Source: Bacteroidota bacterium
GTDB taxonomy: Bacteria; Bacteroidota; Rhodothermia; Balneolales; Balneolaceae
Direction: 5' to 3'
DNA length: 64,000 nucleotides
Assembly: GCA_009909035.1 (NCBI GenBank)
Contig: JAAAOB010000154.1
Span: 1-64,000 of the forward strand
Below, piece after piece: positions 1 to 64,000 of this stretch (the stretch's first letter is position 1; each line of letters begins with the position of its first letter). The notes under the pieces were generated by a model, which was given only the letters and a program-made list of their open reading frames with translations, was not told the DNA's origin and did no database searches. The translations under genes and the position numbers were made by a program.

Positions 1-2
1 CG

Positions 3-284
3 TTTGATCCGCAGAGCCTGGGGTACAGCAAGGTGGAGTTCCGTGAACTGCTTGGTGGCGATGCGGACCTCAACGCGGCGATCATCAGAAATATCGTGGA
101 TGGTAAAGCCACCGCGGCCCAGAGAAACATCGCGGAACTGAACGCCGCGTTCGCTATACATGTAGCGGGAGCCGCCGGAACGCTCGAGGAAGCCGCTTCC
201 ATGGCGGCCGAAAGTATCGACTCCGGGCGGGCCAAAGAGAAACTGAAACAGTTTATCGACACATCACAAAACATTGCTCGATAA
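3..284 (+). CDS. trpD: Anthranilate phosphoribosyltransferase, C-terminal part
   Basis: This is the last ~93 codons of TrpD, which joins anthranilate and PRPP in tryptophan synthesis; the rest lies before the window. The frame is open from the first bases. The tail GGDADLNAAIIRNIVDG followed by an alanine-rich helix with AFAIHVAGAAGTLEEA is typical of the TrpD C-terminal domain, in which a conserved block precedes helices that pack on the PRPP site. The TAA stop shares one base with the ATG of trpC, so the two are translationally coupled. The internal GTG at 33 is not the real start. Identity is sure from the tail plus operon context. Confidence 0.92.
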   Translation, partial: FDPQSLGYSKVEFRELLGGDADLNAAIIRNIVDGKATAAQRNIAELNAAFAIHVAGAAGTLEEAASMAAESIDSGRAKEKLKQFIDTSQNIAR

Positions 285-1081
285 TGGCCAATATATTGGA
301 AGAGATTGTAGATAAAACCCGAAGCGACCTGCAGAAACGGCGCCGCAACGTGTCACCGGCAGACCTTGAATCGTTCGAAGGGTACGAAAAGGAGAAGCGG
401 TCGCTGGCTGAGTCGCTGCTGGCCTCCGGGACCGTGTCGATTATCGCCGAAGTAAAAAAAGGATCTCCATCTAAAGGGATCATCCGAAAGAATTTCAATC
501 CAGTGGAGATCGCCGGGCAGTATATTGAGGGCGGTGCTACCGCTCTTTCGGTCTTGACAGATGAGCCGTTTTTTAATGGATCACCCAACGACCTGGCGGA
601 TATATCCAGGATCAGCCCGGTTCCGGTTCTTCGGAAAGATTTTATCATCGATCCCTACCAGGTGAAAGAGGCTGCCGCTCTCGGGGCGGATGCTATCCTG
701 CTGATTGCCACACTGATGGAAGGGGATCAGCTCTCGGAACTGCTTGCAGCCGCCAGGGAGTTTGGCCTGGAGGCCCTGGTGGAGTGCTATCACGAATCCG
801 AGGTGGATGCCATGAACTGGGACGAGATTCAGATCCTTGGCGTAAACAACCGCGACCTTACAACCTTTACCGTCGACCTCCACAGGGGCATCGACCTTTT
901 GAAGAAAGCTCCGGAGGGGATTACAACCGTTTCGGAAAGCGGGCTGAAAACCGCCGCCGACCTGGCGGTTCTCCACAAGCATGGTATCCATGCCGCGCTG
1001 ATTGGTGAACAGTTTATGAGGCAGCCGGATCCCGGGCAGGCATTACAGCAGATGATTGATGAATACAGTACCTTAATTTGA
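284..1081 (+). CDS. trpC: Indole-3-glycerol phosphate synthase
   Basis: This cytoplasmic TIM-barrel enzyme closes CdRP to indole-3-glycerol phosphate. The N-terminal helix ANILEEIVDKTRSDLQKR is typical of the family. The active-site block IIAEVKKGSPSKG has Glu56 and Lys58, followed by VLTDEPFFNGS, PVLRKDFIIDPYQV, LLIATLM, GVNNRDLTTF and VSESGL, all TrpC signatures. At 265 aa it is a stand-alone enzyme and not fused to TrpF as in enterobacteria. The ATG overlaps the trpD stop by one base. trpF follows after 22 bases. Confidence 0.97.
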   Translation: MANILEEIVDKTRSDLQKRRRNVSPADLESFEGYEKEKRSLAESLLASGTVSIIAEVKKGSPSKGIIRKNFNPVEIAGQYIEGGATALSVLTDEPFFNGSPNDLADISRISPVPVLRKDFIIDPYQVKEAAALGADAILLIATLMEGDQLSELLAAAREFGLEALVECYHESEVDAMNWDEIQILGVNNRDLTTFTVDLHRGIDLLKKAPEGITTVSESGLKTAADLAVLHKHGIHAALIGEQFMRQPDPGQALQQMIDEYSTLI

Positions 1082-1103
1082 CATATTAACCCCTCCATAA
1101 TTC

Positions 1104-1778
1104 ATGTTTGCAGAACCAGAAAACCGAACCAGCGTGAAGATCTGCGGAATTACCAATCTTGAAGATGCACGGTTCGTATCCGGTGCGCTGGCCGATTATA
1201 TCGGGTTCATTTTTTATCCCGGCAGCCCCCGCTACGTGAAGCCCGCAAAAGCGGGTGCCATCATCAACTGGCTGGAAGGGCCGGAGACCGTCGGGGTGTT
1301 TGTCAACCAACCGCTGGATGATGTGCAGTCCATAGCCACGCAAACCGGCCTCGACCTGGTACAGCTTCACGGGGATGAATCGGTGGAGTACTGTGAGCTC
1401 ATCGACCGGCCGGTGATTAAAGTGTTTCACATTGACGAGGAGACATCGGCCGACGATCTCCGGAAAAGGATCGATCCTTACCTGGATACGGTTGACTACC
1501 TGTTGTTCGACACGAAACTGCCCGGCCAATGGGGAGGCACCGGCCGGTCTTTTGACTGGAATGTGTTGCCCGATATTGCGGATTTGAAGCCCTATTTTCT
1601 GTCGGGCGGGTTAAATAGCGAAAATATCCGCCAGGCCATCAAACAGACCCGGCCGTACGCGGTCGACGTTTCGAGCGGGCTGGAGGAGTCTCCGGGCCTC
1701 AAAGACTTTGAGAAAATTGAACAATTTTTTGATGAAATGCGCCAGGTTCGGGACGACCAGGAGATGGGTGAGCTGTAG
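1104..1778 (+). CDS. trpF: Phosphoribosylanthranilate isomerase
   Basis: TrpF does the Amadori rearrangement of phosphoribosyl-anthranilate to CdRP. The motif VKICGITN places the catalytic base Cys at residue 14. Asp136 in YLLFDTKLPGQWGGTG is the expected general acid. GLNSENI and VDVSSGLEESPGLKD form the phosphate-binding end of the barrel. The length of 224 aa fits the monofunctional enzyme. It follows trpC closely but is separated from trpB by 150 bases carrying a copy of a dispersed repeat (1865-1904). Confidence 0.97.
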   Translation: MFAEPENRTSVKICGITNLEDARFVSGALADYIGFIFYPGSPRYVKPAKAGAIINWLEGPETVGVFVNQPLDDVQSIATQTGLDLVQLHGDESVEYCELIDRPVIKVFHIDEETSADDLRKRIDPYLDTVDYLLFDTKLPGQWGGTGRSFDWNVLPDIADLKPYFLSGGLNSENIRQAIKQTRPYAVDVSSGLEESPGLKDFEKIEQFFDEMRQVRDDQEMGEL

Positions 1779-1864
1779 CTTTACCCATCCCGTGAACCTG
1801 GAAACTGGCAGCTCTCGGGACCGTTTTTGCTGCGCGTTCAACCCATGAGCCCTACCAAAGGGGA

Positions 1865-1904
1865 CTTTTATCTTTTCCGACCCAAGGGGCCGGGGAATTA
1901 AATC
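1865..1904 (+). repeat. Right-end fragment of dispersed repeat, copy A
   Basis: The stretch reads CTTTTATCTTTTCCGACCC then a short GC-rich loop and GGGGAATTAAA. Closely similar blocks occur at 6402-6445 and 61637-61680. In each the core is a small palindrome (GACCCAGAGGGTC in copies B and C, partly degenerate here) followed by GGGAATTAAA. This copy sits between trpF and trpB, ending about 25 bases before the trpB start. It has the right-hand block only; the left-hand block of the full composite element is absent. Confidence 0.75.
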
Positions 1905-1928
1905 TGTTATTATGAAACCAAAACAACC

Positions 1929-3119
1929 ATGAATTACGAAGCACCCACAAGATCCGGATATTACGGAACTTACGGCGGAAAATTTGTGCCGGAAATCTTA
2001 ATGCCCGCACTCGAAGAGCTTGAATCGGCTTTTGAGGAGGCCACGGCCGATCCCATCTTCATGAATCAGTATCACTCGCTGCTGGAGGAGTATGTGGGGC
2101 GTCCCACGAAGCTGACATTTGCCGACCGGATGACCGATCATTACGGGAAGGCGAAGATCTACCTGAAGCGGGAAGATCTCTGCCATACGGGCGCGCACAA
2201 AATCAACAACGCTATCGGACAGATTCTCCTTGCCAAAAAGATGGGAAAACACCGGATCATTGCGGAGACCGGTGCCGGGCAGCACGGCGTGGCCACGGCA
2301 ACCGTCTGCGCCAAATTCGGCCTGGAGTGCGTCATCTACATGGGAGAGGAGGATATGGAGCGGCAGAAACTGAATGTGGAGCGGATGCGCCTTTTGGGAG
2401 CCGACGTTCTGCCGGTTTCAAGCGGCTCAAAAACGTTGAAAGACGCCACTAACGAAGCCATTCGCGACTGGGTGACCAATGTGGAGGACACGTTTTATAT
2501 CATCGGCTCCGTGGTGGGCCCGCATCCCTACCCGATGATGACCCGGACGTTTCACGAAGTGATCGGAAAGGAGACGAAATCGCAGCTTCTGCAGGCCGAG
2601 GGGCGCCTTCCCGATTACGCCATCGCCTGCGTTGGCGGTGGATCGAATGCCATCGGGTTTTTCTACCCGTTCATCAATGAGGAGTCGGTGAAGATGATCG
2701 GGGTGGAGGCGGCCGGCCTGGGATCCGATACCGATCAAACCGCGGCCACTCTCACCATCGGAACACCGGGAATTCTGCACGGCTCCCTCAGCTATCTGCT
2801 GCATAACGACGAGGGCCAAATTCAGCTTGCACACTCCATCAGCGCGGGACTCGATTATCCCGGGATCGGCCCCGAGCACGCCTACCTTCACGACATCAAG
2901 CGGGTCTCCTACTATGGCGTGACCGACACCGATGCCATGGACGCTGTAAAACGAACGTCCATGCTGGAAGGAATTATTCCCGCGATTGAAACAGCGCACG
3001 CAATGGCCTACCTTGAAACCTTGATGCCGCTGACAACGAAGGATGAAATCGTGGTGATCAACTGCTCCGGCAGAGGCGACAAGGATATGAAAACCATTTC
3101 AGATTATTTTAACTCATGA
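1929..3119 (+). CDS. trpB: Tryptophan synthase beta chain
   Basis: TrpB is the PLP enzyme that joins indole and serine to make tryptophan in the alpha2-beta2 complex. The PLP Schiff-base lysine is Lys91 in [26 protein letters not shown] and the phosphate-binding [12 protein letters not shown] are present, and the end has NCSGRGDKD. The length of 396 aa is normal for TrpB1. The last bases overlap trpA (ATGA), giving coupled translation. A dispersed repeat lies just upstream, so trpB may be partly uncoupled from trpF or have its own promoter; no clear promoter was identified. Confidence 0.98.
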
Positions 3120-3928
3120 TAGCAGAAAAGAACAGGATCAACGCGATATTTGAAAACCGGACGGGGGATGACAAAATCATGTCCCTTTTTCTTACCGCGG
3201 GATACCCCGACCCGGATGTTACGGCTGAGCTGGTGCTCGGTTTGGAGGAGAACGGCGCCGATATGATAGAGCTCGGCATGCCGTTTAGCGATCCGCTTGC
3301 CGACGGGCCTACCATTCAGTACGCAAGCAACGCCGCGATTGATGCGGGCATCACGATGGATAAAATTTTCGGGATCGTGCGCGACGTTCGCAAGCAATCT
3401 GACATCCCGATTGTGCTGATGGGCTACATCAACCCGGTGTTTCGGTATGGAGTTGAGAAATTCTGCTCCCGTGCCGGGGAGTGCGGAGTGGATGGGCTGA
3501 TCATACCGGATGCCCCGATCGAGGAGTCCGGCATATTGAGTGAACACGCGAAAAAGGAAGGCCTGGGGATGATTTTTCTTGTCGCCCCAAATACATCCAG
3601 CGAGCGCATGGCGCTTATCGATCAGAAAAGCGATGGATTTGTCTACTGCGTGTCGGTGACCGGGGTGACGGGGGCGCGGGACGGAGATGAAGTTGCCCAA
3701 TCCGTTCAGAAATTTATATCGCGGGTTCGGGACAATGTGAAACTGAACCCCAAACTGGTGGGATTCGGCATCAAAAATCACCGGGATGCGATGAAAATCG
3801 CTTCCGACCTGGACGGATTTATTGTGGGAAGCGCCCTGATTGAAACCATCCGGAACCACTATCCCCGAGATGGCTGGAAACAGGAACTCTATTCTTTTGT
3901 TAAAGAATTAAAATATGGCACCACCTGA
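3116..3928 (+). CDS. trpA: Tryptophan synthase alpha chain
   Basis: TrpA cleaves indole-3-glycerol phosphate to indole, which is channelled to TrpB. The catalytic residues are visible: Glu52 in [11 protein letters not shown] and Asp63 in LADGPTIQ. The phosphate site is seen in [12 protein letters not shown] and [10 protein letters not shown]. The length of 270 aa is standard. The ATG overlaps the trpB stop by four bases. It is the last recognised trp gene; a lipoprotein gene follows after 26 bases. Confidence 0.98.
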
Positions 3929-3954
3929 TACCTTTTAACCCTTAGGATATTGTT

Positions 3955-5049
3955 ATGAAACTACTTCATTGGTTCACTCCACTTCTCTTTATCGTTCTGC
4001 TGGCTTCCTGCAGCGGTGACTACCGGCCCAAATCGATCGGCGCTGTCGATGAAGTCATCGTGGTCATGGATTCAACACAGTGGAACAGCGATACCGCCAT
4101 GGCGATCCGGGAGACATTCGGCGGGCTGATCGAAACCGTACCGACGCCAGAAAATGCCTATGATCTCACCTTCAGAGATTTTAAAAACAACCGCCAGCTT
4201 GAACAGCTGAAAGAGTTTAAAAACGTTATTTTTGCCGGCCCCATCGGCGATAGTACCAACGTCTCACGGTTTATTAACGGGATCCTTTCAGACGAAGTGG
4301 AGGGGCGCGTTCGTGCCGGGGAGAGCTTCGCTTTTCCGCTGCGCGATCAGTGGGTGCGCGATCAGTGGACGCTTATTTTGACCTCAACCTCCGACGAAGC
4401 CCTGGCCGAAAACATTGTGAATTCAGAAGAGGAGCTTGTTGGGCATCTCAGGGAGCGGGAATTTGAACGCCGGAAAGAGAATATCTACAGGCGCGGTGAA
4501 CAGGTGGCGATCTCAGACTCACTTTGGGAGGAGCACGGCTGGAAGGTGCGTATGCAGCACGATTATATCCAGGTGATTGACACCACCGATGCCGTGATGT
4601 TCAGACGCTATCTGCCCGACAACAACCGGTGGATGTGGGCCTGGTGGCAGGACGGCGTAGACAGCGCGGACTTTATCAACCGGGAGTGGATCAACGCAAA
4701 GCGCGATTCACTTATGGAACAACTGGTGCAGGGCGAGCGTGAAGGATCGTACGTCACGACCGACTACCGCCGCCCGCTGGAAATGCGTGAAATCGACCGG
4801 GAGGATCGGTTGATGGGCTTCGAAACGAAGGGGCTCTGGCGAATGACCAACGACTACATGGGCGGACCGTTTGTTCACTTTACCTACTACGATCCGCTTA
4901 CCGATCGCCTGTTTATGGTTGAGTACGCCCAATTTGCCCCCAGCGTAAAAAAGCGACGGTTTGTACGTCAGTTCCAAACCATGGGCCGAACATTTGAGAG
5001 TGATTCTACCTGGAATCAACCGGAGTCATCCGGCAGCACCGCTCCGTAA
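3955..5049 (+). CDS. DUF4837 family lipoprotein
   Basis: A signal peptide with hydrophobic core LLFIVLLASC ends in a lipobox (LASC), so the protein is probably anchored in an envelope membrane. The rest, with VFAGPIGDSTNVS-like and QWTLILTSTSDEALAE segments and a late WRMTNDYMGGPFVHFTYYD, resembles the Bacteroidota family DUF4837, whose role is not known. It is only 26 bases after trpA and may be read through from the trp operon, but nothing in the protein points to tryptophan metabolism. Confidence 0.8.
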   Translation: MKLLHWFTPLLFIVLLASCSGDYRPKSIGAVDEVIVVMDSTQWNSDTAMAIRETFGGLIETVPTPENAYDLTFRDFKNNRQLEQLKEFKNVIFAGPIGDSTNVSRFINGILSDEVEGRVRAGESFAFPLRDQWVRDQWTLILTSTSDEALAENIVNSEEELVGHLREREFERRKENIYRRGEQVAISDSLWEEHGWKVRMQHDYIQVIDTTDAVMFRRYLPDNNRWMWAWWQDGVDSADFINREWINAKRDSLMEQLVQGEREGSYVTTDYRRPLEMREIDREDRLMGFETKGLWRMTNDYMGGPFVHFTYYDPLTDRLFMVEYAQFAPSVKKRRFVRQFQTMGRTFESDSTWNQPESSGSTAP

Positions 5050-5099
5050 ATCGGAATAGAGATAGAGTTTTTTTAATACGTCCCTGAGCTTTTTTACCG

Positions 5100-5864
5100 A
5101 TGAGCCACAGCAATCACGATCGTCCTCAAAACCCGCAGGATTCCGGCCATCCGCGAGAGCACTCTGCCCGCCGGCTGGCCAAGTCGCTCGAACCGTGGCG
5201 TTTTTCAATTCCCGCCGGCCCACTTCTTGAAATTGGAGCGGGGTCCGGTAGTTTCACGACCTACCTGGTAAAGCTATTCCCGGAGCGCTCTGTCACAATT
5301 ACAGATCCGGACAGAGAGAACATTGTACAGCACAAGGCTCGTTTTAAGCACCAGTCCAACATGGATTGGAACGTTCAGGATGCAGAAGAGGAGACTCCTC
5401 CTGAAAAAAGCTACGCCCTGATTTGCGGCAACTACGCGGCTCATACATTCAACAATCCGGCCACCATATTGACGGAGCTGTGCAAGTCTCTCACGCTCGA
5501 CGGACTCCTGCTCATCTCGTTTCCGGGCGAGGATTCTTTTCAAGAGTGGCGATCGTCCTGCCTGGATCTCGGAATTCCCTATACCGGCCGGCCGCTTCCG
5601 GGAACCGAGCCGCTGGTGATCCATCTCTCCATGGGACCGGTACAGGTCGATTTTTATGAAGACCAAACCACCATCTATTTTGATTCCTTCCGCCAATTTT
5701 TAACTCAAACATCGGGCGGGTCCTACAACATCCAAAAGGATAAACGAGAGCTGACGCCGGATGAAATAGATCTGCTGACCAACCACTGGAAAAAAACCAA
5801 AGATGGAAAAATCGGGGTTACCTATCATAACGTATTCCTTGCGGCTAAGCGTATCGGGGAGTAA
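5100..5864 (+). CDS. Class I SAM-dependent methyltransferase, BioC-like
   Basis: A Rossmann methyltransferase with motif I LLEIGAGSGSF at residues 42-52, the acidic strand-2 end TITDPDRENI, and a motif IV-like ALICGNYAAHTF. The layout (short N-terminal helix, early motif I, lid region after ILTELCKSLTLDGLLLIS) resembles malonyl-ACP O-methyltransferase BioC, which starts pimeloyl synthesis for biotin. Other small-molecule methyltransferases look alike and no bio genes are near, so the substrate is open. It follows the DUF4837 gene by 50 bases. Confidence 0.7.
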   Translation: MSHSNHDRPQNPQDSGHPREHSARRLAKSLEPWRFSIPAGPLLEIGAGSGSFTTYLVKLFPERSVTITDPDRENIVQHKARFKHQSNMDWNVQDAEEETPPEKSYALICGNYAAHTFNNPATILTELCKSLTLDGLLLISFPGEDSFQEWRSSCLDLGIPYTGRPLPGTEPLVIHLSMGPVQVDFYEDQTTIYFDSFRQFLTQTSGGSYNIQKDKRELTPDEIDLLTNHWKKTKDGKIGVTYHNVFLAAKRIGE

Positions 5865-5879
5865 GCGTGGTTTATTGGT

Positions 5880-6447
5880 GAGGTATCGAGCTACCTCGGG
5901 CAGAGCCAGCGAGGTATCAACTAAGAACCTATAACTTTTGGTCCAATATTAAGCTTATTCTGAATTATACTCCTTCGGAGGCTGTAAGGAAATACATAGT
6001 CAAGTATATCAGCCATTTGTTTCTGCCACGAGGACGCAAAGTCACGAAGGTGCACGAAGTGAAATACTATCAATGAAATAACCTTCGTGAAAGCTTTGTG
6101 TCGTCGCGCCTTCGTGGCCCACATAGTGAGTGTTTGTAATGCTTGCTGTTCTATTTTTTCACAGTCTCCTTCGAATGGGCAATGGGAAGTCTCCCCTCGT
6201 TTGTTTTTACCACGAGGACGCAATGTCACGAAGGTGCACGAAGTGAAATACTATCAATGAAATAACCTTCGTGAAATCTTTGTGACGTCGCGCCTTCTTG
6301 GCCCACATAGTGAGTGTTTGTAATGCTTGTTGTTCTTTTTTTCACAGCTGTCGGGATCGCTTCTCCCTTCTCCTGAAGAGATCCCGATGGGAAAAGGGGG
6401 GCTTTTATCTTGTGCGACCCAGAGGGTCGGGGAATTAAACCACTTTA
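5880..6447 (+). repeat. Composite dispersed repeat element, copy B
   Basis: The left block at 5888-5943 has TACCTCGGGCAGAGCCAGCG then AGGTATCA and ATAACTTTTGGTC, forming a TACCTCG/CGAGGTA hairpin. It matches 61389-61446. The right block at 6402-6445 has TTTTATCTTGTGCGACCC then AGAGGGTC and GGGGAATTAAACCAC, matching 61637-61680 and 1865-1904. Between them lie two tandem units (listed separately) and a pyrimidine/purine arm pair near 6360-6400. The element has no plausible coding frame. It looks like a non-autonomous, mosaic mobile or structured repeat. Confidence 0.7.
6021..6347 (+). repeat. Tandem pair of ~140-bp repeats, offset 183-184 bp
   Basis: Unit 1 runs about 6021-6164 and unit 2 about 6205-6347, both from CCACGAGGACGCAA to TTTTTTCACAG with only a few mismatches. 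Each unit contains arms that can fold: CCACGAGGACGC near its start against GCGCCTTCGTGG near its middle, and CACGAAGG against CCTTCGTG. Similar 'CACGAAGG' dispersed repeats are widespread in environmental bacterial genomes (general knowledge). The units sit inside composite element copy B. The short frame that crosses them at 5921-6229 on the minus strand is not a gene. Confidence 0.85.
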
Positions 6448-6786
6448 GATTAAGAACAGAGTGATGTGCCTCTGATGTCCGCCGCGTTGTATCAATGCTG
6501 AAGCTATAACTTATTATTGAAATTAATCGGATCTGTCATTTTTGAGATGTCATAGAAAAATCATCCGCTGAAAGTGCAGCCGCATCTTTACGCGTCTGTT
6601 ACCTCAACCTAACCGCAGCAGGTGCCGCTCCAGCGGTACACCTACCGGATCTGTCAGCGTTGAGTTGTAGTGATTCCTTGATGTGGAATCCTGAAAAAGG
6701 TATAATGGCTTTGCCCCGACGCTCAGAAACCCGGGAACCCGCCGGGCATGTTGTCAGGTCTTGATTGTTGCCATCCCTAACTCAAA
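6448..6786. repeat. Gene-free stretch with short direct repeats and a hairpin
   Basis: No gene is seen. A 19-base direct repeat, CGGATCTGTCA followed by four variable bases and TTGAG, occurs at 6528-6546 and 6646-6664. Just inside the second copy lies an imperfect palindrome, GGTGCCGCT-CC-AGCGGTACACC, at about 6621-6643. The pattern suggests a degenerate small repeat element next to copy B. Confidence 0.5.
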
Positions 6787-6789
6787 TAA

Positions 6790-6826
6790 AAAAAGCCGCT
6801 CCTTCAATCTGAAGAACCGGCTTTTA
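6790..6826 (-). terminator. Rho-independent terminator after sucD
   Basis: Read on the minus strand, AAAGCCGGT-CTTC-AGATT-GAAG-GAGCGGCTTT folds into a stem with an inner CTTC/GAAG pair and is followed by a run of T. It lies about 20 bases after the sucD stop. Confidence 0.85.
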
Positions 6827-6845
6827 AAGTCATAATCGAGTTGTG

Positions 6846-7712
6846 TTAGAGCATCTCTTTTAGTGTGACCCCGATCTCCGCCGGGCTGTCAACCACCGTA
6901 ATGCCGGCGTCGCGCAGGGCTTTCTTCTTGTCCTGGGCGGACCCTTTACCACCTGAAATAATAGCCCCGGCATGTCCCATTCGTCGCCCGGGAGGGGCCG
7001 TGCTGCCGGCAATAAATGCTACAACGGGTTTGTTGACATGCGCCGCGATATACTCGGCAGCCTCTTCCTCAGCTGTTCCGCCAATCTCGCCAATCAGTAC
7101 AATGGCTTCCGTATCCGGGTCGTCCTGGAACAGTTTGACAGCATCAAGATGAGTGGTGCCAATCACGGGATCGCCGCCAATACCGATGGCGGTACTTTGG
7201 CCGAGCCCGGCTTTTGTAAGCTGATCAACCGCCTCATACGTAAGCGTCCCGGAGCGGGAGATTAACCCAACATTCCCCGGTTCAAAGATCATTGCGGGCA
7301 TAATACCGATTTTGGCTTCCCCCGGTGTAATGACACCCGGACAGTTGGGCCCGATCAGCGTTGCCCCGTGACTTTCGACAATTTTTTTCGCAACAATCAT
7401 ATCTGAAACGGGAATGCCCTCCGTAATACAGATAATCACCTCAATACCGGCAAAGGCCGCTTCACTGATGGCGTCTCCGGCAAATGCGGGGGGGACAAAA
7501 ATAACGGATGTATTGGCCTGTTCCTTCTGGACCGCATCAGCCACTGTATTAAATACCGGCAGACCCAAATGGTTTATACCGCCTTTTCCGGGAGTTACGC
7601 CACCAATAACGTTGGTTCCGTACTCTATCATCTGTTCTGCATGAAAGGTCCCTTCACTACCCGTAAACCCCTGAACCACCAGGCGGGTATCATTGCCGAC
7701 TAATACACTCAT
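6846..7712 (-). CDS. sucD: Succinyl-CoA ligase [ADP-forming] alpha subunit
   Basis: SucD with SucB interconverts succinyl-CoA and succinate with NTP formation in the TCA cycle. The CoA-binding Rossmann start has [15 protein letters not shown]. The active-site phosphohistidine is His247 in [32 protein letters not shown] and [14 protein letters not shown] are standard family blocks. At 288 aa it is full length. sucB is not adjacent and not in the window, so the two subunits are encoded apart, as in many Bacteroidota. It has its own terminator and lies downstream of the rhodopsin gene, which has a separate terminator. Confidence 0.97.
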
Positions 7713-7895
7713 TTATATCAAATTTAATTATTGGATTCCGTTTGTTTGATCGTGTTGAATATAGCCTTCCTGCTATAGATTTGCCACTTAAAGAAGTGCA
7801 TAGTACCAGACAAAGATGCAGGGGGCATCGTGTGATTGAAACGGACGGTATTCTGGATAGAACCTTTCGATTCCCCGAAATATTGGTCATAAAAA

Positions 7896-7926
7896 AACCC
7901 GGCTGTTTGAGATAAACAGCCGGGCT
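7896..7926 (-). terminator. Rho-independent terminator after the rhodopsin gene
   Basis: On the minus strand GCCCGGCTGTTT-ATCTC-AAACAGCCGGGTTTTTTT is a long GC-rich stem with a T tract, about 25 bases after the rhodopsin stop. It should make the rhodopsin gene monocistronic. Confidence 0.92.
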
Positions 7927-7951
7927 TTAAAATGGATTAAACTATGAAGGC

Positions 7952-8818
7952 TTACAGAGCATTTTCCATAGATTCGTAGTCATATCCTTCTGCTTTACTC
8001 ATTTCCTGAGCAGCAAGTGTAAGGAAGATACCGTAAATCACTTTGGAAGATACATCAGCTACCGTGTAGGTAATATGCCGGGCTACAACGGCCATTTCAG
8101 ACATCGCAGGCTCTGCTGAGAGGCTGAAGAGATATGGCATCAGGTAGGCACCGGGATAGAGCATCCAGGAGAAGAAGAAGAGCGTCCAAATATATCCAAG
8201 ATATTTTTGAGCTTTTGGCGGTGCTCCCTCTTTACCTTCTGAGATCACTCGTTTCATAAGAATGAGGATGTGCACAAAGAACAGCGTGGAGATGAAACCC
8301 CATACAAAGAACAGTGTCGGACTTGTTACCTCGTAGTATTGTCCTATATATCCGGTCACAATCATACCCGTGCCCGAGAACCAGAACTGGTTACGGATTG
8401 AGCTGAAATCGCTTTTTGTCAATGTAACGACAAAAAGAATTTGGAAAAGAAGCATCGGGACGTCAATCAGCCAGTTCAGATAACGATACCCGTTGTTAAA
8501 CAGGTCATTCCCGTCGCCGAGCATGTAACGTGCAGATTCTGCATCATATATCATCGACCCCGTCCAGTTGTTCGACTGTACAAAAAGCAGCAGAAAGGCA
8601 GACACCATCACAACGACAGACAGCACGGATGATGTCCTGTATTTCGGCGCAACAGTTTTGATGGTTAGTACAAAATATAGCAGAGCGGCCAGCATCACTG
8701 CATAACCGAGTGTCAAAACGTGTGCCGACATTTGATACGCCATTTCGGTGTATCCTTCGGCGGCACCTACATAATTTTCGAATGTGGCATTACCCAGCAT
8801 TTCAATTAAAGCTTCCAT
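7952..8818 (-). CDS. Light-driven sodium-pump rhodopsin (NDQ type)
   Basis: A seven-helix retinal protein of 288 aa. Helix C reads YRYLNWLIDVPMLLFQ, giving Asn115, Asp119 and Gln126 at the positions of bacteriorhodopsin Asp85, Thr89 and Asp96; this NDQ triplet defines light-driven Na+ pumps such as KR2. The retinal Schiff-base lysine is Lys259 in ADVSSKVIYG, preceded by Asp255, and Arg112 is the helix C arginine. N-terminal NATFENYVGAAEG and NQFWFSG closely resemble KR2 as recalled. Two residues that in KR2 line the cytoplasmic ion-entry side (Asn61, Gly263) appear here as Ser64 and Thr267. The gene is alone between its terminator and the divergent dnaG; no retinal synthesis gene (blh, crt) is in the window. 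Confidence 0.95.
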   Translation of the reverse strand: MEALIEMLGNATFENYVGAAEGYTEMAYQMSAHVLTLGYAVMLAALLYFVLTIKTVAPKYRTSSVLSVVVMVSAFLLLFVQSNNWTGSMIYDAESARYMLGDGNDLFNNGYRYLNWLIDVPMLLFQILFVVTLTKSDFSSIRNQFWFSGTGMIVTGYIGQYYEVTSPTLFFVWGFISTLFFVHILILMKRVISEGKEGAPPKAQKYLGYIWTLFFFSWMLYPGAYLMPYLFSLSAEPAMSEMAVVARHITYTVADVSSKVIYGIFLTLAAQEMSKAEGYDYESMENAL

Positions 8819-9097
8819 AGTATTCGATTTTGTTTGAGGTTAGTGAATAATCACGATTGCCTAACACAGCCGCATTTCATAAAGTTCACAAGTTTTAAAA
8901 TTTATTGAAAGTAATGGAAGATAAGATGTTAGCGCTTTTTTGAGGCGTATGACGGAAAGAATTTGTCTGAAGCTTCTTTTTCTAAACCATTTTAGCAGCG
9001 CGGCAGTTCATCATATATAGTACGAATCCAGTAAATAATTTTAGTAACTTGCGGATGTACATTTCTCATTCAAAAACGACAGAATCGAATAGCTTAC

Positions 9098-11107
9098 ATG
9101 ATAGCTGAGGACAAAAAAGAAGAGATACGCGAGGCTTCCGATATCGTTGAGGTTGTAGGCGAAACCGTGAAACTCAAAAAATCCGGAAATGGGTTTGTCG
9201 GGCTCTGTCCCTTTCACGATGAAAAGACTCCTTCATTTCATGTGACGCCACGCCTTGGCATCTACAAGTGCTTTGGCTGTGGTGAAAGCGGCGACGTGTA
9301 TAGTTTTATTATGGAAATGGAGGGCGTGAGCTTTCCGGATGCCATGCGTTCGCTTGCAGAGAGATACGGCATTGACCTGCCGCAACCCGAAGATAGTGAG
9401 AAACATAAAGAGGAGAGTCATTTGAGGGAAGGCGTGAGTCATGCATTAAAATATGCCGGGCTCTACTTCTACCGTCAGCTGCGAGAACATGAGGAGGCGG
9501 CTAAAGCGAGACAATATCTTGAAACACGCGGCTATGATGAAAAAATCATCCGCACGTTTGGCCTTGGATATGCGCCCGGAATGGGAGATGCACTTCTGAA
9601 AGAGGCAAAAAAGGAGGGGATAGAGGAGAGATATCTTGCCGATGCGGACCTGGTAAAACCAAGCAACCGGGGGGATGGGTATTACGACACCTTTCGCGAC
9701 CGGTTGATGTTCCCGATTTTTAATCCGTCGGGGAAGGTCATAGCGTTTGCCGGCCGCATTTTGAACAAAAACAAGAAAACGGCCAAATATGTAAACTCAG
9801 CCCAAACCGTAACCTATAATAAAAGCGAGGTTGTCTACGGCGTAAATTTTGCAAGAAATGAGATCCGGAAGACGGGCGAAGTGATCCTGGTGGAAGGGTA
9901 CACGGATGTCATCACGCTTTACCAGCACGGCATCAAGAATGTGGTTGCATCAAGCGGTACGTCTCTGACATCGAAACAGATCAACATACTGCAGCGATAT
10001 GGTAACCGGATCATCATGATATACGATGCGGATGATGCTGGCCAAAACGCGATGGAACGGGGCTTGATGATTGCGCTGCGCGAGGGGATGGAGGTGGACC
10101 TTCTGGAACTTCCCAAAGGGGAGGACCCCGACTCGTTTGTGAAACAGTTCGGAAAAGAGTCGTTTTACGAACTCAAAAAGGAGAAAGCCGTCGATTTTGT
10201 AACGTTCACCATCCAGAAGGCGGAGCAATCGGGACAAATTGAGAAACCGGGCGATCGCGCGCGGATGATCAACAAGGTCCTGGAACAGATAGCCGAAATT
10301 CCGGATGAAATACAGCGACAGGTGTATGTGCAACATCTGCATCAAAAAACCCAAAAATACCGCAAAGGGAGTGACCGTGAACTCTTTCAGCAGCTTGAAA
10401 AATACCTTGCGGAAAAGAAAAAGGCCGATCAGCGACTCAGCAGACGCCGGCAAGCCGCCTCCCAAACAAAATCAGAAGATCCGCGGCCGGGCCCGCCGGC
10501 TGCCGGAGACGCCCCGCGAAAAGAGGCCCCGTCGATTCAGAAGAAACGGCCCATCTATGAAAAGGAGATCATCCGGCTCATGCTCGTATTTGGACGGAAA
10601 ATGCAGAAGTTTATCGGCCACAACGTCGGAGCTGACCAGTTTGAGGATGAACAGCTGCGGGAATTTTACGAAGATATCATGACCCGGCACATTAAAGAGA
10701 AGGAGATTACGGTGGATCACTACGCCGGCAGAGAAGCTCCGTTTCCATCGCTGTTGAGTGATATTCTGCTGGAGCGGTATTCAGTCAGCGAAAACCACGT
10801 GAAAGCAACCGGAAATGAATTCAAAAAAGATAAATTCCCCTATAAAAGCGCAAAGTCGGCCATGAAATCGTTGCGGCTTCATTTCTATGAAAGAAAAAGA
10901 AAAGATCTTTCAGAACTTTTGAAAAAAGGGAATGACGATGAACGGCAGAAGTTTATGAAGATGATCTCGAAAGTTCAGAAAGAGATAACCAAGATTCAAA
11001 AGATGTCGGCCAATGACCTATTTGATGATCCGTCGTTCATGGATGAGGAGGAGTCCCAGTCCATTACCCAGGAGACATTTGAGTACAAAATGAAAGGTGA
11101 ACAGTAG
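9098..11107 (+). CDS. dnaG: DNA primase
   Basis: DnaG makes RNA primers for replication. The N-terminal zinc ribbon has Cys37 and His40 (CPFH) and Cys58 and Cys61 (CFGC). The catalytic TOPRIM domain has Glu266 in ILVEGYTDVITL and the acidic YDADDAGQNA. The C-terminal part, after a charged proline-rich linker (KSEDPRPGPPAAGDAPRKE), is the helicase-interaction region. The length of 669 aa is normal. It is divergent from the rhodopsin gene across 279 bases. Confidence 0.97.
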   Translation: MIAEDKKEEIREASDIVEVVGETVKLKKSGNGFVGLCPFHDEKTPSFHVTPRLGIYKCFGCGESGDVYSFIMEMEGVSFPDAMRSLAERYGIDLPQPEDSEKHKEESHLREGVSHALKYAGLYFYRQLREHEEAAKARQYLETRGYDEKIIRTFGLGYAPGMGDALLKEAKKEGIEERYLADADLVKPSNRGDGYYDTFRDRLMFPIFNPSGKVIAFAGRILNKNKKTAKYVNSAQTVTYNKSEVVYGVNFARNEIRKTGEVILVEGYTDVITLYQHGIKNVVASSGTSLTSKQINILQRYGNRIIMIYDADDAGQNAMERGLMIALREGMEVDLLELPKGEDPDSFVKQFGKESFYELKKEKAVDFVTFTIQKAEQSGQIEKPGDRARMINKVLEQIAEIPDEIQRQVYVQHLHQKTQKYRKGSDRELFQQLEKYLAEKKKADQRLSRRRQAASQTKSEDPRPGPPAAGDAPRKEAPSIQKKRPIYEKEIIRLMLVFGRKMQKFIGHNVGADQFEDEQLREFYEDIMTRHIKEKEITVDHYAGREAPFPSLLSDILLERYSVSENHVKATGNEFKKDKFPYKSAKSAMKSLRLHFYERKRKDLSELLKKGNDDERQKFMKMISKVQKEITKIQKMSANDLFDDPSFMDEEESQSITQETFEYKMKGEQ

Positions 11108-11343
11108 CCGGCGGTGGGGCATACAGCTTAAGCGGTGATTTCAAGTGTGATCTTGCCGCTCTTTTCAATTTTTATCATCCCCGTGGTTGTGTATCTTAGC
11201 CAAAACCGCGTTATTAAATTTGTTTCAACTTTCGTTTTATTAACAAAACATTTACAGTTGCGAAGCAGCGGTTCATAACTTCAGCTTTTATGCACTCTGC
11301 ATATACAGTGATGCGGTTACTTCTCATTTGATACGATGTTTAA

Positions 11344-12747
11344 ATGAACAACAAAAACTCTTCTGACTTAAGCAGAAAATCCTTTCTCAAAAAACTCGGT
11401 GTTGCTTCTGCCGCCTTTTCAGGTGTCCCATTTTTATCAGGGTCTGCACAAAAGAACCGGCAGCTGCTGTCCGCTGATCGATTTCGATCACAAAGCGGCA
11501 CGGCTTCCGAACCGATTAACATTGCCGTGATCGGCGCGGGATTGATGGGGCAGGGCAATGTCTCCACAGCACTGCAACACTCTGGCATTAAGTTGGTTGC
11601 TGCCTGCGACCTGTACGACAGCCGGCTTAAGAGATGCAACGAGTTATGGGGCAATGATGTAAAAACCACGCGCAACTACCAGGAGATTCTCGAAAACAGA
11701 GATGTAGATGCCGTCATCATCGCCTCTTCCGACCACTGGCACAAGCGTCACGCGATAGATGCCCTTGAAAGCGGTAAAGCGGTTTACCTTGAAAAGCCGA
11801 TGGTTCAACACGTCGAGGAGGGGTATGACTTAATTGAAGCCGAATCATCAGCCGATCAGCCGTTGATCGTCGGCAGCCAGAGAACAAGCTCAATTTTGTA
11901 CGAAAAAGCCCGTGATCTCCTTTCTGAGGGGAAAATCGGGGATTTAAACTTTGTTGAAGCGTACTGGGACCGTTTCTCGGCAATCGGCGCCTGGCAGTAC
12001 TCGATTCCGCCTGATGCCGGAGAGCATAACGTGGACTGGAATCGCTTTCGTCAGGGGATGGACCCCATGCCGTTTGATGCCACCCACTTCTTCCGCTGGA
12101 GAAATTACGACGATTACGGAACCGGCGTGGCCGGAGATCTATTTGTGCACTTATTTTCCGGGCTCCACCTCATCACGGGAAGCCTGGGGCCGGATTCTGT
12201 TATGGCAACCGGCGGCCTGCGCCACTGGCACGACGGACGCGACGCCGAAGATGTGATGCTGGGGCTTTTTAACTATCCAAAAACCAACCAACACCCGGAA
12301 TTTACGCTCTCACTGCGGGTTAATTTTGCGGATGGATCCGGCGGCGGCTCGCGTATTCGCCTTGTCGGAAATGAGGGTGAAATTGAGATCGGCTGGAACT
12401 ACGTTGCACTTCGAACATCGGAGCTGTCCAGGCGCCCCGGCCACACAATCGGCGACTTTAGCGAAGCTACGCAAGAAGAGTTTTTAGAACAGTACGAGGA
12501 GCGGTATCCCGAAGAGAGAGCCCGTATTATCGAACCGAATGAGTTCGTTTATCGTGCACCGGACGGTTATAATGACCGGTACGACCATTTCGGCTTCTTC
12601 TTTGATGCCATCCGGAATGGGACCGATATACTCCAGGACGCAGAATTCGCGCTCAGGGCCTGCGGACCCGCACTCCTTGCCAACAAGAGCCACCGGGAGG
12701 GGAGAATCGTACAGTGGGATCCGGAAACGATGACCTTCAGCGCATAG
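11344..12747 (+). CDS. Secreted Gfo/Idh/MocA family oxidoreductase
   Basis: An NAD(P)-dependent sugar oxidoreductase fold. The N-terminus LSRKSFLKKLGVASAAFSG resembles a Tat-like export signal of the kind common on Bacteroidota Gfo/Idh proteins. The Rossmann motif AVIGAGLMGQGN follows, then CDLYDSRL and the EKPMVQHVEEGYDL block with the conserved lysine. The C-terminal domain has WRNYDDYGTGVAGDLFVHL. The reaction is probably oxidation or reduction of a sugar or keto-sugar outside the cytoplasm, perhaps with tightly bound cofactor. It is the first gene of the 3-keto-glycoside locus and is followed by a DUF1080 gene after 43 bases. Confidence 0.9.
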   Translation: MNNKNSSDLSRKSFLKKLGVASAAFSGVPFLSGSAQKNRQLLSADRFRSQSGTASEPINIAVIGAGLMGQGNVSTALQHSGIKLVAACDLYDSRLKRCNELWGNDVKTTRNYQEILENRDVDAVIIASSDHWHKRHAIDALESGKAVYLEKPMVQHVEEGYDLIEAESSADQPLIVGSQRTSSILYEKARDLLSEGKIGDLNFVEAYWDRFSAIGAWQYSIPPDAGEHNVDWNRFRQGMDPMPFDATHFFRWRNYDDYGTGVAGDLFVHLFSGLHLITGSLGPDSVMATGGLRHWHDGRDAEDVMLGLFNYPKTNQHPEFTLSLRVNFADGSGGGSRIRLVGNEGEIEIGWNYVALRTSELSRRPGHTIGDFSEATQEEFLEQYEERYPEERARIIEPNEFVYRAPDGYNDRYDHFGFFFDAIRNGTDILQDAEFALRACGPALLANKSHREGRIVQWDPETMTFSA

Positions 12748-12790
12748 CACATGTTCAGATACGTTAACACTCAACCTGATTTGTTATACA

Positions 12791-13549
12791 ATGACAACAC
12801 TTTTAAATCGTATTTCTTTTATGATACTCCTCACGGCACTGTGTACAGCGTGCAGTGAAGGCCAAAGCCAGCAAACCAACAGTGAAACCATGCATAATCA
12901 GCTGACAGAACAGGAAGTAGAGGATGGATGGACACTCCTGTTTGATGGCGAATCCACGGAGCACTGGCGGGGATACAATATGGATGCATTTCCCGAAAAC
13001 GGCTGGCAGGCTGAGGATGGACTGCTGGTGTTTCGGCCATCGGATTCCGGTGAATGGACCTCCGGCCTCGATATCATTACGCGCGAAACCTTCTCTAACT
13101 ACGAGTTTAAAATTGAGTGGATGATAGAAGAGTCGGGCAACAGCGGCATTTTCTATCACGTGCTGGAACAGGATCGTGCCATCTACTGGTCAGGCCCGGA
13201 AATGCAAATTCTCGACAATATCAACCACCCGGATGCAGACCAGGGAGTTAACGGAAACCGCAAAGCGGGATCACTCTACGACCTGATTCCTGCCGAACCT
13301 CAAAACACACGCCCGCATGGAGAATGGAACTCGGTGAAAATTGTCTCCGATGGCCCGGTGATACAGCACTGGCAAAACGGGGAAAAGGTTGTTGAGTACG
13401 AGCGGTGGACCCCCGAATGGTTCGACATGCTCCATGAAAGCAAATTTAACTGCTTTCCCGAGTTTGGTGCCATGCGCGACGGGCACATCGGCCTGCAGGA
13501 TCACGGTGATGTAGTGAAGTTTAGAAATATTAAAATCAGGGAGTTGTAA
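12791..13549 (+). CDS. DUF1080 / 3-keto-disaccharide hydrolase family lipoprotein
   Basis: The signal peptide MILLTALCTACSEG ends at a likely lipobox cysteine, so the mature protein is probably envelope anchored. The domain starts with DGWTLLFDGESTEHWRGY, a hallmark of the concanavalin-like DUF1080 (PF06439) family, and continues with FKIEWMIEESGNSGIFYHV and GHIGLQDHGDVVKFRNIKIREL. Members have been shown to act on 3-keto-glycosides. Placed between a Gfo/Idh oxidoreductase and a GMC oxidoreductase, it fits cleavage of a glycoside after C3 oxidation. The exact substrate cannot be read from sequence. Confidence 0.9.
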   Translation: MTTLLNRISFMILLTALCTACSEGQSQQTNSETMHNQLTEQEVEDGWTLLFDGESTEHWRGYNMDAFPENGWQAEDGLLVFRPSDSGEWTSGLDIITRETFSNYEFKIEWMIEESGNSGIFYHVLEQDRAIYWSGPEMQILDNINHPDADQGVNGNRKAGSLYDLIPAEPQNTRPHGEWNSVKIVSDGPVIQHWQNGEKVVEYERWTPEWFDMLHESKFNCFPEFGAMRDGHIGLQDHGDVVKFRNIKIREL

Positions 13550-13620
13550 CGTGTTGACTAACAATACGATACAACAGACCCCGAGTCAGAAAAAAGAAAC
13601 AAACTGAATCAACACGTATT

Positions 13621-15318
13621 ATGAATTTGAATATTAAAGCCCGCAAACAGAACACCTATGATGCAATTGTTGTAGGGACAGGAATCAGCGGCGGCTGGTC
13701 GGCAAAAGAGTTAACGGAAAACGGACTGAATACGCTTGTACTGGAGCGCGGCAGAGATGTAAAGCATGTAGAGGATTATCCAACGGCTACCATGGATCCC
13801 TGGGATTTACCACGAAACAACCGTATTCCTGCGGAAGAGCGCAAGCACTACAAAAAGCAGATGCGTACGGGCTATACCATTCGTGAATCAACAAAACATT
13901 GGTGGATTAAAGACACCGACCAGCCGTACGAGGAGGAGAAGAGATTTGACTGGATACGCGGCTATCATGTTGGCGGGCGGTCCATTATGTGGGGGCGCCA
14001 GAGCTACAGGCTCTCTCAAATGGATTTTGAGGCGAATGCCAAGGAGGGCATCGCTGTAGACTGGCCGATCCGGTATGAAGATATCGCCCCGTGGTACTCA
14101 CACGTGGAAAAGTTTGCGGGTATCAGCGGGGAGTCCCTCGGGCTTCCGCAGCTCCCGGATAGTGAATTTCTGCCGGCCATGAAGCTGAATTGTGTTGAAG
14201 AGACTCTCCGCGATTCCATGGCCGACACATTTGACCGTGTATTGACAATTGGCCGGACGGCGAACCTGTCACAGCCACACAACGGACGCGGCGGCTGCAT
14301 GTATCGAAATCTCTGTATGCGCGGGTGCCCGTATGGTGCCTACTTCAGCAGTAACGCCTCGACTCTTCCGGCAGCAGAAAAGACCGGGAATATGACACTC
14401 AGGCCTCACTCCATTGTTAATTCCGTTATTTATGATGAGGAGACGGGCAAAGCATCGGGCGTGAGAGTTGTAGATGCAACATCAGGCGAGATGATCGAGT
14501 ATTTTGCAAAAGTTATTTTTCTGAACGCCTCCACGGTTGGCTCAACATCTATTCTGTTAAACTCAACCTCGGATCGATTTCCCAACGGAATGGGCAATGA
14601 CTCCGGCGAGCTGGGCCATAACATGATGGATCACCACTTCCGGGTGGGAGCCAATGGGGAAGTTGACGGGTTTGAAGATGATTACTATTACGGCCGTCGG
14701 CCTACCGGATTTTACATTCCGAGATTTCGTAACCTGGATGGCAACAATCGCGATTATCTACGGGGATTTGGCTACCAGGGCGGCGCAAGCCGGGAAGGAT
14801 GGCACCGGGGTGTCCGGGAACTGGCGATCGGCTCTGAACTGAAAGATCTTGTGGCCACGCCCGGCAAATGGACCATGGGCATGACAGCCTTTGGCGAAAT
14901 GCTGCCCGACCACAAGAACCGCATGTGGCTGAACCACGACAAGACAGATAAATGGGGGCAGCCGGTCGTTGTGTTCGACGTGGAGTTCAAAGAGAACGAA
15001 ATGAAGATGAGGGAAGATATGAAAAACGATGCGGCCGAAATGTTTGAGGCCGCCGGCATGAAAAATGTCACTACATTTGACGATATCGGCGGCCCTGGCC
15101 TGGGTATCCACGAGATGGGCACAGCCCGAATGGGACGTGATCCAAAAACGTCGGTCTTGGGCAAATGGAATCAAATCCATGCCGTTCCCAATGTGTTTGT
15201 AACCGATGGATCCTGCATGACCTCCTCGGCCTGCCAAAATCCATCCCTGAGTTATATGGCGTTTTCAGCAAGATCCGCCAACTATGCAGCTGAACAATTA
15301 AAAAAAGGTGAACTATAA
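13621..15318 (+). CDS. GMC family FAD-dependent sugar oxidoreductase
   Basis: The FAD-binding motif IVVGTGISGGWSAKEL is at residues 17-31, followed by LVLERG. The catalytic pair expected for the GMC family is His497 in GIHEMGTARMG and Asn540 in CQNPSLSYMAF. CMYRNLCMRGCPYGAY resembles the cysteine-bearing segment of gluconate/fructoside dehydrogenase large subunits. There is no signal peptide; in this family the large subunit is often exported with the Tat-tagged small subunit encoded next to it. The last base overlaps the small-subunit start. Likely role: glycoside oxidation, plausibly at C3, passing electrons to the respiratory chain. Confidence 0.92.
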   Translation: MNLNIKARKQNTYDAIVVGTGISGGWSAKELTENGLNTLVLERGRDVKHVEDYPTATMDPWDLPRNNRIPAEERKHYKKQMRTGYTIRESTKHWWIKDTDQPYEEEKRFDWIRGYHVGGRSIMWGRQSYRLSQMDFEANAKEGIAVDWPIRYEDIAPWYSHVEKFAGISGESLGLPQLPDSEFLPAMKLNCVEETLRDSMADTFDRVLTIGRTANLSQPHNGRGGCMYRNLCMRGCPYGAYFSSNASTLPAAEKTGNMTLRPHSIVNSVIYDEETGKASGVRVVDATSGEMIEYFAKVIFLNASTVGSTSILLNSTSDRFPNGMGNDSGELGHNMMDHHFRVGANGEVDGFEDDYYYGRRPTGFYIPRFRNLDGNNRDYLRGFGYQGGASREGWHRGVRELAIGSELKDLVATPGKWTMGMTAFGEMLPDHKNRMWLNHDKTDKWGQPVVVFDVEFKENEMKMREDMKNDAAEMFEAAGMKNVTTFDDIGGPGLGIHEMGTARMGRDPKTSVLGKWNQIHAVPNVFVTDGSCMTSSACQNPSLSYMAFSARSANYAAEQLKKGEL

Positions 15319-15905
15319 TGAGTACTGATAACAGCCAAAAAATCGACAGGAAAGAAGCGATTAAACGAGCCGGACTGCTCCTTGGAGGAGTGATCTTTGC
15401 CCCCAACATTCTTGGGGTACTCCAGGGGTGCCAGGCAACACCGGGAAATTGGGAGCCAGTCCTTTTTACGTCTGAACAGGCGCAGGTCGTTACCGCTCTT
15501 GCCGATATTATCCTTCCCGCAGACGATACACCGGCTGCAAGCGAGGTCGGGGTGCCAAAGTTCATAGAGTCTATGGTGAACGAAGTATACTCCGAAGAAC
15601 AGAGGGAAGAGTTTCTGAACGGTCTGGATCAGTTTTCCGGTGATTACAGGTCAGAAATTAAAGCCGAATATTTTGAAGGTACCGAGGAACAGAAGTACGA
15701 GTTCACCTACTACCAGAACCAGGCCGCGGTGGAAGAAGAGCCCGGCAGCAGCCCGTTCATACTCACGTTTAAAGAGCTGACGATGCTTGGCTATTTTACC
15801 TCTGAGGTTGGCGCTACCCAGGTACTTCGGTATGAAGCTGTCCCCGGAATGTATGATGGATGTATGCCCGTTGAACAGGTGGGCCGTACCTGGGCTACGA
15901 CATAG
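15318..15905 (+). CDS. Gluconate 2-dehydrogenase subunit 3-like protein
   Basis: A 195-aa protein with the N-terminal export signal DRKEAIKRAGLLLGGVIFAP, then the family block ALADIILPADDTPAASEVGVPKFIE, typical of the gluconate 2-dehydrogenase subunit 3 family (PF13618). It is the partner of the GMC oxidoreductase just upstream, whose stop shares one base with this ATG. It may carry the large subunit across the membrane and stabilise it. The signal has RK instead of the twin RR. Confidence 0.9.
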   Translation: MSTDNSQKIDRKEAIKRAGLLLGGVIFAPNILGVLQGCQATPGNWEPVLFTSEQAQVVTALADIILPADDTPAASEVGVPKFIESMVNEVYSEEQREEFLNGLDQFSGDYRSEIKAEYFEGTEEQKYEFTYYQNQAAVEEEPGSSPFILTFKELTMLGYFTSEVGATQVLRYEAVPGMYDGCMPVEQVGRTWATT

Positions 15906-16085
15906 CAGAAGCGCGATGGCTGCGATTTGAGCTAAGGGGCAAACCCATCCACGGTGGTCAAGATTCAGGGAGGACACCGTACAACTCATTGGTTTTACCG
16001 AATTTGCCTTAAACCCTTTATTACCTTACTATCTAACGTGCGCAATCTGAAACGCATCCTACTTTTAGTTGGCTAAGGGCACTTT

Positions 16086-17666
16086 ATGAACTATCTTGAC
16101 TGGATCGTGGTAACCGTTTATGCTGCCGGGCTTATCTGGCTGAGCTACCATTTAAGCAAAGGGCAGACCAGCGCTTCCGATTACTATCTTGGAGGCAACT
16201 CGTTTAAATGGTGGCAGGTCGGTTTATCGACCATGGCTACCCAGCTGGGAGCTGTCAGCTTTATTTCAGCACCGGCATTTGTGGGTCTTCGGGAGGGTGG
16301 CGGTCTTCAATGGCTGACCTACGAGTTTGCTGTTCCACTCGCTATGATCCTGCTGATTGTTGTGATATTTCCCCCGCTCTACAAATCCGGGGTGATCAGT
16401 ATCTACACCTACCTCGAAAAGCGGTACAACTCCACAACGCGTAAACTGCTCAGCGGGGTTTTCCAGTTCAGCCGTGCATTTGCCGCAGGGATCACCGTCT
16501 ATGCGGTGGCGATCGTACTCGAGGCCGTGTTCGATATTCCGCTCTGGATCAATATTGTCATCACCGGCGTCATTGCGATCATTTACGATTACATGGGCGG
16601 CATCAAAGCGGTCGTCCTGTCGGATGTTATTCAGATGGGGATCTTGTTTATTGGCTTCCTGTTCTGCTGCTATTTTGCCCTCGATCTGCTGGGCGGCTGG
16701 TCTGCTTTTACCGAAAATTTAGATCCCGAACGCCTCACGGCCGTCGATTTTTCCAATACCGGCATTGGATCGGACCAGGAGTTTGGATTTTGGCCAATGG
16801 TTTTGGGCGGATTCTTTCTTTACGCATCATACTACGGCTGTGATCAAAGCCAGGCCCAGAGAATACTCTCTTCAATGAATTTAAAAGATGTCCGTAAAGC
16901 ACTGCTGTTTAACGGGTTTTGCCGCTTTCCAACTGTTCTTTTATACTGCGGAATGGGTCTTTTGATTGGAACACTTGCAATGACAACCCCAACTTTTCTG
17001 GAGCAAATTCCCGAGGGACAGTCGGATTACATGGTTCCCGTGTTTATTGTTGAATACCTTCCCAACGGACTAATTGGTCTGCTGGTAGCGGCGATTATGG
17101 CTGCGGCGATGTCCTCCCTCGATTCAGCCCTCAACTCCCTCAGCGCAGCAACAGTCCAGGATTTCATCCTGCCGGGAAGATCACCAGAAGAGATGACAGA
17201 CGCCAAACAACTCTCCCTCTCGAAAAAATACACGCTGTTTTGGGGTATTATCTGCGTGGTCCTTGCGTTTGCAGCCGGTAATATTGCACCTACCGTCATT
17301 GAAGCGATTAATAAAATCGGGTCGCTGTTTTACGGGCCGATTATTGCCACGTTTGTTTTGGCTATGCTTACCACCCGAATTACAGGCTTTGCTATTAATA
17401 CGGGCATAGTAGCGGGCGTCATCTTCAATTTTTTCCTCTGGATCTTTTTTGAAGACGTTATTTTTTGGTTCTGGTGGAATGCCACCGGCTTTGTTGTCAC
17501 GGTAACGGTAGCGTGGATACTATCTGCGTTGAAAAAAGAGATTCGGGATTCTAAAACCATTGTCTCGCCCGATTTAATTGAGCCCCGCTGGAAAGAGACA
17601 TTTATCCTGGGCAGCTATTTTGCTTTGATTGTGCTCTTCAGCGTTTCTATTGCGTGGTTTGTGTAG
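16086..17666 (+). CDS. Sodium/solute symporter (SSS family), copy 1
   Basis: A multi-helix (about 13-14) transporter of 526 aa. The start LDWIVVTVYAAGLIWLSYHLSKGQ and SASDYYLGGNSFKWWQVGLS are typical of SGLT-like bacterial carriers. IMAAAMSSLDSALNSLSAAT matches the sodium-binding TM8 region. It likely brings a sugar or keto-sugar in with Na+. It lies 180 bases after the dehydrogenase subunit gene and ends just before the tandem hairpin array. Confidence 0.92.
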   Translation: MNYLDWIVVTVYAAGLIWLSYHLSKGQTSASDYYLGGNSFKWWQVGLSTMATQLGAVSFISAPAFVGLREGGGLQWLTYEFAVPLAMILLIVVIFPPLYKSGVISIYTYLEKRYNSTTRKLLSGVFQFSRAFAAGITVYAVAIVLEAVFDIPLWINIVITGVIAIIYDYMGGIKAVVLSDVIQMGILFIGFLFCCYFALDLLGGWSAFTENLDPERLTAVDFSNTGIGSDQEFGFWPMVLGGFFLYASYYGCDQSQAQRILSSMNLKDVRKALLFNGFCRFPTVLLYCGMGLLIGTLAMTTPTFLEQIPEGQSDYMVPVFIVEYLPNGLIGLLVAAIMAAAMSSLDSALNSLSAATVQDFILPGRSPEEMTDAKQLSLSKKYTLFWGIICVVLAFAAGNIAPTVIEAINKIGSLFYGPIIATFVLAMLTTRITGFAINTGIVAGVIFNFFLWIFFEDVIFWFWWNATGFVVTVTVAWILSALKKEIRDSKTIVSPDLIEPRWKETFILGSYFALIVLFSVSIAWFV

Positions 17667-17668
17667 CC

Positions 17669-18278
17669 CCTTCGTCGGACGATTGCCCCGAAGGGATCGC
17701 TTGGCGGGGTTTTTCGTCCGACGAATTACGAAATCCAATGCCCCGCACCTCATCCCGATAACTACACGCTCCTGAACAAATCTCATTGCCACGGTTTACT
17801 CGACAGTCGAAAGAAGCAATCGACTGTCGAGGTCGATGCCTTCGTCGGACGATTGTCTTTTTCGTCCGACGAATTACGAAATCCAATCCCCCCAACCTCA
17901 TCCCAACAGCCCACGCTCCTGAATAAATCTCATTGCCACGGTTTACTCGACAGTCGAAAAATGCAATCGACTGTCGAGGTGGGTCCCTTCGTCGGACGAT
18001 TGTCTTTTTCGTCCGACGAATTACGAAATCCAATGCCCCGCACCTCATCCCGCCAACCACACGCTCCTGAATAAATCATTTGCCAGTGGTTACTCGACAG
18101 TCGAAAGAAGCAATCGACTGTCGAGGTCGATGCCTTCGTCGGACGATTGCTTTTTTCGTCCGACGAATTACGAAATCCAATCCCCCCGCACCTCATAGTG
18201 ATAACCACACGCTCCTGAACAAATCTCATTGCCACGGTTTACTCGACAGTCGAAAGAGGCAATCGACTGTCGAGGTGG
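17669..18278. repeat. Four tandem copies of a 147-bp two-hairpin repeat
   Basis: Units start at about 17670, 17840, 17987 and 18134; spacing is 170 (a ~23-base insert in unit 1), then 147 and 147. Each unit has two perfect 12-bp inverted repeats: TTCGTCGGACGA with TCGTCCGACGAA around a short T-rich loop, and CTCGACAGTCGA with TCGACTGTCGAG. Between them is a conserved ~70-base segment that includes ATTACGAAATCCAAT, CACGCTCCTGAA and ATTGCCACGGTTTACT. Some minus-strand frames are open through the array only because the unit length is a multiple of three. It lies between two convergent genes. Confidence 0.95.
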
Positions 18279-18282
18279 ATTC

Positions 18283-20307
18283 TCAATCCCTCTCAAAAGT
18301 CATCTCATCTTTTCCAACACCGGTGATGGTCAGTGATTTCCAGTCCCGTGGAAGGTCCGTATCAATGCGCACAATTCCGTCATCCGTCAGCTCGATGCCT
18401 GCAAAACCGGCTAAAACCGATTGAAGCATCCCGCCCGCACCAGTTGCAAAATATGGATTTGTACCGCCGGCTACCTCGGCTATGACGCCAAAAGGCGGCA
18501 ATTTATTTGGCTGATATCCTTTTTGAAACAGTTCATACGCCTCCTCGGGATCGCCCAGGCGTGAACTGATGATTGAGTAGACGGAATGGGTCATGGCCGG
18601 CCCCCGGGGATCCACTCTTTGCTGGTAGTACTCCAGGTTTTTTCGCATCTGTTCCGGGTCCGTCACCATATTTAACGGGTAGGTAAGCAGGTTGACATCC
18701 GCCTGTTTAATCATCTCTCCGGTGTATGTGTCATGCTCACGGGTGGTCCCGTCTTCAAATTCCGGGATAGGAATTCGATCTGCAACCTCTGTCCACCTCG
18801 GGTCAGGATCGATCCCGAGAACGGCGGCTGCTTTTGTTGCAAAGCGGAGAGCAGAAATAGCGGTGGCATTGGTAAATGCATTGTTATCCACATTTTCGGC
18901 AAATTCATCGGCTGCTACAACATTGCGGATCTCATAGTTTCCGCTCTCGGTCAGCTCGGCGCGGCTCACCCAGAATTCTGCAATCTGTTGCAGCATTGGA
19001 TAGCCCTCGTCCTCAAGCCATGTTTTATCTTGCGTCACCCTGTAGTAATTCCAGAATGCAATACCGACCACAGCCGTTATGTGGTGCTGAAACGGGCCGG
19101 TAAGTGCCCAGACCGGGGTGGCTTCGCCGCCGGTATCATTGGATTCCCACGGGAACATCACGCCATCAAACCCGTGGCTGAACGCTTTGCTTTTGGCCCC
19201 GCCGATACGATCTGTCCGGTAATCGATTATAGAACGGGCAAGATCCGGCTGCAGCAGGAGCAGAGGGGGATACATCCAGAGTTCCGTATCCCAAAAAACG
19301 TGGCCGTTATAGCCAAGTCCCGAGAGCCCCATGGGTGAGAGGCTTAGCCGCGATCCTTCACGAACAAACGAGTAGAGATGGTAGAGCGCCATACGTACAT
19401 CGAGCTGATCCTGCCGGTTTCCTTCAATGATGATATCACTCTCCCAAAGCTGATCCCACTCGTGCTGGTGGCGCATCAACAGGCGATCGCGCCCCTCAAG
19501 CATCGCAAACACCGTGAGCCGCTCTGCACTGCTGAAGGGATCATCAAAATGCTCGGTGGAAGTTGCAGAACTCACAACAGAAAAACGGTAGGTTTCGCCC
19601 TGTTCAAGCTGTTTCTCCAGGTGCACGCGGTGCATGTTGTGATCCCAGTCTTCGTGAATATACCCGGGCATGTGTTCCTCCTCAAACAGAAAACTGTTCG
19701 ATACGGCAATTGTGTGTTTGCCGGTCGGACTATCAGCAACCGATGAGAACAGCGGTATCTGAACGTGCGGGCGATCAATAACGGCGTAATAATTCCTGAC
19801 ATCCCGCAGATGATTCGGCGCCTCTATCACGCTTGCCGGACGAATGGTAACCTCATCAAGGGCCGTTACCTCCATATCAATCAGACTTGTGAAGGGGAGA
19901 TGCCGCAAGGCCCGCACGCGGTAGGTAACCTCAACTTTTCCCTCCATTTCGAACGTGGTTTCGAAATAGGCGTCTCGCATGTTAAGCGTCTGCCGAACGT
20001 TGGTTATGTTATTGCTTGAAATCCGTTCCCCGTCAACATCCAGGTCCATTCCTGCAAAATTAAATCCGCGAAGAATATTGGAGGTCCGGCCCCGGCCGTA
20101 GTAATCGTAGACACCGTTTAATACCGTGTCGCTTACTTTCAGCGGCTCTGCGGACGACACGATACCTATCATGCCGTTTGCGGCCGTTACCCCGTAGTAG
20201 TTCGACGGGTCTATGGATTCAGCTTCAATCATCCACCCGGTATCCTGTGCCTGGAGGAGTCCGGACGTGGTAAAGAGTAAGAAAAGAAACAGGAGGTATC
20301 TGGTCAT
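18283..20307 (-). CDS. GH65 family glycoside hydrolase, secreted
   Basis: A 674-aa protein with signal peptide MTRYLLFLFLLFTTSGLLQAQ; this Met (20307) is preferred over one 12 codons upstream because it puts the signal first. The (alpha/alpha)6 region has Asp340 in VFWDTELWMYPP, Glu468 in AADEFAENVDNNAFTN and Glu611 in GVIAEVAGG. The spacing of these three matches the triad recalled for the hydrolytic GH65 enzymes PGGHG (Asp301, Glu430, Glu574) and Flavobacterium kojibiose hydrolase. A Glu at the last position, where phosphorylases bind phosphate, favours hydrolysis. Likely substrate: an alpha-glucoside such as kojibiose or a glucosyl-glycerol type compound. Last gene of the symporter-kinase-amylosucrase set. 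Confidence 0.87.
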   Translation of the reverse strand: MTRYLLFLFLLFTTSGLLQAQDTGWMIEAESIDPSNYYGVTAANGMIGIVSSAEPLKVSDTVLNGVYDYYGRGRTSNILRGFNFAGMDLDVDGERISSNNITNVRQTLNMRDAYFETTFEMEGKVEVTYRVRALRHLPFTSLIDMEVTALDEVTIRPASVIEAPNHLRDVRNYYAVIDRPHVQIPLFSSVADSPTGKHTIAVSNSFLFEEEHMPGYIHEDWDHNMHRVHLEKQLEQGETYRFSVVSSATSTEHFDDPFSSAERLTVFAMLEGRDRLLMRHQHEWDQLWESDIIIEGNRQDQLDVRMALYHLYSFVREGSRLSLSPMGLSGLGYNGHVFWDTELWMYPPLLLLQPDLARSIIDYRTDRIGGAKSKAFSHGFDGVMFPWESNDTGGEATPVWALTGPFQHHITAVVGIAFWNYYRVTQDKTWLEDEGYPMLQQIAEFWVSRAELTESGNYEIRNVVAADEFAENVDNNAFTNATAISALRFATKAAAVLGIDPDPRWTEVADRIPIPEFEDGTTREHDTYTGEMIKQADVNLLTYPLNMVTDPEQMRKNLEYYQQRVDPRGPAMTHSVYSIISSRLGDPEEAYELFQKGYQPNKLPPFGVIAEVAGGTNPYFATGAGGMLQSVLAGFAGIELTDDGIVRIDTDLPRDWKSLTITGVGKDEMTFERD

Positions 20308-20437
20308 TGGTTTATGGATTTGGGTTGTGAGAATAGAGACCATGTCTCGGCTGGATCAACATCTGAGTATAATGTAGCACTTAAAAAGAGATTGTATCAA
20401 TTTTTTTCACGATGCAAAGGTCCCTTTCTCCACCTGG

Positions 20438-22384
20438 TCAATCAACCGCCGGCTTCTTTTTCAGCGCCATCCATTGGTAGGGCTTTAACCGGAGTGGAGC
20501 TGAAAGCGTTACCGTTTTTGAAGACCAAAGGTCTGTCAGCGGGGTGTCGGGATCGCAGTTGATGGCTTGCAGTAACGGGTAGCTCTCTGCATCGGTTGAG
20601 TGCTCGCTGAAGTTGCATACACAAACGATGGCTCCACCGGGTCCTGAGCGTTTAAAACAGAACAGGTACCGGTTTTGAAGGTCATAAAAGGTTGTCTCCG
20701 ATTCACCAAAAAGAGGCTCAGCTGTCCGCATGTCCATCAACTTTCTGAGATTGCCAAACATCTGGCTCTCTTTGGTTCCGGGACGGTTGCGATTTTTTAT
20801 GCTCTTTTCCTTAAACGGCACCCTGTGTACCCAGCGGGAATCGTGTTTTTTACCCGGTTCAGATCGATAGGAGTAGTCATTCATCAGGGCGAGTTCATCT
20901 CCGAGATAGATCAATGGAATACCCCCGATACATGCTGTAATAGCGTACAGCAGCGTCATCCGCCGGATGGCATACTCCTGCTCGAGCGGGTCGCCGTTTT
21001 CAAACCCTTTTTCCAGTCCCGCCAGAGATGCTGCCATTCCACACACTCGCATATCACCCGTGTCGGGGTTGTGCTGAAATGGTTCGCCGCGTGAAAAGGA
21101 TCCCGGGAAAGATCCAACATAAAACTGGTTGAGAAACTGGCGGTGATCGTACCCGTTGATCCCGACGGACCGGGCATCTTCATCCGAAAAGGTCCAGCCG
21201 ATATCATCGTGGCCGCGAACATAATTTACCCACGAGGTGCCGCCGGGAATCTTAAAACGATTCTTCATGGAGTGGAGCAAAAGCCGTACATCACGCGTGG
21301 CAAGGGTTTCCCACATCAGCGCCATCAGGAGCGGGTTGTAGGAGAGTTCACACTCCTCCTGTGAAATATAGCTGTTCACAAAATCCGGGTGAACAATAGC
21401 TTCGGACTTAAAGAGAACGGCCGGGGCTGCAATATTGGTGAGTGCGTTGAGTGCACGAACAAGCCGGTGGGCTTCCGGCTGATTTTCCGACGTGGTTCCC
21501 AGTGTTTTACCTGTAAATGCAATCGCGTCCAGGCGAAATATTTCAACACCGCGGTTGGCCAGGAATAGCATCTCATCCAGGATATGGCGAAACAGGTCGG
21601 GGTTTTTGTAATTGAGATCCCACTGGTAGTTATGAAACGTAGTCCAGACCCATTTTTCCGCCTCTTCAACCCAGGTGAAGTTACCGCGGCGGACATCCGG
21701 AAAGATTTCACGCAGGGTTTGATCATACTGATCGGGCAGCGTACGGTCATCAAACATGTGGTAGAACTCCTGGAATCGTTCATCTCCATTTTTTGCCTTT
21801 TTGGCCCATCGATGCTCATCTGATGTATGATTAAAAACAAAATCAGCACAAAGTGATATTCCTTCGCTTCTAAGCTTTGCGGAAAGCCTCTCCAGGTCCT
21901 TCATTGTTCCAAGATCTTTTCGGACGGTTCGGTAGTTCGAAACCGCGTAGCCTCCGTCATTCTGTTCATCGGGACAGTCAAAAAAAGGCATCAAGTGAAA
22001 ATAGGTGACGTTGAGCTCTTTCAGGTACGGAATGCGTTGTTCGAGTGACGGTATATCCTCTGCAAAAAGGTCGGCATATCCTGCTGCACCCACCTGGTCA
22101 TTATTGGAGAACCAGCCGGGATCCTTTTCACGCTTTTTGTCCAGTTTCCGGAGCTCAACGGACCTGTCCGCATGAGCATCAATTGCGGTTTTCAATATCT
22201 CTTCAAGGTGATAGAAAAAATCGTACCGATCGCCGTAAAGTTTGTACAGGTATGCAAATAGGTCAGGAAATTGTTCTTTAATTCGCGGTTTTACAGTTTT
22301 CCATGAACTCTTCTTTTTCCCGGAACAATACGTTTTCAGGCGTGGAAGGAGGCGCTCGAGACTGATGCTCTGTTTTGTTTTCAT
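20438..22384 (-). CDS. Amylosucrase (GH13)
   Basis: This enzyme takes glucose from sucrose to extend an alpha-glucan and frees fructose. The 648-aa sequence has the catalytic nucleophile Asp286 in EIFRLDAIAF, the acid/base Glu328 in VLFKSEAIV and the third acid Asp393 in VRGHDDIGWTF. These are the same residue numbers as in Neisseria amylosucrase as recalled. The helical N-terminal domain, VGAAGYADLFAEDIPSLEQRI and NDGGYAVSNYR also fit. No signal peptide, so it is cytoplasmic. Next to a PfkB kinase that could phosphorylate the fructose. Sucrose hydrolase activity is the main alternative. Confidence 0.92.
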   Translation of the reverse strand: MKTKQSISLERLLPRLKTYCSGKKKSSWKTVKPRIKEQFPDLFAYLYKLYGDRYDFFYHLEEILKTAIDAHADRSVELRKLDKKREKDPGWFSNNDQVGAAGYADLFAEDIPSLEQRIPYLKELNVTYFHLMPFFDCPDEQNDGGYAVSNYRTVRKDLGTMKDLERLSAKLRSEGISLCADFVFNHTSDEHRWAKKAKNGDERFQEFYHMFDDRTLPDQYDQTLREIFPDVRRGNFTWVEEAEKWVWTTFHNYQWDLNYKNPDLFRHILDEMLFLANRGVEIFRLDAIAFTGKTLGTTSENQPEAHRLVRALNALTNIAAPAVLFKSEAIVHPDFVNSYISQEECELSYNPLLMALMWETLATRDVRLLLHSMKNRFKIPGGTSWVNYVRGHDDIGWTFSDEDARSVGINGYDHRQFLNQFYVGSFPGSFSRGEPFQHNPDTGDMRVCGMAASLAGLEKGFENGDPLEQEYAIRRMTLLYAITACIGGIPLIYLGDELALMNDYSYRSEPGKKHDSRWVHRVPFKEKSIKNRNRPGTKESQMFGNLRKLMDMRTAEPLFGESETTFYDLQNRYLFCFKRSGPGGAIVCVCNFSEHSTDAESYPLLQAINCDPDTPLTDLWSSKTVTLSAPLRLKPYQWMALKKKPAVD

Positions 22385-22504
22385 ACAGGTCGTTGGTGTA
22401 AAATGATTGATGACATAAAAACAGCTTGGTTTGGAGGTTTTAGCGTAAGGCTTCGGACAGTTTGAGTTGACGTAAAAATCCGGGAGGTGAGAAGGTGCCG
22501 TTGT

Positions 22505-23380
22505 CTACTTTACAGCTTCAATCAACTCATCATCGGGGTCGGGTATACCTCCTTTTTGCTCAGCTACCCAGGCCGCGTAGCGGTTCGCTTTTTTGATGGT
22601 TTCATCCCATGGATTATTTTTCAGTGTATGGAAGATAAAACAGGCCCAAAACGCATCTCCAACCCCAACAAAATCCCCGATACCTGAGGTAATTTTTACG
22701 GCTGACTCAATATAGTGACCACCATCACGATCAAAATAGATAGATCCGTCGGCTCCGAGGGTCAGGATCATCCCTTTGAGGTCGAATTTCTGAAGCAGCG
22801 CAGACTCCTCATCCAGGTCAAACATCCGGCCAACCTGCTCCCATTCGTCTCGATTCATTTTCACGTAATCTGACCTTTTCAGCGAGAATTCGATCACAGG
22901 TTTTGATACGAATGGAGGCCTGAGGTTCACATCAAGAAACAGGAGACACTTTTTGGGAAGGTGTGAAAGGATTTTTTGCAGCGTAATTTTATTTGTTGAG
23001 CTGCGCTGGGCCAGTGTGGCAAACGTGAACGCATCGGCCGATTCAGCAAGCTCCGGAAGATCGTCCGGGGGTTCAATAAAATCCCAGGCTACACGCTTAT
23101 GGATGGTATAGGTTGGTTCATTTTCTTCAACCATATGCACCGAAACGGTTCCCGTGGGATAATCCGATCGCTGAATATGCTTAGTCGATAACTCCTTCCT
23201 TGACATGATATCCAACAGCTGGCTGCCCAGCTCATCCCGGCCCACTGCACTGATGAGATGCGATCTCTGTTTCAGAAAGTGGAGGTGCATGGCGACGTTA
23301 AAGGGTGATCCGCCGGGCCGTTTGTAATCTTTAAACTGGTCCCAAAGAATCTCGCCATAATGCAGTATCGTTTTACTCAT
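22505..23380 (-). CDS. PfkB family carbohydrate kinase, probable fructokinase
   Basis: A ribokinase-fold sugar kinase of 291 aa. The start YGEILWDQFKDYKRPGGSPFNVAMHL matches the PfkB sugar-binding site of fructokinases. The C-terminal catalytic region SGIGDFVGVGDAFWACFI has the anion hole and catalytic Asp, here as GVGDAF instead of the usual GAGDAF. Encoded directly upstream of amylosucrase, whose by-product is fructose, so fructokinase is the most economical reading. Confidence 0.87.
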   Translation of the reverse strand: MSKTILHYGEILWDQFKDYKRPGGSPFNVAMHLHFLKQRSHLISAVGRDELGSQLLDIMSRKELSTKHIQRSDYPTGTVSVHMVEENEPTYTIHKRVAWDFIEPPDDLPELAESADAFTFATLAQRSSTNKITLQKILSHLPKKCLLFLDVNLRPPFVSKPVIEFSLKRSDYVKMNRDEWEQVGRMFDLDEESALLQKFDLKGMILTLGADGSIYFDRDGGHYIESAVKITSGIGDFVGVGDAFWACFIFHTLKNNPWDETIKKANRYAAWVAEQKGGIPDPDDELIEAVK

Positions 23381-23472
23381 AGATCTGTTATTAAACCTGA
23401 AAAATCATGTGATATCACCGGTTGCCCGAAAAACTAAATGGGACCGGCTGCGGAGGACATCGCCCTTTTCAG

Positions 23473-25056
23473 CTACCAGAAATATCCAACAATCATAGCC
23501 GTAAGAATCAGCAGGGCAACGGATTGGTAGCGGTAATTTTGCCACTTCGGAAGCCCTTCAAGATCTTTTGTCTCGTCATCATACATTTTTTTACTCCAGG
23601 TATACTGATCAACTACATCTTGATCCGGAGCTTCTGTGTTTATGCTGACGCCTATCATAATGGCACCGTTAACCAACAGAAGGACAAAACAGGCGTACAG
23701 AAAGTGGATATCCATCAGACCAAAAATTTCATTGCTGAAAAATCCAATAATCCCGATCGGAATTCCAACCGCAAGAGAGTAGAACGCCCCGTGGCGGTTG
23801 GCCCGTTTCCAAAAAATTCCAAGTATAAAACAGATAACAATCGGCGGGGTGATGTAGGCAAGGATTGACTGGAGGTAGGTCCAGAGGGTCTCGAACTGTA
23901 TGATTTGCGGCGCCCAAAGCACGGCAAAGACCATGAACAGGAACGTTACAAGCCGGCCGATGTTGACCAGGGCATCCTGCGAGATGTCCGGTTTATAAAA
24001 TTTAACGAAGTCCATTGTGACCAGTGTGGAGGCTGAATTGAGTGTAGAGTCAATGCTTGACATAATGGCCGCAATCATGGCTGCGATAATGAACCCTCTG
24101 AGCCCGACAGGCAACAGGTCGAACGTCAGGGTTGGAAAAACGAGATCGGGATTGGGAAGTTCAGGGTAGAGCACAAGAGCAATCGTGCCGGGAAGAACCA
24201 TCAAAAAGAGAACGGGAAGTTTTAACAGACCGGCAAAGAGCGCACCCCAGCGCCCGTGATTCAGGTCTTTCGCGCCAAGCGTTCGCTGAACAATAAACTG
24301 ATTTGTTGCCCAGAAGTAGAAACCGATAATAAACACCCCGGTAAATAGTCCGGGCCAGGGGAGGAATGAGTCGTCGGCCGGCAGGATCAGGTTCATGCCA
24401 TTTTCAGGTGCAGCGTTTACAAGCTGTTCCCAGCTGTCGAGCTGGCTAAAAGCAAGAAAGGCGATGACGATGGATCCCAGGATTAAAATCACGGCCTGAA
24501 TCGTGTCGGTGATCACCACAGCCGATAGCCCGCCGAAAATGGTGTAGATGCCTGCCAGGATACCCAGAATCATGATGGGTATCCAGATTGGAGCTTCCGG
24601 GTAGAGCATTTGGATAACAATGCCCCCGGCATAGAGCCCGGCGGCTGCATCAATAAACATGTTGGCAAAAACGGTAAATCCCGAAAAAATGACCCGGGAG
24701 CGTCGGTCGAACCGGGTTTCCAAAAACTGTGGCATGGTATAAACCTTGGCGCGCAGGTAGAATGGAAGTATAAAAAAGACAAAAAATATCAGGATAACCG
24801 TTGCGGCCCACTCGTAATTAAATACCGCAATTCCCCGGGCGTATCCTTCGCCGGCAAGACCTACAAACGAACTGCCTGACATATTGGAAGCATAAAGCGA
24901 AAATCCAACCAGTGGCCACAATAAGGTGCGTCCGGCCAGAAAGTAATCCTCCGAATCTTTGGTGTTTCGCCCCACCCAATACCCAATAAACAAGGTGGAA
25001 ACGATGTAAACGATTATAACAACCCAGTCGAGAAGGACAATTTCAAATTCAGCCAT
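23473..25056 (-). CDS. Sodium/solute symporter (SSS family), copy 2
   Basis: A 527-aa carrier with the SSS start LDWVVIIVYIVSTLFIGYWVG, DSEDYFLAGRTLLWPLVGFS and the sodium-site helix AAIMSSIDSTLNSASTLVT. FVGLAGEGYARGIAVFNYEW resembles the SGLT-like sugar carriers. It is probably the entry route for the substrate of the downstream kinase, amylosucrase and GH65 (gaps of 92, 120 and 130 bases, same strand). A perfect LacI-type operator lies 39 bases upstream of its start. Confidence 0.93.
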   Translation of the reverse strand: MAEFEIVLLDWVVIIVYIVSTLFIGYWVGRNTKDSEDYFLAGRTLLWPLVGFSLYASNMSGSSFVGLAGEGYARGIAVFNYEWAATVILIFFVFFILPFYLRAKVYTMPQFLETRFDRRSRVIFSGFTVFANMFIDAAAGLYAGGIVIQMLYPEAPIWIPIMILGILAGIYTIFGGLSAVVITDTIQAVILILGSIVIAFLAFSQLDSWEQLVNAAPENGMNLILPADDSFLPWPGLFTGVFIIGFYFWATNQFIVQRTLGAKDLNHGRWGALFAGLLKLPVLFLMVLPGTIALVLYPELPNPDLVFPTLTFDLLPVGLRGFIIAAMIAAIMSSIDSTLNSASTLVTMDFVKFYKPDISQDALVNIGRLVTFLFMVFAVLWAPQIIQFETLWTYLQSILAYITPPIVICFILGIFWKRANRHGAFYSLAVGIPIGIIGFFSNEIFGLMDIHFLYACFVLLLVNGAIMIGVSINTEAPDQDVVDQYTWSKKMYDDETKDLEGLPKWQNYRYQSVALLILTAMIVGYFW

Positions 25057-25094
25057 TCGCAGAGACGAGAACTAAACTAACGTTTTAGTGACCA

Positions 25095-25112
25095 TGCGAA
25101 AGCGCTTTCGCA
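25095..25112. promoter_or_regulatory. LacI/GalR-type operator
   Basis: TGCGAAAGCGCTTTCGCA is a perfect 18-bp palindrome with the central CG step and AAAGCGCTTT core typical of LacI-family repressor sites. It lies between the ThuA-like gene and the symporter, 39 bases before the symporter start, so it probably controls symporter-kinase-amylosucrase-GH65. No LacI-family regulator gene is in the window. Confidence 0.8.
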
Positions 25113-25214
25113 CGATCGCATATTTAAGGAAATCAATTACAAGAAGCAAGACTTTCTCATTGAAGCTATTTAAACGTGAAGATTACAGCTCATTAAACAG
25201 CTTCATTAAATGGA

Positions 25215-26024
25215 TTATTTGCCACCGGCTGCCATAGCGTACCGTATTCCACCCCAGAGATGCTCCAGGAAGAGCGGTTCATCATAGGACTCGGTCGTAT
25301 GCCCAAGGCCGGTATAAAACACGCGACCGCCTTCAAACTCATGATACCAGGCAATCGGGTGATTTCCGGGGTGATCGCTCCCCTCATAGCTGTCGGTATC
25401 AAGTCGAAGCAATACGTGAATGTGTTCTTCAAACCGCCTAAAATTGTACCATTCGTCACTGCGGGTCCAGCGCTCCGGCAGCGGTTCCGTTGCTGGATGC
25501 GTTGAGTTTTCTGTACGGATGTCTGCTGAATGAATTCCGGGTGGATGGTTATCAAACCAGGCGCCCAGCATTTTTCCGTACCAGGGCCAGTCATATTCTG
25601 TATCGGAAGCAGAATGAACTCCCACAACACCACCTCCATCCCGAACATACTTCTTAAATGCCGTTTTCTGCTCGTCATTGAAAATCGTGCCGGTTGTATT
25701 TAACAGAACGACTGCGTCAAAACGTGCAAGTGAACCAGGAGTAAAAAACGAGGCGTCTTCGGTGGCCAGAACACCTGTGTTATTTTTTTCACCGAGAGTG
25801 TAGAGTGCATCACGACCCGCTTCGATGGAGCTGTGCCGCCAACCGGCTGTTTTGGAAAAGACAAGTATCTGCTGTTCAGCTCCCGGCAGCAGGTGACCAA
25901 AATGAGTTACACCGTCCGGAAAACTGCCTACGCTGCCGGCCGATTTTTCGTTTCCATTACATGCGACTAATAGAATCAGCATGATGAAATATCCCGTAGT
26001 AAAGAGTAGTTGTTTTTTCTCCAT
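25215..26024 (-). CDS. ThuA-like domain lipoprotein
   Basis: The signal peptide LILLVACNGNEK has a clear lipobox. The domain VFSKTAGWRHSSIEAGRDAL, DAVVLLNTTGTIFNDEQKTAFKKYV and GGGVVGVHSASDTEYDWPWYG is the glutamine-amidotransferase-like ThuA fold (PF06283). The tail HEFEGGRVFYTGLGHTTESY is also diagnostic. ThuA was first linked to trehalose utilisation, where 3-keto-trehalose is an intermediate; it often neighbours DUF1080 and Gfo/Idh genes. Here it lies upstream of the LacI operator on the same strand as the amylosucrase set. Confidence 0.9.
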   Translation of the reverse strand: MEKKQLLFTTGYFIMLILLVACNGNEKSAGSVGSFPDGVTHFGHLLPGAEQQILVFSKTAGWRHSSIEAGRDALYTLGEKNNTGVLATEDASFFTPGSLARFDAVVLLNTTGTIFNDEQKTAFKKYVRDGGGVVGVHSASDTEYDWPWYGKMLGAWFDNHPPGIHSADIRTENSTHPATEPLPERWTRSDEWYNFRRFEEHIHVLLRLDTDSYEGSDHPGNHPIAWYHEFEGGRVFYTGLGHTTESYDEPLFLEHLWGGIRYAMAAGGK

Positions 26025-26332
26025 ATGTGAATTTATTTATCAAATTAGACCTGCATCCGATAAAAATAGTCCTTAAATGAAGGTATTCAAAGTGAAGAGA
26101 TACAGAATTAACTTCTGCTGTTTTCTTGAATAAAAAATGTGCAGGGTCCCTCTTCATGGAAAGGGATCTGTTGGTTCTTTCGGTTGAAATCGATGAAAGA
26201 GGTTGCCCAGAGAGGGCATTCATTTTCGAACCTGTTTTAATCAGTTATGAATTCTGATATATTTCGTTTAACTGATTGAGAGTCAACGGTAGTCTCCTGC
26301 CAAAAATGAAGGTTTTTAAAAAAAAGGATTGT
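26025..26332. other. Divergent intergenic region, no gene recognised
   Basis: This 308-base AT-rich stretch separates the ThuA-like gene (minus) from the glycosyltransferase (plus). It must hold both promoters, but no clear promoter pair, operator or RNA gene was identified. Confidence 0.5.
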
Positions 26333-27574
26333 ATGACAAAATCTAAACAGCTACTGATCATTGGGTTCGTGTGGCCTGAACCGGCATCTTCGGCAGCGGG
26401 AAGTCGAATGATGCAGCTCATTCGCTATTTCAAAGATCAACAGTGGGATATCACATTTGCAAGCGCTTCCAATAAAACTCCGCATACGGCCGATTTGGAG
26501 TCTCTCGGTATTACAATGAAGTCCATTGAGATCAACGATGAAACATTTGACCAGTTTGTAAAAGAGCTTCAGCCCGGCATGGTTCTTTTTGATCGCTTTA
26601 TGACCGAGGAGCAATTTGGCTGGCGGGTCCATGCAGCGGTTCCCGGGGCAGTTCGGCTACTCGATATGGAAGATCTGCACTGCCTGCGCCATGGCCGCCA
26701 GATGGCTGTGAACGAGGGGCGGGAGTTCACGGAAACCGATTTAATATCCGATCTTTCAATGAGAGAGATCGCCTCGATCTACCGGTGCGATTTATCGCTT
26801 ATTATTTCAGAACATGAGATGGATTTACTGCGAAGCTTCTTTGACATAGACTGGGATTTATTAGCGTATATGCCCTACTTTTTGCAGCCCATCACGCCGA
26901 AACAGAAGAGATCCTGGCCCGGGTTTGAAGAGAGGAACCGGTTTATTTCAATCGGGAATTTCAGGCATAAACCGAATCTCGATTCCGTTCTGTACCTGAA
27001 AGAGGAGATCTGGCCGTTCATCCGAAAAAAGCTGAGGGGAGCTGAAATCAATCTTTATGGCGCCTACCCATCTCAATCTGTTCGGCAGCTTCATGATCCC
27101 GACAACGGGTTTTTGATCAAAGGCCGGGCAAAGGATTCAAAAGAAGTCCTGAGGTCTGCCCGGGTTCTGCTGGCACCGCTGCGATTTGGGGCCGGACTGA
27201 AGGGCAAGCTTACGGAAGCGATGCTCTGCGGCACACCAAGTGTCACCACATCTATCGGGGCAGAAGGTATTAACGGGTACCTGGGGTGGCCGGGAGAGAT
27301 TACCGATCATCCGGAAAAATTTGCTGCAGAGGCCGTCCGGCTTATGACCAGCCCTGCAGAGTGGTCCGTAGCTCAGCAACGCGGCATCGACATTATCAAC
27401 AGACGATTTCGCTCGCATGATTTCCGGGATACATTAACAAACCGAATTGAAGAGATCCGCAAAAAGTTGTCCACCCACAGGCACAATAATTTTACCGGGG
27501 CTATGCTGATGCACCATACCATGGCGAGCACGCGGTTTATGACCCGCTGGATTGAGGAGAAAAATAAACCGTGA
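26333..27574 (+). CDS. Glycosyltransferase family 1/4-like protein
   Basis: A GT-B fold protein of ~413 aa. The N-terminal domain has IIGFVWPEPASSAAGSRMMQL, typical of GT4 acceptor domains. The C-terminal half has SIGNFRHKPNLDSVLYL and RVLLAPLRFGAGLKGKLTEAM with CGTPSVTTSIGAEGI, the nucleotide-sugar binding region with its conserved glutamate. I take the ATG at 26333 because it places the first beta strand directly after it; an upstream ATG (26306) and TTG (26276) are in frame. It stands alone, so the product sugar cannot be inferred. Confidence 0.82.
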   Translation: MTKSKQLLIIGFVWPEPASSAAGSRMMQLIRYFKDQQWDITFASASNKTPHTADLESLGITMKSIEINDETFDQFVKELQPGMVLFDRFMTEEQFGWRVHAAVPGAVRLLDMEDLHCLRHGRQMAVNEGREFTETDLISDLSMREIASIYRCDLSLIISEHEMDLLRSFFDIDWDLLAYMPYFLQPITPKQKRSWPGFEERNRFISIGNFRHKPNLDSVLYLKEEIWPFIRKKLRGAEINLYGAYPSQSVRQLHDPDNGFLIKGRAKDSKEVLRSARVLLAPLRFGAGLKGKLTEAMLCGTPSVTTSIGAEGINGYLGWPGEITDHPEKFAAEAVRLMTSPAEWSVAQQRGIDIINRRFRSHDFRDTLTNRIEEIRKKLSTHRHNNFTGAMLMHHTMASTRFMTRWIEEKNKP

Positions 27575-27654
27575 ATCGGCCAGATCAATGCAGGAGTGAC
27601 TCTCCTCTATGATATAGACGGATTGAACTCTTTGCGTTGGGTGAGTTTCGTCTT

Positions 27655-28881
27655 TTATCGGCCAAATGATAGCACCTGCACCGGGTCGGTTTTGGCCGCT
27701 ATCCGGGCCGGCAGCCACGAAGCCAGCACACACAATATGATTGTGACCGCTCCCACAATAAAGAAGTCAAGCATGTGGGGCTCTACCGGTGCCGTGCTCA
27801 TATAGTAATTTTCCTCGGAGAGCGGAATAATTTCGTAGGTGGTCTGCAGAAAATAGAAGAGTAAGGATATCCCGATACCTATCACCAAGCCCGATACGGC
27901 CACAAATATTCCCTCCAGAAGGAAGATTTTCCGGATGGCGGCGCTTTTGGCTCCCATTGTCTTTAAAATCCCGACGTCGCGCACCCGCTCAAGAACCATC
28001 ATCAGCACGGTTCCAATCAGGTTAAAAGCAGCTACAATTACCATCACTCCGATAACGAGGGGGATTGTCTCTTCCTGAAGATCAATCCAGGCAAAAATAT
28101 TCCGGTAGCGCTGATAGACGTTTTCCGTGACGAGCGGAAATTGAGTTCCATCCCTGATCGATCCATAGACCGGCCGGATATTCTCTGTATTTGAAACATT
28201 AATTTCCATAACAGATGACTGACGAACACCGAGTCCAAAAAGAGTTCGAACGGTGGAGATATCCGCAATGGCAAAACTATCATCAAAGCGATCAATTCCG
28301 GTACTGTACATCCCGGTGAGCGTATATTGCCGTATTTCCGGTGTATTAAGAGGGGAGGGCAGCCCGTCGAGTGCAAACACCGTGACACGGCTGCCGATGG
28401 ACGCTCCAATTTCTCCGGCGAGTGACTGACCCAAAAGTATTCCGGGCAGGCCGCTGTTGGTAGGGGCCAGAGTATATTCACCTTCGACGATATAGCTGCC
28501 CAGCTGTGTCAAATCACCTCCGGGATTCACCCCTTTTATGACTGTTCCGCTAATACCGGATGCGGCCTGTATCATCACATTACCGATGATGGCCGGTTCC
28601 ACCCTGCTTACCCCTTCAAACGTCTCGAGATAGGGTTGAAGCGTATCGGCTCTCTGCAGCGGCTCGCCCACAAACGGCTGAATGGTGATGTGCGGTGCAA
28701 AACCTAAAATTTTCTCATTGATTGTGGATTTAAACCCGTGAACAATTGACAGGGAAATAAGGAGCCCCGCGGAGCCTACAGCAACACCAGCAATGGCCAT
28801 AATTTTGATAAACGAGAGAAAGCCTGACTCCCGGTGTCCCCCTTTAAAATAACGGCGCGCAATATACCAGGTAACGTTCAT
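27655..28881 (-). CDS. LolC/LolE-type ABC transporter permease
   Basis: A permease of the MacB/FtsX superfamily with one N-terminal membrane segment (IMAIAGVAVGSAGLLISLSIV), a large periplasmic domain, and three C-terminal segments (from PLVIGVMVIVAAFNLIGTVL). WYIARRYFKGGHRESGFLSFI and VGILKTMGAKSAAIRKIFL are typical of lipoprotein-releasing permeases that pull lipoproteins from the inner membrane. The start at 28881 (MNVTWYIARR) is preferred over one nine codons upstream. The LolD ATPase is not adjacent. lysS is directly upstream, 112 bases away. Confidence 0.88.
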   Translation of the reverse strand: MNVTWYIARRYFKGGHRESGFLSFIKIMAIAGVAVGSAGLLISLSIVHGFKSTINEKILGFAPHITIQPFVGEPLQRADTLQPYLETFEGVSRVEPAIIGNVMIQAASGISGTVIKGVNPGGDLTQLGSYIVEGEYTLAPTNSGLPGILLGQSLAGEIGASIGSRVTVFALDGLPSPLNTPEIRQYTLTGMYSTGIDRFDDSFAIADISTVRTLFGLGVRQSSVMEINVSNTENIRPVYGSIRDGTQFPLVTENVYQRYRNIFAWIDLQEETIPLVIGVMVIVAAFNLIGTVLMMVLERVRDVGILKTMGAKSAAIRKIFLLEGIFVAVSGLVIGIGISLLFYFLQTTYEIIPLSEENYYMSTAPVEPHMLDFFIVGAVTIILCVLASWLPARIAAKTDPVQVLSFGR

Positions 28882-28993
28882 GTCGTGAGATTTAGGGTGC
28901 GGGGGCAATCCGTGTGGGTGAAGGAATTAAATCAAGATTCATGTCATTCGCGTGGGCTTCAGCATCCATCGGCACGCACCTTGATATGATCTG

Positions 28994-30544
28994 TTACGAC
29001 TCATCTGATGCCTCGGGACGCATTTGGGGGAAAAACAGAACGTCGCGTATCGAATCAGAATTGGTCATGATCATTGCCAGGCGGTCGATCCCGATCCCGA
29101 TGCCGGCGGTCGGCGGCATTCCGTACTCTATGGCACGGAGAAAGTCTTCGTCCACATTCATCGCCTCTTCATCACCGCCGGCACGAAGTCTGGCCTGCTC
29201 TTCAAACCGTCCACGCTGATCAACCGGATCGTTTAGCTCTGTGAAGGCATTCGCAATCTCTTTTCCATTGCAAATGGCTTCGAACCGCTCCACAAGTCCC
29301 TCTTTCGTACGATGCTTTTTGGCGAGCGGGCTCATTTCTATTGGATAGTCTGTTATAAAGGTGGGCTGTATCAGCGTTGGTTCGACGGTTTCGCCAAATA
29401 TTTCATCGATAAGTTTGCCTTTCCCCATCGATTCATCCGTGTCGATATGCAGCTCGCTGGCAATCGCCCGTAGTTGATCCACTGATTTTCCTGACAGATC
29501 GTACCCTGTCTCATTTTCTATCGCTTCATACATCGGGATCCGTGGCCACGGACGTTTAAAGTCAATCAGGTGGTCGCCCACTTCAATTTTCGTTGACCCG
29601 TGGAGTTCAAGGGCAACTTTTTCGATCATCTCCTCCATAAAATCCATCATCCAGTTGTACTCTTTGTAGGCAACGTAGAGCTCAACCTGTGTAAACTCCG
29701 GGTTGTGAAACCGGGAGAGTCCTTCATTCCGGAAATCTTTTGAAAATTCATACACGCCGTCAAAACCACCCACAATCAATCGCTTCAGGTAGAGCTCATT
29801 TGCAATTCGCAGGTACAGGTCCATATCAAGCGCATTGTGGTGAGTGACAAATGGCTCGGCTGCGGCCCCTCCGTAAACAGGCTGCAGGATGGGAGTCTCA
29901 ACTTCAAGATAGCCCTTCTGATTCATGAAGGTCCTCATGGTCTGAACCATTTGTGTACGTTTACGGAACGTGTCCCGAACCTCAGGGTTTACCACCATAT
30001 CCACATATCGCTGCCGGTAGCGCTGCTCTTTGTCAGTAAAGGCATCGTAGGTGACGGTCTCACCATCTTCAGTTTTAACCTCTTTCGGCGTTGGAATGGG
30101 GCGAATTGTTTTACCCAAAAACTCAAAATGTTCGGCACGAATGGTGGTCTCACCGGTGCCCGTTTTAAAGACAAAGCCCTTGATTCCCACAAAATCGCCT
30201 ATATCGACCATCTTCTTGAATACTTTATTATACTCTTTGACACCTACATCATCCCGGCGAATATAGATCTGGATGGTCCCGGCCGAATCCTGTAGCGTAA
30301 AAAACGAGGCTTTTCCCATGATGCGTCGGGTCATGACCCGCCCGGCAACCGATACCCGCGGGGCGTCTTCAGGTTGATCGGGAGTCTCGGTGAGATAAGT
30401 TTCTTCATTCTCCAGAATTTCACGGGAGTGATGGGTTACGTCATATTCATACGGATATGGGTTAACGTCAAGCTCTCGCAGCTGGTCCAGTTTTTCTCGC
30501 CGGATGGCCTGTTGTTCACTGATCGAAGATTCTGTCTGAGACAT
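28994..30544 (-). CDS. lysS: Lysyl-tRNA synthetase, class II
   Basis: LysS charges tRNA-Lys. The N-terminal OB fold ([23 protein letters not shown]) binds the anticodon. The class II core has motif 2 [20 protein letters not shown] and motif 3 [22 protein letters not shown]. The C-terminus LFFPQMRPE is typical. I choose the ATG at 30544 (MSQTESS), giving 516 aa; 28 upstream codons are open but hydrophobic and atypical of the family. It could share a transcript with the LolC-type gene. Confidence 0.97.
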
Positions 30545-30796
30545 ATAGTTTTTAAGTGGAAATTTTGGAATAAAGTAAAGGACCGAAAATAAGAAAAAGC
30601 TCTGCAAATGACATTTCTTATTATGCATCTTTAAACGGTAGGACAGCCACCGTTAGAAAACCGACATATTGCCCCGGGTTTTGACACACAGATCTCTGGC
30701 TGCTTACATCAACCGTCAACAAAGTATTGTTTTTGGTTACCGGTAACCTTGCTATTTTAACATTCTATAGAACTTCCATAAACCGCTGTAATTATT
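30545..30796. promoter_or_regulatory. Divergent promoter region with 14-bp palindrome
   Basis: GGTTACCGGTAACC at 30735-30748 is a perfect palindrome. It sits between TTTG at 30732-30735 and TATTTTAA at 30753-30760, which together resemble a Bacteroidota -33/-7 promoter (TTTG, 17-base gap, TAnnTTTG) pointing at the phosphopantetheinyl transferase operon. A regulator bound there would block that promoter. This is inference from position. The rest of the region shows no gene. Confidence 0.45.
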
Positions 30797-31459
30797 TTGG
30801 ACCCTCAACCACCCGAAACCATTCATCATTCCTGCTTGCCAGGTTCTGTAATTGCCGTAATGACCGGTGTTGATGATTCAAACTCCACCGGTAGCGTTGA
30901 ACGTTCGGAATCGAAATCGGGGCGCAAACTGCTTCAATATATCACAGAAACGATCTGCAACTACAGGGTCAGCCGATTTACCGCAAAAAAGAATGAAAAA
31001 CCGTCTGCTCTATGCGACGGCCGGATTCTTTCCGTGAGTTTCTCACATACGTCTGAAGCTATTGTCGCGGCAAGCTCCCCGGAATGGGTGGTTGGAGTAG
31101 ATGTTGAATCTGTGAACAGAACCGTATCACCGCAACTTCAAAAAAGGATGAAACATCCGGACGAGGCGCTCAAGTTATATGAGGAATACCCGATAATTCA
31201 ACTATGGACGCTCAAAGAAGCGGCACTTAAAGCGATAGGCACCGGTTTACGAAAACCCATGAATGGTGTCTTGCTGGAAGCGGTTTCAGAATCTCTTTTT
31301 GCCGTTGAATTTTTCAATGGAATCAAAGGAAATATTTGTAGCTTTCAGAAACGTGAACAGTGGATTTCGATCTGCTATATTTCATCAAAATCATCGGAAC
31401 CTTATTTAGAAAAATTATATGTGCCTATTCACACAGGACGAAATCGGGAACAGGGTTAA
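30797..31459 (+). CDS. 4'-phosphopantetheinyl transferase superfamily protein
   Basis: Transfers phosphopantetheine from CoA to a carrier protein serine. The metal-binding VVGVDVESV and the catalytic LWTLKEAALKAIGTGL are both intact. It is 220 aa from a TTG at 30797; an ATG at 30860 in the same frame is an alternative, and upstream coding features are too weak to decide. No polyketide, peptide or fatty-acid synthase gene is near. Its end overlaps the MEMO-like gene by 41 bases, so it leads a coupled four-gene operon. Confidence 0.85.
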   Translation: MDPQPPETIHHSCLPGSVIAVMTGVDDSNSTGSVERSESKSGRKLLQYITETICNYRVSRFTAKKNEKPSALCDGRILSVSFSHTSEAIVAASSPEWVVGVDVESVNRTVSPQLQKRMKHPDEALKLYEEYPIIQLWTLKEAALKAIGTGLRKPMNGVLLEAVSESLFAVEFFNGIKGNICSFQKREQWISICYISSKSSEPYLEKLYVPIHTGRNREQG

Positions 31460-32171
31460 GCGTGCGTCAGAAAAAAACCCAACCTCATCTCATCCCACAC
31501 GGATCCTTTTTGCCCCCACATCACTCAATCACTACACCGTTGATCAGTTTGCTTATTCATATTCGGCACTTTTGGGTGAACGTTTCGACACCATAGTTAT
31601 CGCCGAAACCCATCCCGGAACACACGAGAAAAGGCTGCCGATGCCGTCGCATAATAGCTTCTCTACACTTTTTGGCGACGTTCCCGTTAATGATACATTG
31701 CGCAACGAGCTGTGTGATGAAGACGACGATTTTTTTATTGATGATGAAGCCTTTTCGAAAAATTTAAGTCTTTTTAACCAGCTTCCGTTTCTTCAGACGG
31801 TTCTATCAGATTTTAGCGTCCTCAGTTTGCAAATTACAGACGAATCATCTGCAATTGTTAAAGAGCTTGCAGCCGCCCTTGAAGAAATTCTGGCCTCACG
31901 TAATGCTCTCCTTGTCTTTTGTTGCGATATCTGTCATCTGAGTAATGAGAAGTTTGATAAGATTTTGAGTCAATACGATCAGGATAATATGTCCGGCTTG
32001 TTGAACAGTATGAATTCAGAGGACGTGAACATGACAGGGAAGGGAGCCTTTTTCACCGGTCTTTTCATAGCGGCAAAGTGGAAACTAAAACTGCAATTTA
32101 TGGGTCAAAACGATCCCGGCAGCCCGGTATCCGGATATGCTGACGTAATACACCAACCGATTTTTGGATGA
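31419..32171 (+). CDS. MEMO1-like (AmmeMemoRadiSam protein B family) protein
   Basis: A 250-aa protein whose blocks follow the MEMO family in order: ILFAPTSLNHYTVDQFAYSYS, DTIVIAETHPG, FSTLFGDVPVNDTLRNEL, FNQLPFLQTVL and LVFCCDICHLSN. The HPHAGY-like histidines and the later EHS motif of typical members are missing or changed (NHYTV; KNLSLFNQLPF), so a metal site may be lost. The usual partners (AMMECR1, radical SAM) are absent. It starts inside the phosphopantetheinyl transferase gene and its stop overlaps the next gene by four bases. Confidence 0.7.
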   Translation: MCLFTQDEIGNRVKRASEKNPTSSHPTRILFAPTSLNHYTVDQFAYSYSALLGERFDTIVIAETHPGTHEKRLPMPSHNSFSTLFGDVPVNDTLRNELCDEDDDFFIDDEAFSKNLSLFNQLPFLQTVLSDFSVLSLQITDESSAIVKELAAALEEILASRNALLVFCCDICHLSNEKFDKILSQYDQDNMSGLLNSMNSEDVNMTGKGAFFTGLFIAAKWKLKLQFMGQNDPGSPVSGYADVIHQPIFG

Positions 32172-33052
32172 TATCAGACGTTCACACCATTTCGGTCATT
32201 GGTCCCGGAGCTTTAGGTGGTACCCTGATTGACCTGGTACGGCAATCCTCAGAAAATTTCCAACTCACTTCTGTCTGGGGGAGTTCGTTTGAGGCATGTT
32301 ACCTGGAAAAAAACGGCAAAAAAATTCCCCCCTCATCCCCGGTGCCAACACGTGAGGAGGAGCTTGGTTCTGTTGTTTTTATCACCTGTCCTGACGATAT
32401 CATTGAAGCAGTAGCTAAAGAACTTGCGGACTTGCCGCTGGATTGGGGAGCGCGTTCGGTGGTCCATTTTTCCGGTAGTCACGGCAGCGCTCTGCTCGAA
32501 GAACTATCCCGAAAAGGTGCATCAACAGGCGCGTTACACCCGTTGCAGACGTTTACGCCCGGCGATCAGGCGCCGAGACTTTCCAGAATATGGTTTACGT
32601 ATGAAGGAAATGAGAGAGTCATTCCCACTCTGAAAAAATTTGTCGAAGAAGCCGGTTCCCAAATCAAAAAGCTTGACATCACACAGAAAATGGCGATGCA
32701 TCTTGCGGCTGTTTTTGCCTCAAATTACCTGGTCTCCCTGCTACACTCTGTAGAGGAAATTTCCCGCAAAAACAGTGTTGAAAATTCATTGGAGATGCTT
32801 GAACCACTCATTCGTCAGACGGTTGATAATGTGTTAAATCATGGGGCGGAGCAGGCTCTGAGTGGGCCTGTGATGCGAGGTGACCTTTCCACGTTACGAG
32901 AGCACCTTCAGTTATTAGATGATGATCCGGGGCTAGCATCGATCTACTGTTCTCTTGGCCTGCAGGCTCTTGCAATTGCAGACTCTGCGGGAAGTATTAG
33001 CCAACAGACATCTGATGAAATCAAAAAACTTCTCAATTCGAAAAGGGAATGA
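32168..33052 (+). CDS. Rossmann-fold DUF2520 domain protein
   Basis: The N-terminal NAD(P)-binding motif ISVIGPGALGGTLIDLV is followed by FITCPDDIIEAVAKEL and HFSGSHGSALLEELSRKGA then GALHPLQTF, which are typical of the Rossmann-like/DUF2520 pair (PF10727, PF10728). The C-terminal helices (MAMHLAAVFASNYLVSLL) resemble those of ketopantoate and proline reductases. It is probably a small-molecule dehydrogenase; the substrate is not known. Coupled to both neighbours by ATGA overlaps. Confidence 0.85.
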   Translation: MISDVHTISVIGPGALGGTLIDLVRQSSENFQLTSVWGSSFEACYLEKNGKKIPPSSPVPTREEELGSVVFITCPDDIIEAVAKELADLPLDWGARSVVHFSGSHGSALLEELSRKGASTGALHPLQTFTPGDQAPRLSRIWFTYEGNERVIPTLKKFVEEAGSQIKKLDITQKMAMHLAAVFASNYLVSLLHSVEEISRKNSVENSLEMLEPLIRQTVDNVLNHGAEQALSGPVMRGDLSTLREHLQLLDDDPGLASIYCSLGLQALAIADSAGSISQQTSDEIKKLLNSKRE

Positions 33053-33402
33053 CAGACCGGGAAGATTTCTACGAAAAAGTATACCAGGTCACCGAACAAA
33101 TTCCCTCCGGCCGTGTCACAACCTACGGGGCCATTGCGGCCGTTATTGGCGTAACATCCGGAGCGCGCATGGTGGGATATGCACTGAACAACTCCATCAA
33201 AAGCGGCCGGAACATTCCGGCTCACAGGGTCGTCAACCGGTTGGGGCAGCTTACCGGGCGGGCCTATTTTCCGGACGATACCATGCGGGAGCGACTACGG
33301 CAGGAGGGAGTAGAGTTTATTGAAGAGTACCGTGTGGATATTGACAATCACTTTTGGGATCCGGCTGATTTTTACGATCAAGGGAAACAACCAGGTCATT
33401 GA
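33049..33402 (+). CDS. Alkyltransferase-like protein (MGMT-fold, no catalytic Cys)
   Basis: This small protein has the MGMT DNA-binding fold: GRVTTYGAIAAVIG with the recognition helix ARMVGYALNNS. The alkyl-acceptor Cys of the PCHR motif is replaced by Ala58 (IPAHRVV), so it cannot repair by alkyl transfer. Such ATL proteins bind O6-alkylguanine and pass the lesion to nucleotide excision repair. The length of 117 aa is normal for an ATL. It overlaps the DUF2520 gene by four bases and is followed by a bidirectional terminator. Confidence 0.92.
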   Translation: MTDREDFYEKVYQVTEQIPSGRVTTYGAIAAVIGVTSGARMVGYALNNSIKSGRNIPAHRVVNRLGQLTGRAYFPDDTMRERLRQEGVEFIEEYRVDIDNHFWDPADFYDQGKQPGH

Positions 33403-33445
33403 TTCCACGCATGCTGGGTTGACATCTCCAACTATCGACACAAAA

Positions 33446-33478
33446 AAGGCTGCGTTCTTAATAAACGCAGCCTCTTTT
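33446..33478. terminator. Bidirectional terminator
   Basis: AGGCTGCGTT-CTTAATA-AACGCAGCCT forms a 10-bp stem flanked by A-rich sequence on the left and CTTTT on the right. It lies between the convergent ATL gene and the MFS gene and can serve both. Confidence 0.88.
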
Positions 33479-33497
33479 CGATGTTGTTGCCATCAAG

Positions 33498-34844
33498 TTA
33501 CGACACCGTACCTGTTTGAAGCTCATTGGAGCCTGAATCAGAAAGTGGAGAGACTCCCTCTGCTGCCAAATTTTCCGCTTCAACTTCATCATCCCAGAAG
33601 AAGAGGAAGAAAATTACCGCAACACCCAGGGCAAGCAGGGCGGGCATAATCCAGAATTGTGCTGCCCCCTCGAGCCATCCTTGTTCAGTGCCTTCAAGGT
33701 TGATTGTATCGCCCCACCAGCCCAGCAGGTAGTTTCCAATGAGCATTCCGGCACCATACGTCAGCAGGTTGAAAAAGCCCTGGGCACTGGCACGCAAATT
33801 TTTTGGAGCTTTTTTATCCACGTATAGCTGACCGGTGACAAAAAAGAAATCGTAGCAGACGCCGTGAAGTGCGATACCAACAATCAGCAGGGAGACGGAA
33901 TCCGGGTAGAGGCCAAACAGAAAGTACCGGGCTGTCCAGGCCAGCATACCAATTAACAACATCCATTTCACACCGAACCGGACCAGAAAGAACGGAATAA
34001 GAACCATAAACAGAACTTCACTCATTTGACCAATTGCCATAAAAGAGGCTGACTGATCGCCGAACGCAACCAGTTCTATAAAATCGTTGGTTCTTGCATA
34101 ATAAAAGGCCAGCGGAATACTGATCGCAAAACTACTGAAGCAGAATACAGCAAAATTTTTATTTGTCAGCAGCTTGAGCGCATCAAGGCCAAAAGCTTCT
34201 TTAAAACTAAATTTTTTCCCTTTCTCTGATGGAGGAGTAGCCGGCAGAGTAAAACTGTATATGCCGTACAGAAGGGAAATGACGGCGCTCATGTAGAGCG
34301 GAATACTTGTTCTCTGAATATCCGTTTCAATTCCGGTGATGGCAGAAAGAACCGGAACTTCGATCCATCCGAGGATCGTTTGCGCTACAATAAAGCCCGA
34401 CAAAATCCACCCAATCGTGCCCCATACCCGTATTTTTGGAAATTCCTTGTCAGCATCGCCAATATTTGCAAAAGAGATTGCATTCACCAGCGCAAGTGTA
34501 GGCATATAAAGCATGAAATAGGCAAGCATCACCCAGATAAACAGGCCCGGTTCCGTTACTCCAGCTGCGTACCACAAAAGTCCGGCTCCTATAATGTGAC
34601 AGACTGCATTTACACGCTCGGCATTAAAGTATCTGTCGGCCAGGAGTCCCACTAAAACGGGTGCCAGCAGACCGGCCCAGTTGTGCGTTGCATAGGCCTG
34701 GCCTATGATTGTGTTTAACCCTTCTTCTCCCTGGAAAACTTCAAGAAGATAGGAGCCCATGACGACAAAAAATCCACCCCAGATAAAAAACTGGAGGAAC
34801 ATCATAAAACTGAGTCTGGAGATGACAAAGCGGTCTGAATTCAT
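33498..34844 (-). CDS. MFS transporter, nucleoside:H+ symporter-like
   Basis: A 12-helix carrier of 448 aa. The start RLSFMMFLQFFIWGGFFVVMGSYL and the loop GLLADRYFNAERVNAVCHIIG match the NupG/XapB nucleoside-proton symporter family. FANIGDADKEFPKIRVWGTIGWI is another family block, and GVCYDFFFVTGQLYVDKKAP is the helix-11 region. In Bacteroidota such carriers often take other polyol or sugar substrates, so nucleoside use is only suggested. It has its own terminator. Confidence 0.87.
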   Translation of the reverse strand: MNSDRFVISRLSFMMFLQFFIWGGFFVVMGSYLLEVFQGEEGLNTIIGQAYATHNWAGLLAPVLVGLLADRYFNAERVNAVCHIIGAGLLWYAAGVTEPGLFIWVMLAYFMLYMPTLALVNAISFANIGDADKEFPKIRVWGTIGWILSGFIVAQTILGWIEVPVLSAITGIETDIQRTSIPLYMSAVISLLYGIYSFTLPATPPSEKGKKFSFKEAFGLDALKLLTNKNFAVFCFSSFAISIPLAFYYARTNDFIELVAFGDQSASFMAIGQMSEVLFMVLIPFFLVRFGVKWMLLIGMLAWTARYFLFGLYPDSVSLLIVGIALHGVCYDFFFVTGQLYVDKKAPKNLRASAQGFFNLLTYGAGMLIGNYLLGWWGDTINLEGTEQGWLEGAAQFWIMPALLALGVAVIFFLFFWDDEVEAENLAAEGVSPLSDSGSNELQTGTVS

Positions 34845-34990
34845 AAATTATATTGTAAGATTTAGATTTTAAATAGTACCCGTAAGTATAACATTTAATC
34901 GCTGTTTAGCAAACGAAAAGAGGTATACTTAATCAATTGAAAGAGTTCAAATTGGGGGTATCGGGTAAAACCTGTATTCCGGGTCACTAT

Positions 34991-36448
34991 TTACGGTGAC
35001 GTCCAGCGCAGACCGAGCAGCAGGCCCACTTGATCTCCGAACAGGCTGCCGTTGTCCCAGGCGGCATCCGCAAGTATCGTAATCGCACGGTCTCCAATGC
35101 GTACGGGAACCTCTCCATTTATCCCGATTGAAATTTGATCGACAGGTTCCGGGAATGGATCATCGCGCGTTCCAAAGTTTCTGCTTACCGTAAATTTACC
35201 CACGACTGATGCACCTTGTATGCCGGCTTCTACTCCTATGTGATGAGCGATTATGCGATTGTTATCTATACCGTCATCAAGCCGGTCAAGTGGCGTGCTG
35301 GAGCGCCTGAAGAGGGGATTCCCGATGGTGCGCCCGTAATGGGCCCAGCCGGTTCTGTAAATAAAGTGGTTGTAGTAGTTTTCATTTCCCTGGAACAGAT
35401 CTCTGCACCGTTCGGGAACCTGACTACAGCGTGTGCCGTCATCAAGAATATTCTCCGTCCGGGGACCATCCTGCCATTTTGTGTATAAATATTCATAAAC
35501 AACGCCTTTCACCGGCCAACCGAGGGCATCATCAAACCGGAACGAGATTCCATTTAAAGCGTCCTGAAGACTTTTAAGCTTTAAATTATCTTTCGTTTCA
35601 AGCGGGTGCTGCCGGTACACATTGACCTTCACGAGATCGGTATTGTACAGCATGCCAAAATTCCAGGCACCAAGATGATCACCAAGCATAAAGTTTGCTT
35701 CCGGTTCGGGGGCACGTTCGTCCCCGCCAAGTGCAAAAAAGACTCGACCAAAGTCTTCAACGCCGGCCGGGAGGTCGCCGAGATCCGGGTTGTCGTTGCC
35801 TCCCCAAAAGGCATAGTGCGCAATACCTCCGTACAGATTGATGGGTAAATCGCCGCCAAAACGGAGGTGTCCTACCTTTTCATGGTAAAGAACATCATCG
35901 GTGTAGCGACGGCCTCCTACCCATCCGTGAGATAGATGAGCCCGTATCTTAACAAATGAGTTGGTAAATGGAACGCCGGTCCAGTCGGCGAGTCCAGCAC
36001 GTACCTGCGGCACCGGCGTGGCGTTGCCGCTCACACCCAAAGAGCCCATGCTGAGCCTCTCATCATGAATGGGGGAGCGTGTGTGAAATCGCCCGCCCAC
36101 TATTTCAAATGCATACGCTTCTATTTTAAGATATGCCTGGTTCAATGAGAGCGTCTGCTCCCCGGCAGGCCGTGCAACCAGATCCGCCCCGTATTGAAGA
36201 CGGAAATGTTCACTTTTAAAAACCGGGGCCGTGCCGTGAGTCTGAATCCTTGTCATTAGCTGAGATCCGCTGCGGGAGTAAATTCCAAAACGGTTTGAAT
36301 CAATCCAGAACGGAGTTGTGCCTGAGCTGCTAATAATTCCGGAAAAATCTACAGTTGTCTGCCTGGCTTGAGCAACGGCCGGGTCGCCAGATCCCCATGC
36401 GGTGATAGAAATACAAAATAGCAGGAGGAGAGTTTTAGTTGTCATCAA
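34991..36448 (-). CDS. Wzi-like capsule assembly outer-membrane protein
   Basis: A 485-aa beta-barrel with signal peptide TLLLLFCISITAWGSGDPAVAQA. TTPFWIDSNRFGIYSRSGSQ and IVGGRFHTRSPIHDERLSMGSLG followed by PVPQVRAGL are typical of the 'capsule assembly Wzi' family in Bacteroidota. Enterobacterial Wzi is a surface lectin that holds capsule; the role here is not shown and no capsule genes are nearby. It is monocistronic, 146 bases before the MFS gene in the same direction. Confidence 0.85.
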   Translation of the reverse strand: MMTTKTLLLLFCISITAWGSGDPAVAQARQTTVDFSGIISSSGTTPFWIDSNRFGIYSRSGSQLMTRIQTHGTAPVFKSEHFRLQYGADLVARPAGEQTLSLNQAYLKIEAYAFEIVGGRFHTRSPIHDERLSMGSLGVSGNATPVPQVRAGLADWTGVPFTNSFVKIRAHLSHGWVGGRRYTDDVLYHEKVGHLRFGGDLPINLYGGIAHYAFWGGNDNPDLGDLPAGVEDFGRVFFALGGDERAPEPEANFMLGDHLGAWNFGMLYNTDLVKVNVYRQHPLETKDNLKLKSLQDALNGISFRFDDALGWPVKGVVYEYLYTKWQDGPRTENILDDGTRCSQVPERCRDLFQGNENYYNHFIYRTGWAHYGRTIGNPLFRRSSTPLDRLDDGIDNNRIIAHHIGVEAGIQGASVVGKFTVSRNFGTRDDPFPEPVDQISIGINGEVPVRIGDRAITILADAAWDNGSLFGDQVGLLLGLRWTSP

Positions 36449-36950
36449 AATATTTCTAATGTGGATCTCGCAGTATGCAGATTTTAGAGCTCTCTAACTG
36501 GATTGATCGGAGAGTTCCACCAATCAATCGCTCGAAAAGATAAGAGAAATTCTGAAGATCAGGGCAATCAATTCTGGTTTTCCAATTCAATGCCTGTCCT
36601 GCAGATGATGACCCCGGCCATCTTTCAGCTGAATGCGCCCATCAGATAACTACATTCTTCACCGTTCATTGTATACTTAGAAATGAGACAGAATATTCGC
36701 TCAAAAGGTGTGCAGCTATTGTGTACTGCCTCACCCGGTCAATCAAGTATGCCGTCCCTGGCTTTTGTTTGAGATGATTCTCCCGATAACAGCCATAGTA
36801 CAGATGCACACGGCAGAACAGCCGGTGTGGCCGTAATGAACCACCTCGGGGAATGACACCCATTGGCATGATACCACTGATGATCAACAGAACCGTATTC
36901 ACTATTGAAAATCCCCACAATAGCCCGCTTCAGAACCTAATACTCTACGT
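36449..36950. other. Divergent intergenic region, no gene recognised
   Basis: About 500 bases separate the Wzi-like gene (minus) from the DUF3095 gene (plus). A minus-strand frame at 36666-36920 has no recognisable features and unlike composition. No repeat, RNA gene or clear promoter was identified. Confidence 0.5.
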
Positions 36951-38150
36951 ATGGACAACCAGAATCTAACCTTTTACAGCCGGCTGCCGGTGATTGAAAA
37001 CTTCTCGGAAATCGTGCAGATCGATCGCTATTCTCCGCTTCCCGATGACTGGCTGGTTGTTGCAACGGATATCCGGGGCTCTACTATTGCAATAGACAAG
37101 GGGGATTATAAATCGGTAAATATGGCTGGTGCAACCGCAATTGCGGCCATCTGCAACGCATTTCCATCGTTAGATATACCGTATGTCTTTGGAGGGGATG
37201 GAATCACATTAGCGTTACCTGATGTGGGCAAAAAACGCATTATGGGGCTTCTAAAATTTTGCAGAGAGGCTGTTAAATCTTCTTTCGGACTTGAACTTGC
37301 CGTCGGCTGCTACAGGATGAAAGAGCTCAGAACGGCAGGTGGAGATATAAGCGTCTGCAGGTTTAAACTATCTGAACATGTTACGCAGCCAATATTTTGG
37401 GGCAGCGGGGTAGACCTGGCTGAAGAGATGATTAAAGATCCATCAAACCCTATCGATCAATTCGAGACCGTCCCTGGAAGTTTTGAGGGACTTGAGTGCC
37501 GGTGGAATGAAGTTCCTTCCGATAAGGACGAAATAGTATCTATCATCATCAAGTCTGTTGCAGATAGTCAACAAGAGCGAAGCAGACTCTATAAGGCATG
37601 TCTCAGGCAAATCGATCAGATTTATGGAACTCCCCAACAGTACGCGCCAATCAGGAAAGATAAGATGCGGTTGACAGCGTCACCCCTTAACCTACGCACC
37701 GAACTATCGATCCGGAGCCATCCCGCTACGTTTATTAAAAAGATACGATACTTTTTGAAACTCGTATGCATGCAGATCGCCGGCTGGTTTCTTATGAAAA
37801 ACAGCATTGAAACAGAACAAACCAGGTGGGGAGAGTATAAAACCGATTTTGTGAAGAATGCTGACTTCAGAAAGTTTAATGATGGGTTAAAACTGGTTGT
37901 TTCCGGAACAACAGTACAGCGACAAAAATTAAGATCATACCTTGCAGACCAATACCGGGATGGGACCGTTGTATTTGGTACACACTCATCACCCGCCAGC
38001 ATGACAACTTGTTTTGTTAAAAGCTACCAGGGAAATCACATACACTTTATTGATGGAACCGATGGCGGGTACGCAGCAGCATCTGTGGAACTAAAACAGA
38101 GGCTGAAAGCATTACAGAAGAAACGTAAATCTTACAAACGTACAGTATGA
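36951..38150 (+). CDS. DUF3095 protein, class III cyclase-like
   Basis: A 399-aa soluble protein of the DUF3095 family. VVATDIRGST at residues 36-45 and YVFGGDGITLALP at 78-90 look like the two metal-binding loops of class III nucleotide cyclases, with Asp40 and Asp83 43 residues apart (44 in mammalian adenylyl cyclase). FWGSGVDLAEEM at 149-160 aligns with the cyclase helix that normally reads WGxxVNxAxR. Here the Asn and Arg that stabilise the transition state are Asp155 and Glu159, so ordinary cyclase activity is doubtful. The last four bases overlap msrB. Confidence 0.75.
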   Translation: MDNQNLTFYSRLPVIENFSEIVQIDRYSPLPDDWLVVATDIRGSTIAIDKGDYKSVNMAGATAIAAICNAFPSLDIPYVFGGDGITLALPDVGKKRIMGLLKFCREAVKSSFGLELAVGCYRMKELRTAGGDISVCRFKLSEHVTQPIFWGSGVDLAEEMIKDPSNPIDQFETVPGSFEGLECRWNEVPSDKDEIVSIIIKSVADSQQERSRLYKACLRQIDQIYGTPQQYAPIRKDKMRLTASPLNLRTELSIRSHPATFIKKIRYFLKLVCMQIAGWFLMKNSIETEQTRWGEYKTDFVKNADFRKFNDGLKLVVSGTTVQRQKLRSYLADQYRDGTVVFGTHSSPASMTTCFVKSYQGNHIHFIDGTDGGYAAASVELKQRLKALQKKRKSYKRTV

Positions 38151-38713
38151 AGACTCATTTTCATAAATACACGTTAATCACAACCCTGATTTATATAGGA
38201 TTCATCCTTTCAGCAGGTATTTCGAACAGCCAAAGCCCAATTATGACCCAAGAAGAACACAAGCAATTCTTAGAATCGATCACCTACCAGGAAGCTCTTG
38301 AAGACACCAACAATTCTAAAAGAGTAGAACGATCGGACGAGGAGTGGATAAATATACTTTCATCCGGTGAATATAGAATTTTACGAAATAAGGGCACGGA
38401 AATTCCTTATACAAATGAATATGACGGATTTTACGAAGATGGCTTATACCTTTGCCGGGGTTGCGGCAACCCGCTTTTTCACTCTGATCATAAATACAAC
38501 AGCCGAACCGGCTGGCCAAGCTATTGGAAGCCGATAAGAGACGGTGCAGTTGATGAAAAAGAAGATAACAGCTTATGGATGACCCGGACAGAAATTGTAT
38601 GTGCCCGGTGCGATTCCCATATCGGGCATGTATTTAATGACGGCCCTGATCCTACCGGCTTGAGATACTGTATGAACTCAAAAGCGATGAAGTTTATCCC
38701 TGAAGAAAGCTAA
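38147..38713 (+). CDS. msrB: Exported peptide-methionine (R)-S-oxide reductase
   Basis: MsrB reduces methionine-R-sulfoxide in proteins. The selenocysteine-free active site is Cys175 in GLRYCMNSKAMKF. The structural zinc site has Cys103 and Cys106 (LCRGCG) and Cys152 and Cys155 (VCARCD). DSHIGHVFNDGP and SRTGWPSYWKP are family signatures. A hydrophobic N-terminus (TLITTLIYIGFILSAGISNS) suggests export, so it likely protects envelope proteins. The ATG overlaps the DUF3095 stop. The end meets the convergent TonB-plug gene with overlapping stops. Confidence 0.95.
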   Translation: MKTHFHKYTLITTLIYIGFILSAGISNSQSPIMTQEEHKQFLESITYQEALEDTNNSKRVERSDEEWINILSSGEYRILRNKGTEIPYTNEYDGFYEDGLYLCRGCGNPLFHSDHKYNSRTGWPSYWKPIRDGAVDEKEDNSLWMTRTEIVCARCDSHIGHVFNDGPDPTGLRYCMNSKAMKFIPEES

Positions 38714-41181
38714 TTCACATCATATACCAGGGTTTCGCTGAAAGGAATTCCGAAGTCTGTTATTCCTTCTACAACTACTCGGTATCTTGATGGTATATCA
38801 TTCGTCCAGAATTGAATTGTAGCCTCACCATCATCCATCGAAATCTCTGGTTCCCAATGCATCGTTATCCTGGTGTCTTTCTGCTCCAGGTCTTTTGGGA
38901 CATTCAACCCATACCTTGGTGAATAGAAACGCGTAGGGGTCTGATATCCCTCAACAAAAGCATTTTTAAACCCCCGTTTCGGTTCTTCACTACCGGATAC
39001 ACTACTTCCGGTTCTCGTGCGCACAGATAAGACACCTCCGGCACCTCTCGTACCATAAGCAGCCAATTCCGTTGCTCTTCTGAATACATTGATTGTTTTT
39101 ATGTCATTCGGAGGTAAATTTTTAACCACATCCCAGCTTGTTTGGATACCGTCCAGAAGAATAAGAGGAGATGGTCTTCCCGAAAAAGAAGTCCCACCGG
39201 TCCGTATTAAGACGCCAACGGCCGGGTTTGCTGAAACTCCCGGTATCTGGTTTACAATATTTTCAACCTGGAGGTTCCGTAACGCCGGTCGTTCATCAAG
39301 ATCGATGCGCTGGCTGCCGGCCTCCCTGGCTCGTAAATCTCTTTCAGACTCATCAACTGTTTCTTTTTCGGCTGATACCACAACTTCATCGAGTTCACCC
39401 CGCATCTGAACATCTGCAAAGTCTTCCACTTGGGCTTGAGTGGATTCAGCACGCGCTGTAAGGTCATCGGCAGAATCATCACCTGTGGTGTCTCCAATAG
39501 CAAGCGGACTGAAATCGACCTGTGATATATGGGTCGTGTCAATGGGAAGGTGAGAATACGGTTCCGATAAGCGAATGATTACATTGTCACCTCCATCACT
39601 ATTATTTGCCCGTATACTCATAGGCTTAGACCCGGTAACGTCAAGATCCGGAATGAAAAAATGGCCCTCATCATCCGTTTCAATGATTTGCATCTCCTCA
39701 TGGTCGCTGCCAAGAGAAAAGACAACGGTGGCACCGGGAAGCCCTCGTCCACTCCATCCGCCCTGAATCTGCCCTTCAACGGTAATACCCTCTTCAGGAA
39801 GAGAAGCCAGTTCAATCTCCTCAACCGGCCGTACATTATCCATATCAAAAGCGCGCCAGCCCTGGGTCAGCATCAGCAGGTCAGCCGCGCGTTTACGCTC
39901 TTCATCTCTGCTAAAGTAGTAGCCCGGATTTTCAATATGTCCCGCCACATCAGATTCAAGCAGCAGCTTGGTTTCAATATTTGATGCCTCAGACTGGTAC
40001 TCATGCAGACGATCATCAAACACGGTAACGCTGGCCGTGCCGTTTGCCGTTTCGCCTTCCGCATCCTTAACAGTAAGTGTTAGGTTTACCTCCTCTCTTT
40101 GTTGATAGGAATCTTGATCTGCCGAAAGGGTTGAGGCGATGGTATCTGTTGGATTGATATTGAATGCAAGTCGCTCAGACAGAGGGGCTCCACCATTTCC
40201 GAGGACCGTGAAATGAACAGGGCCCGTTGGAAACATGTTTTTTGGGGCTACGGTAAATCCCGATCCATCAAATATGTCGACAGAAGTGGCAAGGTAGATT
40301 TCACCTCGTACATGGCCAAAAACCAGGAGGGAGCTATTTGTAACGGCTCCCGAGCTACGCACACGTAGAAAATATTGATCATGCTCATTTTCTGAGACCT
40401 GGAGCACAACTCCTTCAGCCCTGACAGGGGGTAAGTTAAACCTCTTGCCATCTATTTCAGCATAGTAGCGCTCACCTTCGCCCGGAGTTAATGTAAAAAC
40501 GCCCATTCCGAGATGTTCGGACTCTATGACCGCCACCTCCTCATCATCATCCCGGTTGTAGACAACTCCATTGATCGATTTGCCAAGGCCCGATTGGTTC
40601 ACCGCTTTGAAACCAACCCTGCTCTCAATACCCGCTATAAGATCACCGCCCTCAGGATAGAAACCGACATCAAACTCGGTCTCGGGATCAGTCTCTGGTA
40701 TGTTCTCTTCCAAATAGACCGGGATGTCCCGGCTAAATCCATAGGTTTCACCAAAGTTCAAACTCCAGGCGGTGTAGGCTTTAAGCCTGTAGTTTCCGGC
40801 CTGCTCCTCGTAAGTGATCGGGAAACTGCCGCGCCCGCGGCCTTCTTCATTTTTTATCGCGATTCGATCCACCAGATCACCGTCCGGAGAGTAGAGTTCC
40901 ACGTAGACAACACGACTTAAAAGCGACGGCGCATTCATGCTTCCGGCCGTGAGATAGACAGAAAACCAAATTCTATCTCCATACATATACCATTGCCTGT
41001 CGGTATGCAGGTACACCCGCTCTCGTGGAAGATTCTGCTGCAGGGCCTTAAACTGCTGGATGAACTGGACATCCGGCCTGTTTTGTTGCGCTTTACTTTC
41101 AGGCAGGAAGGCTGTGATTACAAGAAGTAACGGCAAGATGAATTGGAAAATAGTGCGGAAAGTATTCATTGATTTATTCAT
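38710..41181 (-). CDS. MG2-domain protein with TonB plug domain
   Basis: A large exported protein; I take the ATG at 41181 (MNKSMNTFRTIF) so the signal sequence FQFILPLLLVITAFLPESKAQ comes first. After it, RERVYLHTDRQWYMYGDRIWFSVY is an MG2 domain as in alpha-2-macroglobulins, followed by more beta repeats and a carboxypeptidase-like segment (ITVEGQIQGGWSGRGLPGATV). Near the end GVLIRTGGTSFSGRPSPLILLDG and AYGTRGAGGVLSVRT form a TonB-dependent receptor plug. Only ~90 residues remain after it, so no barrel is encoded. Similar proteins occur in Bacteroidota; the role is unknown. Confidence 0.82.
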   Translation of the reverse strand: MNKSMNTFRTIFQFILPLLLVITAFLPESKAQQNRPDVQFIQQFKALQQNLPRERVYLHTDRQWYMYGDRIWFSVYLTAGSMNAPSLLSRVVYVELYSPDGDLVDRIAIKNEEGRGRGSFPITYEEQAGNYRLKAYTAWSLNFGETYGFSRDIPVYLEENIPETDPETEFDVGFYPEGGDLIAGIESRVGFKAVNQSGLGKSINGVVYNRDDDEEVAVIESEHLGMGVFTLTPGEGERYYAEIDGKRFNLPPVRAEGVVLQVSENEHDQYFLRVRSSGAVTNSSLLVFGHVRGEIYLATSVDIFDGSGFTVAPKNMFPTGPVHFTVLGNGGAPLSERLAFNINPTDTIASTLSADQDSYQQREEVNLTLTVKDAEGETANGTASVTVFDDRLHEYQSEASNIETKLLLESDVAGHIENPGYYFSRDEERKRAADLLMLTQGWRAFDMDNVRPVEEIELASLPEEGITVEGQIQGGWSGRGLPGATVVFSLGSDHEEMQIIETDDEGHFFIPDLDVTGSKPMSIRANNSDGGDNVIIRLSEPYSHLPIDTTHISQVDFSPLAIGDTTGDDSADDLTARAESTQAQVEDFADVQMRGELDEVVVSAEKETVDESERDLRAREAGSQRIDLDERPALRNLQVENIVNQIPGVSANPAVGVLIRTGGTSFSGRPSPLILLDGIQTSWDVVKNLPPNDIKTINVFRRATELAAYGTRGAGGVLSVRTRTGSSVSGSEEPKRGFKNAFVEGYQTPTRFYSPRYGLNVPKDLEQKDTRITMHWEPEISMDDGEATIQFWTNDIPSRYRVVVEGITDFGIPFSETLVYDVN

Positions 41182-41361
41182 GCAACAGGAGGAATAGTTA
41201 GGGGCGATGTGGTACATCGTATACTTGATGGTTTTAAACTACATGAATAATAGGTTAATTATTTCCCTAATGCAAAATCAAACCATACGGAGCACGGGTA
41301 TTGGGGCAAGATTTCTTCGTACATGAATTTTACATATACATAACATTTAGTAAGTTCCACC

Positions 41362-43377
41362 ATGAAAAAGTTTATTCTACAGAAAGACGACACAGTATCA
41401 AGCGAAGATTTCACTATTGAGTACGAACATCTTCTGAATCCGGCCCAATTTAAAGCTGTCATGCATCCCGGAGGCCCGGCATTAGTGATTGCAGGGGCGG
41501 GAACTGGTAAAACGCGGACACTGATCTACAGGCTTGCCCGCCTGATTGAGAGTGGAGTTGATCCATCCTCCATTTTATTGTTAACATTTACCCGCAGAGC
41601 AGCAGGAGAGATGCTTCAACGGGCCAGTGCTATCCTGGATCAACGCTGCAGCAGGGTAGAGGGTGGAACCTTTCACCACTACTGCAGCAAACTGCTGCAC
41701 CGTCACGCCGATGCGATTGGATACCCGGAACAATTCACAATTATTGATTCCGGTGATGCCATGGATACCATTCAACTATTGCGGGGGCGCCTCGACCGGT
41801 CAAAAATTCAAAAAAGATTTCCCAAAAAAAGTACGCTCTACTCCATATTCAGCAGTTCTGTAAACAGAGATATATCCATACCTGAGTTGATCCAGCAGGA
41901 TTATCAGCAATTTGTTCAGTACACTGAAACAATTGAAGAGCTGCGAGACGACTATCAACGCTACAAAGAGATGAACGACGTCATGGATTTTGACGACCTG
42001 CTGGTTCACACTCGCAACGTAATGAAGAACAACAAGAGCGTGCGCGAAACGATCGCGTTCAAGCATAAGCACGTACTTGTGGATGAATACCAGGATACCA
42101 ACTCCCTGCAGGCTGAGCTCACCGAACTATTCAGCAGTGTTCACAAGAATGTAATGGCCGTTGGGGATGATGCACAAAGCGTCTACTCCTTTCGCGGGGC
42201 AGATCCGGAAAATATGCGCCAATTCCCTGACCAGTTTCCGGGAACCCAAATCATCAAACTGGAAGAAAATTACCGGTCAACGCAGCGGATCCTGGACCTG
42301 GCCAATCAGGTGCTGTCACAATCGAATGATACGTTTGAAAAACATTTATACACCAAAAACGAACAAGGGGACCTGCCCGGTCTGGTTAAATCCGCAAATA
42401 TGAATGATCAGAGCCGTTTCCTCTCGCAAATGATTCTGAACCTCAGAGAACAGGGAAAAGAACTGAGCGATATCGCGGTCCTGTTCAGGAACGGGCGCGA
42501 CTCCTACGATCTTGAAGTTGAGCTGAACAGAAAAAATATCCCGTATGTTAAATATGGCGGACAAAAATTTACAGAGGCCGCGCATGTGAAAGATGTGCTG
42601 GCACACCTCAGAATTTTTATCAATCCGCAGGATTCCATCTCCTGGAACCGCGCGCTTATGCTTATCGACGGAATTGGCCCAAAAACAGCTGAGGAATTTT
42701 TCCAATGGGTTCGGAAAAGCAGTAATCCGCATCAGCCTCATCGCGCATCACACGCAAGCGACCGTTATCTTGAACAGCTGAAAGCACTGAGCAAACTCTT
42801 TGCAGATCTGAACGCGTTCGAAGGTTCTGTACCTGAACAGCTCCAGACCGTTGTGGAGTACTATAGCAGATTTTGTAAAAAGCGGTTTGACGACCACCCG
42901 AAACGGATGAAAGACCTGGAGACGTTTGTGGATATCTCCGGTAAATATCGCACACTTCAGCAGCTTGTAGAAGAAGTGGCACTGGATCCCATTGAGGCAA
43001 CAGCGATTGAAACTGAAGCTGCGTCAACTGATGAGTCCCCCTTGGTTTTGAGCACCATTCATTCGGCCAAAGGGCTGGAGTGGAGCACCGTTTTCCTGAT
43101 TCAGTGCCTGGATGGCATCATCCCCTCAGGGTATGCGATTGATGATCCAGAGCAGATGGAAGAAGAAATCCGTCTTGTCTATGTTGCAATAACGCGGGCC
43201 AAAGAGCAGGTTTTTCTTACCTACCCGGCCATGCACCAGGGAGCCTATGGTGATTACTTTACCAACCCGTCCCGGTTCATCGAAGATATTCCCGAAACAA
43301 TTCTTGAACCCTGGATGCTTGTTGAAGAGTCGGCCTCGCTTGAGGAAAACGAGGGCCCCAAACTGCTTGACGGTTAA
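41362..43377 (+). CDS. UvrD/PcrA-like ATP-dependent DNA helicase
   Basis: An SF1A helicase of 671 aa. The Q motif LNPAQFKAV is followed by Walker A IAGAGTGKTRTL at residues 43-54. Motif II is VDEYQDTN, motif III GDDAQSVYSFRGA, motif IV LEENYRS, motif V VLSTIHSAKGLEWSTVFLI and motif VI EEIRLVYVAITRAKEQ. It lacks the longer C-terminal tail of UvrD and is shorter than PcrA (about 720-740), so it may be a paralogue used for repair or plasmid/phage DNA processing. Single gene. Confidence 0.93.
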   Translation: MKKFILQKDDTVSSEDFTIEYEHLLNPAQFKAVMHPGGPALVIAGAGTGKTRTLIYRLARLIESGVDPSSILLLTFTRRAAGEMLQRASAILDQRCSRVEGGTFHHYCSKLLHRHADAIGYPEQFTIIDSGDAMDTIQLLRGRLDRSKIQKRFPKKSTLYSIFSSSVNRDISIPELIQQDYQQFVQYTETIEELRDDYQRYKEMNDVMDFDDLLVHTRNVMKNNKSVRETIAFKHKHVLVDEYQDTNSLQAELTELFSSVHKNVMAVGDDAQSVYSFRGADPENMRQFPDQFPGTQIIKLEENYRSTQRILDLANQVLSQSNDTFEKHLYTKNEQGDLPGLVKSANMNDQSRFLSQMILNLREQGKELSDIAVLFRNGRDSYDLEVELNRKNIPYVKYGGQKFTEAAHVKDVLAHLRIFINPQDSISWNRALMLIDGIGPKTAEEFFQWVRKSSNPHQPHRASHASDRYLEQLKALSKLFADLNAFEGSVPEQLQTVVEYYSRFCKKRFDDHPKRMKDLETFVDISGKYRTLQQLVEEVALDPIEATAIETEAASTDESPLVLSTIHSAKGLEWSTVFLIQCLDGIIPSGYAIDDPEQMEEEIRLVYVAITRAKEQVFLTYPAMHQGAYGDYFTNPSRFIEDIPETILEPWMLVEESASLEENEGPKLLDG

Positions 43378-43398
43378 AAATGAATTTCAGAATCCGGG

Positions 43399-43632
43399 CT
43401 ACAGCCCCTTCAGTTTATTTCTCTGTGTAATCATCTGTACCAGCAACCAGCCGACCGGATAGACTGGAATGATAATGGCCAGGAAAAGCAGGAAAACGGT
43501 ACCTTTATTGTCATCGTGCTCCTGGCAGATACCAGCTACACCGGCCATCCAAAAAATAAAGAAGAAAAAGATGCCGAGAGAGATAACAAGAGACCCGACA
43601 AATCCGAAATTATTGTATACAGTTTCAAGCAT
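43399..43632 (-). CDS. Small two-helix membrane protein
   Basis: A 77-aa protein with two clear membrane segments (VGSLVISLGIFFFFIFWMAGVA and VFLLFLAIIIPVYPVGWLLV) joined by a polar loop ICQEHDDNKG. The shape recalls short superinfection-immunity-like membrane proteins, but no family was firmly recognised. It is convergent with the helicase gene and divergent from der. Confidence 0.6.
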   Translation of the reverse strand: MLETVYNNFGFVGSLVISLGIFFFFIFWMAGVAGICQEHDDNKGTVFLLFLAIIIPVYPVGWLLVQMITQRNKLKGL

Positions 43633-43737
43633 TTACTTGTAATTTAATCGTTATCTTTATCCACAAGCTTGTGCCGGCATCAAACACGATTGCAGGCAAA
43701 TCGAGCTGGAATTTAAATTACAAATTTAGCGCATCAG

Positions 43738-45048
43738 ATGTTACCCACGGTTTCAATAGTCGGCCGGCCAAACGTAGGAAAGTCTACACTCTTTAATCGT
43801 CTTATCGGGGAGAGGCAGGCCATTGTCCATGATGAATATGGCGTGACAAGGGATCGCCACTACGGCGAAAGTTTTTGGAACGGTCATGATTTTACCGTGA
43901 TAGATACGGGGGGATATTTGCCCGATGAGGCAAACGTCATTTCGGAAGGTATCCGGGAGCAGGTTCATATTGCCATTGAAGAGTCCGATGTAATTCTATT
44001 TGTCGTAGATGTGGAACATGGAATAAATACACTCGATAAATCAGTCGCCAACTTGTTAAGAAGAGTTGACAAACCTGTTCTTGTAGTGGTAAATAAAAGC
44101 GACAACGAAGAGCGAGCCCTGAATGCTGTTGAATTTTACGAACTCGGGCTCGAAGAAGTTTTCCCGGTATCTGCTATAAGTGGTACGGGGACAGGGGATT
44201 TACTTGATCGTGTTGTTGAGCTATTGCCTGCAAAACCGGAGGATGCGGTCGCTGAAAAGAATCCAAGAATCGCCTTCGTTGGACGCCCAAATGTGGGGAA
44301 GAGTTCCTTAATGAACGCTTTGCTTAAAAGCGAACGCTGTATCGTGACGGATATCCCCGGCACCACGCGCGACTCCATCAACAGTAAGCTACACTACAGT
44401 GGCAAGGATTATACGTTGATAGATACCGCCGGTTTGCGAAAAAGAGCCAAAGTGAAGGAGAATATTGAATTTTTCAGTAACGTCCGTACCGACCGTGCCA
44501 TTCGTGATTCCGATATTGTCATTCTGATTCTGGATGCAATGCAGGGGTTTGATACCCAGGATAAACGAATCATCAGGGAAGCTGAGAAATACAACAAAGG
44601 CATCGTTATCGCTCTCAATAAATGGGATATTGTGCCTGATAAAGACACAAATGTCCTGAAGGAGTTTGAGACCTATATCTATGATCGAATTCGCACGTCA
44701 ACCTATATTCCGATTGTATCCATTTCTGCGATGACGGGTATGCGCATAGAGCGAGTTATAGACGTAGCCGAAATGGTGATTCAAGAACGACGAAAAAAAA
44801 TCAGCACGCCAAAAATGAACGATTTTGTTCAAAAAGTGCTCAAAGAGCGTCAGTTACCCATGAAAAGGGGACAGCAGCTGAAAATTCAGTATGCACTACA
44901 GGTGAAAAGTGCTCCTCCGGTATTCAAATTTTTTATGAATAACCCTCAGGAACTTCCGCCAAATTACCGGCGGTTTATTGAACATATGCTGCGTAAAGAG
45001 TTTGATTTTACCGGAGTACCCATCACGATGGTCTTCAGGCAAAAATAG
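43738..45048 (+). CDS. der: Ribosome assembly GTPase Der (EngA)
   Basis: Der has two consecutive GTPase domains and aids 50S assembly. The first P-loop VGRPNVGKSTLFNRL is at residues 8-22 with DTGGYLPD and NKSDNEE. The second P-loop GRPNVGKSSLMNALL is at 182 with DTAGLRKRAK and NKWD. A C-terminal KH-like domain follows (APPVFKFFMNNPQELPPNYRRF). The length of 436 aa is standard. It is upstream of the nuoI-like gene by ~97 bases. Confidence 0.97.
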   Translation: MLPTVSIVGRPNVGKSTLFNRLIGERQAIVHDEYGVTRDRHYGESFWNGHDFTVIDTGGYLPDEANVISEGIREQVHIAIEESDVILFVVDVEHGINTLDKSVANLLRRVDKPVLVVVNKSDNEERALNAVEFYELGLEEVFPVSAISGTGTGDLLDRVVELLPAKPEDAVAEKNPRIAFVGRPNVGKSSLMNALLKSERCIVTDIPGTTRDSINSKLHYSGKDYTLIDTAGLRKRAKVKENIEFFSNVRTDRAIRDSDIVILILDAMQGFDTQDKRIIREAEKYNKGIVIALNKWDIVPDKDTNVLKEFETYIYDRIRTSTYIPIVSISAMTGMRIERVIDVAEMVIQERRKKISTPKMNDFVQKVLKERQLPMKRGQQLKIQYALQVKSAPPVFKFFMNNPQELPPNYRRFIEHMLRKEFDFTGVPITMVFRQK

Positions 45049-45145
45049 ATTCTCCCAATGGAATTAAATTGAACGATACGGATCAAAAGGTTATTTTTGA
45101 GGTACCCACGACTAATTGTATAAAAAAACAGACGGTTCTGCATAG

Positions 45146-45832
45146 ATGGATTTGGATAAACCGGTTTCTAACGCGATAAATAAAGATTTTCAGCGCGAGC
45201 GTAAACTTAGCTTTCTTGAGAATCTGTATCTTCCTGAGATTTTTAAAGGCCTTTGGTATACATTCAAACAGATGTTTGCCCCCACGTTTACGATGAACTA
45301 CCCGGAAGAAAAGTGGGATCCGCCATCGATTTTCAGGGGTCGGCCGGTTCTGGTTGAGGATAATGGAAAAGAACGATGCGTGGCTTGCGGGCTCTGCGCG
45401 CGGGCATGCCCGCCGCTGGCCATTAGTATGCAGGCAAACGAAGATGAAGAAGATCCTAAAGAACGATACCCCGATTTCTTTGAAATTAACATGCTTCGGT
45501 GTATCTACTGTGGATATTGCGAAGAGGTATGCCCCGAAGAAGCGATCGTGATGAGTAAAGATTACGATATTGTCTTCGAATCAAGGGAAGATGCGGTTTA
45601 CGATAAAGAGCGGCTGCTGGTTCCGAAAGAGGATCTGAAAGAGCGCCTCGATTTTTTAAAAGAGTATAAAAACCGGCAGTTTGGACAATTTTGGGATTTT
45701 CAGGAAGAGAATAATATTCATTCCGTACGAGACCGGGATCAGGAATGGAATACCGGACTCTCTTTGGTGGATATGCTCGAACAGCAGAAAAAGAACGATA
45801 GCACGAAAGCATCATCAAACTGGTCAGTTTAA
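45146..45832 (+). CDS. nuoI: NADH-quinone oxidoreductase subunit I-like ferredoxin protein
   Basis: It carries two 4Fe-4S clusters. Cys78, 81, 84 and 88 ([12 protein letters not shown]) and Cys119, 122, 125 and 129 ([12 protein letters not shown]) are in the typical NuoI layout with PEEKW and FRG ahead of the first. [24 protein letters not shown] is the NuoI N-terminal membrane-facing segment. The tail is long and acidic. No other complex I genes are in the window, so it is a detached nuo gene or a paralogue. Two unknown genes follow. Confidence 0.88.
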
Positions 45833-45853
45833 CCATCTACAGGTCAATACACC

Positions 45854-46411
45854 ATGCTGACAGATGAACAAGTTACTCAAGAACAGTACGATTCACTAAA
45901 AGATGATGCCCGTTATCTTGAAGACGAAGCTGAGGCTCTTAAATATATCATTGACCAGGTACCGTATACAGAAGTTCCATCTGGCGGAATGTCGATTATC
46001 CAAAAATTAGCGCTGATCGACTATGCCCAGCACCATTACTATCGCCCTCTGATCGAAAAAGCTTTCAGCAGTGCACGCCCTCTTAAGCTGAAAGATTTTG
46101 ATCACTACCGAGACACATTCGAATTCCCGGATGATGAAAAAGACGTTCAAAAAGTTCTGAACAAAATTGTAAAGCACAGGGCAGGGCTCTTAAATCTTTT
46201 TGATAAAATCCCTCTCATTGACTGGGAGAGAGCCGTCGTGGATGAACAAGGTAACACAATTTCCCTCTATGAATTCACCAATGGAATGATTCGGGAGGAG
46301 AGAACCGAACTAAAGGAAATTGCCGACCTTGTTCTGATCTATCAAAACAATAAACAGGCAAATCGCGAAGCAAATGCAAAGGCCCGTGATCGACAAAAAA
46401 TAGGAGATTGA
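45854..46411 (+). CDS. Conserved hypothetical helical protein
   Basis: A 185-aa protein predicted to be mostly helical and soluble. Histidines in YAQHHYYRPLIEKAF and the segment GNTISLYEFTNGMIREERTELKEIA faintly resemble the DinB/YfiT four-helix superfamily, but the similarity is weak. It lies 21 bases after the nuoI-like gene and 3 bases before a membrane protein gene, so the three are probably cotranscribed. Confidence 0.6.
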   Translation: MLTDEQVTQEQYDSLKDDARYLEDEAEALKYIIDQVPYTEVPSGGMSIIQKLALIDYAQHHYYRPLIEKAFSSARPLKLKDFDHYRDTFEFPDDEKDVQKVLNKIVKHRAGLLNLFDKIPLIDWERAVVDEQGNTISLYEFTNGMIREERTELKEIADLVLIYQNNKQANREANAKARDRQKIGD

Positions 46412-46414
46412 GCT

Positions 46415-46999
46415 TTGTGGAGTTCACTGCTGTTGATATTAACAGCCCTGTTTTGCTGCCTTGTTGTCTATCGAAGAAGTGAAGATATCGATCACATAGA
46501 GTATCTTGCCTACCTGTTTTTTACCGCATTATCCATCACGGCCGGATTTGAATGGATGGAGCAGGCGTCAGTGGAACGAGCGGCCGACATACTCTTTTTA
46601 TTCTGTATGGCCCTGCTGATGGTCATTCTTCTGGTGTCCATTTGGTTTATGCAGCCGGATTACGCCCGATATCCCGTCATCTACTCCTATGTTCCGCTAT
46701 TGATCGTGCCGTTCTATTCATATTTTATTGATTCCGCACTGCTGACCGACATAATCATAGTCGCTATTCAGTTTACCAGCCTCGTTGTCTATACAGGACT
46801 TATCTACCTCTATGTTCAAAAAGTAGAAAACGGGATCCTGCTTGTGCTTTCTGTAGCGATATTTTTCATCTCCCTAATCCTGTATTGGATACTCGATATT
46901 GAATATGCACGATCTATTACTCATTTCGTAATAGCAATTGGAATGATTCTTACAAGTTTTAAATTTCCATCGGTAATTACTCAAAATAAACGCTCATAA
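46415..46999 (+). CDS. Polytopic membrane protein of unknown function
   Basis: A 194-aa protein with about six membrane segments (for example LLLILTALFCCLVVY, FLFCMALLMVILLVSIWFM, LVLSVAIFFISLILYW). The TTG start at 46415 is supported by an AGGAG at 46402-46406, one of the few clear Shine-Dalgarno sites here. No family was recognised. Gene order (ferredoxin subunit, soluble helical protein, membrane protein) hints at a membrane redox function but does not prove it. Confidence 0.65.
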   Translation: MWSSLLLILTALFCCLVVYRRSEDIDHIEYLAYLFFTALSITAGFEWMEQASVERAADILFLFCMALLMVILLVSIWFMQPDYARYPVIYSYVPLLIVPFYSYFIDSALLTDIIIVAIQFTSLVVYTGLIYLYVQKVENGILLVLSVAIFFISLILYWILDIEYARSITHFVIAIGMILTSFKFPSVITQNKRS

Positions 47000-47011
47000 A
47001 ACGTTATTGAT

Positions 47012-47488
47012 ATGCAAATTCAAAAAGGAGATAAAGCACCCGATTTTACTCTTCAGAATACATCAGGGGATAGGGTATCACTTTATAACGATCTGATCCG
47101 GGAGAAAAAGAAGAGCGTTCTATTATTCTTTCCATTGGCATTTTCAGGAGTTTGCACAGATGAGTTATGCACTGTTCGAGACAATCTTAAGTTTTATAAC
47201 TCAATGGATGCCAATGTAATAGCCATAAGTGTTGATAGTTTTTTTACCCTTTCAGAATTTAAAAAAGCAAACAATCTTCAATTTCCGTTGTTGAGCGACT
47301 TTAACAAAGAAGTGTCTGCAAGCTATGGAGTTTTGTATCAAGATTTCTTTGGAATGAAAGGCGTATCCAAACGCTCGGCATTCATCGTTGATCAGGATGC
47401 AACTATACTGTATGCCGAAGTTTTGGAAGACTCAGGCAATCAACCGGATTTTAAATCCATGCAGAAGATTTTGATGAGTGGATCATAG
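47012..47488 (+). CDS. Peroxiredoxin (AhpC/TSA family)
   Basis: A thioredoxin-fold thiol peroxidase of 158 aa. FFPLAFSGVCTDELC gives the peroxidatic Cys48 in the PxxxSxxC motif with a second Cys53 four residues on, the BCP/PrxQ arrangement. KAPDFTLQNTSGD and FPLLSDFNKEVSASYGV are also typical. It follows the membrane protein gene by 12 bases and may be the last gene of that operon. Confidence 0.93.
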   Translation: MQIQKGDKAPDFTLQNTSGDRVSLYNDLIREKKKSVLLFFPLAFSGVCTDELCTVRDNLKFYNSMDANVIAISVDSFFTLSEFKKANNLQFPLLSDFNKEVSASYGVLYQDFFGMKGVSKRSAFIVDQDATILYAEVLEDSGNQPDFKSMQKILMSGS

Positions 47489-47735
47489 CTGGAGCATTTC
47501 ACATCAATGCACAAGTCTTCAGCCTGTGACGTCGTCAGGAGAGATATGAGGGTGCAGGAAACACGCCATAGGGAGGAGTACTAAAAATAAGTCACTCAAT
47601 TTGTGGTTCGGAGTCTGGGCTTTTTACTTTACATAATATATATTATACGACATTTAATATAAGGTACACAGAGAGAACCACTCAAATATCCTGTACGAAT
47701 CGCCAACACGATTCATCTTGCATTGACGAGAATAA

Positions 47736-48077
47736 TTACGAATAGCTCTTTACGGAGAGGTCAAATTTCCCCTCTTCGTTACTGTCAATCTTAATTTTAT
47801 CCAGAATGGCATCCAAATTTACCGGATCATACAAGTAAAGGTAATCCTCTTTTTTGGATTTTTTTATGGAGGTTGACAACCTGGAGACATCAATAACAAG
47901 TAAAAAAAGATTTTTTCTGCCGCTGTAATCAGCGTTCAGATAATCCTGGAGATTATGTGGCAGCGCACATTTGAATCCCCGATCCGGGTCAAAATCCTCC
48001 GGTGTAAAATAACCGCCACTGTTCATTCGGCTCCATTTTCGTCGTGATACCGCGTAAAAAATTAGATCTTCCTGCAT
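47736..48077 (-). CDS. DUF952 domain protein
   Basis: A 113-aa protein. IFYAVSRRKWSRMNSGGYF then RGFKCALPHNLQDYLNADY and NLFLLVIDVSRL with YLYDPVNLDAILDK follow the pattern of DUF952 (PF06108), a small fold of unknown activity. It is the last gene of the RimK set and starts 3 bases after the aspartoacylase-like gene ends. Confidence 0.8.
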   Translation of the reverse strand: MQEDLIFYAVSRRKWSRMNSGGYFTPEDFDPDRGFKCALPHNLQDYLNADYSGRKNLFLLVIDVSRLSTSIKKSKKEDYLYLYDPVNLDAILDKIKIDSNEEGKFDLSVKSYS

Positions 48078-48080
48078 CTG

Positions 48081-49046
48081 TTATTCTCCTTTAGTCTGTA
48101 ATTCATCTGTAGCAATGTGCATGATTGCATCACCTTTATGCACAACCGGACTATTGTTCAGGCCAATGACCCGGCCATTTTTCCGGCTGATCACCTTAAA
48201 ACTCTCGTTTCCGTAGGGATCTGTAATTGTACCCACCACCTGTCGTTGCTTTAGTTTGTCGCCCAGCTGAATTCCCGGATGAAAGATCCCCGCATATTTG
48301 GCTCTCATCCAGCTCGACTTACGGTACACAAATATTTCACGAACCGGCGGCGGCGCGCTTTTTCTCATTCCGAGATAATGTAAATATCTCTGCGTGCCAC
48401 GTATCGCAGTTTCAATACCCACCTCATCCAGCCGCATCGATTCGCCGGTTTCATATACAAGTATGGATTTTCCGTTCTTATTGGCTGATTTTCGAAACGA
48501 TTTATCAATCAGCCCTGAATGCAGAATAACCGGCGGAGCAAATGCCCGGGCCAGCTCCAGCTCTTTTTCATGGCCAAACACGCATCGTATTTGTGGATAG
48601 TTGGCCCTGCTGCCGCCCCCCGTATGGAAATCGATACCGGTATCAATAATCGGGATGACCTCTTTCACGATGGTGTACGCAACGAGATTGGCCAGAGACC
48701 CGTTTTTTGTTCCCGGAAATGACCGGTTGATATCTTTGCCATCCGGCACTCCGCGTACATTTTGAATAAACCCGTACACATTCATCAGCGGGATAGCGAT
48801 GACCGTTCCGGAAGTCAGGCCAAGCTGGGGACCGGATATCAGGCGCCTGACAATTTCAGTGCCATTAATTTCATCACCATGCAGCCCGCCGGATAGTAAA
48901 ATAACAGGCCCGTCTTGTTCTGCACGAATTACACGTATTGAGAGATCGATATTTGTATAGGTTGGAAGACGGGCAATACTGATATGCACCTGGCGATCTT
49001 CGCCCGGGCCAATCTCTTCGCCGTTTATTCGAATTACGTCAGGCAT
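48081..49046 (-). CDS. Succinylglutamate desuccinylase/aspartoacylase family protein
   Basis: A zinc carboxypeptidase-fold deacylase of 321 aa. [16 protein letters not shown] has the zinc ligands His56 and Glu59, and [16 protein letters not shown] has the third histidine. The N-terminal pre-domain and C-terminal beta domain ([20 protein letters not shown]) fit the RimK-linked AstE/AspA-like family. In this context it may remove or process an acyl or glutamyl group, but that is inference. Its first 8 bases overlap rimK. Confidence 0.88.
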
Positions 49047-49962
49047 TACTCTTCACATTTTTTCTGGTCTTTCGTGCATCGCGCTTCTTTTCCACAAGCC
49101 CAACAACATACGAAACCACTTCGGAAGCCACATCTTTGTTCGTTGTTTTTTCGATCCCCTCCAGTCCCGGCGAGGAGTTAACCTCCAGCACAAGCGGCCC
49201 GCGATCAGACTGCAGCAAATCCACACCGGCAATCGACAACCCCATGACTTTGGCTGCTGTGAGGGCAACCTGGCGTTCCCGTTTGCTTAATTTAATCAGT
49301 TGTCCCGTGCCGCCCTGGTGCAGGTTCGACCGGAATTCACCCTCTTTACCCTGCCGCTTCATGGCGCCAACAACTTTATTTCCAATAACAAACGCCCGGA
49401 TGTCGGCCCCTTTTGCTTCCTGAATAAACTCCTGGACAATCACGCGGGCCTTCATGCTGTGAAAGGCCTCAATAATAGATTCTGCCGCCTTAATTGTGGG
49501 AGCTAAAACAACGCCATAGCCCTGTGTGCCCTCAAGAAGCTTCACAATCAACGGAGCACCTCCAACGCTGTCAATGATCTTCTTTACCTCCTTGGAGTAG
49601 TTTGTAAAAACGGTTTTGGGCATGCCCACATCAGACCGGGCCATCACCTGCAGACTTCGAAGCTTATCGCGTGAACGAACCAGCGCCTGAGATTCTACGG
49701 CTGTGGGTATTCCCATCATTTCAAACTGACGGACCACGGATGCTCCATAAAACGTAACGGATGCGCCAATACGAGGTATCACGGCGTCAACATCTACAAT
49801 TTTTTCTCCCTTGTAATAGATTGACGGAGCATCTTGTTCAATGACAATATCACATTTCAAATGGTCCAGTACAGTAGCTGTATGACCTTTGTTTTCTATG
49901 GATTCAACCAGTCGCTGAGTTGAGTAAAGTGAACGGTTTCGGGATAGTACAACTATGTGCAA
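49039..49962 (-). CDS. rimK: RimK-type ATP-grasp ligase (S6 glutamylation)
   Basis: RimK adds glutamate residues to the C-terminus of ribosomal protein S6 or makes poly-glutamate. The N-terminal domain starts [37 protein letters not shown] and the ATP-grasp core [15 protein letters not shown]-like, [20 protein letters not shown] and [21 protein letters not shown] are diagnostic. The 307-aa length with a basic tail is normal. Encoded with a RimB-like protease and an aspartoacylase-like protein. Confidence 0.94.
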
Positions 49963-49987
49963 TATATTGTGGTTTAATTAATTACGC

Positions 49988-50419
49988 TTATGAGTTTAAG
50001 TATTTTTTAGAAACATCCACCAGATAATTTTTCAGAAATCGACGGCCAAGCAGCAGGTCGAATTTCATATTGCTGCGATCGGTGAGCGTCAGCTCAATAT
50101 TTCTTTTACGGCCACAGAAGATAGCGGTTTCCCTGATAACATATCTGGTTTCAACTTCTCCGTTTGAACTCTTCACTTTTCGGATATCGGCGAGTTCTGA
50201 TCGATATTTCGTGGTCCGGTATGATGGATGTGCAGGATCGAACAGGGAAAATAGCACAAATTCAGAATCATTCTCTGAAACCGTTTCAATGTGGTGGCAA
50301 TGAAGGCTTGATGTATAGGCACCGGAATCAACTTTGGCATCAAGATTTTGAATGTCCCATGACGGAAAACTAATTTTTTCAACTCGTCCGATAATTTTTT
50401 TCAATGGCCTTTGGGGCAT
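49988..50419 (-). CDS. RimB-like retropepsin-fold protease (PF05618)
   Basis: A 143-aa protein of the family once called ATP-dependent zinc protease. IIGRVEKISFPSW and DAKVDSGAYTSSLHCHHIE give the retropepsin-like Asp31 in DSGA, with FDLLLGRRFLKNYLVDVSKKY at the end. In Pseudomonas the RimB homologue acts with RimK in controlling S6 tails. First gene of this minus-strand operon; rimK follows after 25 bases. The divergent PLP enzyme gene is 96 bases away. Confidence 0.9.
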   Translation of the reverse strand: MPQRPLKKIIGRVEKISFPSWDIQNLDAKVDSGAYTSSLHCHHIETVSENDSEFVLFSLFDPAHPSYRTTKYRSELADIRKVKSSNGEVETRYVIRETAIFCGRKRNIELTLTDRSNMKFDLLLGRRFLKNYLVDVSKKYLNS

Positions 50420-50515
50420 TTGTTATTAAAAATGTAAAATAACAGCTTTTATACTCGGTTGCATTCACTATTTTAATCAATTCTTCTGATTACGAATCTC
50501 TTGTCTGCCACGATT

Positions 50516-51613
50516 ATGATGAAAATTTCTCGTCCTGAAGCCTTTGTCATTGAAAAAAATTGCCGGCGCAATATAAATCAAATGGCAAGCAAAGCTGCCG
50601 AACTGGGAGCCCGCTTCAGACCCCATTTTAAAACGCATCAATCGATCCCTATCGGACGGTGGTTCAGAGATGCGGGGGTCACCGGGATAACCGTTTCCAC
50701 ACCGGAGATGGCCTCCTATTTTATGGATGACGGATGGGATGATATCACGATCGGCTTTCCGTTTTATGCGGAACAGATAGAGAGGCTGCAACCTCTCGCC
50801 AAAACATGTCGTTTCCGCCTGTTTATTCAACATGCAGAAGATGTTCGCCTGATTACCGAACGCATTCGCTACCCGATTTCAGTGATGATTGAGATCGATG
50901 CAGGCTACAACAGAAGCGGAATCCCGTTAAATGATCTCTCCGAAATTCAATCCATTGTAGACGAAAGCAAACAACATGCGCACGTCGATTTTCACGGATT
51001 CTACATTCACGACGGCGGCACATATAACGTACAAGGTGCGGGTGCGGTAGAATCTCTATTTGATCGCACGGCAGAGGCTTTTAACGAGCTGCAGAATCGC
51101 TATCCTGAAGTCGCGTTATGTGCCGGGGACACCCCGTCATCTTCTCTCCTCAGCGATCATCTGAACGTTGCTGACGAGCTTTCTCCGGGAAACCTGGTGT
51201 TTTATGATTTAATGCAGGTACAAATCGGGAGCTGTAGTTTCAATGATATTGGACTGCTGGTGAAAGCACCCGTTGCACAGAAAAAAAACCGGAACGATAC
51301 ATGTATTATTCATGGAGGAGCAGTCCATTTTTCCAAGGATCGTCTTGAAGCTGCTGAGGGGATTACATTTGGCCAGCCCGTGACAATTGATGATCAGGGG
51401 TATATCGAAAAGATCCACGGCACCTCACTGACAGCACTTTCGCAGGAACATGGTACCGTCCAGGGGCTTTCACGTTTACAAGAAGCGTATGGAACCGACT
51501 CCATTGAATCAGTCTGGATCTGTCCGGTTCACTCCTGCCTTACAGCAAATCTTTTTAAAGAGTACATCCTTTTTGAAAGTGGAAAACGAATTGAAAAACG
51601 GATTCTCTCATGA
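50516..51613 (+). CDS. PLP enzyme, D-threonine aldolase / D-serine dehydratase-like
   Basis: A type III-fold PLP enzyme of ~365 aa. The PLP lysine is Lys39 in RFRPHFKTHQS; DAGYNRSGIP is the phosphate-side strand and the C-terminal domain has VWICPVHSCLTANLF, with the His and Cys that bind a metal in this group. I choose the ATG at 50516; a TTG at 50501 is in frame and a second ATG follows directly. The exact reaction (aldolase, dehydratase or racemase) cannot be told. The stop overlaps the next gene by four bases. Confidence 0.85.
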   Translation: MMKISRPEAFVIEKNCRRNINQMASKAAELGARFRPHFKTHQSIPIGRWFRDAGVTGITVSTPEMASYFMDDGWDDITIGFPFYAEQIERLQPLAKTCRFRLFIQHAEDVRLITERIRYPISVMIEIDAGYNRSGIPLNDLSEIQSIVDESKQHAHVDFHGFYIHDGGTYNVQGAGAVESLFDRTAEAFNELQNRYPEVALCAGDTPSSSLLSDHLNVADELSPGNLVFYDLMQVQIGSCSFNDIGLLVKAPVAQKKNRNDTCIIHGGAVHFSKDRLEAAEGITFGQPVTIDDQGYIEKIHGTSLTALSQEHGTVQGLSRLQEAYGTDSIESVWICPVHSCLTANLFKEYILFESGKRIEKRILS

Positions 51614-52131
51614 GTGTAACATTAACAATATCTGAAAAATATTCACGATTTTGGCCACTCATTGCTGCTGGAAGCCTTGTTGCCTCCCTCCTTTTATTTG
51701 GTGCATATCTTGCTATCTCGGACATTCTGACGGGCAGTTATTTACGCCTGGCAGCATTTGCGCTATTTGTGATTGGATTTTTGAGCCTCTTTAAACTCAG
51801 AGATGGCCAAATCACGATGGATTTTTCACATCAACAGACGAACAAATCGGTACTGGATATCGAATTTTCGGTGCGTGATCAAACCATCCACGCTGAAACG
51901 ATAGATCTTCGTGATGTTGACCACATTAAAGTGGATGTGATGCCCAATCGATCCATTTATAACGATTTAAACAGGTCTGACCGCTCCGTACGTCTTCAAA
52001 AAAAGAACATGGATGGCTGGATCTACCTTAATGAAATCCACGGGCGGGTATTTCCTCTCACCAAAGAGAATGCGGCTGCCATCGTGGAGTTTATCAACGG
52101 GTGTAAAAAGCGTCAGCGTGACGAACGGTAA
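51610..52131 (+). CDS. Membrane protein of unknown function
   Basis: A 173-aa protein with two N-terminal membrane segments (LIAAGSLVASLLLFGAYLAI and LRLAAFALFVIGFLSLF) and a soluble C-terminal part of beta character (FSVRDQTIHAETIDLRDVDHI). No family recognised. Translation is coupled to the PLP enzyme gene (ATGA), and the end is convergent with pssA. Confidence 0.65.
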   Translation: MSVTLTISEKYSRFWPLIAAGSLVASLLLFGAYLAISDILTGSYLRLAAFALFVIGFLSLFKLRDGQITMDFSHQQTNKSVLDIEFSVRDQTIHAETIDLRDVDHIKVDVMPNRSIYNDLNRSDRSVRLQKKNMDGWIYLNEIHGRVFPLTKENAAAIVEFINGCKKRQRDER

Positions 52132-52138
52132 CTGTAGT

Positions 52139-52948
52139 TTAAACAGGAATTTCAAGCGGCTCATCATCATCCGTAAAAGCACGTTTCCAGAATATGATGG
52201 CTCCAATGACCAGGCCCTTTAAAATAAAGAAAGTAAAGACGATCATGAGGCCGATATCCTGGAAGATTGCAATGATAAGCATGTAGATAAAAAAGAGGAT
52301 AAGCCTGTTTTTATACTTCTTAACTGAAGTTTTATCAAAGCGTGGAATCTTATCAAACGGAATGGTACTCACCATTAAAAACGAAAGTACGATAACAACG
52401 GGTATGATAAAAGAGAGGAACCCGTGTTCAAACCCGGCAAACCAATCCATCCGGCCGTTAAAGGTCAGGTAGAGAGCAGATACCATTGCAGCCTGTACGG
52501 GGATCGGCAGACCCCTGTAAAAGTCCAGCGTTGTTTGTCGAGTATCTAAGTTGAACCGGGCCAGGCGTATTGCACCACAAACCGGCGGAAGAGCGCTCAA
52601 AATTATCCCGATAATGTCCAGTTCATTCAGCGTAAATGTGTAGAGCAAAAAGCCCGGGGCTACACCAAAAGAGACTACATCACTAATAGAATCAAGTTCA
52701 ATTCCAAACTCGCTTGTTGCATTTGCAAGTCGCGCCATAAATCCGTCAAGGGCATCAAATAGACCGGAAACCACAATGAGCCAGGCTCCCAGCACAAGGT
52801 TACCCTCAGCCACCATAATGATAGACAGAAACCCGCAAAACAGGTTCATAAGCGTAAAAAAGCTGGGGATGACAATTCTTGGTATCGGTTTACGCTTACG
52901 CCTTTCTCTTTTCCTTCGAAGCTTTAGCCGCTGAATAGGATATTTCAT
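52139..52948 (-). CDS. pssA: CDP-diacylglycerol-serine O-phosphatidyltransferase
   Basis: PssA makes phosphatidylserine. The CDP-alcohol phosphotransferase signature is complete: FDALDGFMARL then SEFGIELDSISDVVSFGVAP, with the aspartates that bind metal and CDP. Several membrane segments follow. The N-terminus is very basic (KLRRKRERRKRK), as often seen in Bacteroidota PssA. Last gene of the aroE-to-pssA operon, 2 bases after psd. Confidence 0.96.
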   Translation of the reverse strand: MKYPIQRLKLRRKRERRKRKPIPRIVIPSFFTLMNLFCGFLSIIMVAEGNLVLGAWLIVVSGLFDALDGFMARLANATSEFGIELDSISDVVSFGVAPGFLLYTFTLNELDIIGIILSALPPVCGAIRLARFNLDTRQTTLDFYRGLPIPVQAAMVSALYLTFNGRMDWFAGFEHGFLSFIIPVVIVLSFLMVSTIPFDKIPRFDKTSVKKYKNRLILFFIYMLIIAIFQDIGLMIVFTFFILKGLVIGAIIFWKRAFTDDDEPLEIPV

Positions 52949-52950
52949 AC

Positions 52951-53598
52951 CTATTGAATCCTCCCGATAACTGATTCACCGGCCACCGTGGTCTCTCCTT
53001 TTTTTACCGAAATTTCTACATTTTCAGGAAGCAAAAGGTCCATTCTCGACCCAAATTTCATAATGCCAAATCGATCCCCGGCCTTCACACGATCCCCCTC
53101 TTTCATGTTATAGACAATTCTCCGTGCAAGAAAACCTGTAATTTGCTTAAATACTATTTTTGTGCCCGACGTGTGTTTTACGCCAAAATGCGCGCGCTCG
53201 TTTTCCTCGGATGCGTGATCTTCCCACGCCATCAGATATTTACCGGGAGAATAGCGTACGTACTCTACTTTACCGGAAAATGGTATTCGATTTACATGAA
53301 CGTTGAGTGGGGATAGAAATATCGATACCTGGGTTGCCTTACATTTCATATACTCGTTTTCATCTACTTCACGAATGAGAACGACTTTACCGTCGGCAGG
53401 TGAAATGATCAGCGCATCATCGGACGGGGTTTCCCGGTCCGGATCACGGAAGAAATAGATCGTAAGCCCGCACAAAATAGCCAACAAGGTATATATGACG
53501 TATGCGATAAAGGCAGGCAGAAACGATGCACCGAAACCGATAATAGCTGAAAAAATAAAAACAACCAGAATGGTTGTATATCCGTCCCTGGCAATCAT
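52951..53598 (-). CDS. psd: Phosphatidylserine decarboxylase, short type
   Basis: Converts phosphatidylserine to phosphatidylethanolamine. The 215-aa length and early membrane helices mark the short (archaetidylserine-like) class. The self-cleavage site that makes the pyruvoyl group is Gly183-Ser184 in GIMKFGSRMDLL. IISPADGKVV and VSIFLSPLNVHVNRIP are family blocks. Sits directly before pssA, its substrate supplier. Confidence 0.96.
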   Translation of the reverse strand: MIARDGYTTILVVFIFSAIIGFGASFLPAFIAYVIYTLLAILCGLTIYFFRDPDRETPSDDALIISPADGKVVLIREVDENEYMKCKATQVSIFLSPLNVHVNRIPFSGKVEYVRYSPGKYLMAWEDHASEENERAHFGVKHTSGTKIVFKQITGFLARRIVYNMKEGDRVKAGDRFGIMKFGSRMDLLLPENVEISVKKGETTVAGESVIGRIQ

Positions 53599-53601
53599 TC
53601 A

Positions 53602-54945
53602 CTATCCTCCGAAGGTTCTCAAAATGTCATTAAAGGTGACCAGGATAATTAGCCCGATTAAAAAGAGAAACCCGATTTGCTGGAGTCCCATTCGCACCTT
53701 TTTCGATGGTTCGCGGCGGGTGATTCCCTCGTAGAGCAGGAACATAAAATGTCCCCCGTCGAGGGCGGGTATCGGCAGCATGTTCATAATGGCCAGCGTG
53801 ATACTCAGAAAGGCCGTTATTTCCCAAAATCCAAGAATTCCTCGTGAATCTGTTGCCTGCTTGGTAACATTGGCTATTGCAACGGGACCTCCCAGGTTTT
53901 GTCTGACAGAAATGTCGCCGGAGAACATCATTCCAATGCCCTGGACAATTCCAAAGAACGTATCTTCAGATTTCTGCAACCCCTGTCCTACCGATTCAAT
54001 TAAATTATAGTCAATATTTTGTACATCGAATACTTCCCTTGCGTTTGGAGGGGCGATGCCAATCATGCCTGTTTCGGAATCGGGTGCCACGGAAACCGTT
54101 ACTGTTTGATCCCCCCTCACGACAGATAAGTTGAGCTCGTTCTCTGTGTTCTGAATTTTATCCACAAGCTGTACCCAATAGCCGATCTCCTCTCCATCCA
54201 CTGCTACGATGCGATCTCCCTCCATAAGCCCGGCCCGTTCGGCGGGACTCTCCTCCATGACGGATGAAATAGTGCTTGGAAGAGCATTGACCTGGTTAAG
54301 AAATCCATTTTCAGAAATGCGATCTAAAAAGTCAGGTGGCGTGCTTAGGTTTTGGACCTCACCATTCCTGACAACCATAAATGATAAATCCCGCCCGGTG
54401 ATTGCAGAAGGGTTAAATATGTCGTTAAAATACTCTACTCGCTGGCCATTTATGCCAATAATTTGATCTCCCGTACGAAACCCGATCTCATGGGCAACTG
54501 ATTCTTCCGGAACATATATACCGCCCACTGACTCGATCGGTATCACCTCTTCACCATAAGAAAATGCAATACCGGCATAGATAATGACGGCCAGGATAGC
54601 ATTAAAAATTACACCGGCCGTTATAACGATCATCCGCTGCCAGACCGGTTTGCTTCGGAACTCATCTTCCTTTGGTTCCTCTTCCAGGAAATCATCATCC
54701 ATGGTTTCATCAATCATACCGGCGATACTTACATACCCGCCAAGCGGCGTTGCGCCAATCACATATTCGGTCTCGCCTTTGGTAAAGCCCACAATTTTAG
54801 GAGGGAATCCAATCGAAAACTTATCGACCCGCATCCCGAAATATTTTGCAGCTAAAAAATGACCTAATTCATGAATTGTTACCAGGATAAAAATCGCAGC
54901 AACAAAAATTGCAATGGTTGATGAAACACTTAAAATCCAATCCAT
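53602..54945 (-). CDS. rseP: Site-2 intramembrane metalloprotease RseP
   Basis: A membrane zinc protease that cuts anti-sigma factors and signal-peptide remnants. The zinc motif HELGH is at residues 25-29 in the first helix, and the third ligand is in ALDGGHFMFLL near the end. Two PDZ domains lie between (VAHEIGFRTGDQIIGINGQRV and SPAERAGLMEGDRIVAVDGEEI). The length of 447 aa matches the two-PDZ class. It is 3 bases from both dxr and psd. Confidence 0.96.
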   Translation of the reverse strand: MDWILSVSSTIAIFVAAIFILVTIHELGHFLAAKYFGMRVDKFSIGFPPKIVGFTKGETEYVIGATPLGGYVSIAGMIDETMDDDFLEEEPKEDEFRSKPVWQRMIVITAGVIFNAILAVIIYAGIAFSYGEEVIPIESVGGIYVPEESVAHEIGFRTGDQIIGINGQRVEYFNDIFNPSAITGRDLSFMVVRNGEVQNLSTPPDFLDRISENGFLNQVNALPSTISSVMEESPAERAGLMEGDRIVAVDGEEIGYWVQLVDKIQNTENELNLSVVRGDQTVTVSVAPDSETGMIGIAPPNAREVFDVQNIDYNLIESVGQGLQKSEDTFFGIVQGIGMMFSGDISVRQNLGGPVAIANVTKQATDSRGILGFWEITAFLSITLAIMNMLPIPALDGGHFMFLLYEGITRREPSKKVRMGLQQIGFLFLIGLIILVTFNDILRTFGG

Positions 54946-54948
54946 ATG

Positions 54949-56121
54949 TTACTTCAGTAATCTATTCGCAAATTTGCGCGCTTCCATGTCCACATCCAAC
55001 AAGGTGTGAGGAGAAACGATTTCTTTAGCGTGAAATTTGTTCAGAGTTTTGTCGATAAGTTTCGGAATCTCAATATAACGAATTTCTCCGTTTAAAAAGC
55101 GTTCCACGGCTACTTCATTTGCTGCATTCATTACAGCCGGCATAATCCCTCCTTCTTTAACCACGTCGAGCGCTATTGCAACGCACGGAAATTTTTTATC
55201 ATCTACGGGTTCGAATGTTAGTTCCATCTGTTCTCTGTAATTCAAACGAGGTACATCAAACGGAATACGGCCGGGGTAGGTCAGCGCGTAGAGTATCGGG
55301 ACTTTCATATCGGGAGGACCAAGCTGGGCTTTTGAGGAGCCGTCGGTAAACTCAACTATGGAGTGTATCACACTTTGCGGGTGGATGACCGGCTCAATTA
55401 ATTCTACGTCGATATTGAAAAGCCAATGTGCCTCAATGATTTCCAGCCCTTTATTCATCATTGTCGATGAGTCGATAGTAATTTTGTTTCCCATCTCCCA
55501 GTTTGGATGGTTCAACGCATCCTCAACCTTGATTGTAGCCATCTCTTCCCGGGTATAGCTCCTGAACGGGCCGCCGCTTGCTGTGATAATAATTTTAGCA
55601 ACGGACTCCATTTTCTCTCCAACAATACATTGCCACATTGCCGAGTGCTCGGAGTCTACGGGAATGAGATGTTCGCTGAACCCCGGAATGTTTGATAGCA
55701 GCTCCCCGCCAACCACCAGGGACTCCTTATTAGCCAGCGCCACTCGCTTTCCATTCATGAGTGCTTCATAGGTTGACATAAATCCCGCGAACCCAACCAG
55801 TGAGTTCAGAACAAGGTCCGTTCCGGCGTCTGTTGCCATCCAGGACAAGCTTTTTTTCCCATACTCTATTGTTTCTGGCCGGAAAGAAAGTTCGTTTTCA
55901 AACTCTGCCCGGTACGTTTCATCCACAAGTACTACATGGTTCGGTTTAAACCGATTCACCTGTTTGGCAAGTAACCGCCAGTTCGTGTTGGCCGTCAACC
56001 CAGCAATTGAGAAACGTTCTTCATTCGAGGCCACGATTTGAAGAGCCTGGGTGCCAATGGATCCTGTAGATCCGAGAATCGCTATATTTTTTCTGGTCGC
56101 TGATGAATGTTGTTTCTCCAT
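54949..56121 (-). CDS. dxr: 1-deoxy-D-xylulose 5-phosphate reductoisomerase
   Basis: Dxr makes MEP in the non-mevalonate isoprenoid pathway, with NADPH. The Rossmann motif IAILGSTGSIGTQAL is at the N-terminus. ALANKESLVVGG and PVDSEHSAMWQC give the substrate-binding and metal region, and TASGGPFRSY and NHPNWEMGNKITIDSSTMMNKGLE are hallmark blocks. The length of 390 aa is standard. Isoprenoids made here could feed carotenoid and retinal for the rhodopsin. Confidence 0.97.
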   Translation of the reverse strand: MEKQHSSATRKNIAILGSTGSIGTQALQIVASNEERFSIAGLTANTNWRLLAKQVNRFKPNHVVLVDETYRAEFENELSFRPETIEYGKKSLSWMATDAGTDLVLNSLVGFAGFMSTYEALMNGKRVALANKESLVVGGELLSNIPGFSEHLIPVDSEHSAMWQCIVGEKMESVAKIIITASGGPFRSYTREEMATIKVEDALNHPNWEMGNKITIDSSTMMNKGLEIIEAHWLFNIDVELIEPVIHPQSVIHSIVEFTDGSSKAQLGPPDMKVPILYALTYPGRIPFDVPRLNYREQMELTFEPVDDKKFPCVAIALDVVKEGGIMPAVMNAANEVAVERFLNGEIRYIEIPKLIDKTLNKFHAKEIVSPHTLLDVDMEARKFANRLLK

Positions 56122-56147
56122 GACTGATCGTCTAAAAAGTACCTGTT

Positions 56148-57059
56148 TTATTGGTAGCCATTTCTGTAAAGCTCTTTAGCTGTTTTGTATAGTATCGCAT
56201 GTGCTTCGGCAGTTTTCTCAACGGTTGGAGCATATCCGCCTGACAGAAGCAGTGTTATCGGGATATTTTGATCCATAGCCGATGAAATTACAAGATGTTC
56301 TCTTTCAATAAGGCCGTTCATTGTAAGTGACAGCCGACCAAAATGATCCGTTTCAAGCGGGTCAATACCGGCAAGATAAAATATCAGGTCAGGTTTAAAG
56401 CTGCTGTATATGTCATCAAGTGCATCCGATAGTGCATGAATATAGCTGAGATCGCCCGTTTTATCCGGCATTCCGACATCAAGGGACGATGGTGGTTTTT
56501 TAAAAGGATAGTTCTTTTCACCGTGGATCGAAAATGTAAATACATTCTCATCATTTTTAAAAATCTCAGCTGTGCCGTTTCCTTGGTGTACATCACAATC
56601 AATGACAAGCACGTTCCGGACCCACATCGCCTGCTTAAGCACTTTAATAGCCACGGCCACATCATTGTACACGCAAAATCCTTCACCCAGATCCGGCATG
56701 GCATGATGGGTTCCCCCCGCCAGGTTGCCGGCTATTCCATCCTGAAGAGCCATCAGTCCCGCGTTGATTGTACCCTGTACGGCCAGCCGGGAGCGCACAG
56801 CCAGGCTCCTGCTCCAGGGCAGCCCCATGCGTCGTTGCTCTTTCCTTGTCAATGTTCCATCCCAAACAGCGGTTGCGTATCTCGGGGTATGAATACTGCA
56901 CAAGTTTGCAAAGTCAACCATACCGGGCTCTACGACCGCCTGCTCCCGCAAAATATCCATATCAAGCAAATATCTGTGAAGAGCTACAAACTTCCCCATC
57001 GGGAATATATGTCCCTCCGGCAGATGGGCGTGATAACCGGGTGAAAAACTTACTCGCAC
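56148..57059 (-). CDS. Histone deacetylase family (AcuC/HDAC-like) hydrolase
   Basis: A zinc deacetylase-fold protein of 303 aa. VLVIDCDVHQGNGTAEIF has the zinc ligands Asp and His; GGTHHAMPDLGEGFCVYND has the paired histidines and the family GFC; LSGGYAP is the last block. The end IDPLETDHFGRLSLT supplies the second zinc aspartate. Substrates in bacteria include acetylpolyamines and acetyl-proteins. Embedded in an envelope/isoprenoid operon, 26 bases before dxr. Confidence 0.92.
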   Translation of the reverse strand: MRVSFSPGYHAHLPEGHIFPMGKFVALHRYLLDMDILREQAVVEPGMVDFANLCSIHTPRYATAVWDGTLTRKEQRRMGLPWSRSLAVRSRLAVQGTINAGLMALQDGIAGNLAGGTHHAMPDLGEGFCVYNDVAVAIKVLKQAMWVRNVLVIDCDVHQGNGTAEIFKNDENVFTFSIHGEKNYPFKKPPSSLDVGMPDKTGDLSYIHALSDALDDIYSSFKPDLIFYLAGIDPLETDHFGRLSLTMNGLIEREHLVISSAMDQNIPITLLLSGGYAPTVEKTAEAHAILYKTAKELYRNGYQ

Positions 57060-57073
57060 ACGTTTGCTATTAA

Positions 57074-57811
57074 TTAATGGTCTTTTGTAATAAACGCCAA
57101 CATTCTACCTGCCTGATGTCGTTCTCTTCTGAACGAATAAAACTGATCATCTTGCATAGTGCATCTTGGATCTACCTCAATCCTTGGTTCAGAAATCCCT
57201 GTGTCCAGTAGTTGGTGCTTCAAAAATGATTTTAAATCGAGATGGGGCTTCTCTCCTATTGATCTGTTGATAAATTTGGAAGGAAACTGAACGGCAACCT
57301 CTTCGCCTATTTCAAATTTACCCAGGGATATACAGGGTGAGATGTAGGCTCTTGTAGTGGAGAGTTCAGCCCCTGCATGTTTCATCTGGCCTAAAGCTGC
57401 AGGCAGAACACCGGCTGCTGCGCCTCTCCACCCGGCATGGACGGCAGCAATCACGGAGCTTGTGGAATCGGCAAGAAGAATTGCCGCGCAGTCGGCCACC
57501 TTCACCCCTATCAACAACTTCTGATGAGTTGTAACAAGTGCATCAACGTTGCCGTAGTACCCGGGTTCATCAACCACCGCCACGTCAGCTCCGTGCACTT
57601 GTTCGGCAAGAGCCACGTCTTTTTTTGTTGTATTTAGTTTTTCGAAGAGCCTCGCGTAGTTTTGATCGATTTCCGCCTTTGGTGCGTCTGTATTCTCTCC
57701 CAGGTTTAATCCTTTAATTTGTCCATCTGTATTCATGACATCCCGGTGTGAAAATGTAATACCGGACGTAACTCCGGCACATGAATCAAAAATTTTTGGT
57801 GAGTGAAACAT
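57074..57811 (-). CDS. YfiH/LACC1 family purine nucleoside phosphorylase-like protein
   Basis: A 245-aa protein of the multicopper-oxidase-like/YfiH (PF02578) family. The zinc site is formed by His in EQVHGADVAVV, Cys in YISPCISLGKFEIG and His in IAAVHAGWRGAAAG. Members cleave purine nucleosides with phosphate and can act on peptidoglycan precursors. The tail FYSFRRERHQAGRMLAFI is typical. It is 2 bases after aroE and 14 bases before the HDAC-like gene. Confidence 0.93.
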   Translation of the reverse strand: MFHSPKIFDSCAGVTSGITFSHRDVMNTDGQIKGLNLGENTDAPKAEIDQNYARLFEKLNTTKKDVALAEQVHGADVAVVDEPGYYGNVDALVTTHQKLLIGVKVADCAAILLADSTSSVIAAVHAGWRGAAAGVLPAALGQMKHAGAELSTTRAYISPCISLGKFEIGEEVAVQFPSKFINRSIGEKPHLDLKSFLKHQLLDTGISEPRIEVDPRCTMQDDQFYSFRRERHQAGRMLAFITKDH

Positions 57812-57813
57812 TC

Positions 57814-58704
57814 TTATTCTCCCAAAAGAGTTATGAGCTCTTGTTTTATTTTACTGATCGGGAATTTGTGGCCTGTCCAGAGTTCAAACGAGCGACTACC
57901 CTGGTGAATGAGCATATCCAACCCGTTCATTGTAGATGCGCCTGCCAATTCCGCAGTTCGTAAAAACACTGTTTTTGCCGGGTTATAAATAAGATCATAG
58001 CAGAGCGTATCTTCAAGGAACACCGCATCCTTCTCTTCAACCGGGCTTTGGTCCAGCTTAGGACTCATCCCAAGCGGTGTTGTATTTACAATTAAGTCAG
58101 CTTCATCAGCATATGCCTGCCACTGTGAATACCCAACAACAGTTGTATGTTGAGCATGGACGAGCGGTTGTGCCCGATGTGGTGTCCTGGAAACTAAAAC
58201 AATCTCTTCGTAGCCCAGATCTGTAAGTGCATACTGAACAGCCAGGGATGCACCGCCCGTACCAAAAACAATGGCGCGTTCGTATGAGAGATCATCGTCG
58301 AATTCAATCAGGGGCTGAATAAATCCATAGATATCGGTGTTATACCCGTGTATTACTGAGCCCGACTTTTCCTTGACAATTGTATTGATGGCACCTAACA
58401 CTTCAGCTTCTGGCGATAACTTGTCAGGAATGGAAATAAGATCTCTCTTAAAAGGTATGGTAATATTACACCCCAGAAAGGCATCCTTGTTAATCCAGCT
58501 CGCAAACCGGGGAATGTCCGGGCTTCTTAAATCCATCGCAAAGTACACTGCATCCAGGCCATGATGACGGAGTGCAATGTTGTGCATTACGGGTGAAAGA
58601 GAATGGATTACCGATTGCCCTACAACAAAATAGTGAGGTTTCTTAGAATCAATTGAGTGAACAAAAGAGTGAAAAGAACGGGTTTCTGAAGAGTATGTCG
58701 TCAT
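57814..58704 (-). CDS. aroE: Shikimate dehydrogenase
   Basis: AroE reduces 3-dehydroshikimate with NADPH in aromatic amino acid synthesis. The catalytic lysine and aspartate lie in NITIPFKRDLI and HGYNTDIYGF. The cofactor motif is VFGTGGASLAVQYAL and the substrate site SLSPVMHNIAL. The C-terminal MNGLDMLIHQGSRSFELWTG is standard. First gene of the seven-gene operon reaching pssA. Confidence 0.96.
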   Translation of the reverse strand: MTTYSSETRSFHSFVHSIDSKKPHYFVVGQSVIHSLSPVMHNIALRHHGLDAVYFAMDLRSPDIPRFASWINKDAFLGCNITIPFKRDLISIPDKLSPEAEVLGAINTIVKEKSGSVIHGYNTDIYGFIQPLIEFDDDLSYERAIVFGTGGASLAVQYALTDLGYEEIVLVSRTPHRAQPLVHAQHTTVVGYSQWQAYADEADLIVNTTPLGMSPKLDQSPVEEKDAVFLEDTLCYDLIYNPAKTVFLRTAELAGASTMNGLDMLIHQGSRSFELWTGHKFPISKIKQELITLLGE

Positions 58705-59255
58705 AAACGTTGCATCGGAGTTTAGCCTTTCTTTCTTTTACCTGTCAAAAACAGTTGCAGACACATTGAAATATAAATCGAGGTGAAGGAGTTCCCGGTG
58801 CAAAGCAGTTCCTTGGAGTAGAGCCCGGCAGCTATCAACGAGGACCTGTAGCTTTTACTCCATTTGGAGTCCGCTTTAACGTATCTTTCCGCAAGCAAAC
58901 GAAGGGCAATCGCAATTTTCCCCCGCCAGCGCCAGTGCTTTTCTGTTCCTTGCTGGCCCCTGCTTTGGCTCGGGGCTGAATGTACCATGTACTACACGAG
59001 TTCTTGCGCGTGGAGAAAGAAGTACTTCGTTATGTTTCAGAACCAGTTTCAGGGCACATCGAAACGGAGTATGTCGTCCCAGCCGAGGTTCCGGTTTTCC
59101 AAAAACCTCAACCTGCACTCCCCCATAACGCATTAAGGATCGGCACCGTCTCGTCCGTCAAAAAGAAACGTTGATCATGCCTGACCTTGTGGATCGGGAA
59201 AGTAAACCGCTGAACATTAAAGAAACGGCCTTTCCCCCATAAGTACAGAGAGTAT
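58705..59255. other. Gene-free stretch with several hairpins
   Basis: No convincing gene is seen; three overlapping frames on both strands (58722-58988, 58876-59133 minus; 58864-59136 plus) lack recognisable motifs. Inverted repeats stand out: GCCAGC at 58925 with GCTGGC at 58952, GCCCC at 58956 with GGGGC at 58972, and ACTCC-ATTT-GGAGT near 58856-58869. It could be a structured RNA, a worn repeat or a gene remnant. Confidence 0.4.
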
Positions 59256-59260
59256 CCATA

Positions 59261-59299
59261 AAAAAAATGCGCACCGGAAAATGATGCGCATTTTTTACC
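59261..59299. terminator. Terminator, bidirectional
   Basis: AAAAAATGCGCA-CCGGAAAATGA-TGCGCATTTTTT folds into a symmetric stem with A and T tracts on either side. It lies about 20 bases after the stop of the minus-strand SRPBCC gene and probably serves it. Confidence 0.85.
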
Positions 59300-59317
59300 T
59301 TTATCGATATTGAATCG

Positions 59318-59788
59318 TCAAGCTGTTACTTCGCTTTCCTTTTCTTCTGTCTGTTCTTCATCTTTGAACGTGTCGTTCTCAGCCAGTTCTTTGAACTTTC
59401 CGAGGTCCGCTTTTAACTGCGGGCTTAATCCTTCAATAAAGTTTGCAAGTTCTTCACCTGGCTCGCCAAAGAAGGTTCGGTAATCTAAGGAGAAATCAAT
59501 CCGGGTTCGTTTGCCGCTATCCAGCGGTGTAAAACGAATGGTTCCGGTTTGATTTAAATTCCCATTTATTGTTATCCATGCAAAACGGGTATTTCGCAAG
59601 TTATCAATAATATTTGTTGTCCATTGAAACTCCTCGCCACCAATGTTGGTTTTGTAGTCGAATGTTTGAGAATTGACTTTTTCAATCTCATCGATTCTGT
59701 CCAGAAATTTTGTATAATGTACTGGATTGCAAAGCAATTCGTATGCTTTGGCAAGGGGTAAATCTACTTCGATTCTTTCGTGCGCCAT
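59318..59788 (-). CDS. SRPBCC (START-like) family protein
   Basis: A 156-aa soluble protein. HERIEVDLPLAKAYELLCNPVHY is the first strand and helix of a polyketide-cyclase/START-like fold; FQWTTNIIDNLRNTRFAWI and TIRFTPLDSGKRTRIDFSLDY are the central strands of its hydrophobic pocket. The acidic C-terminus is disordered-like. The ligand is unknown. Single gene, divergent from the DUF1302-like gene. Confidence 0.85.
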   Translation of the reverse strand: MAHERIEVDLPLAKAYELLCNPVHYTKFLDRIDEIEKVNSQTFDYKTNIGGEEFQWTTNIIDNLRNTRFAWITINGNLNQTGTIRFTPLDSGKRTRIDFSLDYRTFFGEPGEELANFIEGLSPQLKADLGKFKELAENDTFKDEEQTEEKESEVTA

Positions 59789-59911
59789 AGTGTGATTGAA
59801 CTTCAGAAATGAGAATTTTAGTTCATGTTTGAGAAGATTGTAGAAAGCAGGTACGGCTTATCCACAATGCATTAAATTTAACCATATTTTGATTAAGCAT
59901 CAATCGTTTTC

Positions 59912-61291
59912 GTGCAGAATTATTTTGAAAAGTTATTTACGTGTATTATTCTACGTATTTGTCTCCTGTTTGTCTCAGTTTCTTTCTCGTTTATCTTCTT
60001 TATAACCAATAGCTTGGCTCAGGAAGGCCTGTCAGGTTTTTATCGCAACTATACGGGGTTTCAGCTCTATAATGATTACGAGCTTGTGGCCGGGCGGAAC
60101 CGAATCCGAGGCGAATATTCTGATAATTATTCGTTTGGAGCGCTTTATCTGGAGGTTGATCTCATCGATAGATACACAAAAGAGAGGGATTTCGAACTGC
60201 TGATTCGCGAAGCGTACCTGGACTGGTTTGCGAGCAACTACGATGTGCGAATCGGAAAACAGAATATTATCTGGGGCAAAGCCACGGGTTCATTTGTAAC
60301 CGATATACTTTCACCTGTTGATCTGAGAGAATTTTTAACACAGGATGTAGCGGATCTACGCTTCGGCCTGACCTCATTTAATCTAAGGCGATACTTCGGC
60401 CGCAGTTTTCTGCAGTTTGTTGCAGCCCCTGCGCTGCAGCCGGATCTGCTCCCGGATCAGGATTCTCGGTGGTTCCCTGTTCAGCGTCCCCCCTCTATTA
60501 TCCCCTTCTCATTCAGGTCTCCCGAAAACGAATCAACACTGTCTGATATTCAGCTGGCGGCCCGATTTGCATGGAGACCATCTCCGAGTTTCGATATCGA
60601 TTTTATGGCCTACCACTGGGCACACCCGATGCCGGCATATGCCATAGAGCCCAATATTCTTGGATCACCCCTTGCCCCGGAAGTTACGCTCCGGGAAACC
60701 TACAGAACCTCGCCGATGGCCGGGTATGCAGCATCCTGGCAAATATCTGACAGCTGGATTCTTTCCAGTGAAAGCCTGTTTGTTTACGAGCGGCTTTTTA
60801 CCTTCCTGCCGGTGTCAACCAACCGGCTGGAAGATGCTTTGAATGATCCCCTTGAGGCATTCCAGGTGCTACAGGAGTTTGATATCCGAGACGATGGCTA
60901 CTTGCTTACAAAACCCTGGCTGCAAACCATGATCGGGGGGCAGACCAACCTGGCAGGTGCAACCGTTGGGCTGCAGGGATATGTTGAGATTATACTGAAC
61001 TATGAAGACAGAATACTACCGCAGAGAGTGTTTCCATATGCTTCTCTTTTTGCTCAGCGTTCATTTTTACGCGATCGCTTAAGCACCTTTATGACCGGGC
61101 GATATAATTTTTTTGGACAGGACTTTTGGGCGCAAGTCCAGGGCGAGTACGAAATCAGCGATGGATTTCAGGTTGCTCTGGGCACCAATATTTTTGAAGG
61201 CCCGTCTATTTCCCCTTTCTATGGTCATCTCACCTTTGAACAGTTTAAAGAGAACAGCTTTATTTTTGCCAAGACCACCATCTATTTCTAA
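59912..61291 (+). CDS. DUF1302-like outer-membrane beta-barrel protein
   Basis: A 459-aa protein with signal peptide ending near SLAQEG and alternating beta strands to a terminal aromatic FAKTTIYF. REAYLDWFASNYDVRIGKQNIIWGKATGSF and SPVDLREFLTQD resemble DUF1302 proteins, which in Proteobacteria often neighbour RND/MMPL exporters, as here. GTG is the only good start and puts the signal sequence at the N-terminus. The exporter gene follows after a repeat-filled gap of 418 bases. Confidence 0.78.
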   Translation: MQNYFEKLFTCIILRICLLFVSVSFSFIFFITNSLAQEGLSGFYRNYTGFQLYNDYELVAGRNRIRGEYSDNYSFGALYLEVDLIDRYTKERDFELLIREAYLDWFASNYDVRIGKQNIIWGKATGSFVTDILSPVDLREFLTQDVADLRFGLTSFNLRRYFGRSFLQFVAAPALQPDLLPDQDSRWFPVQRPPSIIPFSFRSPENESTLSDIQLAARFAWRPSPSFDIDFMAYHWAHPMPAYAIEPNILGSPLAPEVTLRETYRTSPMAGYAASWQISDSWILSSESLFVYERLFTFLPVSTNRLEDALNDPLEAFQVLQEFDIRDDGYLLTKPWLQTMIGGQTNLAGATVGLQGYVEIILNYEDRILPQRVFPYASLFAQRSFLRDRLSTFMTGRYNFFGQDFWAQVQGEYEISDGFQVALGTNIFEGPSISPFYGHLTFEQFKENSFIFAKTTIYF

Positions 61292-61388
61292 ACCAGACCA
61301 TTTCTTCCTGAAGCTACCAAAACGGCCCCTCCGTTTCTCCATTTTAATGGAATGTAAACATGCACCAATTAGTTAGGTCAGCTGAAAT

Positions 61389-61680
61389 GAACTACCCGGG
61401 GCAGAGCCCGCGAGGTATCAGCTTAGAACAGCATAACTTTTTGGTCGATATGGAGTTTATTTTTGAGTGTCCCCCTTCTCCCGCAAGGGAACCCCATGGG
61501 AGAAGGGGGGCAATGGGGGATGATTCATTGTGGATCAGAACCAAGTTAATTGATAGTTCTAAACTCAGAAAATCATCCCACAGCTCACTCCGTTCGCTTC
61601 CCCCTTCTCCCATGGGGATTCCACTGGGGAAAGGGCCTTTTACCTTTTCCGACCCAGAGGGTCCGGGAATTAAACCACTA
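61389..61680 (+). repeat. Composite dispersed repeat element, copy C
   Basis: The left block 61389-61446 (CTACCCGGGGCAGAGCCCG, GAGGTATCA, ATAACTTTTTGGTC) matches copy B at 5888-5943. The right block 61637-61680 (TTTTACCTTTTCCGACCC, AGAGGGTC, GGGAATTAAACCAC) matches 6402-6445 and 1865-1904. The centre differs from copy B. It has a perfect inverted repeat CCCCCTTCTCCC (61471-61482) with GGGAGAAGGGGG (61498-61509) and a second CCCCCTTCTCCC at 61600. It ends 29 bases before the exporter start. A plus-strand frame crossing it (61360-61713) is not a gene. Confidence 0.75.
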
Positions 61681-61709
61681 AGGATTAAACCCGATTACAA
61701 AACATTAAT

Positions 61710-64000
61710 TTGAAACAATTCGGAAACATATTACTCGCGGCACCGGGATCTGTCATCGCAGGTATGGTTGTCCTGATTTTATTGGCCATCTACCCGGCTT
61801 CAAATATCAAAACTGATTTTAATCTTGAAGGTTTCTATCCTGAAACGGACCCGGTAATTGAAGATTACGATTTGCTCGAGAATGAATTTGGGCGTGATGA
61901 TAATTCAATCTTGATTGGATTCGCATCTGACTCAATTTTTTCAACAACGGTTTTACAAGACATAAAAGAGTTAACATCCCGTTTTGAAGATATTCAATAC
62001 ATTGAATCCGTTCGCAGTCTTACCAACACTCAGAAAATTGAGAATTCCAACGACCGTCTCCGGTTCTCACCCTACATTGAACAGATTCCGGATTCGGATT
62101 CAGCATTAGCTGAGCTAAAGCGTAGTGTGACGGATGATCCCTTTGCGAATGGACTGCTCATTAATTCCGATGGTTCTGCAACTGCTTTTGTGCTTACCAT
62201 TAATGAAGAGAAGAATACCTACCCCAACAGAAACCTGATCATTGATTCAGTAAATGACATTCTGGATGAATATTCGGGCACCTACGAATTTCATAAATCG
62301 GGAATACCTTATTTTAGAAATCAGTACGTGAACCTCTTGAACGGGGAAATTTTTATCTACATCGGCCTGTCATCAGTTCTAATCATACTTCTGTTATGGT
62401 ATTTATACCGGAGTGTTTGGGGAGTTCTTTTTCCCATGATTATTGTCTGGACAACCCTCCTTTTTACATTAGCCATCATCCATCTTTCCGGTGGCTATCT
62501 TGAAATCATGAGCAGCACGATTGCCCCAATACTTTTGTGTGTTGGCGTAGCCGATGCCATTCATATGATTTCAAAATTTGATGATGCCCGGGAATCGGGG
62601 ATGAAGAAAAAAGAATCGATCCTTGAGATGCTTCAAACACTGGGAAGCGCAACCTTTTTGACCAGTGTAACAACAGCCATTGGGTTCGCCTCTCTGCTGA
62701 GCAGTAGTGTGATGCCCATGGCCAAATTTGGCGGTTATACCGCCGTTGGTGTACTGCTTGCCTATGTTGTAACCATCTTTTTCCTGCCCGTAGCGCTGGC
62801 TAAGTCGAAAAAATCACGTGTATTCGATGAGAAATCGAGTTCCGTTTATCCCCTCATAAGCCGCGCGCTTACGCGGGTATCGGCTATCAACAAGCTCCAC
62901 TATAAAAAAATCTTGCTGGCTGCATTCGGAGGAACACTGCTTATAACTTTTGGCATTCGGGAAGTGGATGTAAATGGAAAAGTATTTGATGACCTGGGAG
63001 AAGAGACGGAACTTATGCAGGACAGCCGGTTCTTTTCCGAACAGCTGGCCCCGCAATTTCCACTCGAATTTATTATTGATACCGGTTCTCCTGAATCGGC
63101 ACTACGCCTTGAGCTAATGCAGCGACTTGAAACTTTCGAAGAGTATCTGCTGTCCTATCCAGAGATAGAACGCGTTGCGGGTCTTCATCAACTTATAAAA
63201 GAGGTTCATTCCACGTTGGATCCAGACGATTCTGCCGGCCGTGCACTTCCCGGATCCGATTCAGCTGTTTCGCAGTACGTGCTTCTGCTGGAGATTAACG
63301 GTGCCGAGGAACTAACCCGGCTTGTTGATTTTGACTATAGTAAACTGCGTGTCACGGCTTTCACCGAAGATGCAGGATCAAAACGGATTAATGAAATGAG
63401 GGACGAGATCCGGGACTATCTGAATAACAACTTTAGGGAAGAAGTAACCATGACCGGGACCACGGTGTTGAGTGCAGATCTGACCGATAAAATCGTCTAC
63501 TCTTTATCCTGGAGTATTCTCATTGCCATACTGGCAATATCGCTGATCATGACCATGCTCTTCAAGAATGTCCGGATGGTCGTCATATCACTGGTTCCCA
63601 ATATTATCCCTCTGCTTGTTATTGCAAGCGTAATGGGATTTTTAAATGTAGACATCAAGCCGTCAACAGCCGTTATATTTACCATCGCACTTGGCATAGC
63701 GGTTGATGACAGCATCCATTACCTGGCACGGTTTAGAATTGAACACCAACGGTCCGGATCCATGAGCAGAGCCCTTACCACTACAACAATCAATACCGGA
63801 CGGGCCATTATCATTACAAGCCTTATCCTTGTAGCAGGATTTGGCACATTAATTACAAGCGCCTTCACCTCAACTGCCATGATGGGGATTCTCGTTTGCA
63901 GTACGATAACCGCCGCACTAATAGCTGATCTGTTTGTGCTTCCCTCGCTTTTTTACTGGCTGAAGCCGGAGCTGTCTATCAAAAATGTTTCTGGATCTCC
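61710..64000 (+). CDS. RND/MMPL superfamily exporter (C-terminus outside window)
   Basis: An open frame of at least 763 codons running off the window. After the first membrane helix (GSVIAGMVVLILLAIYPAS) comes a periplasmic loop, then helices including IYIGLSSVLIILLLWYLY, and a second half with the same plan. The RND proton-relay helix is seen as LCVGVADAIHMISKFDD in half one and TIALGIAVDDSIHYLARF in half two. Such MMPL-like proteins export lipids or hopanoids. The start is taken as TTG at 61710, the first usable codon after the repeat; no ATG is near. It probably works with the DUF1302-like barrel. Confidence 0.9.
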   Translation, partial: MKQFGNILLAAPGSVIAGMVVLILLAIYPASNIKTDFNLEGFYPETDPVIEDYDLLENEFGRDDNSILIGFASDSIFSTTVLQDIKELTSRFEDIQYIESVRSLTNTQKIENSNDRLRFSPYIEQIPDSDSALAELKRSVTDDPFANGLLINSDGSATAFVLTINEEKNTYPNRNLIIDSVNDILDEYSGTYEFHKSGIPYFRNQYVNLLNGEIFIYIGLSSVLIILLLWYLYRSVWGVLFPMIIVWTTLLFTLAIIHLSGGYLEIMSSTIAPILLCVGVADAIHMISKFDDARESGMKKKESILEMLQTLGSATFLTSVTTAIGFASLLSSSVMPMAKFGGYTAVGVLLAYVVTIFFLPVALAKSKKSRVFDEKSSSVYPLISRALTRVSAINKLHYKKILLAAFGGTLLITFGIREVDVNGKVFDDLGEETELMQDSRFFSEQLAPQFPLEFIIDTGSPESALRLELMQRLETFEEYLLSYPEIERVAGLHQLIKEVHSTLDPDDSAGRALPGSDSAVSQYVLLLEINGAEELTRLVDFDYSKLRVTAFTEDAGSKRINEMRDEIRDYLNNNFREEVTMTGTTVLSADLTDKIVYSLSWSILIAILAISLIMTMLFKNVRMVVISLVPNIIPLLVIASVMGFLNVDIKPSTAVIFTIALGIAVDDSIHYLARFRIEHQRSGSMSRALTTTTINTGRAIIITSLILVAGFGTLITSAFTSTAMMGILVCSTITAALIADLFVLPSLFYWLKPELSIKNVSGS

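Follow-up and report, generated by a model that had tools for sequence, protein, structure and literature searches.

In the BIME/REPIN systems of the Gammaproteobacteria, such as the y-z REP pairs of E. coli (PMC8266576), which go with TnpAREP group 2, hairpins in inverse orientation are joined by a linker, occur in tandem in intergenic DNA, and are linked to genes for REP-associated tyrosine transposases (RAYTs), which are HUH proteins of the Y1 type. In Bacteroidetes, the genes of TnpAREP subclass 2.6 are flanked by "atypical secondary structures" that lack GT[AG]G and recur in the genome (Quentin et al. 2018, PMC6006769). Balneola-type bacteria are not mentioned in the main text of that paper. 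Finally, the CGTC-tagged REPs, including dRS3 and RPE-4/RPE-6, have an unpaired CGTC tag, stems of 8-9 bp, and loops of 4-5 nt (Di Nocera et al. 2013, PMC3733652).

Here we describe an array of hairpins from a member of the Balneolaceae. (By the window, we mean the whole 64,000-nt stretch of contig JAAAOB010000154.1 that was analysed.) Because of its architecture, its placement, and its link to a transposase, we identify the array as a REP/BIME system without the canonical GTAG tag, and the closest description is that of the palindromes of TnpAREP subclass 2.6 (PMC6006769). More specifically, we estimate a probability of about 90% that this is a BIME/REPIN-type array of non-autonomous palindromes that were spread in the Balneolaceae by a cognate clade of RAYTs. 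In the literature that we searched, we found no description of REPs in Balneolaceae and nothing on this palindrome in any bacterium.

The array shares with the BIMEs of Gammaproteobacteria the inverse hairpins with a linker, the tandem arrangement, the intergenic location, and the association with RAYTs. Unlike those elements, the array family has no GT[AG]G foot (of 146 copies, just one has this motif next to the stem on one side, and two have it on the other), has a loop of 9 or 31 nt, and has a one-base T.T mismatch. Also, the stems in the window genome are mostly perfect and the RAYT is of a different subclass. The central mismatch, which is present in most copies from relatives, does resemble the bulge of E. 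coli REPs. The CGTC-tagged REPs are similar to the array family in being short palindromes that follow stop codons and occupy convergent gaps, mostly as dimers and sometimes inside genes. However, in the array family the CGTC is paired within the stem, the stem is 11-12 bp, and the loop is 9 nt, so these hairpins do not belong with the CGTC REPs. Furthermore, the CGTC REPs have no known transposase, while the array family has one.

Four inverted hairpin pairs fill a convergent gap

Positions 17671-18274 of the window contain a tandem run of four ~147-bp units, each with a hairpin (H1), a spacer, and a second hairpin (H2) (Table 1). The original prediction of a four-copy array of 147-bp units with perfect 12-bp arms was borne out by a direct search and by TRF (17710-18280, period 147, 3.9 copies, 88% matches). 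The copies are 147-149 bp apart, except that the first start-to-start step is 170 bp, since the loop of the first H1 contains a 22-nt insert. This insert had also been noticed correctly; every other loop in the array is 9 nt. All 16 arms are perfect, and the earlier impression that the arms stay exact while the loops and spacers vary is supported by the counts: 0 of 48 columns in the arms are variable, as compared to 21 of the 89 other gap-free columns (hypergeometric p = 4.5e-5). The hairpin pattern matches the window 14 times and has no matches in any of 100 dinucleotide shuffles.

The two hairpins of each unit had been described as different, but when H2 is read from the minus strand, its consensus is that of H1: C-[CT]TCGNCNGNCGA-TTGNNTTTT-TCGNCNGNCGA[GA]-T. 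Thus, the unit consists of two like REP-like hairpins in inverse orientation. Because the units are 89-95% identical to each other, the tandem growth at this site was fairly recent.

The array exactly fills the intergenic gap between two convergent genes, with its outermost hairpins within a few nucleotides of both stop codons. Orthologues of the right-hand gene lack the array, and synteny is not kept around them, so they do not provide an empty site.

Table 1. Coordinates of the array and its flanking genes in the window
Feature	Position	Strand	Description
Left gene	16086..17666	+	Sodium:solute symporter (PF00474); stop codon 4 nt before unit 1 H1
Unit 1 H1	17671..17725; arms 17671-17682/17714-17725	+	Arms TTCGTCGGACGA/TCGTCCGACGAA, 31-nt loop; DNA fold -19.4 kcal/mol
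Unit 1 H1 loop insert	17688..17709	+	22 nt, CCGAAGGGATCGCTTGGCGGGG; module also in loops of other REP-like hairpins
Unit 1 spacer	17726..17798	.	C-rich, ~73 nt
Unit 1 H2	17799..17831; arms 17799-17810/17820-17831	-	Minus strand CTCGACAGTCGA TTGCTTCTT TCGACTGTCGAG
Unit 2 H1	17841..17873; arms 17841-17852/17862-17873	+	9-nt loop
Unit 2 H2	17946..17978; arms 17946-17957/17967-17978	-	
Unit 3 H1	17988..18020; arms 17988-17999/18009-18020	+	9-nt loop
Unit 3 H2	18093..18125; arms 18093-18104/18114-18125	-	
Unit 4 H1	18135..18167; arms 18135-18146/18156-18167	+	9-nt loop
Unit 4 H2	18242..18274; arms 18242-18253/18263-18274	-	End 8 nt from the convergent gene's stop codon
Other spacers	17874-17945, 18021-18092, 18168-18241		Homologous to unit 1 spacer
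Right gene (convergent)	18283..20343	-	GH65-type glycoside hydrolase (PF03632, PF03636)

The hairpins are dispersed in this genome and across the family

The assembly that contains the window (G000) has 3.8 Mb in 172 contigs and is about 89% complete. Using DNA and covariance-model searches, we found about 40 related hairpins in this genome, spread over about 16 places, most of which are intergenic. REPs and BIMEs in the broad sense are short (20-50 nt), mostly intergenic palindromes with many dispersed copies, and these hairpins agree with that description. They occur as singles, as inverted pairs, and as tandem inverted pairs (on contigs C101, C111, and C147), and inverse pairs with a linker, often in tandem, are found in relatives as well. 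The full pair in G000 consists of a TCGTCGGACGA hairpin, about 68 nt, and an inverse TCGACAGTCGA hairpin, and it has been inserted in either direction. Many of the copies start 3-10 nt past a stop codon. Roughly half of the places are convergent gaps, and there are also unidirectional gaps and one divergent gap (these proportions are approximate, as they rely on simple ORF calls).

The family is not private to one genome: we searched 92 Balneolaceae genomes with a whole-family model and found it in 32 of them. This contradicts the absence from all relatives that would have counted against the original prediction. The hairpin pattern was not matched in viral contigs.

One hairpin of the array's kind lies inside the intact reading frame of an aminotransferase from another relative (G006, L142 ~5009-5037). 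It falls within 23 residues that are absent from one solved relative, which is the sole comparison, and it could be an in-frame insertion.

The hairpins flank a clade of RAYT genes

In two relatives, a gene for a small HUH protein lies within a dense cluster of hairpins (G089:C238 and G105:C83). Both proteins match the whole of the NCBIfam model REP_Tyr_transpos (E = 1.7e-14 and 2.8e-14), although these matches are below the model's curated cut-off. RAYT genes with hairpins to either side, no more than about 250 nt away, are present in at least eight relatives (G089, with the gene at L229 5140-5787, G105, G098, G087, G077, G106, G073, and G086), and another genome (G033) has a RAYT gene with a hairpin on one side. 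The original prediction had offered a structured RNA, a protein-binding array, or a REP-type element acted on by a transposase elsewhere, with TnpA-REP genes as the thing to look for; the third suggestion was the right one, as the same hairpins flank RAYT genes in relatives, though we found no such gene in G000. (An initial search of nine genomes with PF01797 identified 33 Y1 loci, none of them flanked by a hairpin. This was misleading because Pfam does not recognise the cognate clade: a Pfam scan of the hairpin-flanked RAYT proteins gave no match.)

More than 60 Y1-transposase loci outside of this clade are not flanked by the hairpins: none of the 33 PF01797 loci has one, and 30 further loci from other groups that match RAYT profiles have no strong hairpin match nearby. 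Across the 92 genomes, the hairpin is found in 15 of 25 genomes that have the clade and in 17 of 67 that do not (Fisher p = 0.002, uncorrected for kinship). The estimate of how often flanking would arise by chance depends on an assumed hairpin density.

All aligned members of the clade keep the HUH residues, the tyrosine motif YIH[QH]NP, and the serine that comes after it, and the HUH, Y, and S columns are invariant. As in subclass 2.6, the flanked RAYTs have YIHQNP and a pair of serines after the core, and dispersed palindromes without GT[AG]G flank the gene. The distance from HUH to the tyrosine is 79-83 in the closest members, as compared to a reported median of 82 for subclass 2.6 (PMC6006769). 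On the other hand, the NH[LIV]H and WQ motifs that accompany YIH[QN]NP in subclass 2.6 read NHFH or NHYH and LFR or LFQ in the flanked RAYTs. The motifs thus agree only in part, and the assignment of the clade to subclass 2.6 is no more than likely.

Other RAYTs of the same clade (at L255, L262, L264, L265, and L268) are flanked by hairpins of similar build but with other stems, and these often share a core of TC-N-GA around the central mismatch. Judging from these loci, the enzyme and the palindrome may have co-evolved.

In G000 itself, we found no match to the cognate RAYT at a threshold of 1e-8. A profile search identified one divergent RAYT-like gene, which is not flanked by hairpins of the array's type. 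Either this incomplete assembly lacks the cognate RAYT, or the G000 copies are orphans, as the lack of a flanking RAYT would suggest. G000 also has three short Y1 transposase genes from another group (L021, L022, and L023), which are flanked in places by other repeats (such as GTCCCGTAGGGAC and CGTAGGTGCGGCATC) that are unrelated to the array hairpin.

The covariation of the stems points to DNA

We aligned the stems of 146 distinct copies from many genomes. The 11 stem pairs include 1,526 Watson-Crick cells, 8 G-T cells, and 72 cells with other mismatches; because the copies were fitted to a model, these counts lean towards structure. Nevertheless, an ungapped alignment agrees, with 1 G-U cell in 528, and the pairing is lost if the partners are slid by one or more columns. 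Several of the stem pairs use all four Watson-Crick types. So, the arms do not vary freely when more copies are compared; rather, they covary. In 100 of the 146 copies, the stem has a T.T mismatch at its centre, while in G000 the central pair is mostly G-C or A-T (32 of 37).

Because G-T pairs are so scarce, the constraint on the stems looks to be at the level of DNA rather than RNA. The 3' end of groEL is informative: G000 and another genome from the same genus (G003) both have a hairpin at one and the same site, immediately beyond a canonical terminator, and a compensatory exchange of C-G to T-A distinguishes the two copies. The other relatives with a readable groEL 3' end have a terminator-like hairpin there without a palindrome of the array's type. 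Also, a scan of the array against Rfam gave chance matches only, far below the gathering scores. A structured RNA repeat, which would be expected to tolerate G-U pairs or to match a known family, is therefore disfavoured (8 G-T of about 1,600 cells, a groEL hairpin that lies beyond the terminator, and no Rfam match).

These observations also bear on whether the hairpins could instead serve the two convergent genes as transcription terminators, or as RNA structures at their 3' ends, and have been multiplied in tandem between them. The outermost hairpins lie 3-10 nt past the stop codons, each is oriented with the gene that it follows, and our scan of the gap for promoters and terminators found weak signals, with no other strong terminator evident. 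But the run of T is in the loop instead of after the stem, the groEL hairpin comes in addition to a terminator that compared relatives have without it, and there are almost no G-T pairs. Furthermore, copies are also found between co-directional genes as well as in a divergent gap, and the hairpins flank one clade of transposases. We consider this explanation very unlikely, but a secondary use of the hairpins as stabilisers of mRNA 3' ends is possible.

Another idea is that the hairpins are binding sites for a dimeric DNA-binding protein, with each arm being an odd palindrome (TCGWCNGWCGA). Indeed, both types of arm in the window are self-complementary around one central base, and 94% of the left-arm cells pair within the arm. 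However, other copies lose the symmetry within the arm and yet keep the pairing between arms (TCGGCTGGCGA/TCGCCTGCCGA), and the hairpins are at the 3' ends of genes, not at promoters. The loops are 5, 7, 9, or 31 nt, so the spacing of the sites is not kept. This seems even less probable than the terminators. Finally, a chance minisatellite, in which one hairpin pair was locally amplified with no family behind it, would fit with the high identity of the units and their fairly recent growth, but it is refuted by the roughly 40 dispersed copies in G000 and the homologues in 31 other genomes.

How the array might have formed

Returning to the BIME/REPIN reading, hairpin pairs with a conserved spacer would have been amplified in tandem within the convergent intergenic region. 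By analogy to the RAYTs that have been studied (PMC8266576), the cognate RAYT would recognise the single-stranded hairpin on one strand, cut beside it, and carry out strand transfer, so that hairpin pairs are moved or copied. The growth to four units may have been due to replication slippage or to unequal exchange. The steps by which the array formed are inferred, but the dispersed hairpin family, the inverted pairs, the DNA-type covariation, and the linkage to a RAYT clade in other genomes are observed.

This is a family of palindromes without GTAG that is tied to a defined clade of RAYTs in the Balneolaceae. It offers natural pairs of RAYT and hairpin whose stems covary over dozens of genomes, and these could be used to test how this transposase reads a hairpin without GTAG as a guide. 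And because the T.T mismatch is kept in most copies but is mostly replaced by a proper pair in G000, which has no flanking RAYT, these copies allow a direct test of whether mobility requires the mismatch.

A 22-nt module recurs in the loops of unrelated hairpins

The oddest part of the array is the 22-nt insert, as it recurs in hairpins with unrelated stems. With up to one mismatch, this module (CCGAAGGGATCGCTTNGCGG with its flanks) is found in the window, at ten further places in G000, and at six places in G003 (the loci in the two genomes are L283 and L311-L330), and all 17 of these lie within a hairpin loop or what is left of one. The stems around it include the TCGTCGGACGA type, the CCTCCAAGGTTT type, which is next to a different RAYT, and the AACCTCCAAGGTTTT type, which flanks a different RAYT in G003. 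The module could conceivably be a second element nested within REP hairpins, either a mini-element that inserts or a loop that is exchanged, but we think this rather doubtful. If true, then either extruded hairpins would take up a mini-element in their single-stranded loops, or different REP families would swap a loop that several RAYTs read. In other genera, the same loop keeps a similar plan with changed bases.

Other repeats and insertions

The window contains a second tandem repeat at 6016-6347 (period 184, 1.8 copies, 94%), with palindromic stretches of the CACGAAGGTGCACGAAG type. In G003, there are tandem arrays of ~127-bp units with TCATCGGATGA hairpins at the ends of genes (L138, 4788-7033), and one gene there (6023-6634) has its stop codon within a repeat arm. 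On contig C167 of G000 (L007, ~760-1262), a long-loop hairpin is split by a ~500-bp insert whose ends are inverted (CTGACATTACCCAT...ATGGGTAATGTCAG). A 10-nt direct repeat (CGCTTGGCGG) lies on either side of this insert, as in a MITE-like insertion into a REP.
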